Shown piece by piece: positions 1-40,908 of a DNA stretch of 40,908 nucleotides (positions are counted from its first letter, which is position 1; each line of letters begins with the position of its first letter). Source of the DNA: Candidatus Yaniella excrementigallinarum (GTDB taxonomy: Bacteria > Actinomycetota > Actinomycetes > Actinomycetales > Micrococcaceae); NCBI GenBank assembly GCA_019113675.1, contig DXHA01000084.1:1-40908 (forward strand), written 5' to 3'. Made by a program: the position numbers and the translations under genes. The notes beneath the pieces are model-generated. The model was not told the DNA's origin, made no database searches, and saw only the letters and a list, made by a program, of their open reading frames with translations.

Positions 1-1232
1 GCAATGGAATCAGTTTGCGCCAGACTCGGGGTGGTCGGGAATGCTTCCCGCAGGGCAGCGGCCGTGGTGTTGGCGTTGGGATCGGCACCGATATGGCCCA
101 GTACCAGCTGCCATCCATGATCAGTAGATGCAAGCTGTTGTGCCTGAGCAAACTGCATGGTGCCCTCGGTCAGTGTGCCGGTTTTGTCTAAACACACCGT
201 ATCGACGCGGGCGAGGATTTCTACGGCGGGCTGTTCTTGGATGAGCACCTTTTTGCCGCCCAGGCTGACGGCGGCGACAGCAAAAGAAATAGTTGTCATC
301 AGCGCTAAACCCTGGGGAATCATGGTGGTAATACCGGCCACCGTTGCTACCAGCGCCGAATCGAGGCTGCCATCAGCTACCATTTGGTGCCATCCGCCCA
401 GCGCTGCGATCTGGCCCCAGGCCACCACGGCGATCAATGGAATCAGCGCAAGCGTAATCCAACTTGCTACCCGCTCTAAAGCGGCCCGTAACTCGGAATG
501 GGCCTTGGTAAATTTACGGGCTCGTTTGGTTAGCTGGGCAGCATGAGAGTCGTGGCCTACACCGGTGATGCGAAAGTAGCCGTCTCCGGCAACCACTGAG
601 GTACCCGATAACACGGTGGCCCCAGCAGGTTTATACACTGGATCGGCTTCTCCGGTGATTAATGACTCATCGATATCTAAGCTTTCGGAGGCCAGCACAA
701 GCCCATCTGCAGGAACTTGGTCTCCGGCACGCAGGTAGACGACGTCGTCCAAGACGGCATCGGTCATCTCGATCTGGGTGATTTCGGCATTGCGGCGCAC
801 ATGAATGCCGTCTTGGTGCAGCAGGGCGATACGATCGAGTTTGAGTTTGGCCGTATACTCCTGGACCACCCCGATCACGACATTGGAGACCGCGGCAATA
901 GCGAATAGCATGTCCAACCAACGGCCTAGTGCGATAATGCCCAAGGCACACAGAAAAATGACCAGATTGAATAAGGTCAAAATGTGGGTGCGTAGAATCG
1001 TGGCCAACGACCGTGACGAATCATCGGGTTGAACGTTGGTCAGGGCTGCACGGCTACGAAGATCGACTTGCGCATCGGTTAGACCATGGTCAAGCAAGAC
1101 GTCGTCGTCGGGCAGGCCTGGATCATCGACGCCACGGGCGGTCAAGAGAGTGCGCCGATGTTCAGCCGAGACATCCACCTGTGATGAGGTTGTCTGTGCT
1201 GTCTTCTTGCGCAGCGGTGAAGATTTGGTCAC
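1..1232 (-). CDS. Cation-translocating P-type ATPase, 5' part (cut by window edge)
   Basis: This is the N-terminal part (about 410 codons) of a membrane ATPase that moves cations across the cytoplasmic membrane. Translation from the GTG at 1230-1232 is open to the left edge. It shows an actuator-domain ITGEAD motif (the TGES position), a hydrophobic pair of helices with a PQGL segment in the ion-binding region, and the phosphorylation motif DKTGTLT, with the acceptor Asp at about residue 349. The start has an AAAGAGGGA ribosome site about 6 nt upstream, and a TGA lies just before it in frame. The style resembles actinobacterial CtpE-like (Ca2+-type) ATPases, but the C-terminal ion-selectivity helices are outside the window, so the substrate is an inference. 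It lies downstream of purL in the same direction, separated by a hairpin, so it is probably a separate unit. Confidence 0.88.
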   Translation of the reverse strand, partial: MTKSSPLRKKTAQTTSSQVDVSAEHRRTLLTARGVDDPGLPDDDVLLDHGLTDAQVDLRSRAALTNVQPDDSSRSLATILRTHILTLFNLVIFLCALGIIALGRWLDMLFAIAAVSNVVIGVVQEYTAKLKLDRIALLHQDGIHVRRNAEITQIEMTDAVLDDVVYLRAGDQVPADGLVLASESLDIDESLITGEADPVYKPAGATVLSGTSVVAGDGYFRITGVGHDSHAAQLTKRARKFTKAHSELRAALERVASWITLALIPLIAVVAWGQIAALGGWHQMVADGSLDSALVATVAGITTMIPQGLALMTTISFAVAAVSLGGKKVLIQEQPAVEILARVDTVCLDKTGTLTEGTMQFAQAQQLASTDHGWQLVLGHIGADPNANTTAAALREAFPTTPSLAQTDSI

Positions 1233-1288
1233 TCAGTCCCTCTTTGACAGTTTGGCCACTATAAGTAGCTTACCCAGCTATCGGTACA

Positions 1289-1328
1289 ACACCGCAGGTG
1301 AAACGGTTGCCCATCCCACCTGCGGTGT
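1289..1328 (-). terminator. Hairpin terminator after purL
   Basis: A perfect 12-bp inverted repeat (ACACCGCAGGTG / CACCTGCGGTGT) with a 16-nt loop sits 9 nt after the purL stop. No long T-tract follows, which is common for actinobacterial terminators. It separates purL from the ATPase gene. Confidence 0.6.
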
Positions 1329-1337
1329 AGCTCGGTG

Positions 1338-3632
1338 CTAGTTTCCGAAACGATTGGGCAAGGCGGTAGCCCAACCGTGCCGTAACTCTTCGGCAGTGAC
1401 GGTAAACAGGTCTTGGATTTCTAAGGCTTGTGACCCGGCATCCACCACACCGATCCGCAATGATGGATAACCGCGGGACTCAGCGATGCCGCGGAAACGG
1501 ACTTCTTCCGATAGCGGTACGGCCACCAGGGCGCGCGCTTGGGATTCGGAGAAGAGCGCGGTGAAGGCGTCAATATTATCGCGTTCGGTTACATAATCCA
1601 GGTTGATGCGCATCCCAACCCCGCCTTGAACCACCATGTCTGCCAGTGCCCCGGCCAGACCACCCTCCGATAGGTCGTGGGCGGCATCGAGCATATGGGT
1701 GCGTGATGCATTGGATAGCAAGCCGGCAAGCCGGTATTCCTTGGCCAGATCAACTGCCGGAGGCATACCACCAAGATGGCCACGCAGGTGAGCAAACTGT
1801 GAACCGTCAAGTTCATCGAAGGTCTCACCCAGCAGGTAGATGGCTGAACCATCAAAAGCCGGATGTAACCAGGAAGGCACCGCGGTAGCTACGTCATCGT
1901 AGCGACCCAGGGTCACAATCATCGGTGTGGGATGAATTGCGGTATCAACGGTTTGGTTATACAGTGACACATTTCCACCGGTGACCGGAATGCCCAGCTC
2001 TTGGCAGGCGTCGGCAATCCCGCGGGTGGCTTCGGCGAACTGCCACATCACACCCGGATCTTCGGGCGAACCAAAGTTGAGCCCATCGGAAATACCCATT
2101 GGGGTCGCACCCGAGGTCGCTACATTGCGGTAGGACTCGGCCACAGCCAGCTGGGAACCCAGATATGGGTCCAGGTAGACAAAACGAGAGTTGCAGTCGA
2201 TGGCTAAACCAATGCCCATCCCGGTTTCTTCATCGACCCGGATCACACCGGCATCATTGGGTGGGCCCTGGCGGGTGTTGCCACCCACCGAACTATCGGT
2301 TTGAGAGGTGATCCAAGAACGATCGGCCATATTGGCCGAACCCATCAGCTCAATGACGGCGTCTTTAAGCTCTTCACCGGTTGTCGGCAGTTGCTCGGCC
2401 TGCTGAGATGACCGGAAGGTGGCAGCCTGCAGCGTATCCTGGGATGCCGGTCGAGCATAGGGGCGTTCATATACTGGACCCTCATCGGCCACCGTGACCG
2501 GATCGACATCAACAATGCGTTGGCCATCCCAATCAATGGTGAGTCGACCAGAATCATTGACCTCGCCCAGCCAAGAATATTCCACACCATAGTGTTGCAT
2601 GATCTCTTCGAAAGCGGCGGTGTTATCCGGGGTAACCACCGCCATCATGCGTTCTTGGGATTCTGACATCAAAATATCTCCGGCCGATAATTCGGCGTCA
2701 CGCAATAGCACATTGGTTAGTTCGATGTGCATACCGCCGTCACCACCGGCGGCTAGCTCACTGGTGGCACAGGCAATGCCAGCAGCGCCCAAATCCTGAA
2801 TGCCTTCGACCAGCGATTTGGCGAATAATTCTAGGGTGGCCTCGATAATCACGTTTTCTTGCAGCGGGTCGCCGGCTTGGACCACCGGGGTGTTGGCGGC
2901 ACCTTCGTCGTCGAAGGCCGCCGAGCTCATCGCGGCTCCACCAATGCCGTCGCCGCCGGTACGGGCACCAAATAACACAATCTTGTTACCGGCACCGGTG
3001 GCCTGGGCTAAGCGGAGATTTTCGTGCCGCAGCACACCAACCGCTCCGGCATTTACTAACGGGTTGCCCTGGAACACCGGGTCAAACGCCGTTTCACCGG
3101 CTACGTTTGGGACCCCCAAAATATTTCCGTAGTGACCCACCCCGGCCACCGCGCCTTTGATGATCCGGGCCGTATCCGGGTGGTCTTCGTGACCAACACG
3201 TAGCGAATCTAATACCGCTACCGGGCGGGCGCCCATGGAAATAATGTCACGTACTACGCCACCAATACCGGTGGCAGCGCCCTGGAATGGTTCTAAATAC
3301 GACGGCGAGTTATGGGATTCGACCTTGAAGGTTACCGCCCAACCGTCGCCCAGATCTACCACACCGGCGTTTTCGCCTAAGCCCACCAGCATGTTTTCCT
3401 GCATTTTCTCGGTGGTCTTTTGCCCGAACTGTTTCAGATGTACTTTGGAAGACTTATACGAGGTATGTTCAGACCACATTGACGAATACATGGCCAATTC
3501 AGCTTCGGTGGGACGGCGCTGTAAAATCTCTCGGATCCGCTGATACTCTGTGTCGTTTAGACCCAGCTGAGCCCACGGTTGTTCAACATCAGGGGTCTGG
3601 CCCGCATGGTCAACGGTATCTAATTTATTCAC
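1338..3632 (-). CDS. purL: Phosphoribosylformylglycinamidine synthase, large subunit PurL
   Basis: PurL uses ATP and ammonia to convert FGAR to FGAM, the fourth step of purine synthesis, in complex with PurS and PurQ. The product is 764 aa, normal for the small-type PurL. Visible family blocks are the HTSYKSS segment near the N-terminus, KVESHNSPS followed by the glycine-rich GIGGVVRD, the central GGNTRQGPPNDAG, and TGGNVSLYN in the C-terminal half. I chose the GTG at 3630-3632 because it has an AAAGGAG site 6-7 nt upstream and overlaps the purQ stop by 8 nt; an open extension upstream to 3755 is purQ in another frame. The synthase looks intact, in contrast to its glutaminase partner. Translational coupling to purQ is likely. 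Confidence 0.96.
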   Translation of the reverse strand: MNKLDTVDHAGQTPDVEQPWAQLGLNDTEYQRIREILQRRPTEAELAMYSSMWSEHTSYKSSKVHLKQFGQKTTEKMQENMLVGLGENAGVVDLGDGWAVTFKVESHNSPSYLEPFQGAATGIGGVVRDIISMGARPVAVLDSLRVGHEDHPDTARIIKGAVAGVGHYGNILGVPNVAGETAFDPVFQGNPLVNAGAVGVLRHENLRLAQATGAGNKIVLFGARTGGDGIGGAAMSSAAFDDEGAANTPVVQAGDPLQENVIIEATLELFAKSLVEGIQDLGAAGIACATSELAAGGDGGMHIELTNVLLRDAELSAGDILMSESQERMMAVVTPDNTAAFEEIMQHYGVEYSWLGEVNDSGRLTIDWDGQRIVDVDPVTVADEGPVYERPYARPASQDTLQAATFRSSQQAEQLPTTGEELKDAVIELMGSANMADRSWITSQTDSSVGGNTRQGPPNDAGVIRVDEETGMGIGLAIDCNSRFVYLDPYLGSQLAVAESYRNVATSGATPMGISDGLNFGSPEDPGVMWQFAEATRGIADACQELGIPVTGGNVSLYNQTVDTAIHPTPMIVTLGRYDDVATAVPSWLHPAFDGSAIYLLGETFDELDGSQFAHLRGHLGGMPPAVDLAKEYRLAGLLSNASRTHMLDAAHDLSEGGLAGALADMVVQGGVGMRINLDYVTERDNIDAFTALFSESQARALVAVPLSEEVRFRGIAESRGYPSLRIGVVDAGSQALEIQDLFTVTAEELRHGWATALPNRFGN

Positions 3633-4362
3633 TGACAACTCCTTTACCCTTGGCAGCACGAGCAGCCCGCACAAGAGAGACAAATAGTCCCTGACCATCC
3701 ACACCGAAGCCGGGGCCATCGGGATGATCAGTACCAAAACCGGCCTCGATGGCATACTCTGGGCTGGCCATCAAGCCCAGTACCAACCCATTATCGGAGC
3801 TGATCCCGGCAATATTATTCACCGAATCCATGTTAGAAACCGTGGTCCGCACGATCACGTTGCCGGAGCGTTCCAACTCGGCAAGTTCATCTTCGGTGGC
3901 TGTGTATTGGGCGTAAGCACCCTTATGCACTAAGCGAATATATTCACCAGGTTCATAGGCGCTAGTGATCGCCGTTGAATTATCTTCGATGACATAGTCT
4001 ACTTCGCTGTGTTGATAACCCGGTGAGGCATTAGCAATAAACCCACCGGGCAATAGCTTGGCCTCAGTAAGAACCTGGAAACCATTGCCCAAGCCGATCA
4101 GTGTCAGCTCCTTAGCCTCTACCGCATCCTGGACAAGGCGCATAATGGGTTGTGTTGCCGCCAGCGCACCGGCACGTAAATAATCACCATAGGAAAATCC
4201 GCCCGGAATAATGACCACCGCCAGGTCTGCTAAATCTGGTGCCACCGTGGTTTTCGGATGTAATTTCACCGGGGTTCCGCCGGCGAGGTCAACGGCACGA
4301 ATCACCGAGGGGGCATCCGTTGCCGCGTCGAACATGACGACGCCAATTTTTGGTGCACTCAT
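3625..4362 (-). CDS. purQ: PurQ-like subunit of FGAM synthase, glutaminase triad lost
   Basis: By position and fold this is PurQ, the class I glutamine amidotransferase that feeds ammonia to PurL. The 245-aa product keeps the IPGGFSYGDYLRAG block (residues 52-65), NGFQVL and LLPGG. The catalytic residues are not kept. The nucleophile Cys of GICNGFQ is Gly92 (GLGNGFQ), and the His of the PHPE motif is Ser200 (MASPE), although the Glu remains (Glu202). The usual FPG near the N-terminus reads MFDAATD, and the GEGRY segment reads HKGAY. I see these substitutions directly in the DNA with no frameshift. It overlaps purS by 4 nt (ATGA) and purL by 8 nt. Known biology says such a protein should not hydrolyse glutamine; I infer a structural role in the PurSQL complex with free ammonia or another glutaminase as nitrogen source. 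Confidence 0.92.
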   Translation of the reverse strand: MSAPKIGVVMFDAATDAPSVIRAVDLAGGTPVKLHPKTTVAPDLADLAVVIIPGGFSYGDYLRAGALAATQPIMRLVQDAVEAKELTLIGLGNGFQVLTEAKLLPGGFIANASPGYQHSEVDYVIEDNSTAITSAYEPGEYIRLVHKGAYAQYTATEDELAELERSGNVIVRTTVSNMDSVNNIAGISSDNGLVLGLMASPEYAIEAGFGTDHPDGPGFGVDGQGLFVSLVRAARAAKGKGVVSE

Positions 4363-4607
4363 TTAGCCACCTCAACATTGGCAATATATTCGGTTGACGG
4401 GTTTGCTAATAATTGGCTAGCCAGGGCTTTGGCACGATCCAGAACATCCGCGGTTGCTTCACCTTCAACGGTGAGCTCGAAACGTTTTCCTTGCCGGACC
4501 TGTGAAAACTCGCGGAAACCTAACTCGGGCAGCCGAGCATCGATGGCTTTCCCCTGTGGGTCAAGCACTTCAGGCTTCGGCATGACATCAACGACGATAG
4601 TGGGCAT
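4359..4607 (-). CDS. purS: Phosphoribosylformylglycinamidine synthase subunit PurS
   Basis: PurS is the small bridging subunit that joins PurQ and PurL in the FGAM synthase complex. The 82-aa product starts MPTIVVDVMPKPEV and contains LDPQGKAI and the conserved QVRQGKRFELTVEG block, with normal family length. The ATG at 4605-4607 has an AGGAG site 6 nt upstream, which makes it better than a start 27 nt further out. Its TGA overlaps the purQ ATG, so it is the first gene of a tight three-gene operon. Confidence 0.94.
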   Translation of the reverse strand: MPTIVVDVMPKPEVLDPQGKAIDARLPELGFREFSQVRQGKRFELTVEGEATADVLDRAKALASQLLANPSTEYIANVEVAK

Positions 4608-4648
4608 GATTGCTCCTGATCTGGAATCTACCAATGGGCACCCACGAT

Positions 4649-4678
4649 TTTATCGAATAACCTGAGGCTGAAACCCAA
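4649..4678 (-). promoter_or_regulatory. Possible sigma-A-type promoter of purSQL
   Basis: On the minus strand TTGGGT (4673-4678) and GATAAA (4649-4654) are spaced by 18 nt, about 40 nt before the purS start, in the divergent region between purS and the MFS gene. No PurR-type operator was recognised. Confidence 0.35.
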
Positions 4679-4763
4679 TAGGTCGAACCAATCTACGACG
4701 CCGAAAACATTCGGCACACCATTGTGCTGATTGCCCAGCTGGATAAGATGGGAAGAGATTGCT

Positions 4764-6134
4764 ATGGCCCAAAGCCCCTCGAAAGTCTCGCCCCGGCTGA
4801 CGTTTTCTGCCTTGGCGATCGCGGTTGTCGGATTTGCAGTGCAGCAGACGGCCATCGTTCCTGCGATTCACGATGTGGAAGAATCCTTGCGGGCCAGCCA
4901 AGCTTGGTCAGCATGGTTAGTCACCGTCTATCTGATGATCGCTACCGTGGCCACCCCGGCCCTTGGCCGTCTTGCCGAGCTCTATGGGGAACGAAAGATG
5001 CTGCTTATTGGGTTAGCCATCTTTATGGTCTCTTCTATTGGCGCCGCCTTATCACCCAATATCGCTGTGCTGTTGATATTCCGGGCAATTCAAGGAATCG
5101 GTGGGGCAGTGTATCCACTGACTTTGGCACTGGCACGTGCCCACTTGCCACAAGCACACCAGACCCGCGCACTGTCCTTTCTGGCGGCAGCATTTGGTGC
5201 TGGTACCGGGATGGGTTTCGTTGTCGGCGGTGTCTTGGCCCAATATGCTTCGTGGCGGCTGATTTTTGCGCTGGGTGCTCTATTGGTAGCTGCAGCCATG
5301 TTGGCGATCCTTCGTTGGATAGCTGAGACCAAACACAGCCCACACGGTGGTTATGACACAGTGGGCACCGTGATGCTTGCTACCGCTGCCATTACCCTTC
5401 TTGCCGGACTGACCTTATCCACCTCGTCTGGATGGTCCTCGCCAATAACCCTGGGGCTGCATGTTGTCGCTGTGGTTGCAGCCGTGTGCTGGACCTGGCA
5501 TGAACGCCGTGCCCCGCGCCCGCTCATTGATTTGCGGATCTTTCGTGAACGCACCGTGGTGGTAGCGAATCTAGCGACTATCGGTCTGGGTTGGGCATTA
5601 TTCAGCAGCTATCTTTTGATCCCGAAATTCGCTCGAGCTGCTGATAACGGTTACGGACTGAACCTACAAAGCGCCGCAATTGGCTTGCTGATGCTAGTCC
5701 TGGCCATTGGACAGACGACGATGAGTTCGGTTGCAGGCTTGGTGAACGTGCCGCCGTGGCTGAGTTTTAGCACTGGGTTAGTGGTTGCTGCAGCAGGGTT
5801 GGTGATGCTGGCGTATGTTCCGAACAGCTTGATCGGAGTCATCTGTGCCTTTTTGTTATTTGGTCTCGGCGTGGGGATGGCGATGCAGTCTAGCAGTGCA
5901 ACGGCTACGCAAGGAGTCGAGGCAAGCATTGCAGCAGAATCCTCGTCAGTTAACAGCACCGTTCGGCGTCTTGCCGGTGGCATCGGCGGTCAGACCAGCA
6001 CTCTGGTATTGGGCGCGATGACTTTGACTTCCGGGGCCACCAGTTTCGTGGCGTTTCGCACCAGCTACCTCATCGCAGCTGGTATGTGCCTGCTCGGAGC
6101 TATTGCGCTCGCTGTTGGACATCGTCGTCGCTAA
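4764..6134 (+). CDS. MFS transporter, DHA2-like drug efflux type
   Basis: This is an integral membrane, proton-driven exporter of the major facilitator superfamily, 456 aa and hydrophobic throughout. The first cytoplasmic loop carries the family motif A signature (GRLAELYGERKMLLIG, about residues 72-87), and FRAIQGIGGAVYPL and GFVVGGVLAQYASWRLIF match helices 4-5 of 14-helix drug transporters. I chose the ATG at 4764 because it has GGGAAGAG upstream; the ATG at 4731 would add 11 non-conserved residues. It diverges from purS and converges with the response regulator. The substrate cannot be read from the sequence; neighbours give no hint. Confidence 0.88.
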   Translation: MAQSPSKVSPRLTFSALAIAVVGFAVQQTAIVPAIHDVEESLRASQAWSAWLVTVYLMIATVATPALGRLAELYGERKMLLIGLAIFMVSSIGAALSPNIAVLLIFRAIQGIGGAVYPLTLALARAHLPQAHQTRALSFLAAAFGAGTGMGFVVGGVLAQYASWRLIFALGALLVAAAMLAILRWIAETKHSPHGGYDTVGTVMLATAAITLLAGLTLSTSSGWSSPITLGLHVVAVVAAVCWTWHERRAPRPLIDLRIFRERTVVVANLATIGLGWALFSSYLLIPKFARAADNGYGLNLQSAAIGLLMLVLAIGQTTMSSVAGLVNVPPWLSFSTGLVVAAAGLVMLAYVPNSLIGVICAFLLFGLGVGMAMQSSSATATQGVEASIAAESSSVNSTVRRLAGGIGGQTSTLVLGAMTLTSGATSFVAFRTSYLIAAGMCLLGAIALAVGHRRR

Positions 6135-6201
6135 ACGGTCTGAGCAAAATGTGGCACTACTATCTCCGTTATGACTCAACTGTCCTGCTAGCAAGATCAC
6201 C

Positions 6202-6885
6202 TTAGACTCTGCCGCCAACATAACCGTGTTCATACGCCCAAATCACTGCATGAATGCGGTCCTTGACGCCAAGTTTCATTAAAATATTTGATACATGAGT
6301 TTTGACCGTAGCCGGTCCCACGAAGAGAGCATCGGCAATATCGGCGTTGGACTTGCCTTTGACTAACATGGCTAAGATTTCGTCTTCGCGTCGCGTCAAA
6401 TCGGCAGGCAAGCTTGGTTCTGGAGTAGCTACCGGCGTTGTTGGTGTTGACGGTGGATGGAAAACACGATCCAAAACCCGACCGGTCACCTCCGGAGCCA
6501 ATAAAGATTCTCCTGAGGCCACCACTTTGATTGCCTGGATCAGCTGTTCTGGCCCGGCGGTTTTTAACAGAAAACCAGACGCTCCAGCACGCAACGTCTG
6601 AAACAAAAAATCGTCCCGATTAAACGTAGTCAGAATCAGAATCGCCGCATGGGTCTGTGCTTCCACAAGTGCACGGGTGGCCTCAATACCATCCATATCT
6701 GGCATTTGGACATCCATGCAGACCACATCCGGTGCCAGTTGTGCGACTTTATCGATGGCTTCATGCCCATTTGATGCTTCGCCGACAACCTCAAGGCCCG
6801 GCTCAGTGGATAACACGGTGGCTAAACCGGTGCGCAGCATGGGCTGGTCATCAACAAGTAGGACCCGAATAGTGTGATCAGACAT
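6202..6885 (-). CDS. NarL/FixJ-family response regulator
   Basis: This is the cytoplasmic transcription factor of a two-component system (227 aa). The N-terminal receiver domain has the acidic pair DD (residues 12-13) and the phospho-acceptor Asp58 in CMDVQMPDMDG. The C-terminal LuxR-type helix-turn-helix (from about residue 165) begins LTRREDEIL and includes GPATVKTHVSNILMKL. I chose the ATG at 6883-6885 for its GGAAAG ribosome site and the immediate VLLVDD strand. A longer frame to 6957 overlaps the kinase and is not needed. It lies 16 nt after the sensor kinase stop, so they form one operon. Target genes are unknown. Confidence 0.94.
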   Translation of the reverse strand: MSDHTIRVLLVDDQPMLRTGLATVLSTEPGLEVVGEASNGHEAIDKVAQLAPDVVCMDVQMPDMDGIEATRALVEAQTHAAILILTTFNRDDFLFQTLRAGASGFLLKTAGPEQLIQAIKVVASGESLLAPEVTGRVLDRVFHPPSTPTTPVATPEPSLPADLTRREDEILAMLVKGKSNADIADALFVGPATVKTHVSNILMKLGVKDRIHAVIWAYEHGYVGGRV

Positions 6886-6901
6886 TGTCAGCTTTCCATC
6901 G

Positions 6902-8221
6902 TTACAGCAGGGGCACACAAGCGATGACTTTCCAACCATATGGTGTGTGCGGGCCATATTCTAGTGTGCCATTGACTGCCTGCACTCGTTCTTGCATACC
7001 CTGTAATCCAGTGCCGGTACCGGAAAGTACAGGCTTATAAGCAATCCCATTATCTGTGACCGAAAGGGTCACTTTGTGCTGATCATAATGCAACTGCACG
7101 TGTACTGAGATATCGGTGCCGGCATGTTTGCGGGTGTTCGACAGTGCTTCTTGCGCGGTGCGGTACAGGGTGAGAGCAATGGCAGATGATACCGGTGTAG
7201 GCTCCCCGGTGATTTCTAACGTGACAGTTTGTTCCGTTGAATCTGCTTGGTCCACCAGTTGGGGTAATTGATCAAGATCAGGTAATGGCTCGGTTGATTC
7301 GTCTTGGTCACGCAGCGTGTACACCATGGTTTGTAGTTCTTGTACGGCATGTTTTGACGACGTTTCGATGTGGCCCAGCTGGTCGATGACCGCGGCAGTC
7401 GGCCTACCAGCCTCAAGGAGCCGTCGTGCCGCAGAGGCATGGACCCCCATAACCGTGACGTGGTGGGCGACAATATCGTGGAGTTCACGAGCGATGTGCA
7501 TGCGTTCGGCGTGTACTGCTGCTGCAGCAACTTTCTGGTTTGCGGCAGCTAATTTATCGTGGGCCTGCTGAAGCTTCCAGCGCTGTTTGGCCCGATGCCA
7601 AGACTGGCCACCAAAATAACAGGCCGAGAGATAGTACCCGAAGGACAGAATCAGGCTGGTGGACACATAGTAGAGCAACTCACCGGGATCAATCTCGGCT
7701 AGGGCCTCTTCGGTAAGCTGTTCGGCGCCATTAACTAGCATCACTGCTACAAGTGAGCCCGTCAGTTGCAGCGTTACCACAATAAAACGTACCCAAAACG
7801 CCAGTCGTCTATTTGATACCCAAGCGCCCACAGAATAAATCGTCATGAATCCAACGAATAACACTGAGTAAAATTCTGATGCTGCGGTAAATGAACCGGT
7901 AATTATCACGACGGTAAATAATCCGGCAATGGTCACAGGATATCGACGGTAAAAGACCAGCATGGCCGAAATGCACAGTGAAAAGATTTGTGCGGTAACG
8001 ATGCTGACACCGGTCTGCTCGTATAAGTTGGTCAAACGTAGGGCCTGCAGGCTCAACACCGATACGAAAGCTACAACCGTGGCCAGGATTATGTCAGTGC
8101 GCAACCAGTTTTCGGGCAATGGACGGATGAATTGCCCGGGATGGTCTGTCACGAAGGTGTCGGGATGAGGTTCGAGCATATATGAGCCTTGATCGAGTAA
8201 TGGTGCCGGGGCCTCATCCAA
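6902..8221 (-). CDS. Sensor histidine kinase (HisKA_3 / NarX-like)
   Basis: This membrane sensor phosphorylates the response regulator encoded just after it. The 439-aa product has about six hydrophobic segments between residues 43 and 200, a short coiled linker (about 210-240), then the HisKA_3 box ARELHDIVAHH with phospho-His248. The ATP-binding domain follows, with ALSNTRKHAG (N box) and VTDNGIA, and ends with a GTGLQGMQERV segment. It has no large extracellular sensor domain, like the DesK-type or intramembrane-sensing kinases of Gram-positive bacteria. The start is uncertain: the ATG at 8219-8221 has no clear ribosome site, and an in-frame ATG at 8177-8179 has AAGG upstream. The signal is unknown. 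Confidence 0.92.
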   Translation of the reverse strand: MDEAPAPLLDQGSYMLEPHPDTFVTDHPGQFIRPLPENWLRTDIILATVVAFVSVLSLQALRLTNLYEQTGVSIVTAQIFSLCISAMLVFYRRYPVTIAGLFTVVIITGSFTAASEFYSVLFVGFMTIYSVGAWVSNRRLAFWVRFIVVTLQLTGSLVAVMLVNGAEQLTEEALAEIDPGELLYYVSTSLILSFGYYLSACYFGGQSWHRAKQRWKLQQAHDKLAAANQKVAAAAVHAERMHIARELHDIVAHHVTVMGVHASAARRLLEAGRPTAAVIDQLGHIETSSKHAVQELQTMVYTLRDQDESTEPLPDLDQLPQLVDQADSTEQTVTLEITGEPTPVSSAIALTLYRTAQEALSNTRKHAGTDISVHVQLHYDQHKVTLSVTDNGIAYKPVLSGTGTGLQGMQERVQAVNGTLEYGPHTPYGWKVIACVPLL

Positions 8222-8250
8222 TGCTAGTCAATTACAGCTGGGGCGTGCCT

Positions 8251-9780
8251 TTAGGCTCGTTGATCGGTTATACCGATCCATTCTGCGATCACCGTTGCGT
8301 CCAAAGATGCCACCGCACTAGGGGTAAGTGTGGGTTTCTGCGATGCAGCCGGGACCCGAATATTATCTAGGGCATATTTCACCGCGTACCAATCTATCCC
8401 GTTGAGCAGTAGCGGGGGTGTGGCAAAGGCAATCTTGGGTTGCATCGTGATCCACCCGGGACCTGCGATGCCGTCTGATTCATTGATAATAAATCGAAAT
8501 GGTCCCGGGTCATCATCAGTGGCAGGCTGGACAAGAATCGGGGCTGGTCGCCGTAAGTGCAGGCTGTACCACAGCCCACTTTCGGGTCGTTTTGCTGCCG
8601 CCCTGGTGTCCCCGTTTGCTGCGCTGAGATATTCCAAGAGCGCGGGATCTTTGTCTTCTAGATCGTAGATGTTGTCGTGGGAGGTAATCACCACGTGGCG
8701 GTTATCTGCCAGCGGATATCCCCAGTCATCGCTTTTAATAACGGCGCCGGTGACGTCTTGGGGCGGTGGCAACATCGGGTGCATGTGATAAGGCTGGATA
8801 CCTAACGCCCATGCGCGGTTTTCGCTTTGTACAAAGAATTTCTTGCCCGGGATATCCCAGCCGCGCCGAATCCAGAAAAAATCCTCCATGAGATAAGAAT
8901 TTCTTTTCGGCTGCTGGTCATCGATGAGGTTTCCCCACGAGATTTCCGGGTCGAGCCGCTCATAGGATAGCTCCACGGTGGTGTCTGGGCCGAAGAGCTC
9001 ACCGCCGCTAGAAAAGTTAAATGAATCTGTGGCAGCGGCGGGCTCGTTAGTGAAGATGACAACCGACCATTCAGCGATTTCGTCTTCATGGCCGGTCGTG
9101 GCCAGTGTGCCGCGATCAAAGTTATGAATTCTTTGGAGGCGTACTTGTTTGGTCAGATAGGTGCGTAACGCATGGCCGGCACTGCGGTGTAAAAACGCGG
9201 TGGGCAACAGCCAGGCTGAAACGGCACCGGGGGCCAAAAACTTGTGGCTGGCTAATAAGAAGTGAATATAAAAATCGGCCAGACCGGTCGGACGAATACC
9301 GGTGGCAGATTCAGCTGCGTTTGCTGCCGCAACTTTTTGTTCAGACGTTAGCCGGTGATGCGGGGTGGCCGGTGGTCTGGACAGTACAAGTGAAGCTTTG
9401 GGCAGATCGTCACGGGTAAGCTGCATAAAATCCAGATTATGAACAGTCAGCCCAGCCGGTGCCCACAGGTCATGCGCTAACGCTGCGAAATGCTCATCAG
9501 GTTCTACCCCGTGGGCTGCAGCGATTGGTCGCTGAAGATTTTTATCGGTAGCTTCATGCAGCAGGGCGGAAAAGAATAAGCCTGAACCGATGCAGGGTTC
9601 CAGAAACCGGATGTCAGTGCCGGGATGGTAGCGCAGTGCCAGTCCGACAATATCGTTGGCTAAGGAAAATGGGGTGGCGCTTTGTTCCGGGGCGTTATCG
9701 GTGCGGAGTTTTTCAAGGAAGGCTTGGCCGGTTTGGCGCACAGATTCGGTACCGGTGATATCGAAATCGAACCCTAACAT
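8251..9780 (-). CDS. Orphan N6-adenine DNA methylase-like protein with degenerate motif IV
   Basis: The 509-aa product resembles the Eco57I/TaqI-type class of DNA adenine methyltransferases. Motif I, FLEPCIGSG (residues 59-67), would bind S-adenosylmethionine. A downstream block SEQKVAAA and the LADFYIHFL...LAPGAVSAWLLPTAFL region match the family layout. The catalytic motif IV, NPPY in active enzymes, reads SRPPA here (134-138), so both the Asn and the aromatic residue are missing. The C-terminal half (about 230-509) has the size expected for a target-recognition region. No endonuclease lies nearby; neighbours are aspartokinase and a two-component system. It may be an inactive DNA- or RNA-binding paralogue or an enzyme with altered chemistry. 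No shift or stop interrupts the frame. Confidence 0.78.
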   Translation of the reverse strand: MLGFDFDITGTESVRQTGQAFLEKLRTDNAPEQSATPFSLANDIVGLALRYHPGTDIRFLEPCIGSGLFFSALLHEATDKNLQRPIAAAHGVEPDEHFAALAHDLWAPAGLTVHNLDFMQLTRDDLPKASLVLSRPPATPHHRLTSEQKVAAANAAESATGIRPTGLADFYIHFLLASHKFLAPGAVSAWLLPTAFLHRSAGHALRTYLTKQVRLQRIHNFDRGTLATTGHEDEIAEWSVVIFTNEPAAATDSFNFSSGGELFGPDTTVELSYERLDPEISWGNLIDDQQPKRNSYLMEDFFWIRRGWDIPGKKFFVQSENRAWALGIQPYHMHPMLPPPQDVTGAVIKSDDWGYPLADNRHVVITSHDNIYDLEDKDPALLEYLSAANGDTRAAAKRPESGLWYSLHLRRPAPILVQPATDDDPGPFRFIINESDGIAGPGWITMQPKIAFATPPLLLNGIDWYAVKYALDNIRVPAASQKPTLTPSAVASLDATVIAEWIGITDQRA

Positions 9781-9888
9781 GCTGCCTCCTTCCCGCCACC
9801 GTTACGGCAGGATTTGCCGTACGATTTCAACCCTAGTGTGTCAAATTCAACACCGGCCTGATATTTGCATTTATGTAGCGCAGACAAA

Positions 9889-9927
9889 AGCCACCGCAGC
9901 ATGTTGTGGAAAACCGCTGCGGTGGCT
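9889..9927 (-). terminator. Rho-independent terminator after aspartokinase
   Basis: A perfect 12-bp inverted repeat, AGCCACCGCAGC / GCTGCGGTGGCT, with a 15-nt loop lies 12 nt after the ask stop. On the minus strand it is followed by TTTTG, as expected for an intrinsic terminator of the dnaX-recR-ask direction. Confidence 0.85.
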
Positions 9928-9939
9928 CAGAGAAAAATG

Positions 9940-10458
9940 TTAGCGGCCGGTGCCACCGTAAACGGTGGCTTCTTCCTCGGCGTCGAGATCAAAGGCGTGA
10001 TGGATCTCGCGCACGGCGGCTTCGAGATTATCTGCCGCGGTCACCACCGAGATACGAATTTCGGAAGTTGAAATCAGGTCGATATTAGCCCCAGCCCGGT
10101 GGAGGGCATCAAAGAAGGTAGCTGATACACCCGGGTTGGAGCGCATACCGGCACCGATCAGGGAAATCTTACCGATGTGGCGCTGGTGGACGACGTCCTC
10201 AAAACCGATTTGTTGTTGTGCAGCCCGCAGTGCCGCGATCGCGGTTTTTGCTTGATCCAATGGCACCGTAAAGGAAATATCGGTTGCTCCGGCACCAGCT
10301 CGGGATGGGTTTTGGACAATCATGTCAATATTGGTGTTTGCCGAGGCAATGACCTGGAAAATTTCGGCGGCTTTGCCCGGAATGTCGGGGACTCCAATGA
10401 TGGTGACTTTCGCTTCGGAGGTGTCGTGTGCAACACCGGCGACAATTGGCTGTTCCAT
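9940..10458 (-). CDS. Aspartokinase beta subunit from in-frame internal start
   Basis: An ATG at 10456-10458 (Met257 of the aspartokinase) is preceded by AGAAGG at 7 nt. It would give a 172-aa protein made only of the two ACT domains, starting MEQPIVAGVAHDTSEAK. Corynebacterium glutamicum and Bacillus aspartokinases are alpha2beta2 with a beta chain made from the same kind of internal start, and the C. glutamicum beta chain starts at the equivalent point. Seen: start, ribosome site and length. Inferred: that it is used here. Confidence 0.72.
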   Translation of the reverse strand: MEQPIVAGVAHDTSEAKVTIIGVPDIPGKAAEIFQVIASANTNIDMIVQNPSRAGAGATDISFTVPLDQAKTAIAALRAAQQQIGFEDVVHQRHIGKISLIGAGMRSNPGVSATFFDALHRAGANIDLISTSEIRISVVTAADNLEAAVREIHHAFDLDAEEEATVYGGTGR

Positions 10459-11226
10459 GGGTTGGCCTTCTGGTAGGTGGATAATGTCTTGTTCATCTGG
10501 GATCACCCAGGTGCCTTCGTGATCAGCAAAGGAGGAGCGTACGTGGAGTTTTACACCGAACCGGCGCGCATATTCCACCGCGCGCAGGTGCAAGATTTTT
10601 GAGCCCGATGCGGCCAGTTCCAACATTTCTTCCGACGAGATTTCATCGATTTTCTTAGCCGATGACACTACTCGCGGATCAGCGGTAAAAATACCATCGA
10701 CGTCTGTGTAAATCTCGCAGGCATCAGCATCCAGGGCTGCCGCTAAAGCAACCGCAGTGGTGTCGGAGCCCCCACGGCCCATGGTGGTGATGTCTTTAGA
10801 CTCCGGCGACACCCCTTGGAACCCGGCTACGATGGCGACGTTGCCGTCATCGATGGCTTCACGAATACGGGTGGGCGAGACCCGGGTGATGCGGGCTTGG
10901 CCATGATAAGTATCAGTGAGCATACCGGCCTGGGACCCAGTAAAGGAGCGCGCCTGTGAACCATTGGCATTGACGGCCATGGCCAGTAGCGCCATAGAAA
11001 TGCGTTCCCCGGAGGACAACAGGATGTCCATTTCGCGTTTGGGAGCTTCATCAGTAATACTCTCGGCAAGATCGAGCAGATCATCGGTGGTGTCGCCCAT
11101 CGCAGAGACGACGACCACAACTTTATGTCCTGCACGTTGAGTGGCGACCACCCGACGGGCGACGCGTTGGATACCTGCCGCATCCGCGACTGAGGATCCA
11201 CCGTATTTTTGGACAATAAGGCTCAT
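9940..11226 (-). CDS. lysC: Aspartokinase (alpha subunit)
   Basis: Aspartokinase phosphorylates aspartate, the first step to lysine, threonine, methionine and diaminopimelate. The 428-aa product begins with the catalytic motif VQKYGGSSV (residues 5-13), has GRGGSDTTAVALAAAL (about 150-165), and TDVDGIFTADPR (174-185). Two ACT regulatory domains occupy about 265-420, with GVPDIPGKAAEIF and NIDMIVQNPS. It follows recR by 50 nt on the same strand. In many relatives asd comes next; here the gene ends at a strong terminator and a methylase-like gene follows. Feedback control by lysine plus threonine is expected from family knowledge. A second start inside the gene is listed separately. Confidence 0.95.
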   Translation of the reverse strand: MSLIVQKYGGSSVADAAGIQRVARRVVATQRAGHKVVVVVSAMGDTTDDLLDLAESITDEAPKREMDILLSSGERISMALLAMAVNANGSQARSFTGSQAGMLTDTYHGQARITRVSPTRIREAIDDGNVAIVAGFQGVSPESKDITTMGRGGSDTTAVALAAALDADACEIYTDVDGIFTADPRVVSSAKKIDEISSEEMLELAASGSKILHLRAVEYARRFGVKLHVRSSFADHEGTWVIPDEQDIIHLPEGQPMEQPIVAGVAHDTSEAKVTIIGVPDIPGKAAEIFQVIASANTNIDMIVQNPSRAGAGATDISFTVPLDQAKTAIAALRAAQQQIGFEDVVHQRHIGKISLIGAGMRSNPGVSATFFDALHRAGANIDLISTSEIRISVVTAADNLEAAVREIHHAFDLDAEEEATVYGGTGR

Positions 11227-11276
11227 AATTACCCTCTGGTTAGAAAATGGGACTGCGGTTAAGTGTACTGGCTAAC

Positions 11277-11882
11277 CTAACTGGCTTCGCCGAGTTTGCG
11301 TCGTCCTTCAAACGCTCGGCCTAACGTCACCTCATCGGCATATTCCAGATCCCCACCAACAGGGAGTCCGGAGGCTAACCGTGACAGGGTAATTCCCACC
11401 GTCGATAGCATCCGAGTGAGATAGGTTGCAGTGGCCTCACCTTCAAGATTCGGGTTGGTGGCCAGAATGACTTCGGTGATGGCTTCATCCTGCAGCCTGG
11501 TGAGCAGCTCGCGCACCCGTAACTGTTCGGGTCCAATGCCGCCGATGGGGTTAATAGCCCCACCCAGCACGTGGTAGCGGCCGTTATAAGTTCGGGTTCT
11601 TTCAATGGCGACGACGTCTTGGGATTCTTCGACGACGCATAATAGCCCGGTATCTCGGTTTTCGTCGCGGCAAATGGCACAAATACTGTGTTCGGAGACG
11701 TTAAAGCAGATTTCACATAACCGTATTTTCGCTTTAACGTCGGTGATCGCATCGGCCAGGGCGATCATGTCGTTTTCTGGGGCTTCCAGAATGTGAAATG
11801 CGATGCGTTGGGCAGATTTGGGGCCGATGCCCGGGAGTCTACCCAATTCATCGATTAGGGTTTGGACCGCACCGTCGTACAC
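11277..11882 (-). CDS. recR: Recombination mediator protein RecR
   Basis: RecR works with RecO/RecF to load RecA at gaps during recombinational repair. The 201-aa product has the N-terminal helix-hairpin-helix [18 protein letters not shown], a four-Cys zinc finger with CEIC and CAIC spaced by 8 residues (about 56-71), and the Toprim domain starting CVVEE. The start is a GTG at 11880-11882 with AAAGG 7 nt upstream. It lies 27 nt after dnaX, a pairing conserved in many bacteria; the small ybaB gene often between them is absent here. Confidence 0.96.
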
Positions 11883-11909
11883 GTGGGTGCCTTTCTGTTG
11901 CAGAGTTGA

Positions 11910-14594
11910 TTAGAGCTTTGGCGTACCGTCTGCGTTGCGTTCTTCAACCAGGCGTGCATTGAGAAGACTTTCGACCACACTGCGCCCTGCCAGACCGGAG
12001 TCTTCGATGATTTCGTCATCATCTGAGGCATAATCATCGTCGTCTTCATCCGGAGTTTTTTCTTCTTGTGGGCCAGATTCGGTCTGCGTGCCGTTGGGCT
12101 GCTGGCCACCGTATTGCGCCACCATCTCGGCAAACCGGGAGCCACTGGCAGGCTTAGTCTGTTGTTGTTGCGGTTTATTATCAGTACCACCGGGGATGAC
12201 GTTGCCAAAACGACGTTGGAATTCTTCACGCAGTTCGGCCTCGGATTTGGCGAAAGCCGGGATGGCAGGTTCATCCGATGCGTTATGACGCGGGATGAAC
12301 CCGGCATATCCATCATCTGCGATAGGATCCGGGCCCGTTGCGATCTCTGGTTCCGGTGGGGCCTGCTGGTTCGCCTGGGATACAGGTTGCTGAGCCGACG
12401 ACACTGGCTCCTCGGGTGCTGTGGGCTGGTTAGCCGGTGGTTGTTGGCCGGCCTGCCAAGGGTCCTCATCTGGCATCCAGTCATCTTCTGGTGGGCCCCA
12501 ATCAGGTACCGGCGGCTCTTCAACATCTTGAGGCTGCCCTGCCGTTTCGTCTTGTTGGTCCCATGCGTGCTCGGGTTGTCCCCAGGTCTGGTCTGGACGG
12601 CCAGCTCCCCACCCGGCCACACCGGTGGTCGGTGGTTGAACGGAGGCTTGTTGTGTCGGCTGTGTTGACTCTTGTCGGGGAGCCGGTGACTGCTGTTGGG
12701 CAGGCTGCTGCGATGGTGCAGGTTGCTGCGATGGCGCAGGCTGTTGTGGGGGAGCGGAGTGAGGTGTGGCCTGAGCTTGTTGTTCAGGCTGAGGCCGAGC
12801 CGGGCGGCTAGGTGCTTTTGGGGAACCACCGCCAGAGGTTCCAGAAATCAGATCCAATTCTGGTTGAATGCCGAGCACGTGGTTGAACCCGGCGGCAAGT
12901 AATTTTTTGCCACCGCGCATTTGTACGGTATTGCGAGCGCCATCGTTATCGAAACCAATGGTGAGTAGGTGACCATCGAATCCGACGACCTGGGCATTGC
13001 CGTTAATGGTCATCCAAATCAACCGCGATTGGCTTTTCAGAAACTCTAAAACTTCTGGCCAGGCGCGGCGAACCATTTCGACCTGGGAGGGTTGGGGTTC
13101 TGCAGGCGCTTGTTGCTGGGCCGGTTGTTCGGCGGCAGCTTGGGGCGCAGTGTCTTGGGGTTGTGTAGGCTGTGGGGTTTCCTGCACCGGGGTGGTGTGC
13201 TGTGGTGGTGTCTCAGCCGTGGGCTCAGGCGTCGGATCTGGTTGGGCGCTTGGTTCCGATTCAGCGGGTTCTTGCGGTGCCGGTTGTAGATCAGATTGGT
13301 CTTGTTGCTCGGCGGACTGTGCTTCGCGACTGAGCGCAGCACGGGCAGCCGCAACCCCGGATAGCCCGGCTTCTGCAGCCTGTGGTGTGGCATCGGCAAC
13401 CGGTGGCTGTGCGGATGCTTCAGGCACCCCGCCGTATTCCAGACGGCGCTCCAACCGATCGATGCGGGCAGCTAGACCACGTTCAGTTTCATCACTGGCT
13501 GGCAGCATGAGCCGAGCCATCAATAATTCCAGGTGCAGGCGTGGTGAGGTGGCCCCGCTCATTTGGGTTAGCGCCGCTGCGGTCGTATCAGCAGCGCGTG
13601 AGACTTCGGCTGCACCCATTTGATTTGCTTGGGCCTCCAATCGGCGAAGCTGATCTTCGGGCATGCCGTGCAAAATTGCCGGTGCCTGATCGGGTGCGGC
13701 TTTAACAATGACGACATCGCGAAAACGTTCCAGTAGATCCTGGACAAAGCGCTCTGGATCTTGACCGGACTGGATTACCTGATCGATGACCCGAAAAACC
13801 GTTGGCGAATCGTCGGCAGCCAGGGCGTTGACGACGTCGTCCAGTAGGTTTTCTGGGGTAAAACCTAACAGATTGACGGCTAGATCGTAGCTAACTCCCT
13901 CTTGAGTAGACCCGGCTAGCAGTTGATCCAGTACAGATAGGGTGTCACGAACTGAGCCGCCTCCGGCCCGAATCACCAAGGACAATACCCCGGTAGCAAT
14001 AGAGATTTGCTCGTTGTCGGCAAGTGTTTCCAGGTAGTGCATCAGTGGTTCTGGTGGCACGAGCCGGAATGGGTAGTGGTGGGTTCGCGAACGGATTGTC
14101 CCGATGACTTTATCGGGCTCTGTTGTCGCAAAAATAAACTTGATGTGTTCGGGTGGTTCTTCAACGATTTTTAGCAGCGCATTGAACCCGGCTGACGTCA
14201 CCATATGGGCTTCGTCAATAATGAAAACTTTATAGCGGTCACGGGTCGGGGCAAAGGTAGCCCGTTCGCGAAGATCGCGTGCATCGTCGACACCACCGTG
14301 CGAGGCCGCGTCAATTTCGATGACGTCGAGGGAACCCGGTCCACCTGTTGCTAGGTCACGGCAGGAATCACATTGGCCGCACGGGGATGCTGTTGGCCCT
14401 TGGACACAGTTGAGGCAGCGTGCCAAAATGCGTGCCGATGTGGTTTTACCACAACCGCGCGGACCAGAAAATAGGTAGGCGTGATTGATCCGGTGTTTAT
14501 CAATGGCATTGGCCAGTGGGACGGTCACGTGCTCTTGGCCAATAACTTGTTCAAACGTATCTGGACGGTAGCGGCGATATAAAGCGGTGGTCAC
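11910..14594 (-). CDS. dnaX: DNA polymerase III subunit gamma/tau
   Basis: DnaX is the clamp-loader ATPase that organises the replicative holoenzyme. The 894-aa product starts VTTALYRRYRPDTF at a GTG; a TTG 30 nt upstream would add an unconserved leader. It has Walker A GPRGCGKT (44-51), zinc-binding cysteines around CGQCDSC, DEAH box IIDEAHMVTSAGFNALLK, SRC-like TIRSRTHHYPF, and domain III up to about residue 375. Two regions rich in Pro, Gln, Glu and Ala follow (about 385-500 and 600-780), separated by a small conserved segment (about 500-595) that resembles tau domain IV/V. An acidic run near 850-870 precedes the C-terminus. It is longer than the E. coli protein because of these linkers. 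I found no clear slippery A-rich frameshift site for a separate gamma form. Confidence 0.95.
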   Translation of the reverse strand: MTTALYRRYRPDTFEQVIGQEHVTVPLANAIDKHRINHAYLFSGPRGCGKTTSARILARCLNCVQGPTASPCGQCDSCRDLATGGPGSLDVIEIDAASHGGVDDARDLRERATFAPTRDRYKVFIIDEAHMVTSAGFNALLKIVEEPPEHIKFIFATTEPDKVIGTIRSRTHHYPFRLVPPEPLMHYLETLADNEQISIATGVLSLVIRAGGGSVRDTLSVLDQLLAGSTQEGVSYDLAVNLLGFTPENLLDDVVNALAADDSPTVFRVIDQVIQSGQDPERFVQDLLERFRDVVIVKAAPDQAPAILHGMPEDQLRRLEAQANQMGAAEVSRAADTTAAALTQMSGATSPRLHLELLMARLMLPASDETERGLAARIDRLERRLEYGGVPEASAQPPVADATPQAAEAGLSGVAAARAALSREAQSAEQQDQSDLQPAPQEPAESEPSAQPDPTPEPTAETPPQHTTPVQETPQPTQPQDTAPQAAAEQPAQQQAPAEPQPSQVEMVRRAWPEVLEFLKSQSRLIWMTINGNAQVVGFDGHLLTIGFDNDGARNTVQMRGGKKLLAAGFNHVLGIQPELDLISGTSGGGSPKAPSRPARPQPEQQAQATPHSAPPQQPAPSQQPAPSQQPAQQQSPAPRQESTQPTQQASVQPPTTGVAGWGAGRPDQTWGQPEHAWDQQDETAGQPQDVEEPPVPDWGPPEDDWMPDEDPWQAGQQPPANQPTAPEEPVSSAQQPVSQANQQAPPEPEIATGPDPIADDGYAGFIPRHNASDEPAIPAFAKSEAELREEFQRRFGNVIPGGTDNKPQQQQTKPASGSRFAEMVAQYGGQQPNGTQTESGPQEEKTPDEDDDDYASDDDEIIEDSGLAGRSVVESLLNARLVEERNADGTPKL
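12703..12738 (-). repeat. 18-bp tandem repeat inside dnaX linker
   Basis: Two adjacent 18-nt units (12703-12720 and 12721-12738, two mismatches) encode repeated Pro-Ala-Pro-Ser-Gln-Gln in the disordered linker of DnaX. The number of such units is likely to vary between strains. Confidence 0.7.
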
Positions 14595-14698
14595 TCTCAA
14601 TACCTTAGCTTGCTGTCGTGACAATCGTTACCAGAACTATCTGCTGGCCGAATTCTCAGTCTAGACTTTAATCCCCGAACGACACGAAAGGAAAACCT

Positions 14699-15325
14699 AT
14701 GGCCGAAACTGGTACTGCTGATCTGTCGAACATCACACGCGAACTGCTCGATAGCATTTTCATTGACGCCCACACCACCAACACGTTTTCCACCCAAACA
14801 GTTAATCCTGCTGTGATTGCCCAAGCATATGAGGACATTCGTTGGGCGCCCACCCAGATGAACTCCCAGCCTTTGCGATTAACGCTGGTGCAATCGCCGG
14901 CGGCTAAATACCGACTTGGACCACATATGAAACGGGGTAACCGGGATAAAACCTTGGCTGCACCGCTAACCGTGATCGCGGCTTGGGATCCAAATTGGCA
15001 TAACCAATTGCCCCAATTGGCTCCGCATAAAGAAGGTGCCCGAGAAAAGCTCGACCCAGATGAGCCCGCCCGGGAAAATATGGCCAAAGTGTCCGGTCAT
15101 ATTCAAATTGGTTATCTCATCGTTGCCCTACGAGCTCATGGCCTACACGTTGGCCCGATGACCGGCTTTAACGCCGCAGGCGTCGACGAGGAGTTCCATA
15201 CCGACAATGGGTGGCGAACCGCAGTCATTATCAACGTTGGTTGGCAACCAAACGGTGATGACGATACCGCTATTCGTCCACGTGCCGGCCGGTTATCCTT
15301 CGACGACGCCTGCCAAATTGTATGA
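14699..15325 (+). CDS. Nitroreductase-family malonic semialdehyde reductase (RutE-like)
   Basis: This is an FMN-dependent nitroreductase-fold oxidoreductase of 208 aa, the usual length for the RutE/HadB group that reduces malonic semialdehyde to 3-hydroxypropionate. Typical blocks are RWAPTQMNSQPLRL (48-61, FMN and dimer contacts), a segment with repeated NWHNQLPQL, and GLHVGPMTGFNAAGVDEEF near residue 155-175. A GAAAGGA ribosome site precedes the ATG. It diverges from dnaX by about 100 nt and converges with the betaine-binding lipoprotein, with 7 nt between stops. No other pyrimidine-degradation genes are seen, so the exact substrate is an inference. Confidence 0.82.
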   Translation: MAETGTADLSNITRELLDSIFIDAHTTNTFSTQTVNPAVIAQAYEDIRWAPTQMNSQPLRLTLVQSPAAKYRLGPHMKRGNRDKTLAAPLTVIAAWDPNWHNQLPQLAPHKEGAREKLDPDEPARENMAKVSGHIQIGYLIVALRAHGLHVGPMTGFNAAGVDEEFHTDNGWRTAVIINVGWQPNGDDDTAIRPRAGRLSFDDACQIV

Positions 15326-15332
15326 CTAAACG

Positions 15333-16244
15333 TTAGGACGTCAGCGAGTCGACGTAGTCTTGGTTTTCGTCCATCCAGTCCCGGACAACATCCGGGTAGT
15401 CGCTCTGATCAACATCTTCGACAAACAGATCTTCTTCAAGATCCTGCAGCGTATCGGTGTCAATCTTGAAGTCGGCTAACCAGTCGAAGACTTCCGGCTG
15501 ATTATCGGAGAACTCATTGTGCGCATAGGTGGTCATGTGCTCTTCCTGACCGAGCGCTTCTTGGGGGTCATCCAACGGTTTAATGTCATAGGCGTTGAAT
15601 GCCCAGTGTGGCATCCACAGGGTGACGGCAATATTGTCACCTGCAGAAAGTGTGGTATCTAGTTCTTGCAGCATTGCAGGAGTAGAGGAAGTGGTGAAGT
15701 CCCAATCGTCCAGACCGTAATCCGGGATTACATAGGATTCGGTGCGTTCAGTCAACCCTGCGCCCGGCTCAATACCAACCAGTGTGTTATCGAAATCATC
15801 AGCGTGGTCGGCTAGTTCGTCAAGCGAGTCAACGGGGGCATCTTCGTTGACGGCAATAACCTGGCGTGCGTCACTGTTCCACTCGCCAACCTTTTCAATG
15901 TCATCACCGTATTCTTCAATGTAATCGGCGTGAGTGACCGGTTGCCAGACGTCCATAACGAAGTCTATGTCCCCGGAAGCGATACCAGAGTAGCCCGGCG
16001 CCAAATCGACGTAGGTTTTATTTACGGTGTAACCCTCATCCTCAAGAATATTGGCCCATAGTTCAGAGACCGCGATGCCTTCTTCCCAACCCTGGAAGAT
16101 GCCCATCTCAATGGTGTCACCGCCGTCACCACCGGTATCAGCGGCTTCCCCGTCGCCACAGGCAGTCAGGGCTAATCCAGCTGCAGCTGCAATTGCCGTG
16201 ACACGACCGAGAGCTGGAAACGTTTTCTTTGTTTTATTGTTCAT
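15333..16244 (-). CDS. Orphan glycine betaine-binding lipoprotein
   Basis: This extracytoplasmic solute-binding protein (303 aa) captures glycine betaine or a related quaternary amine for an ABC importer. It has a lipoprotein signal peptide with lipobox LTAC followed by an acidic, Gly-rich linker. The mature part has the OpuAC/ProX fold motifs GWEEGIAVSELWA, DVWQPVTHADY, IEPGAGLTERTE and VTLWMPHWAF, which supply the aromatic cage. The start ATG at 16242-16244 has AAGGA 6 nt upstream. No permease or ATPase gene adjoins it. A close paralogue is the last gene of the complete transporter operon at 24.9-27.7 kb, so it may feed that same translocator with a different affinity or substrate. The mature protein is strongly acidic, a sign of life at high salt. 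Confidence 0.9.
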   Translation of the reverse strand: MNNKTKKTFPALGRVTAIAAAAGLALTACGDGEAADTGGDGGDTIEMGIFQGWEEGIAVSELWANILEDEGYTVNKTYVDLAPGYSGIASGDIDFVMDVWQPVTHADYIEEYGDDIEKVGEWNSDARQVIAVNEDAPVDSLDELADHADDFDNTLVGIEPGAGLTERTESYVIPDYGLDDWDFTTSSTPAMLQELDTTLSAGDNIAVTLWMPHWAFNAYDIKPLDDPQEALGQEEHMTTYAHNEFSDNQPEVFDWLADFKIDTDTLQDLEEDLFVEDVDQSDYPDVVRDWMDENQDYVDSLTS

Positions 16245-16448
16245 GTTGTTCCTTGAAGTAGACTGTCGCATTATCCTACCGTAACACCAGTCACATGCTT
16301 GCCCAAGAACTTAGGCACACTGTGCATAACTCATGCCGAATACAGCGCAAACCGTAACCCTGTTATACAACCGTTTATCGACGGATATGCTCAAAATAAC
16401 GTTCCACAGTTTGACTAGGCGAATGCAGAATTGACGGGGTGCTAAGGC

Positions 16449-17513
16449 ATGCTTTCGGCACAGGCCAGCGCCGCTATGGCTTTTGAACTGCAAGGCAGGC
16501 TGCCTAATGCCCCGACGCAGCCCTTTCAAGTTGTATTAGAAAATGACCTTCTGGGGCGGGCCGCACTGGCAATGCTTTGGCAGTACCGCAACGACATGAT
16601 CATTTACCTGCTCTCTGATAACCCGCACCAAGACCAGGTCACTGCTCTGATGTCAGGTATCGAAACTGTCCGAGCTGCACCAAAGACTCAAATTATTTCT
16701 CGTCGGGAGGCGACAGCGATAGCCCAGGGTACCGGCAACCTGGTTTGGGCAGTCGATAAGTCGCGGACGCCAGCAGCGGCTGTGGAAATTCTTAGCAAAA
16801 GAGACACCGAGACGACCTGGCTGCCTTTTTTCGAACCATACGAGGCCTTAGAAAATAAACACGCAAAGCATACACCACACGAACTTGCCTTACGTGACAT
16901 TATTCGTGAACACGCCAGATTCTTGAATTTCTTCGGCGACAGATTCAACTCTAAAGATCTGTACCAACGAGCAAAATATCCGAGCTGGTTTAATCCCCCC
17001 GACGATGTTTCAGCGGCAATACCACCGATAAAGCAGATCACGAACGTAAACGGACACGTCTTTGACAGCACCGAGTTCACGGGTAGGTTGCAGCTACCAG
17101 CGGATCAGCCGCTGCCAGGCTGCAGCGCGATTGTTGAGCTTGGCCCAATTTTTGAGGCCTTAGAAACCGGTAAATACGACGCTGTCCTGACCATTCGTCA
17201 CGCCCATTGTGATCAACCGGCACGTGGGGCACTCACAGTTAAGGTGCATCGTGGGAAAAAAGTTGTCGCATCGGTAGATGCCGGTGCTTCTCTGGCGGAA
17301 GTTGAGGTGCCCTTGCATGCCGTGACCGCTGCCACTGAGCTTAGTGTATCGCTGACTGCCCAATCAGTAGAACCCACAGGTCTCGGATCTGATGTCAACG
17401 TCATCTACATTAAAGTGGCCATACTACCCAGGGGAACTTACAGGAGAGCTAGCCATAGCCTCAAGACCTGGTTCCAAGAACTCCGTCGGTATTTTGGGGG
17501 CCAGCGTGACTAG
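16449..17513 (+). CDS. Unknown protein coupled to an asparagine-synthetase-like ligase
   Basis: I do not recognise this 354-aa protein. It has no signal peptide and no clear transmembrane helix. The N-terminal half (about 20-115) alternates hydrophobic strands and helices; a helical, aromatic-rich middle (about 120-190) contains FEPYEAL and FLNFFGDRFNSKDLYQR. The C-terminal part (about 200-340) looks all-beta, with several short strands such as CSAIVELGPIF, YDAVLTIRH and VNVIYIKVAIL. The ATG at 16449 is followed by an alternative at 16476; ribosome sites are weak for both. Its stop overlaps the GTG of the next gene by 8 nt, so the two proteins are probably made together. The pair ends at the SRP RNA gene. 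Function: unknown; a role with the ligase in modifying a surface polymer or peptide is inference from the partner's family. Confidence 0.75.
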   Translation: MLSAQASAAMAFELQGRLPNAPTQPFQVVLENDLLGRAALAMLWQYRNDMIIYLLSDNPHQDQVTALMSGIETVRAAPKTQIISRREATAIAQGTGNLVWAVDKSRTPAAAVEILSKRDTETTWLPFFEPYEALENKHAKHTPHELALRDIIREHARFLNFFGDRFNSKDLYQRAKYPSWFNPPDDVSAAIPPIKQITNVNGHVFDSTEFTGRLQLPADQPLPGCSAIVELGPIFEALETGKYDAVLTIRHAHCDQPARGALTVKVHRGKKVVASVDAGASLAEVEVPLHAVTAATELSVSLTAQSVEPTGLGSDVNVIYIKVAILPRGTYRRASHSLKTWFQELRRYFGGQRD

Positions 17514-19017
17514 GTTAACGTGGGTGCGGCTTTATGCTCGGGGATTTTTCTTGTCCCCAACTTCCATCACATTTCTTGAGGAACTTGATCACTACCGGTG
17601 CATTGAGCTAACCGATTACCGTTTGTACGCCGATACGATCACCGAGATCGGCATTGCACGTGATGGAGACGATTGGTTAGTCACAATCGGAAAACTACTT
17701 CCACTATCCACCGGAGACATCCCGGCCACAAGCAAGGACATTGCCGATGAGCTACTTCGATTGTTGCAACCCAACGGATTGCAAGGCGTTGAGACAGCAC
17801 TGTATGACATCGGTGGCCGACACGCGATCATACTGAAAACCGGCGGTAAACTGTATGCATATCATGATGCTGCAGGCCACCGCACGGTCTACTTCAACAC
17901 CGATCAAAGATTTGTGGCATCGCATTTCGACATGCTGGACAGACTGACCGGTGAGCAAGAATATTCCTGCCCGGTAGGTAGTAAAAACACCAGAACATCC
18001 CCTGACGGCCTATGGGATGTGACTGAGAACCCATATATCAAGGCACTACTTCCCAACCACCGGCTAGCACTACCGGACGGAACTCAAACACGTTTTGGGC
18101 TCCGAAGCGCTAACCCATATACCAAGGTGGCTTGGCAAGAGAAAATTGAGCTGGTTCATCGGTTGTGGCATGAGCAATTGCAACAACTGTTTGAGCTGCA
18201 CCCGAAATTACCGCTGGGTGTTTCCCTATCTGGTGGGCTTGATTCGCGTACCGTCCTGGCACACATGAGACCATACTTAGATAATCTTCGGGCGTTTACC
18301 TACACCGCGGCCAATGTTAAAACTGGGGCAAAGCCAACATCGTTTTGGCAACGCACTATGACTACAGACCACAACATCCTTGGCCAAATGGCCGACCACT
18401 TGCCGCAAGATTTTTATGTTTTGGTTAAACCCTCGGCCCCAAACCTGACTGAGGACGACAATGAGGTCTTGGCTCGTAACGCCATACGCAACCATGGTCG
18501 CCCATATGTGCCCATGTATAAAGACCTGTTCCCGGATATTAATAGCATTCATGTGCGAGGAAACTTCGTGGAAATGGGCAGACTCATCCGAGGCAATACT
18601 GCGTTGCCAGAACAGCGTGACAGACTGGCGGCAATCCTGGAAGAAGTCGTCCGACGAAGAAGGCCAAGCTTGAAAGCATATACCAAGTTTTTCTGGGCCA
18701 AAGTTGAAGAGTTTCAATACGAATCATTGCACGACGATGTCGAGTACACCGATGTGTATCACTGGGAAAACCGGTCATCACGCTGGTATGCGGAAATAGC
18801 CAATGAAACAGATACAGTTTTTGATTCTATAGTTCCGGTCAACGCTCGCCGGATCTATCAAATCTTAACCAGCCCCAATGCAAATGTACGTCGCGGTGCT
18901 CAATTTCAGACCGATCTGATTCACCGTGCGTGGCCAGAGTTGTTGGCCTACGGGATAAATAGCGAAGAAGACTTATACACCACTACACTGCGCCAACAAC
19001 TGACCGAGGGACCTTAA
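17506..19017 (+). CDS. Asparagine-synthetase-like ATP-dependent amide ligase lacking glutaminase Cys
   Basis: The 503-aa product has the ATP-pyrophosphatase domain of asparagine synthetase, with P-loop SLSGGLDSR (about 240-248). The region before it (about 100-200) has LYDIGGRHAIILK, LYAYHDAAGHRTVYF and RFVASH, the folded remnant of the Ntn glutaminase domain as found in lasso-peptide cyclases and in asparagine-synthase-related proteins of cell-surface polysaccharide clusters. There is no Met-Cys N-terminus, so it should not use glutamine by the standard route. I chose the GTG at 17506 because it overlaps the stop of the upstream gene by 8 nt and has GGGGG about 6 nt upstream; a start at 17392 lies inside that gene. 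No lasso precursor, leader protease or glycosyltransferase is near. The substrate is unknown. The C-terminal part is shorter than in true AsnB. Confidence 0.82.
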   Translation: MTRLTWVRLYARGFFLSPTSITFLEELDHYRCIELTDYRLYADTITEIGIARDGDDWLVTIGKLLPLSTGDIPATSKDIADELLRLLQPNGLQGVETALYDIGGRHAIILKTGGKLYAYHDAAGHRTVYFNTDQRFVASHFDMLDRLTGEQEYSCPVGSKNTRTSPDGLWDVTENPYIKALLPNHRLALPDGTQTRFGLRSANPYTKVAWQEKIELVHRLWHEQLQQLFELHPKLPLGVSLSGGLDSRTVLAHMRPYLDNLRAFTYTAANVKTGAKPTSFWQRTMTTDHNILGQMADHLPQDFYVLVKPSAPNLTEDDNEVLARNAIRNHGRPYVPMYKDLFPDINSIHVRGNFVEMGRLIRGNTALPEQRDRLAAILEEVVRRRRPSLKAYTKFFWAKVEEFQYESLHDDVEYTDVYHWENRSSRWYAEIANETDTVFDSIVPVNARRIYQILTSPNANVRRGAQFQTDLIHRAWPELLAYGINSEEDLYTTTLRQQLTEGP

Positions 19018-19023
19018 GTAAAG

Positions 19024-19112
19024 AACCCCTCACGCACCTGTCAGAGCTCACCGACCCTTGCTGCATTCCTGCCCTGGGGGAGTTGAGTAAGATGGCACCG
19101 CGTGAGGGGCCG
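19024..19112 (-). ncRNA. ffs: Signal recognition particle RNA, small bacterial (4.5S) type
   Basis: Read on the minus strand, the segment holds the SRP domain IV signature: a GGCAGGAA-type apical loop followed by GCAGCAAGGG, flanked by asymmetric-loop sequences. The outer ends, GGCCCCTCACGC and GCGTGAGGGG, pair to close the rod. It is about 89 nt, short for the class. It forms the RNA core that binds Ffh for co-translational membrane targeting. The 3' end is only a few nt from the stop of the convergent ligase gene. Exact ends are uncertain by several bases. A TAGTAT hexamer 7 nt before the 5' end may be the -10 box. Confidence 0.92.
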
Positions 19113-19194
19113 AATTCCATACTACCAATTTGTGTCCAAAGAGGGAATTCCAGTCCAAGCGTTCACTGCTGGTGATTCGAAGCCTGAATCTGTT

Positions 19195-19224
19195 TTGCGT
19201 ATCTGTCAGCTAGTAGGCTATGCT
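19195..19224 (+). promoter_or_regulatory. Possible promoter of tRNA-Ser
   Basis: TTGCGT (19195-19200) and TATGCT (19219-19224) are spaced by 18 nt and lie about 40 nt before the mature tRNA, a normal distance for a tRNA transcript with a short 5' leader. Confidence 0.4.
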
Positions 19225-19265
19225 AAATTTTGGTCTTTGAGGCATAAGCTCTCTATAGACTCCGA

Positions 19266-19350
19266 GGAGGATTCGCATAGCGGCCTAGTGCGCACGCCTG
19301 GAACGCGTGTTGGGTGAAAGCCCTCGGGGGTTCGAATCCCCCATCCTCCG
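19266..19350 (+). tRNA. tRNA-Ser(GGA)
   Basis: The 85-nt cloverleaf has acceptor stem GGAGGAT / ATCCTCC with discriminator G, anticodon stem CACGC / GCGTG around loop CTGGAAC (anticodon GGA), a long class II variable arm (TTGGGTGAAAGCCCTC), and T arm GGGGG-TTCGAAT-CCCCC. It reads UCC and UCU serine codons. The CCA end is not encoded. Confidence 0.95.
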
Positions 19351-19357
19351 CTGATTT

Positions 19358-19393
19358 ACCCCGTGGTTGCAATGATCACGGGGGTTGATTTTT
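19358..19393 (+). terminator. Terminator after tRNA-Ser
   Basis: CCCCGTG (19359-19365) pairs with CACGGGG (19377-19383) across an 11-nt loop, followed by TTGATTTTTG. It could also stop transcripts from the convergent lactate permease gene. Confidence 0.65.
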
Positions 19394-19432
19394 GTTGTGC
19401 CTACTTTAGTTGAATTTCTGTTGGGCATGGTT

Positions 19433-21256
19433 TCAGACATCAGTACGATCGGCATAGGTATGGCTAATTTTCACTGCCCTAGAATCTCCTCGGCGGAATG
19501 CCAAATAGCCCAAAGCGGCCAACGCGAGTAAGAGGATTATCACAGCAATTGTGCCGAGGTTAAAGCCGAAACCATGTATTAACAGATAGGCGACGGAACC
19601 GGCGGCGATGGAATAGTACAAAGCAACCCATACTCTTTTGCGAATAATGTCGCCCTCACGGTTGAGTAAGCCAACTGTTGCCGAAGCGGCAACAATATTG
19701 TGAATGGAGATCGTATTGCCGCCAGCGCCACCGACTGCCCCGGCAGCAGTGGTAATTTCTGGCGAAACGCCGATTGTATTTGCCGTAGACCACTGGAATT
19801 GCGAGAACGTCAGATTTGAGACCGTATTTGAACCTGCCACGAATGCACCGAGGGCACCGATAAACGGCGCAAAGAAGGACCATGCAGGTCCCGCCACGGA
19901 GGCCACACCCTCGGCGAGAACAACCGGCATGGACTCCAAACCCGAGTCGTTGATGCCAGATTGAATGAGCACGCGCACCATCGGCACAGCGAATAGTAGC
20001 GCTACGGCGGTCCCGAAGATTTGCTTACCGGCGGTCTTCCACGTTTGCGCGATCTGTTTGGCCGGCATTTGATAGATGACATATCCGAGCAGAGCGCTGA
20101 CGATCAAGATGAAACCAGGGGAGAAGAAGAATTGCACATCGGTGTCGATACCTTCTACTCCAAGAATCGAGGTTAAATTCAGCTGAGTGACACCAGGAGT
20201 CGTGAGGAACTCATTGACTCCGTCAATTACTCTGGTGACAACTAGCAGGGCAGCCAAGATCACATATGGCGACCAAGCCCGAATCAATGTCATCTTGTGT
20301 GGTTTATTGGGATCCCTGCGATCACCCGGGGCAATGTGTCCCATCCAGCGCTTATCCCAGCTATCGCGGGAACCAAAATCAAAAATTTCCCTGGGCATCA
20401 GAAAGCCCTTGGATGATGTAAAGAGTACAAGCACGAGGCCGACTAGGCCGCCGATTAGGGAGGGGAATTCTGGCCCCAATAACCAGGCCACGGTTACCGA
20501 GGGAACTGTCATTGCTAGCGAAGCATAGATGGCAAATGGCCAAACCTTGAGTCCCTGGGCGAAGTTGCGCTGTGGTCCGAAGAAACCTGTGAGGAAACAA
20601 GCCAGTAATAAGGGAATTAAAATTCCCACAGCCATGTGAATCAACGCAGTATCCAGCGCGATGTCTGTCACATACTTGGAATAGTTTACTCCCAGTTCGC
20701 CGAGTCGATCTTGCATAGCCTCGGAATTCTGATCCAACCCGTCGCCGACGCCAACGATCATAGGTGTGCCGACAGCACCGAAGCTCACCGGGGTAGATTG
20801 AATAATCAACCCCACCATCACAGCAGCCATCGCGGGAAAACCCATGGCTAACATAAGAGGCGCAACGACGGCAGCCGGAGTACCGAAGCCCGAGGCGCCT
20901 TCGATGAAGCTGCCAAAAAGCCAACCGACAATAATAGCCTGAACCCGTCGGTCCGGAGATATATGGTCGAAACCAGCATTGATCCGTTCTATCGCACCCG
21001 AAACAGTGACAGTTGACAACAGCAGTAGGGCACCAAAGACAATGTACAGCAGAGTTATAGCTACGATCAGGCCTTCGAGTGTCGCGGCAGCCAAAGCTTT
21101 CGGCTGCATTTGCCATGCGACCCAGGCGATGACAACGGCTGTAAGAAAACTCACCGGCATCGTGTATTTAGCCGGCCAGCGGAATCCCGCAAGAAGAATA
21201 CCGGCCACAACGATCGGTGCAACGGCCAACAAACTCAGGACTAATAGGTTATCCAC
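19433..21256 (-). CDS. lldP: L-lactate permease
   Basis: This is a lactate:proton symporter of the LctP family in the cytoplasmic membrane. The 607-aa product is hydrophobic with about 13-14 helices and has the family segments [20 protein letters not shown] and [16 protein letters not shown], plus [20 protein letters not shown] in the C-terminal third. The start is a GTG at 21254-21256. It lies 83 nt after an FAD-linked dehydrogenase on the same strand, which fits uptake and oxidation of lactate as one unit. Glycolate is a possible alternative substrate for this family. Confidence 0.93.
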
Positions 21257-21339
21257 GTCGATAACGCCCTTCCGTGCAAGCTCGCCAAGGAGCCCTCGGT
21301 GCGGTGATAATTATTCAGTTATTCAGAAATATCGGCTAC

Positions 21340-22758
21340 TCAGTGCGGATCCTCGCCAACGATCATGGCGGGATCGAACATTGCCCCGGGATTGAGGATG
21401 TTATTTGGGTCCAGGGCCATCTTGATCCGGTGATTGAGTTCCAGGGCATCCTCACCTATCGAATCCACTAACCATGGGCGCTTGAGTCGGCCCACTCCAT
21501 GTTCCCCGGTGATGGTCCCACCCAGCCGGACGGCCAGATCCATTACCTGACCATAGGCGCGGTGCGCTCTTTGTTTTTGATCTTCAACCATCGGGTCAAA
21601 GACCAGCAACGGATGGGTGTTACCGTCTCCAGCATGAGCGATCACAGCGATCATTACGTCTTCATTCTTAGAGATTTGCTCGATTCCACGGACAAGTTCG
21701 CCGAGGCTGGGTAACGGAACACCGACGTCTTCTAATAGGAGAGTGCCCTTCTGCTCGATGGCGGGGATGGCCATGCGGCGGGCAACGATGATTGCTTCGG
21801 CTTCTTCGGGATCAGAGGTATAGAAGACCTCTGTGGCGTTGTGCTCGGCGCACAGCAGTTCGATCTTTGCGATTTCCTCGGCGGCGTACTCGGCAGGTTC
21901 ATCCGACTGGATGATTAACATTGCAGCTGCCTCGCGGTCCAACCCCATCCCGGTAGCATCCTCGACGGCGTTGATGGTGAGGTTATCCATGAATTCCAAC
22001 ATTGAGGGTCGCATTGTTGAAGCGACATCAAGAATTGTTTTGGTCGACTCATCCAGGGTGGCAAAAGCTGCTACCAGGGTAGTGGGAGGACGTTGAGCAG
22101 GAACTAATCGTAGTGTGACCTCAGTGATCACACCTAAAGTCCCTTCACTGCCGACAAATAATTGCGTGAGATCTAGCCCCGCTACATCCTTCAACCGGGG
22201 GCCACCCAACTCCACTTGCCGACCATCGGCAAGCACAACTTTCATACCAAGCACATAATCGGCCGTCACGCCATACTTCACGCAGCATAACCCGCCGGCA
22301 TTGGTAGCAATATTGCCACCAATAGAACAAAACTCAACCGATGATGGGTCCGGCGGATACCACAGGCCATGTTCCGCCGCGGCAACCTTGACTTCCGAGT
22401 TGAATGCGCCAGGCTGAACCACAGCGATACGGGTTAGCGGGTCGATTTCGATATCGCGCATCTTCTCAGTGGAAAGAATGATTCCGCCATCGACGGCGGA
22501 GCTTCCCCCAGAGAGCCCGGAGCCTGCACCCCGGGCCACTACTGGTATTCGGCCAGAGGCAGCAAACCGAAGCGTAGTCTGTACATCCTCTGCCGAGGTG
22601 GCCCGCACGACGGCCATAGAGGTACCGGCATCGGGGTCATTAGCACGGTCCCAACGGTAATTATCGATGGTCGCTGGGTTTGTGATGACCTTGTCCTCGC
22701 CAAGAGCATCAACAAGTTCTTGAAGTTGGCGTGTTCTAGCAGGGGAGGCCTGTGTCAA
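21340..22758 (-). CDS. FAD-linked D-lactate/glycolate dehydrogenase (GlcD family)
   Basis: This peripheral flavoenzyme oxidises a 2-hydroxy acid and passes electrons to the quinone pool or cytochromes. The 472-aa product has the FAD_binding_4 (PCMH) domain with PVVARGAGSGLSGGSS, YPPDPSSVEFCSIGGNIATNAGG and LFVGSEGTLGVITEVTLR, then the FAD-oxidase C-terminal domain with VIAHAGDGNTHPL and GTITGEHGVGRLK (metal and active-site His), ending LDPNNILNPG. The start is TTG with AAAGG 8 nt upstream. Its place before the lactate permease favours D-lactate as substrate; glycolate cannot be excluded. No GlcE/GlcF partners are present. Confidence 0.9.
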   Translation of the reverse strand: MTQASPARTRQLQELVDALGEDKVITNPATIDNYRWDRANDPDAGTSMAVVRATSAEDVQTTLRFAASGRIPVVARGAGSGLSGGSSAVDGGIILSTEKMRDIEIDPLTRIAVVQPGAFNSEVKVAAAEHGLWYPPDPSSVEFCSIGGNIATNAGGLCCVKYGVTADYVLGMKVVLADGRQVELGGPRLKDVAGLDLTQLFVGSEGTLGVITEVTLRLVPAQRPPTTLVAAFATLDESTKTILDVASTMRPSMLEFMDNLTINAVEDATGMGLDREAAAMLIIQSDEPAEYAAEEIAKIELLCAEHNATEVFYTSDPEEAEAIIVARRMAIPAIEQKGTLLLEDVGVPLPSLGELVRGIEQISKNEDVMIAVIAHAGDGNTHPLLVFDPMVEDQKQRAHRAYGQVMDLAVRLGGTITGEHGVGRLKRPWLVDSIGEDALELNHRIKMALDPNNILNPGAMFDPAMIVGEDPH

Positions 22759-22847
22759 TATCGGAGCCTTTCTACGCGAAAGCTGCGTAGTGACTTATAT
22801 CACTTATCTGAACCGTATCATGGGTGCTTTGAGGAATGAAGCATCGG

Positions 22848-24077
22848 TTACATCTTCGAATTGGGCCGCCGGGCAAAATCTGGTGCATGCTCGGGTCTCC
22901 ACCCATAAAGCAATAGCCTCGCTGGAATTTTGCCCAGTTGCGGAAATGTCTCCAGTGTTGTTTTTATCGGGCCAGGGATCGTAAGCCCTTGTTGTTGTGT
23001 AATCAGCGGATGTATTACTTGATGCATAAGGCGTTGTAGGCGCTGAGTGAACTTTGCCGCACCTTCGCGTCGTCGCTGCACAGCGCGGAGGTCGTTGAGC
23101 GAAAGCTGCCCGGTTCGCAATGGCTCAGCCAGTATCCTGGCGGTGGCTACACCATCTTGTACGGCAAGATTGACTCCCACCCCGCCGACCGGTGACATCG
23201 CATGTGCCGCATCGCCGAGGCATAGTAGCCCGTTTCGATACCATCGGGTGAGCCTGTTGACTTCAACCTGGAGTAACTTGACTTCATCCCAGCTCATCTT
23301 TTTCGCTGACTTCGCAGCCTCTGGTACCGCTTGGGCTATGGCTGCTCGCAATGGTTCAATTCCCTCGGCTCGCAAATCCATATCGCTGTCCTTATTGATG
23401 AGACAAGCCATCTGGACGTAGCCTTCGCGTGGAATTGCTATGAATATTTTGCCTTTTGCCGACGTGGGTCGAATCGCTTCGCCTACCGGCTCAGAGGTGT
23501 TTACGCGAAACCACCACAGATCGATCGGCACTGGATAACTCGTGACCGGTAAGCGCGCGTGCGTCCGGGCTCTTGACGCTCGGCCGTCCGCAGCGATGGT
23601 CAACAGTGCATGCAAATCATGAACTTTTCCATCGACGGCGTATCGAACCCCAGTGATCGTATCTTCCGTATACAAAAATTCTGTAAATTCTGCATCCATG
23701 ATGAGCCGAAAGGACGGCTCTGCCACACCTGCAGATGCCAGCAGATTCAAGAAATCCCATTGGGGCGCCATAGCTATGTATGGGTATTTGACGTTAAGGC
23801 GTCCAATATCAACGGCTTGAAAAGGCCCTGTGTTTTCATCGTGGAGGATTAAGCCGTGGAGCCGACTGTGTCGAATCACGTTGAACTCGTCAATTAAGCC
23901 AAGCTCATCGAGCAGTTCCAATGTTGTTGGGTGGATGGTATCGCCACGAAAATCTCTTAGAAAGTCACTGTGTTTTTCTAACACGGTGACCGCTACGCCG
24001 GCGCGTGCCAGTAGCAATCCGGCGATCATCCCCGCAGGACCGCCACCGATAATCACGCAAGTAGTATTCTGTGACAT
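22848..24077 (-). CDS. FAD-dependent monooxygenase-type oxidoreductase (PHBH fold)
   Basis: The 409-aa product belongs to the p-hydroxybenzoate hydroxylase/UbiH-like flavoproteins. It has the dinucleotide-binding VIIGGGPAGMIAGLLLARAG (8-27), the DG motif TIAADGRASRAR near residue 165, and the second FAD motif LCLGDAAHAMSPVGGVGVNLAVQD near residue 285-308. These proteins hydroxylate or epoxidise aromatic or isoprenoid compounds with NAD(P)H; the substrate here is unknown. The gene is 89 nt upstream of the lactate-type dehydrogenase on the same strand, but I see no functional link. Confidence 0.88.
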   Translation of the reverse strand: MSQNTTCVIIGGGPAGMIAGLLLARAGVAVTVLEKHSDFLRDFRGDTIHPTTLELLDELGLIDEFNVIRHSRLHGLILHDENTGPFQAVDIGRLNVKYPYIAMAPQWDFLNLLASAGVAEPSFRLIMDAEFTEFLYTEDTITGVRYAVDGKVHDLHALLTIAADGRASRARTHARLPVTSYPVPIDLWWFRVNTSEPVGEAIRPTSAKGKIFIAIPREGYVQMACLINKDSDMDLRAEGIEPLRAAIAQAVPEAAKSAKKMSWDEVKLLQVEVNRLTRWYRNGLLCLGDAAHAMSPVGGVGVNLAVQDGVATARILAEPLRTGQLSLNDLRAVQRRREGAAKFTQRLQRLMHQVIHPLITQQQGLTIPGPIKTTLETFPQLGKIPARLLLYGWRPEHAPDFARRPNSKM

Positions 24078-24382
24078 CGTGCTCTGTGCCTACCTAAGAC
24101 TTAGCGGTATTCCTTGTATTGTGCCTAGCTTGCGCCAGGTTAGAAAGGGGAGCAGGTTTTTCTGTCCAGTAAATTCCGGTATTAGGAAATCGAAATGACC
24201 ATGCTTCGAAACTGGTAGTGGTGACCGAAATGCGACACAATAAAATTCAAGGATCCTGACCTTACGTTTCTAGAATATTTTGGCGCGATGCCCACCAACC
24301 AATGCGCCAAAACAAGAAAACCTTCGATAAGTCAAGATAGTTAGGTTAGCTCTAGCGTTAGTACTCGCCTAAGCCAGTGCGG

Positions 24383-24481
24383 TTATTGAGCAAAATTCGC
24401 AATAAGAGCTTCGCTGTCAGCGTAATCCACCACGCCAAAATGAGGGGGTTGTAAGGGTGCCAGTTCAGGCCAGTGGTAAAA
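24383..24481 (-). pseudogene. Possible C-terminal gene remnant
   Basis: A 32-codon stretch on the minus strand ends in TAA at 24383-24385 and reads like ordinary protein (HWPELAPLQPPHFG then VVDYADSEALIANFAQ). A stop lies just upstream in frame, and no start is present. I do not recognise the family. It may be the tail of a deleted gene or chance. Confidence 0.25.
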
Positions 24482-24631
24482 TTAAGTCACCGAAGTAGTC
24501 TGTGTGTGGCAGTTCCCTTCTGTCTCAAAAAGCTTGTGAGTAAACGGATGTAAGTCAAAATTCCATGCCGATATGGTGTGTATCACTTGCATGCAGAGTA
24601 TTGTTATGGTCTAGGTATAACTTTTTGGTAG

Positions 24632-24661
24632 TTGTCAACTTAATAAGTCACTTCCTGATAA
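24632..24661 (+). promoter_or_regulatory. Possible promoter of the betaine transporter operon
   Basis: TTGTCA (24632-24637) and TGATAA (24656-24661) are spaced by 18 nt. This would give a leader of about 190 nt before proV. Confidence 0.35.
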
Positions 24662-24739
24662 CAGTCTGAGTGCAGTCTGTAATTGGACTGCCAATCTTGT
24701 TAGCGTGGAAAATCTAGAGAGGTTGCGTCTACTTCCGAG

Positions 24740-24760
24740 TGTCCCCGTAAGCCGGGGACA
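24740..24760 (+). promoter_or_regulatory. Strong hairpin in the proV leader
   Basis: TGTCCCCG and CGGGGACA form a perfect 8-bp stem with the 5-nt loop TAAGC, followed by TTT. It could be an attenuator stem, a weak terminator, or part of an RNA switch in the 5' leader. No known riboswitch consensus, including that for c-di-AMP, was recognised. Confidence 0.5.
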
Positions 24761-24858
24761 TTTGAGTGTGTACGCGACCTATATTTATTCTGTTAGCAAG
24801 TTGTACAAGGACGTGAGGAGGAGCTCACCCGCTACCTATAGCGGTGGGTCAAAGCACC

Positions 24859-25950
24859 ATGAGCGAACCAAACACAGACCAGCCCGTTGTACGGGTTGAA
24901 AATGTCTATAAGATCTTTGGTCGGCGTCCCAAAGCTGTTGTTGAAAAAATGAAAGCCGGTGCGACTCGTCAAGATGTTGAAGACGACGGCACCGCGGCAG
25001 TAATTAACGCAACGTTCGATGTATATCCCGGCGAAATTTTCGTTGTCATGGGGCTATCGGGATCGGGTAAATCCACGCTGATTCGTACGTTGAATGCACT
25101 GCAGCCAGCAACTACGGGAACCGTAGAAGTAAGGGGCCAAGACTTAGCCAAGCTTTCTCCCAAGGAGCTTCGGGCACTGCGTTCGGAACACATCTCGATG
25201 GTGTTTCAGCACTTCGCATTGTTCCCGCACTGGACGGTTGTTGAAAACGCCGCCTACAGTCTTGAAACTCAGGGCGTAGCAAAAGCAGAACGCTATGAGA
25301 AAGCCCGCGAGGTGTTATCCTCCGTCGGGCTCGACGGGTGGGAAGAATCCTACCCATCTGAGCTATCGGGTGGTATGCAACAGCGTGTTGGCCTTGCCCG
25401 CGCGCTGGCAGCCGGTACAGACATCATGTTGATGGACGAAGCGTTTTCAGCGCTTGATCCGCTTATTCGACGTGAAATGCAAGAAGAGCTCAGACAAATT
25501 CAAAATGAGCTTGGACGAACCATTATTTTCATTACTCACGACCTCAATGAAGCTATGTTCTTGGGCGATCGCATTGCAGTAATGAAAGACGGCGAAATCG
25601 CCCAAATTGGTACGCCAGAACAAATCCTTTCCGAACCGGCTGATGACTATGTCGCATCGTTTACCTCGGATGTGGATCGTGCCCGCGTGTTGACTGCTGA
25701 GTCCGTCATGGTTCCAGAAACAGAACTCACGGCAGAAGACCGTGCTGCATTTGGGCGCAAGACCCTGACAGTCAAGGCCGACGCAACTATTCAAGACATT
25801 GTTCCTGTGGTTTTAAAAGCCCAGGGTCCTGTTGCTGTAGAAGGCAACAACACAAATGAACACCTTGGGTACATCCGGCTCGAAACTCTCCTCGAGGCGC
25901 TGACACCACAAGAATCTGAAGTCGTAGACGGCGCAGGGGAGGCAAAATAA
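24859..25950 (+). CDS. proV: Glycine betaine/proline ABC transporter, ATP-binding subunit
   Basis: This cytoplasmic ATPase drives betaine uptake for osmoprotection. The product has Walker [10 protein letters not shown] (65-73), Q-loop [11 protein letters not shown], signature [15 protein letters not shown], and Walker [13 protein letters not shown]. The insertion before Walker A (about 20-50) with [10 protein letters not shown] is typical of ProV/OpuAA. A short C-terminal domain (about 285-350) occupies the position of the CBS pair, which senses ionic strength in relatives. I chose the ATG at 24859; a GTG 15 nt upstream is also in frame. Ribosome sites are unclear because GAGGAGG lies about 35 nt upstream, beyond a hairpin. 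The permease gene starts immediately after its stop. Confidence 0.94.
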
Positions 25951-26790
25951 ATGGAAATTCCAGTACCACGTATTCCACTAGGCGACTGGGTTGAGGTTGT
26001 CCTCGATTGGTTGCTAGCCACGCTTGGCACTTTCTTTACGGTTATCCGTAATTTATTGGAAACCCTTTATGAGTTCTTACTCTGGGTACTCATCACTCCT
26101 GAATGGTGGATTGTCACTATCGTTCTTGCCGGGCTCGGATGGTGGCTGCGCAGCTGGCAGCTGGCATTAGGCACCGTGATCGGATTCGTTGTGATCGTCG
26201 GCGTCAACCAGTGGCCTAATGCGATGTCCACGTTGTCATTGGTCGCCATCGCCACTTTGATCGCAGTTGTGTTCAGTATCCCGCTGGGGATCTGGGCGGC
26301 GAAGTCCCACACCGCTTCCAAAATTTTGCGGCCCATCCTCGACTTCATGCAGACTATGCCCCCGATGGTGTATCTGATTCCTGCACTGGTTATTTTCCGC
26401 GTAGGGGTCGTTCCAGGCATGGTTGCTACTGTAATTTTCGCGATGGCACCTGGGGTACGCTTTACTGAACTGGGTATTCGCAATGTTGATGCTGAAGTAG
26501 TTGAAGCCGGTAAGGCATTTGGCTCCCCGCCTGGAAAAATACTGCGTCAGATTCAGCTACCACTGGCACTGCCGACAATTATGGCCGGTGTAAACCAGGT
26601 CATTATGCTGTCGTTGTCGATGGTTGTTATTGCCGGTATGGTCGGCGCTGGCGGACTTGGTGGCGAGGTCGTTGCCTCATTGAACCGCATTAATGCTGGT
26701 CTTGGCTTCGAGTCTGGTCTTGCCGTGGTCATCTTAGCTATGTACCTTGACAGACTGACCTCGATCCAAGCGCAGCATAACAGCCACTAA
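25951..26790 (+). CDS. proW: Glycine betaine ABC transporter, permease subunit
   Basis: The 279-aa membrane subunit forms the translocation pore with ProV. It has an amphipathic N-terminal segment and about six to seven membrane helices. The EAA loop that contacts the ATPase reads EAGKAFGSPPGKILRQIQLP. QTMPPMVYLIPALVIF and MLSLSMVVIAGMVGAGGLG are typical of the ProW/OpuAB family. The ATG directly follows the proV stop and uses GGGGAGG located inside the end of proV, so translation is coupled. Confidence 0.94.
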   Translation: MEIPVPRIPLGDWVEVVLDWLLATLGTFFTVIRNLLETLYEFLLWVLITPEWWIVTIVLAGLGWWLRSWQLALGTVIGFVVIVGVNQWPNAMSTLSLVAIATLIAVVFSIPLGIWAAKSHTASKILRPILDFMQTMPPMVYLIPALVIFRVGVVPGMVATVIFAMAPGVRFTELGIRNVDAEVVEAGKAFGSPPGKILRQIQLPLALPTIMAGVNQVIMLSLSMVVIAGMVGAGGLGGEVVASLNRINAGLGFESGLAVVILAMYLDRLTSIQAQHNSH

Positions 26791-26835
26791 TCACAAGTTT
26801 CACTCAAAAATCCTTAAGAAGGAAATGAAAGGAAG

Positions 26836-27744
26836 ATGTTGACCTTGAAATCACGTTTATTTCAATCGGTAACAGCTCTATCCGTAGCCGCCTTGGCTTT
26901 GACCGCTTGCGGTGATGATAATGGAGGTGGCGGTGACGCAGACGGCGACGCCGGAGAAATTACTATTGGAGTCTTTAACGGCTGGGAAGAGGGCATTGCA
27001 GTCTCCGAGCTGTGGGCCTATCTCCTTGAAGAAGAGGGCTATGAGGTAAACCTCGAATATGCTGACCCGGCCCCGGTATATTCTGGATTGGCAACTAACG
27101 ACTACAACTTTACTCTGGATACCTGGCTGCCGATCACCCACGAGGACTACGTAGATGAATACAGCGATGACATCACCGACCTTGGAGTCTGGAATGATGA
27201 GTCATCACTACATCTAGCGGTCAACGAGGATGCCCCGATCGATTCGATTGAAGAACTGGCAGATAATGCTGACGAGTTCAACAACGAGATTATCGGTATC
27301 GACCCCGGTGCCGGCATCACTCAGCAAGTCGAAAATGAAGCTATTCCAACCTATGGTCTAGAAGACATGGACTTCACGACCTCGGGTACCCCAGCAATGC
27401 TGCAGGAACTGGAAAGCGCCACCGAATCAGGCGACAATATTGTTGTTACTCTGTGGCGTCCACACTGGGCATACGATGCATACCCGGTGCGTGACCTAGA
27501 GGACCCAGAAGGTGCGATGGGTGAAACTGAAGCCATCCACGGTACTGCAAACGCGGACTGGGCTGAAGATGAAGACAATGCCGATGTCGTTGGCTGGTTG
27601 GAAGATTTCGAAATGGATTCGGATACTCTCTACTCGCTTGAAAATGAGATGTTCAACGAGAATCCAGATACCGATGATTACCGCCCAATTATTGAAGATT
27701 GGGTTGCCGAGAACCAAGACTACGTTGATGGCCTGACTGACTAG
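26836..27744 (+). CDS. proX: Glycine betaine-binding lipoprotein of the ABC transporter
   Basis: The 302-aa binding protein has a signal peptide with lipobox LTAC (Cys25 would be lipidated), an acidic Gly/Asp linker, and OpuAC-type motifs GWEEGIAVSELWA, DTWLPITHEDY, IDPGAGITQQ and VTLWRPHWAY. The Trp and Tyr residues in these blocks build the aromatic cage for the trimethylammonium head. It is very acidic. It starts 45 nt after proW with a GAAAGGA ribosome site and ends before a strong terminator. It is a clear paralogue of the orphan protein encoded at 15333-16244. Confidence 0.94.
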   Translation: MLTLKSRLFQSVTALSVAALALTACGDDNGGGGDADGDAGEITIGVFNGWEEGIAVSELWAYLLEEEGYEVNLEYADPAPVYSGLATNDYNFTLDTWLPITHEDYVDEYSDDITDLGVWNDESSLHLAVNEDAPIDSIEELADNADEFNNEIIGIDPGAGITQQVENEAIPTYGLEDMDFTTSGTPAMLQELESATESGDNIVVTLWRPHWAYDAYPVRDLEDPEGAMGETEAIHGTANADWAEDEDNADVVGWLEDFEMDSDTLYSLENEMFNENPDTDDYRPIIEDWVAENQDYVDGLTD

Positions 27745-27762
27745 CCACCCCTCAACTAGCTG

Positions 27763-27801
27763 ACTGCCGCTGGCCTCCATTAGGAGGCCAGCGGCAGTTT
27801 T
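27763..27801 (+). terminator. Strong Rho-independent terminator of proVWX
   Basis: CTGCCGCTGGCCTCC (27764-27778) and GGAGGCCAGCGGCAG (27783-27797) form a perfect 15-bp stem with loop ATTA, followed by TTTTAT. Confidence 0.95.
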
Positions 27802-27827
27802 ATGTCATCTAACATTAGAGTTTTGAA

Positions 27828-28595
27828 GTGAAACCGCAGGCTTTTGATATTGGCGGTAATATAGCGTTGGGACTTAGCGAAAGGGAACTCTTGGCAGCAT
27901 CGCTATCTTCGCGACAACGACTTTTAGCCGCAGGGCTTACGGCCAGTGCAGGTTTTGTTGACGGCCTATTTTTTATCCATCTAGGCGGATATTTTGTTTC
28001 TTTTATGTCCGGCAACTCTACCCGGGCTGCCGCCGACCTTGCCCAAGGAAACTACCAGGGCTGGCTTATGGCCTCTCTTTTGATTGCGGCATTTGTTCTC
28101 GGTGTGATGCTCTCATCATTTGCAGTGCGATACGGTCCCAAACGATTCCATCCACCCGCAGAGGCGCTACTGTCGCAACAGGTCGCCCCGCATGGTTCTG
28201 CCGTTTGGATGTCCTATGCCCTGTTAGTTATAGGGGCGGTCAGTACGCTTATCCCACCCATCGAACCTGTAGTTCCTTTCATAATTGCCGCTGCCACAGG
28301 CGCTATTAATGGAACCTTTACTCGCCGTGGCGAAGTGACCGTGGGATTGACTTATATGACTGGCACATTAGTGAAGCTGGGGCAGTCTTTGGCCTCCGCC
28401 ATCGCTGTGCGGTCCGCGGTGTATCTGGCACGCTTTGTGCGCTATCTAGGCTTATGGGCTGCCATAGCCATTGGCGCCCTCCTTGGTGGTTGGGCCTATA
28501 CAATTATGGGTCTGGCAGCGATCTGGTTGGTCGTAGCAGCGCTAACGGTTCTCGTGTTTGCGTTGACTCGGCGGGTCAAGAACCGGAGCAGATAG
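27828..28595 (+). CDS. DUF1275 (YoaK-like) membrane protein
   Basis: The 255-aa product matches the DUF1275 family of six-helix membrane proteins of unknown function. Typical blocks are LTASAGFVDGLFFIHLGGYFVSFMSGNSTR (written here only as the region at residues 37-66) and ATGAINGTFTRRGEVTVGLTYMTGTLV in the second half (about 150-180). The start is a GTG with a weak ribosome site. It stands alone between the betaine operon terminator and a hairpin shared with aceB. Confidence 0.86.
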   Translation: MKPQAFDIGGNIALGLSERELLAASLSSRQRLLAAGLTASAGFVDGLFFIHLGGYFVSFMSGNSTRAAADLAQGNYQGWLMASLLIAAFVLGVMLSSFAVRYGPKRFHPPAEALLSQQVAPHGSAVWMSYALLVIGAVSTLIPPIEPVVPFIIAAATGAINGTFTRRGEVTVGLTYMTGTLVKLGQSLASAIAVRSAVYLARFVRYLGLWAAIAIGALLGGWAYTIMGLAAIWLVVAALTVLVFALTRRVKNRSR

Positions 28596-28610
28596 GTCTT
28601 TTAAAGGGTT

Positions 28611-28644
28611 GTGGGGCTTCACCGCTAATGCGATGAAGCCCCAC
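28611..28644. terminator. Hairpin between DUF1275 gene and aceB
   Basis: GTGGGGCTTCA and TGAAGCCCCAC form a perfect 11-bp stem with a 12-nt loop between two convergent genes. T-tracts are weak on both sides (AACCCTTTAAAAG on the minus strand), so it may act in both directions. Confidence 0.55.
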
Positions 28645-28668
28645 GAACTGTGAGCACAAGAGGAAGTG

Positions 28669-30330
28669 TTATGCGCTGACGGTCGCGCCAGCTGCGAGAT
28701 AGCGGTCGTATGCCGGCAAGGTCAAGAAAGTCTCGAAATCTTCTGACAGTGCGGACTCGGCAAACAACTGTTTTGCGTCATCGAGACGATCATTTTCATA
28801 GCGTGGTAAAGCGCTAAATACATCATCGATCTTCTGGGTGACCCAATCGCGGGTGACGGTTTTTGTTGAGCCGTCTTCACGTAGTGCCACAGATCCTGCA
28901 TGGATCCACTGCCAGATCTGGGACCGTGAAATTTCTGCGGTAGCGGCATCTTCCATAAGACCGTTGATTGCAGCAGCACCAGAGCCGTTAAGCCAAGCAT
29001 CCATATAGCGGATACCGACCTCGATATTGGTGTCTAGACCGGCCTCAGTGATTGAACCACTAGTGGCAGCCACATCGATAAGCGCAGCTGCCGACGGTAC
29101 TACGTCTTCGCGCTTATTGGTACGAATTTGGTGTGGGGCGTCCAACAACAATTCGTCGAATACACCCATGCATGTCGGTACCAAACCTGGGTGGGCAACC
29201 CATGAACCATCAAAGCCATCGTTAGCTTCGCGGGTTTTATCTTCGCGAACCTTACGCAGTGCTTCTTTGGTCCGTTCCGGATTCGATGATTCGGGGATGA
29301 AAGCGCTCATACCTCCGATTGCCGAGGCACCACGTTTGTGGCAGGTACGGACTAATAAATCGGTGTATGCCCGCATCATTGGCTGAGTCATCGAAACATC
29401 TGCGCGGTCTGGTAAGACATATTCCGTACCAGAGTCGCGGTAGGTTTTGATGATCGAGAAAATGTAATCCCAGCGTCCGGCATTCAATCCGGCAGCGTGA
29501 TCGCGCAGTTGGTAGAGGATCTCTTCCATTTGGAAGGCTGCCGTGATCGTCTCGATCAATACGGTGGCCCGAACGGTACCTTGCGGAATGCCTAAGTAAT
29601 CTTGTGCCTTATTGAACACGCAGTTCCACCAGCGGGCTTCTAAGTGGTGTTCAAGTTTTGGTAGGTAATAGTACGGACCACGGCCGAGTTCCACGAGTTT
29701 CTCGGCATTATGGAAGAAGTACAGGCCAAAGTCCATCAGAGATCCGGACAGTGGTTCGCCGTCGACTTCGATGTGTGATTCGTCTAAATGTAGACCGCGA
29801 GGGCGAACAATAATTGTCGGCATTTGGGCCAGGGCCGGTTTCTTCAATCGGTAGGCTTTGCCCTGTTCAGAAGTGAAATCTATGTCGTGGCGGATAGCAT
29901 CGAAAAGATTCACTTGCCCGTTGATCATGTTGGACCAGTAAGGTGACGAGGCATCTTCGAAGTCTGCCAACCAACACTTGGCACCAGAATTTAGTGCATT
30001 GATGGTCATTTTTCGATCGACTGGACCGGTAATTTCCACGCGCCGGTCTTTTAGTCCGGGGGCGAGGGGAGCGACCCGCCATGAATCGTCTTCACGGATA
30101 GTGCGGGTGGATTTTTCAAAATCCAGTTGCTCACCGGCTGCTACTTTGGCACGTGCGTCCGTGCGAGCTGCAAGCAGCTCTTTACGCTTCGCATTCTGCT
30201 TGGTGTGTAGGTAGCCCAGGAATTCCAAGGCTTCGTCGGTGAGAATTTCGCGTTGCCGTGCATCCAGTTCACCGAACACGGTCACCGCGATGCCTTCTGA
30301 CGTTGTGTGTTGGATAGTTGGTGATGCCAT
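28669..30330 (-). CDS. aceB: Malate synthase A
   Basis: Malate synthase joins glyoxylate and acetyl-CoA, the second step of the glyoxylate shunt. The 553-aa product has the A-type length and blocks: TINALNSGAKCWLADFEDASSP, IIVRPRGLHLDE (catalytic Arg), ATVLIETITAAFQMEEILYQL, LNAGRWDYIFS, and GSWVAHPGLVP near the CoA site. The C-terminal helical plug contains IRYMDAWLNGSGA. The ATG has AAGGAG 9 nt upstream. It lies 34 nt after isocitrate lyase on the same strand, so aceA-aceB look like an operon, unlike the divergent arrangement in Corynebacterium glutamicum. Confidence 0.96.
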   Translation of the reverse strand: MASPTIQHTTSEGIAVTVFGELDARQREILTDEALEFLGYLHTKQNAKRKELLAARTDARAKVAAGEQLDFEKSTRTIREDDSWRVAPLAPGLKDRRVEITGPVDRKMTINALNSGAKCWLADFEDASSPYWSNMINGQVNLFDAIRHDIDFTSEQGKAYRLKKPALAQMPTIIVRPRGLHLDESHIEVDGEPLSGSLMDFGLYFFHNAEKLVELGRGPYYYLPKLEHHLEARWWNCVFNKAQDYLGIPQGTVRATVLIETITAAFQMEEILYQLRDHAAGLNAGRWDYIFSIIKTYRDSGTEYVLPDRADVSMTQPMMRAYTDLLVRTCHKRGASAIGGMSAFIPESSNPERTKEALRKVREDKTREANDGFDGSWVAHPGLVPTCMGVFDELLLDAPHQIRTNKREDVVPSAAALIDVAATSGSITEAGLDTNIEVGIRYMDAWLNGSGAAAINGLMEDAATAEISRSQIWQWIHAGSVALREDGSTKTVTRDWVTQKIDDVFSALPRYENDRLDDAKQLFAESALSEDFETFLTLPAYDRYLAAGATVSA

Positions 30331-30364
30331 GGCGGGTGCTCCTTATCTTGCCTAGCGGTTCAGA

Positions 30365-31657
30365 CTAGAACTGTTGTGCTTCGGTTGAATCTGCCAAAGC
30401 TGTGGTGGCTGATTCTGGGTTGACGGTTGTTGAGATGAGATCGAAGTAGCTGGTGCCGGCTTCGCGCTGATGACGGGTGGCGGTGAAGCCATCTTTTTCG
30501 GCTGCGAATTCTGCCTGCTGCAACTCAACGAAGGCCGACATCTGACGTTCGTGGTAGCCCTTGGCCAGGTTAAACATTGAGTAGTTCAGCGAGTGGAAAC
30601 CAGCCAGGGTAATGAACTGGAAGGTATAGCCCATGGAAGCGAGTTCGCGTTGGAATTTGGCGATGGTCTCGTCATCCAGGTTGGCTTTCCAGTTGAAGGA
30701 CGGTGAGCAGTTGTAGGCCAACATTTGGTCTGGGAACTCCGCTTTGATGGCTTCAGCGAATTCACGGGCCACGTCAAGATCCGGCGTGGATGTTTCCATC
30801 CACAGCAAATCTGAGTACGGCGCATATGCCTTGGCCCGAGCAATGGATGGCTCCAGACCATTTTTGATGTAGTAGAAGCCTTCAGAGGAGCGTTCTCCGG
30901 TTAGGAACTTGTGATCGCGTTCGTCGATATCCGACTGCAACAGCGTGGCTGCTTCCGCATCGGTACGTGCAACGATAAGTGACGGCGTGCCAGCGACGTC
31001 TGCTGCAAGACGTGCGGCGTTGAGTGTACGCTCATGGTGTGAGGTTGGAATGAGAACTTTGCCGCCCAGGTGACCGCATTTCTTTTCAGAGGCGACTTGG
31101 TCTTCCCAGTGCACACCTGCTGCCCCGGCAGAGATCATCGCTTTCATGAGCTCATAGGCGTTTAGTGGACCACCAAAGCCTGCTTCGGCGTCTGCAACGA
31201 TTGGGACCAAGTAATCCTCTACGGTCTGGACACCTTCGGCCCATTCGATCTGGTCTGCACGCATAAGAGCGTTATTGATACGACGGACAACCTGCGGCAC
31301 CGAGTTTGCCGGATATAGTGACTGGTCCGGGTAGGTGTGACCTGCCAGGTTTGCATCGGCTGCAACCTGCCAACCGGATAGATAGATCGAACGCAGTCCA
31401 GCTTTGACTTGTTGTACCGCTTGGCCGCCAGTCATGGCACCTAGGGCGTTGGTAAAGTCTCCGGTCTTGTGTTCATTCGTGAGTTGATCCCACAGTTTCT
31501 CCGCGCCACGGCGAGCCAATGTATGTTCTTCTTGAACGCGTCCGCGCAGTCGTACAACTTCTTCAGCAGAGTAGTTGCGAGTAACGTTTTTCCAACGGGG
31601 GTTGGAATCCCAGTCTTGTTGAACTTGGTCTGCTGCTGCTTGGATTGCCTGTTCCAT
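30365..31657 (-). CDS. aceA: Isocitrate lyase
   Basis: Isocitrate lyase splits isocitrate into succinate and glyoxylate and allows growth on acetate or fatty acids. The 430-aa product has the catalytic loop KKCGHLGGK (192-200) with the active-site Cys, the metal-binding [10 protein letters not shown], and the C-terminal [13 protein letters not shown] chose the ATG at 31655-31657 because it has GGGAG about 6 nt upstream and gives the known N-terminal form; an open frame extends to 31786 but is not conserved. It is divergent from the RamB-type regulator, which in relatives represses aceA and aceB. Confidence 0.96.
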
Positions 31658-31770
31658 GTTTCTCCCTAAATCACAGTTCTGCGGGTTTCGATTGCTACGT
31701 TCTGTGGTCTGTGCAATCGGTGTATGAACTACTCTGCCAGCTTGGAAGCCCAAAACTAGATGAATCCAAA

Positions 31771-31817
31771 GAAAATATTGGCGCAAATATTGCTTACGAA
31801 AGTTTCGCCGATATTTC
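31771..31817. promoter_or_regulatory. Candidate operator upstream of aceA
   Basis: GAAAATATTGGCGCAAA and GTTTCGCCGATATTTC face each other as an imperfect inverted repeat, and the right half overlaps the palindrome CGAAAGTTTCG (31797-31807). The AAAGTTT core resembles RamB sites described in corynebacteria, but only partly. Confidence 0.35.
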
Positions 31818-32027
31818 TAAGTTTATTGAGCTAGTTGGATAAAAGTGCGTTAATAAAACGAAAATACACAGAAAATTAACTAATGAAGTTCCAGGTAAAT
31901 CCCTTGTATTAGTTAGATTTCGAAAAAAGTGGACAGGTCCGCCAGAATAAACGCATAAATAGTTTTTTCAGGTAAGGGTGTGTCGCGGCATTCTCTGTTC
32001 CCGATAGCCGGTTTAGAGAGGAGAATT

Positions 32028-32057
32028 TTGCTGTCCGACTGTGAAAAAATCTAATTA
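32028..32057 (+). promoter_or_regulatory. Probable promoter of the RamB-type gene
   Basis: TTGCTG (32028-32033) and TAATTA (32052-32057) are spaced by 18 nt. Transcription would begin about 10 nt before the ATG at 32075. There is no Shine-Dalgarno sequence, so the mRNA would be nearly leaderless. Confidence 0.5.
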
Positions 32058-32074
32058 TTGACTACGCTTGCATT

Positions 32075-33574
32075 ATGGCATCTCTGACAGAACCCGAGTC
32101 CTTCGAGAATCAAGACCTACCAGAAGCCGCTTCGCAGGCATCTATCGATCCTGTGATCCTTGGGCATCGTTTACGACACTTTCGTACCGCAGCCGATATG
32201 ACCTTGGATGCACTGGCTACTCAGTTGGGTGCTACTGCTTCGCATCTATCTATGATCGAAAATGGCAAACGCGAGCCCAAAATTACATTGCTTACTCATG
32301 CAGCCCAGTTATTAGGCGTGGAACTCGCTGATCTACTCCAACCTGAAGCACCATCGACTCGGGCTGCATTGGAGATCTCAGTGGAAAAAGCTCAGCGCAC
32401 CCCACACTGGCAAGCCATGGGGCTACCCACGATCCGTGTTTCATCGGCAATCTCTACTCCTGTATTAGAAGCCCTGGATGGTTTGACTCGCGAACTGCGC
32501 CGGCAATATGCAGAGCAAGCGGCTACCCCGGAGGAAGCTCGCCGTGCCAATGTATCAATGCGGAAAGAACAGCGTGAGCACAACAACTACTATGCCGATT
32601 TGGAAAAAGAAGCCCACGAGCTACTGGCGGCAGTGGGACACGACGACGGCCCGCTGTCCTATCATGCGATAGCCGACATTGCAGACCACCTTGACTTTGA
32701 ACTGCGCTTTGTCTCCTCTTTGCCACATTCAACTCGCTCAGTTACAGACCTCAAAAACCGTGTGGTTTTCTTAGCCGATGCTCGAAGCCCCGATCATGAT
32801 CCACGATCAGTAGCACTACAGGCACTGGTGTCTTATGTCCTCGGGCATGGTGAACCAGTCGACTACAAAGATTTTTTGCGGCAGAGAGTCTCCACCAATT
32901 ACGTAACGGCCGCATTGATGATGCCAGAAAAGTCCTTGGTCAAACAGCTCAAGCAGCGCAAAAAAGATCGTGACATCGCCATCGAAGACATCCGTGATGC
33001 CTACTCAGTGTCCTATGAGTCAGCTGCCCACCGTTTCACCAATGTGGCCACCCATCACCTCGACATTGAATGCCACTTTCAAAAAGTCCACGAATCCGGA
33101 GTGCTGCATAAAGCATATGAAAATGACGGCGTGAACTTTCCCGTAGATTCTATCGGCGCCATCGAAGGGCAAGCCGCCTGCCGGTATTGGACCTGCCGGG
33201 AAGTCTTTGGCACCAGCGACCGTTTCCGCCCCTTTAATCAGTACACCGATACCGTCGTCGGCACGTATTGGTGTACCGCAGTTGTTGAACCGTCCCAGTC
33301 TGCATTGTTCTCGCTATCCGTAGGCATTCCGTTTGAGCAGGCCCGCTGGTTCCGCGGAGCTGATACAGCTGAACGTTCGCAGTCTAACTGTCCAGATCCA
33401 ACATGTTGCCGTACCCCGTCTGCAGAGCTGCAAGCACAATGGGCTGGTTACGCTTGGCCAGCCGCTCGTACCAACGCGCACATGTTGGCAGCGATGCCAC
33501 CGGGGTCATTTCCGGGAGTCGACGACGTCGCAGTCTACGAATTTTTGGCTGCCCAAGAACATTTCAGCCGCTAG
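32075..33574 (+). CDS. ramB: RamB-type transcriptional regulator of acetate metabolism
   Basis: The 499-aa product has an N-terminal XRE-type helix-turn-helix (about 29-90, with MTLDALATQLGATASHLSMIENGKREP), a middle metallopeptidase-like region of the ImmA/IrrE kind that has no clear HExxH (about 190-310), and the C-terminal short-chain fatty acyl regulator domain with cysteine pairs CRYWTC and CPDPTCC (about 365-450). This architecture is that of RamB, which represses aceA/aceB in C. glutamicum and acts in M. tuberculosis propionate metabolism. Its position divergent to aceA supports the same role. Ligand binding by the Cys cluster is an inference. Confidence 0.92.
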   Translation: MASLTEPESFENQDLPEAASQASIDPVILGHRLRHFRTAADMTLDALATQLGATASHLSMIENGKREPKITLLTHAAQLLGVELADLLQPEAPSTRAALEISVEKAQRTPHWQAMGLPTIRVSSAISTPVLEALDGLTRELRRQYAEQAATPEEARRANVSMRKEQREHNNYYADLEKEAHELLAAVGHDDGPLSYHAIADIADHLDFELRFVSSLPHSTRSVTDLKNRVVFLADARSPDHDPRSVALQALVSYVLGHGEPVDYKDFLRQRVSTNYVTAALMMPEKSLVKQLKQRKKDRDIAIEDIRDAYSVSYESAAHRFTNVATHHLDIECHFQKVHESGVLHKAYENDGVNFPVDSIGAIEGQAACRYWTCREVFGTSDRFRPFNQYTDTVVGTYWCTAVVEPSQSALFSLSVGIPFEQARWFRGADTAERSQSNCPDPTCCRTPSAELQAQWAGYAWPAARTNAHMLAAMPPGSFPGVDDVAVYEFLAAQEHFSR

Positions 33575-33719
33575 GCTTATTTTGCCCGGTCTGGCGTTGC
33601 CGGGCGAACACGCCGCTGTTAGAGTAAGAAAACTAGACTGTTTGCGACAGCTGTGTCCATTTGTCTTTTAATTCATAGCAGCTCGTCAAATCCTGCCGAA
33701 CGAAAGGTGCCCATCGCAC

Positions 33720-34247
33720 ATGCGTCTGACCCTTGGTAAATTCGTAGTTCACCCTCAGCACGGTCCTGCGGAGGTCGTTGAGCGTAAAACCAGGAAGGTC
33801 AAAGGTGAAGACGTCGACTACGTGGTGCTGGAAGTAGAAGATCAGCGCCTGCAAATCGCCGTCCCCGAAGACAGCCTGTCTGAAATTGGAGTGCGTGATC
33901 TGGCCAGCCATACCCGGTTGCGTAAGCTCATGTCACTGCTGGCCAAAACCGGCGATAAACTCGAACAACAGTGGTCCCGTCGTCTCAAGGCATTGCGTGA
34001 AAAACTGGCCACCGGAGAACTCGACAATGTGGCAGAAGTTGCTCGCGACCTCTACCGTCGTCAGCAAGAAAAAGAGCTGTCGATGGCCGAACGCAACCTT
34101 TACCAAGAAGCAAAAGACATGGTCGTTGCCGAAGTTGCCTTAGTGCTTGATGTCGACCACGAAGAAGCTGAAAAGACCATCGACGGCGCCATCGATGGTG
34201 TACCGCTTACCCGTCTTGGTTTGGACCGCGGTAAAGAAAAAAGCTAA
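33720..34247 (+). CDS. CarD-family transcription regulator
   Basis: The 175-aa product has the N-terminal CarD/TRCF RNA-polymerase-interacting domain (about 1-60, with GKFVVHPQHGPAEV and YVVLEVEDQRLQIAVPED) and a helical DNA-binding C-terminal domain with QQWSRRLKALREKLATGEL and VARDLYRR, where the Trp would wedge into promoter DNA. CarD stabilises open promoter complexes in actinobacteria, including at rRNA genes. The usual actinobacterial CarD is about 160 aa; this one has a short C-terminal extension. I cannot tell whether it is the main CarD or a second copy. It ends at a strong terminator. Confidence 0.9.
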   Translation: MRLTLGKFVVHPQHGPAEVVERKTRKVKGEDVDYVVLEVEDQRLQIAVPEDSLSEIGVRDLASHTRLRKLMSLLAKTGDKLEQQWSRRLKALREKLATGELDNVAEVARDLYRRQQEKELSMAERNLYQEAKDMVVAEVALVLDVDHEEAEKTIDGAIDGVPLTRLGLDRGKEKS

Positions 34248-34255
34248 CAGACCAT

Positions 34256-34296
34256 AACAACGCCGTCTCGAAAAGCATTCGAGGCGGCGTTGTTTT
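34256..34296 (+). terminator. Rho-independent terminator of the CarD gene
   Basis: AACAACGCCGTCTCGAA and TTCGAGGCGGCGTTGTT form a 17-bp stem with one G-U pair and loop AAGCA, followed by a short T run. Confidence 0.92.
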
Positions 34297-34310
34297 ATTG
34301 CCATATAGAA

Positions 34311-34340
34311 TTGACTAAGTTGAACAGTGGCTGAGATAAA
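34311..34340 (+). promoter_or_regulatory. Probable promoter of the IclR gene
   Basis: TTGACT (34311-34316) and GATAAA (34335-34340) are spaced by 18 nt. The expected start of RNA near 34347 puts GGGGAG (34355-34360) close to the 5' end. Confidence 0.6.
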
Positions 34341-34435
34341 CGAAAAGTAGCGTTGGGGAGAAGATCCATATTCCGGAAGAAAAAACGGAAGGCACTGACC
34401 AAGCACTACCCGATTCTCAAAGTGCCCCAGAGCTT

Positions 34436-35188
34436 ATGAACCGCTCGGTACTGCGAGCCTTGAAATTATTGCTCGAAGTGGGAAAACATCCAGAAGGCAC
34501 GACTGCGACCAATGTTGCTGCCGATGTGGGACTAGCCCGTGCAACGGCTTCCCGATTGCTAAGCAGTATGGAATACGCCGGTTTTCTAACGCGAAATAAC
34601 GGGAACTATTCACTGGGTTGGCAGTTGGCTCGCCTGGGTCGACTAGCCGATCCGCACAGCGGAATTCTTTCTCGTGTACAAGTCACTATTGAAGCATTGG
34701 TCACCGAGCTTAATGAGACTATCGCCTATGGTGTTGTCACGGGACCGACCAGCTTTGATTTGATAGCAGAAGTAGATGGTCCACATTTTCTTGCCCCTCA
34801 AGAGGGGTATGCCGGTCAGCGCTTGCCGTTACACGCTAGTGCAATGGGCAAAATCATCCTGGCTGATCTTTCGGACAGGGAGGTCCAAACTTTGTTGCCC
34901 GAAACGTTGGAATCCTTCACCCGATATACCATTCAGGACCGCGACTTCCTTATTCAACAACTGGCTGAAATTCGCACTGTTGGGTATGCAACTCTAGACA
35001 GCGAACTTGAAGAAGGGCTCTTCAGCCTAGCCGTTGGGGTACGCGACGACAACAACAATTTGATCGGCATTCTAGCCGTCTCCGGACTCGACCAGCGAAT
35101 GAAAGCAACCAGTATTCAGTCATTTGTGGAACGGCTCGAGGAGGGTTCTGCCGAGATTGCTACCGCCTTGACCAACACGGTGGATTAG
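34436..35188 (+). CDS. IclR-family transcriptional regulator
   Basis: The 250-aa product has the N-terminal winged helix (about 1-60, with GLARATASRLLSSMEYAGFL) and the C-terminal effector-binding domain with RLPLHASAMGKIILA and LFSLAVGVRD. IclR proteins sense small acids or aromatics and control catabolic genes, here probably the enolase-superfamily gene downstream. The ATG at 34436 is the first standard start but has no ribosome site. The frame is open upstream past 34370, where ATT follows GGGGAG by 9 nt, so translation may begin at a rare ATT (or ATC at 34364), adding about 22-24 residues. Confidence 0.9.
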   Translation: MNRSVLRALKLLLEVGKHPEGTTATNVAADVGLARATASRLLSSMEYAGFLTRNNGNYSLGWQLARLGRLADPHSGILSRVQVTIEALVTELNETIAYGVVTGPTSFDLIAEVDGPHFLAPQEGYAGQRLPLHASAMGKIILADLSDREVQTLLPETLESFTRYTIQDRDFLIQQLAEIRTVGYATLDSELEEGLFSLAVGVRDDNNNLIGILAVSGLDQRMKATSIQSFVERLEEGSAEIATALTNTVD

Positions 35189-35527
35189 CCATTACCCGAG
35201 GTGGAAACCTATCCAGACATGACTAAAGTACTGTAAGTCTGACGTGACGAACTTGCGGTCTTCAACGTCGCTGACGGTAAGTTGACTGGTTGGTCTGTAA
35301 AAGTGGCTCATTCAGCGACCTGGAACATGCACGTATAGCCAGGCTGAACTGCAACGTTTCCAAGGTGCGCTCCATTTTGTTTGCTTTGATACGGCAAACC
35401 TCTGGTCGGGTTTCTTTGACGGTGCAATCCAAAGTGCCTGCTGTACACCTCCCGAAGGGTAGCCCAAGAATTAAGCGATGCAGTAGTGTCGGCTGAAACT
35501 GCCATCTCACATTAGGAACATAGCCCC
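35189..35527. other. 339-nt gap between IclR and enolase-superfamily gene
   Basis: No gene is supported. A 31-codon stretch at 35243-35335 (frame reading DELAVFNVADGKLTGWS) has protein-like composition but stops directly before and after, so it could be a relic. An intrinsic operator for the IclR protein might lie here, but no convincing palindrome was seen. Confidence 0.4.
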
Positions 35528-36649
35528 ATGCACATTCGTCAAATAGACGCGTATCAAATTGACCTGCCCTACGCCGGTGGCACATACGAACTATCTCGAG
35601 GGCGCAGTTATACGGCATTCGATGCCACTATTGTAAAAATCACGACTGATGATGGCACGTCCGGTTGGGGCGAGAGTACTCCATTTGGTGCAACCTATGT
35701 GGCAGCTCATGCTGGCGGCGTCAGGTCAGGACTTGCTGAGTTGGCTCCGGTATTGCTGGGTAAAGATCCGCGTCAGGTTGATCGTATTAATGACCTCATG
35801 GACGAGACCTTGGTAGGGCATAATCACGCCAAAGCAGCGCTTGATATTGCCTGTTGGGACGTGTTCGGAAAGGTCTTGGGGCTTCCAGTAGCGGAGCTGC
35901 TTGGTGGAAGCGTGGCAACTGCGATGCCGATGATCTCATCGATCCATGCGGGCGAGCCACAGGAAATGCGCCAACGTGTTAGCGAGCATAGAGCACGAGG
36001 TTATCGTGGGCACTCGGTTAAAATCGGTGCGCTCGATGATGAGGGTGGTCCCAGTCTGGATGCACAACGTATTATTGCTAGTATGGCCGACCAGCAGCCG
36101 GGAGAGTACTTTATCGTTGATGCCAACGGTGGACTCAGTCCCGAAGCGGTACTCAGAACGTTGCAGCTGCTACCGCCTGAAATGGATTTTGTGTTGGAAG
36201 CTCCGTGCCAAACGTGGACGGAAACGGAATCAGTTCGGCGTAAATGTAACTATCCACTGGTTTTAGACGAATTGGTCCAAGACACTGATGACGTGATCAG
36301 GTTGATCCGTCACGATGTTGCCGACGGGATTGGACTCAAGATTTCACCGGCAGGTGGTCTGACAAAGGCTCGCCGACAACGTGACATTTGCCAGGCCGCC
36401 GGTTTGACGATGAGTGTCCAGGACACAGTAGGATCAGAAGTTTCGTTTGCCGCGATTGTCCAGCTTGCTGCGACTATAAGTCCACGATTATTGCGCTGCG
36501 TTTTGAACACCACCGACATGGTGACCCTCAAGACGGCAGAAATAGCGGTGACCAGCTCTGATGCAGGCATTCTGACGACTCAGACGCCGGGCCTAGGGCT
36601 TAGCGTTAATGAAGAGCTACTGGGAGAACCGGTCGGCAGCTGGTCATAG
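35528..36649 (+). CDS. Mandelate racemase/enolase-superfamily enzyme, hydroxyproline-type
   Basis: The 373-aa product has the MR/MLE fold: N-terminal cap (GWGESTPFGATYVAAH), then GHNHAKAALDIACWDVFGK. Metal ligands are Asp in FIVDANGG, Glu in VLEAP and Asp in VLDELV. The catalytic lysines are likely those in HSVKIG and GLKISPAGG. These blocks resemble cis-3-hydroxy-L-proline dehydratase and hydroxyproline-betaine 2-epimerase (HpbD). That is my best guess; other sugar-acid dehydratase roles cannot be excluded. An AGGA lies about 10 nt before the ATG. An IclR regulator precedes it and a decayed dehydrogenase follows. Confidence 0.85.
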   Translation: MHIRQIDAYQIDLPYAGGTYELSRGRSYTAFDATIVKITTDDGTSGWGESTPFGATYVAAHAGGVRSGLAELAPVLLGKDPRQVDRINDLMDETLVGHNHAKAALDIACWDVFGKVLGLPVAELLGGSVATAMPMISSIHAGEPQEMRQRVSEHRARGYRGHSVKIGALDDEGGPSLDAQRIIASMADQQPGEYFIVDANGGLSPEAVLRTLQLLPPEMDFVLEAPCQTWTETESVRRKCNYPLVLDELVQDTDDVIRLIRHDVADGIGLKISPAGGLTKARRQRDICQAAGLTMSVQDTVGSEVSFAAIVQLAATISPRLLRCVLNTTDMVTLKTAEIAVTSSDAGILTTQTPGLGLSVNEELLGEPVGSWS

Positions 36650-36732
36650 ATACTCCCCTCCACTTGCCGGTCATACAATTTCGGGCCTCGGATACAAATT
36701 TGTTTCACGGTCCTGTGGAACGGAGAAGCGAC

Positions 36733-37318
36733 GTGCTTTTGGCAGAAAAAACTTCATTAATTACTGGCGGCGGTCGAGGTATTGGCCGTGGCATCATCGA
36801 GCAATTCTTAGCAGTTGGCGCCAATGTTGCTATCGTCCGGCGACGTGAGCTTGAAGGGGAACTTGCTGAAAATCCGCGGGTTATACATCTTGCCGCCGAT
36901 CTAGGCGAGTTGACTCAACTACCATAAGTAGTGGAACAAACTGCCTCTCATTTTGGCGGACTTGATGTTTTGGTTAATAACGGGGGAGTGATGTGGGAAC
37001 GCAGCATCATAGACATCACCCCCGATGAATGGGACTAAATGACGAATATTAATTTGCGTGCTCCGATTTTTCTCATTCAAGCTGCACTACCGTGGATCAG
37101 CTCTGAATTGAGCGATAAATATATCGATTCGTTGTCTCCGGATGGGTCCGCTCGAGGCGCGTTGAATAGCCTGCACCCGGTAGGGCGGACCGGAACACCC
37201 CGTGGCATTGGAGATGTGGTCTGTATACCTGGCCAGCCAGAGCTCCAGCTTCGGTACCGGACAGGTGCTGGTTGTCGATGGTGGAAGGACTGCTCGGTTG
37301 CCCATGTCTATGAGGTGA
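36733..37318 (+). pseudogene. Decayed short-chain dehydrogenase/reductase
   Basis: From the GTG at 36733 (GGAGAAGC upstream) the frame shows the SDR nucleotide motif TSLITGGGRGIGRGIIEQF. In-frame TAA stops interrupt it at 36925-36927 and 37036-37038, on either side of the recognisable FGGLDVLVNNGGVMWERS. After INLRAPIFLIQAALPWI a deletion has removed the catalytic Ser and YxxxK region, joining it to a degraded substrate loop and HPVGRTGTPRGIGDVV. A frameshift near 37220 then puts the C-terminus (LASQSSSFGTGQVLVVDGG) in another frame, ending at TGA 37316-37318. It would have been the oxidoreductase partner of the upstream enolase-superfamily enzyme. Confidence 0.9.
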
Positions 37319-37347
37319 GAAGAAAAACCATGTTCCTGGTCTTAGGC

Positions 37348-38451
37348 TTACTTGCCCGTTACGGGCGGTGGGAGTAATACGAGCTTTCCAGGGTAAATTT
37401 TGTCGATGAAATCTTGTTGAGCCTTCTGGATGTCCTCGAGCTCGTAAGTCTGAGATACAAGAGGTTTGATTTCATTGCGTTCCACGTAACCAACCAGATT
37501 GGTAAATACCTCATCTTCTTGGAAGGTACACCCCAGAAGACTCAGGTCTTTTAGATATACCGTTCGCAAATCGATCTGAGCCAGCGGCCCGCCGATGGCG
37601 CCGGCCACAGCGTAGCGACCTCCGAGCCTCAAAACGGTCAGCAGATCTGCAACTCCGGTGCCACCGACAACGTCTAGTACGACGTCGACTGACTTGTCGC
37701 CGAGTGTATCTACTGGGTTCTCGGCCCGATCGATCACCCGGTGGGCTCCTGCATCGTACACGGTCTGTGCCTTCGCCGCCGAAGACACTCCAATGACTTC
37801 GGCCCCTCGACGACGAGCCAACTGAATAGCAGCCATACCGACACCACCAGATGCACCGGTAATCAAAACGCGTTCGGCACCTACCTTAGCCCGGTGCAGC
37901 ATATTCTCTGCCGTCGAGTAAGCACACGGCACTGCAGCGAGATCGATATCCGACCACTGTGAGTTCACCGCGTGTGTCTCATCGGACGCGATTGCAACGT
38001 ACTGAGCAAAGCCGCCATCACATTCACTGCCAAGGGTCCAGCTCTCATATGGCCGTCGGTTCACGTAGTGCCGCAGCATATTGCGTACCATAACACGCTC
38101 TCCGAGGCGAGCCTCGGCGATATTTGCACCCACCGCGACGATGCGCCCAGCTACATCTGCACCCTGAATGCGTGGAAATTCTAAAGCTGTGCCTGACCAG
38201 CCGGCATCATCGTCGGAAACATCCTGAAAACCTTCAGCGCCACCAACATTTGTGGCTTCATCGACGGCTTTGGAATACCAGCCGAGCCGTGTATTAATAT
38301 CGGTGTTATTGACTCCAGCTGCGCCGACCTCGATAAGGACTTCGTCATCGGCTGGTTCAGGAACGGGAACATCCGTTCGGTACTCGAGTTTATCTAAGCC
38401 CCCATGACCGATAAGCAGTGCCGCAGACATTTGTGCAGGAATGGTATGCAT
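37348..38451 (-). CDS. Zinc-less MDR oxidoreductase (quinone-oxidoreductase-like)
   Basis: The 367-aa product is a medium-chain dehydrogenase/reductase. It has an N-terminal GroES-like domain with VLIEVGAAGVNNTDINTRLG, where the Asn/Asp pair replaces the zinc ligands of alcohol dehydrogenases, and the NAD(P)-binding motif LITGASGGVGMAAIQLARRRGAEVIGV near residue 200. A loop of about 30 residues (AVDEATNVGGAEGF and following) is inserted after the first domain strand. I chose the ATG at 38449-38451, which has GAGG a few nt upstream; an upstream in-frame start would add 12 residues. The substrate is unknown. It converges with the SDR pseudogene. Confidence 0.88.
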   Translation of the reverse strand: MHTIPAQMSAALLIGHGGLDKLEYRTDVPVPEPADDEVLIEVGAAGVNNTDINTRLGWYSKAVDEATNVGGAEGFQDVSDDDAGWSGTALEFPRIQGADVAGRIVAVGANIAEARLGERVMVRNMLRHYVNRRPYESWTLGSECDGGFAQYVAIASDETHAVNSQWSDIDLAAVPCAYSTAENMLHRAKVGAERVLITGASGGVGMAAIQLARRRGAEVIGVSSAAKAQTVYDAGAHRVIDRAENPVDTLGDKSVDVVLDVVGGTGVADLLTVLRLGGRYAVAGAIGGPLAQIDLRTVYLKDLSLLGCTFQEDEVFTNLVGYVERNEIKPLVSQTYELEDIQKAQQDFIDKIYPGKLVLLPPPVTGK

Positions 38452-38548
38452 TAAACCTCGTGTTCTCTTACTACTGCGTGCAGTCATAAATTCATTAGCT
38501 GGTCACAGCATTCATTTGGTGAGACTAATTTGTTTTATCGGCTCCTGT

Positions 38549-39664
38549 CTAGATCTCGTGTTGTTCGTCTTCGATGACAGATAGCGAACGGCGAAGCACT
38601 TGGCCTTCTTCAATCTTGGCGTTGTGCTTTTCCACCTGTTTTTCGATAGCCGCGACTGAACGTGGGCGAATCTTTACGTTTTCTTCGGCAGGAATACCAG
38701 CGACCAGTTGTCGTGCGCGAAGAATCTCCACATCAATCTCTGCGCCCAAGAACATGACGATGTTGAATACCCACACGACGAACAGCACTGCCATCACCGT
38801 ACCGATCATCCCATAGGAGGAATATGAGGCGAAGTGCGTCAGATAGATGATCATGGCGTAGCCTGCCACAATGATCCCGATGACAGAAAAGATCGCCCCG
38901 GCAGAGAACCAGCGGAACTTCCGTTCTACGTTGCCAGCAAATTGATAGAGGACACCGTTCAACAGAATAATAAGGACCAAAACCACCGGGTACTTTAGCC
39001 AGTTCCATATCGGTAAGAAGGTACCGGTGAGCGTGTCTAGGCTGCCTTCAGCGCCCAGAGCTTCAGCGACTGGAGCGAAAGTCGCGTTGATGATGGTCTC
39101 GTTCAGTGCTAGGGAAATTAGAGCTGCCACGACAATGAGTACCACGGCCAGTGTTAAGGCCAGCATTGTGATGTAGAAGCGGACAGGGGAGCGACCTTCA
39201 GCCACGCCGTAAACAGTATTCATGTTGCGTGAGAACGCTTTGACATATGCTGATGCAGACCACAGGGCAACTACAGCACCAATAATTAGCCCGATGACTC
39301 CACCGGAGGCTGAGTTGGTCATTGTGTCTATTAAATTGAGCGCCAGATCTTGATATTCATCCGGTACTGCGCGAGTGACAAAGCCTTCGGCGAAGTTTTC
39401 CACGGTGTCGGCGGCTGAAGCCAGCACCAACGTCAATACCGAAAATACAGCCAACATAGCCGGGGCTAAGGACAGTACCGCAAAGTAGGTTCCGACGGCG
39501 GCACGATCAGTACCCTTATCGGAACCGAATTCTTGAATTGAGCGTTTGAGTCCGTATTTCAACGCGGGTGCAGGTAAGCGCTGTGGCACTGGGCGGTCAA
39601 CTTGCTCATAGATGGCCTGCCGTTCTGCGGAAATAGTGCGTTCCAGATCTTGTGGTGTGGTCAC
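38549..39664 (-). CDS. YihY/BrkB-family membrane protein
   Basis: The 371-aa product has six membrane helices in the YihY/BrkB layout: GTYFAVLSLAPAMLAVFSVL, GLIIGAVVALWSASAYVKAFSRNMNTVYG, and FLGAEIDVEILRARQLVAG at the end of the core. The N-terminal tail and the C-terminal 45 residues are charged and cytoplasmic. The start is GTG at 39662-39664. Family members were once called RNase BN but are not the nuclease; a transport role is suspected. It diverges from the asparaginase gene by 134 nt. Confidence 0.9.
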   Translation of the reverse strand: MTTPQDLERTISAERQAIYEQVDRPVPQRLPAPALKYGLKRSIQEFGSDKGTDRAAVGTYFAVLSLAPAMLAVFSVLTLVLASAADTVENFAEGFVTRAVPDEYQDLALNLIDTMTNSASGGVIGLIIGAVVALWSASAYVKAFSRNMNTVYGVAEGRSPVRFYITMLALTLAVVLIVVAALISLALNETIINATFAPVAEALGAEGSLDTLTGTFLPIWNWLKYPVVLVLIILLNGVLYQFAGNVERKFRWFSAGAIFSVIGIIVAGYAMIIYLTHFASYSSYGMIGTVMAVLFVVWVFNIVMFLGAEIDVEILRARQLVAGIPAEENVKIRPRSVAAIEKQVEKHNAKIEEGQVLRRSLSVIEDEQHEI

Positions 39665-39798
39665 AACAGCTGCTTTCTGCTAGCGAACAGTGAACGATAC
39701 CTAGTCTATGAAGCGTCAAAGTCAAAGTCAGCTGTCATCGCACGATTTGACCAAAGTATTTTCGATACAGAACTACACTGAGCTGCCAGGAGGCAGAT

Positions 39799-40788
39799 AT
39801 GGCAATCGCATTTTTTGGTACCGGCGGCACAATTTCTAACCGGGGCACTGGTTCTGGGCAATACCTCGATTATCTGGACCGTGGTGAGGTTATGTCGGCT
39901 AAAGAGCTGATCTCGCTGTACCCCGCATTGGACGAGATTTCCGATATCCGCGTTGAGTCCTTCGGCACACTGCGCTCTAAACACGTCACAAGTGAACATT
40001 GGAAGACGTTAGCTCAGCGGCTCGATGAATGTTTAAAAGAGCCGGATATTGTAGGGGCTGTCATTGCCCATGGGACCGGTACATTAGAAGAGACCGCCTG
40101 GTTTCTCCATCTGGTGGTAGCCACCAATAAACCAGTGGTGATCGTCGGAGCGCAGCGTCCCGGCAATACGGTGGGCTCTGATACCGCATTGAACCTGGCC
40201 GATGCTTTTCGGGTCGCTGTATCTCCGCAGTCAGTAGGTGCAGGGGTGACGGTGGTTATGAATCGGCAGATCCACTCAGCCCGTGACGTTAGTAAAGTTG
40301 CTAACCATAGCCTAACGGCGCTGCAATCACCGGTGCGTGGAGCTTTAGGCATGATTCAAGCAGATAATACGGTGCGTTACTGGCGGAAGCCGCCAAACCC
40401 GCATACTACAGACTCAGCGTTTGCGGCAACCGCCGTGTCAGCACCCAGGGTCGATATCGTACATGCCTATACTGATGCCGACGCCACTGCCGTTGACGCG
40501 TTTCTCGCCGCAGGGGCAGCCGGGCTGATCGCTGTGGGGTATCCACCCGGAACCTTGACTCAGCCATTAGACGATGCCATCGATATAGCGATTGGCCACG
40601 GAATCCTTGTCGTTCAAGCGACTAGAGCACAACTAGAACCCCAGGTTATGGCTAGGAGTGGTTTGGTCGGCCGTGGACTGATCGCAAATACCGACATTAC
40701 TCCGACAAAAGCTCGAATCTTATTGCAATTGTGTCTAGCCCACCGGTTGGATCGGGACGACACAGCAGAGATTTTTGCTGCCTATTAG
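39799..40788 (+). CDS. Asparaginase-family amidohydrolase with altered catalytic motif
   Basis: The 329-aa product has the type I/II asparaginase fold. The first catalytic motif FGTGGTISN has the nucleophile Thr11. The second, normally HGTDTLEET, reads HGTGTLEET (91-99): Thr93 is kept but the Asp equivalent to E. coli AnsB Asp90 is Gly94. The catalytic Lys in SARDVSK (Lys166) is present. PPGTLTQPLDDAI in the C-terminal domain takes the place of the usual G-x-GNV-P loop. There is no signal peptide, so it is cytoplasmic. An AGGAGG site precedes the ATG by 6 nt. It probably hydrolyses an amide, but substrate specificity may differ from asparagine. Confidence 0.88.
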   Translation: MAIAFFGTGGTISNRGTGSGQYLDYLDRGEVMSAKELISLYPALDEISDIRVESFGTLRSKHVTSEHWKTLAQRLDECLKEPDIVGAVIAHGTGTLEETAWFLHLVVATNKPVVIVGAQRPGNTVGSDTALNLADAFRVAVSPQSVGAGVTVVMNRQIHSARDVSKVANHSLTALQSPVRGALGMIQADNTVRYWRKPPNPHTTDSAFAATAVSAPRVDIVHAYTDADATAVDAFLAAGAAGLIAVGYPPGTLTQPLDDAIDIAIGHGILVVQATRAQLEPQVMARSGLVGRGLIANTDITPTKARILLQLCLAHRLDRDDTAEIFAAY

Positions 40789-40808
40789 TATGCTTTTACA
40801 GTGAACTA

Positions 40809-40825
40809 GGACAGACTTGCTGTCC
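40809..40825 (+). terminator. Weak hairpin after the asparaginase gene
   Basis: GGACAG and CTGTCC form a 6-bp stem with a 5-nt loop about 20 nt after the stop, followed by ATTGT. Evidence is weak; the rest of the window to 40908 shows no gene. Confidence 0.3.
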
Positions 40826-40908
40826 ATTGTAGAATCTGTTGAAGCTGGCCCTGTGCTGGTCGACCACATTTCCGATAAGTAGCTAGATACCTTATGCCAA
40901 AACCCTCC

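Follow-up and report, generated by a model that had tools for sequence, protein, structure and literature searches.

A PurQ subunit without catalytic Cys and His in Yaniella and Enteractinococcus: a likely retreat from glutamine towards free ammonia

The stretch of DNA analysed here, hereafter the window, comprises the 40,908 nucleotides of contig DXHA01000084.1 from Candidatus Yaniella excrementigallinarum. On its minus strand lie the three genes of an FGAM synthase operon, namely purS (4359..4607), purQ (3625..4362, encoding 245 residues) and purL (1338..3632). The purQ reading frame is open over the whole gene. It shares four nucleotides, ATGA, with purS, and eight with purL, which begins with GTG at 3632. 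The original prediction had placed purQ correctly, leaving its minus strand unstated, and its description of a clean frame, of both overlaps and of an intact PurL is borne out. Indeed, the synthetase subunit PurL reaches 914.9 bits against NF002290 (cut-off 648) and was aligned to solved PurL chains. The purS product matches PF02700 (79.9 bits) and TIGR00302 (46.8 bits, cut-off 39), and scores 74.3 bits against NF004630 (cut-off 75). Elsewhere in the window, we noted an asparaginase-type gene (39799..40788, plus strand; PF00710 and PF17763; TIGR00520 238.8 bits, below cut-off), which is a possible ammonia source. Choline/betaine-type ABC transporter genes are found at 24844..27744; apart from these, 15333..16271 encodes another substrate-binding protein of this type.

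PurQ is the glutaminase-type subunit of FGAM synthase. Its functional sites were located by alignment to chain 3d54_D of the T. maritima PurLQS structure and to PurQ relatives. The catalytic Cys is replaced by Gly92 (codon GGC, 4087..4089) and the catalytic His by Ser200 (codon AGC, 3763..3765), so that Glu202 (3757..3759) is the sole residue of the triad retained; all three codons are on the minus strand. The three assignments agree with those first proposed. In addition, the protein contains no cysteine at all. Two further segments had been described as altered. The FPG segment indeed reads FDA here. The other one, KGAYAQY, does differ from GEGRY, but GEGRY is not the form of most listed actinobacterial relatives, which have KNQDGQY, KNGEGGY or similar. 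The protein falls under both curated PurQ cut-offs (169.8 bits for NF002957, cut-off 212; 137.6 bits for TIGR01737, cut-off 177.8) and yet is still recognisable by profile. Its identity as a PurQ is carried by its match to 3d54_D, by its position in the tree and by its overlaps with purS and purL, and not by the Cys-His-Glu triad, which here reads Gly-Ser-Glu.

Each of the nine Yaniella/Enteractinococcus genomes (hereafter the genus) has one purQ copy, and the other eight proteins are 72-86% identical to that of the window over the matched part. Gly occupies the Cys site in 9/9 genomes, and Ser or Asn the His site in the eight genomes that reach it; the purQ of G008 stops at a contig end and is therefore outside the second count. 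Among the listed PurQ homologues, the Cys is absent from all 41 rows of the clade, and the His from the 38 rows that extend to the second site, whereas Cys-His-Glu is kept in 77 of the 78 non-clade homologues. Two proteins, P0041 and the fusion P0043, were set aside and stand outside the 41. Residue 200 is Asn, not Ser, in three clade rows. Yaniella flava, Enteractinococcus fodinae and E. coprophilus are among the names that databases give to members of this clade. Cys-His-Glu is also found in 109/110 PurQ loci of other genomes. In a Mycolicibacterium metagenome bin (L107), PurQ reads Tyr-His-Glu, with Tyr at the Cys site, possibly through a sequencing error. Of 52 other genomes of the family, PurQ scores above the cut-off in 51, the remaining one carrying the gene in two pieces.

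The original prediction had suggested mapping the loss by alignment and on a tree; mapped in this way, it is genus-wide. Two other answers that it had raised were rejected. First, a second PurQ was not found in the genome, which is 99.75% complete and whose next matches do not exceed 24.6 bits. Second, a sequencing error is at odds with the independent genus genomes that share both changes.

In a maximum-likelihood tree, 17 genus rows form one clade (100/99), P0041 is its sister (100/99) and P0080 lies on the path toward normal PurQ. The triad reads Ala-His-Glu in P0080, Gly-His-Glu in P0041 and Gly-Ser/Asn-Glu in the genus. Because P0080 and P0041 still have the His but no Cys, these sequences suggest that the Cys was lost first and the His later, in a tree that is midpoint-rooted and in which the P0041 branch is long. 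Within the genus, purQ dN/dS ranges from 0.059 to 0.155 over 28 pairs, values that are rough given dS of 0.62 to 3.06. The protein is clearly constrained, under purifying selection. The predicted structure has a mean pLDDT of 89 and a pTM of 0.89. Its best Foldseek match is 3d54_D (TM-score 0.92 by target length, 0.80 by query length), which is also the only PDB sequence match of PurQ. Hence, the PurQ fold is predicted to be retained. As in pseudo-amidotransferases of the CPS I type, the catalytic Cys is gone, the domain is kept under selection and the synthetase partner, here PurL, is intact, albeit with changes peculiar to the genus. Retention for structure, as first proposed, fits both the dN/dS values and the predicted fold.

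Constraint of this kind might also reflect a new use, for instance as a ligand sensor, or another nucleophile that cuts glutamine. The 37 full-length clade rows all share several changed sites, among them Asp12, Ala17, Ala199 and Gln224, as such a function would have it. However, 34 of these 37 rows have no Cys anywhere, the nucleophile site is a Gly and Ser200 gives way to Asn in three rows, which makes this explanation very improbable.

The losses extend to other amidotransferases. Searching for class I members (PF00117) in three genomes (G000, G004 and G001) returned CarA, GuaA and a fusion of PabA with PabB, all of which have lost the catalytic Cys and His; no intact second CarA or GuaA was among the matches of these genomes. 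CarA reads Gly-Tyr-Glu in 42/42 clade rows and Cys-His-Glu in 77 of the 78 others; the lone exception outside the clade, P0183, reads Gly-His-Gly. In GuaA, the Cys and His are absent from all 23 domain-bearing clade rows and the Glu site is Ala or Gly, against Cys-His-Glu in 94/95 rows outside the clade, where P0265 alone differs (Gly-Asp-Glu). This count omits P0243, a duplicated protein that resembles that of Micrococcus terreus and whose triad is intact, and P0298, which has no domain. GuaA is well conserved in its synthetase part. The two exceptions, P0183 and P0265, may derive from lineages close to P0041 and P0080; these rows hint that loss of the catalytic Cys extends past the genus. 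The PabA part of PabAB, aligned to the Streptomyces venezuelae enzyme, lacks both residues in the two genomes, out of three, in which the gene was matched.

Class II enzymes show a mixed picture. AsnB starts with MSAIV and thus has no N-terminal Cys in both genus genomes where it was found. In two of four genomes, the region near the start of an AsnB-like N-acetylglutaminylglutamine amidotransferase is free of Cys; in the other two, a Cys stands at residue 3, not 2. The AsnB and PabAB losses were counted within the genus alone. PurF, found in eight genomes, keeps its Cys in 8/8 loci, with changes nearby. Two further proteins, which we take to be GlxB-like and YafJ-like, keep their Cys. Among class I proteins, HisH and one amidotransferase, presumably of C26 type, keep both Cys and His. 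In G004, two GlnA-like genes share one locus (L237, 3641-10838) with two genes related to glutamate synthase and with a GlxB-like amidotransferase whose N-terminal Cys is intact.

From these alignments, the PurQ oddity belongs to a wider pattern that spans the genus. The idea of an unusual purine pathway variant holds for the loss of PurQ residues, but its restriction to purines does not, as CarA, GuaA, PabAB and AsnB are changed too. Databases call the CarA and GuaA proteins of the genus "glutamine-hydrolyzing", an annotation that the finding would correct.

Of the two nitrogen sources first proposed, free ammonia and another glutaminase, the former is the more probable, since the same function has been lost in several further amidotransferases of the genus. 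In the latter scheme, another dedicated glutaminase would dock onto PurL in PurQ's stead and glutamine would stay the donor. Candidates exist, since HisH and the C26-type protein retain Cys and His and the window itself carries the asparaginase-type gene. On the other hand, no further PurQ-like protein was found in the genome, purQ remains constrained, and a single donor would also have to supply CarA, GuaA, PabAB and AsnB, with their unrelated partners. We regard such a replacement as improbable.

GlmS is below the cut-off in all nine genus genomes and above it in 52/52 other genomes of the family; it is also below in 3 of 38 genomes elsewhere in the order. In G004, a NagB-like gene is located near AsnB, with two genes between. 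NagB, run in the amination direction with ammonia, would produce glucosamine 6-phosphate and replace GlmS. Against this replacement, the NagB-like protein of G004 scores under the NagB cut-offs. Glutamine synthetase is present in 9/9 genus genomes; therefore, the cells are presumably able to make glutamine.

PyrG was not found in any of the nine genus genomes. In four of them (G000:C58, G001:C2, G004:C1 and G005:C2; L251-L254), pyrG is cleanly absent between recN and a NUDIX gene. Masking was rejected as a cause, as the recN region of these four genomes is without N and the control G010 has pyrG at this position. A loss confined to the genus was rejected as well, since PyrG likewise falls under the cut-off in 26 of 386 other genomes of the family, with at most three candidates scored per genome. 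PyrG was kept out of the argument for this reason. In G040, from another genus of the family that is likewise without PyrG at this position, an amidase-like ORF (L255, 13635-15086; label from sequence reading) sits between recN and the NUDIX gene. CTP may come from cytidine salvage or from an enzyme of a new kind. Possible reliance on salvaged cytidine lends something to the view that PurQ is a decaying relic of a pathway that no longer runs, purines being salvaged. This is nevertheless highly unlikely: purS, purQ and purL are intact and overlapping, the low dN/dS of purQ speaks against decay, PurF was found in eight genomes and GuaA retains a well-conserved synthetase part.

The partner subunit PurL has changed as well. 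Seven genus PurL loci deviate at 18-21 of the 195 columns in which at least 95% of relatives agree; for one partial locus, the count is 6 of 88. In 68 other loci, the median is one deviation; two of these, both alphaproteobacterial, have 47, and none of the remainder has more than 10. Residues 247-262 (2847..2894, minus strand) hold five of the changes specific to the genus. A new route for ammonia is one possible reading of these changes. The PurL motif HNSPS was considered as an ammonia adaptation and rejected, for relatives with a normal PurQ have HNSPS too.

Overall, we consider it likely, with a probability of roughly 0.75, that FGAM synthase with its glutaminase-dead PurQ takes free ammonia, within a genus-wide retreat from glutamine. 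Glutamine amidotransferases normally pass ammonia through protected routes and control its release. Here, ammonia would enter PurL straight from solution, and PurQ would be retained as a docking or tunnel-forming partner needed by PurL and PurS. It would thus be a structural pseudo-glutaminase, serving assembly or shaping the ammonia route. Entry of external ammonia is suggested by analogy with tetrapod CPS I and with GMP synthetases. The latter accept external ammonia in vitro (PMC10526850). The same paper also provides an argument against free ammonia, as the reported Km of GMP synthetases for ammonium is high, up to 174 mM.

The broader reading is that this free-living genus runs its purine, GMP, carbamoyl phosphate, folate, asparagine and amino-sugar steps on free ammonia and keeps the inactive scaffolds, which would be the first lineage-wide conversion from glutamine to ammonia. 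We hold it with less assurance, although the evidence still leans towards it. Against its full form, the sequences indicate that glutamine use is not abolished, as HisH, PurF and the GlxB-like and YafJ-like proteins keep their Cys; the retained Cys of HisH and PurF is not accounted for by ammonia use. The glutamine synthetase of all nine genus genomes likewise speaks against it. If true, the conversion would offer a direct test of how far cells can live on free ammonia, reveal which scaffolds must stay once catalysis goes and put natural ammonia-driven versions of key biosynthetic enzymes on offer.

Concerning ecology, E. helveticum was obtained by selecting for bacteria with a high tolerance of ammonia, and growth of Enteractinococcus spans pH 7-11 (PMC4966478). 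The known ecology fits a use of ammonia. Life in alkaline habitats with plentiful ammonia, for example faeces and sludge, would have made glutaminase activity dispensable. A different driver can be proposed. Natural glutamine analogues that attack the catalytic Cys, as DON, azaserine and acivicin do, could have selected the losses, with ammonia use as the price; only the driver would then differ. Many unrelated amidotransferases are indeed hit at the attacked residue. However, HisH and PurF, which are also targets of such analogues, keep their Cys, and the ecology points toward ammonia. Selection by analogues hence appears a rather doubtful cause.

The operon, its three subunits and the predicted fold are those of the PurLQS FGAM synthase of T. 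maritima (3d54) and B. subtilis, from which the PurQ of the window differs by the replacement of its catalytic Cys and His and by its scores below the curated cut-offs. Among the open-access titles and abstract beginnings that were listed, a coverage that leaves most subscription papers outside, there was no report of an inactive PurQ in the genus, nor of such a set of losses. As surveyed in PMC3261824, archaeal PurQ proteins fully conserve the Cys and Glu, and His is replaced by Asn in two Thaumarchaeota. That paper also describes archaeal PurF' proteins, which resemble the PurQ of the genus in the loss of the amidotransferase Cys and in a suggested ammonia dependence; they differ in being another enzyme, at a single step. 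Tetrapod CPS I, as presented in PMC7657897, has lost the catalytic Cys and uses free ammonia, and likewise keeps its glutaminase-type domain. Ammonia use was measured for CPS I and is inferred for the genus. Single ammonia-dependent relatives of amidotransferases are thus already known, and several in one lineage would be new: CPS I is one animal detoxification enzyme, whereas several biosynthetic enzymes of a bacterial genus are concerned here.
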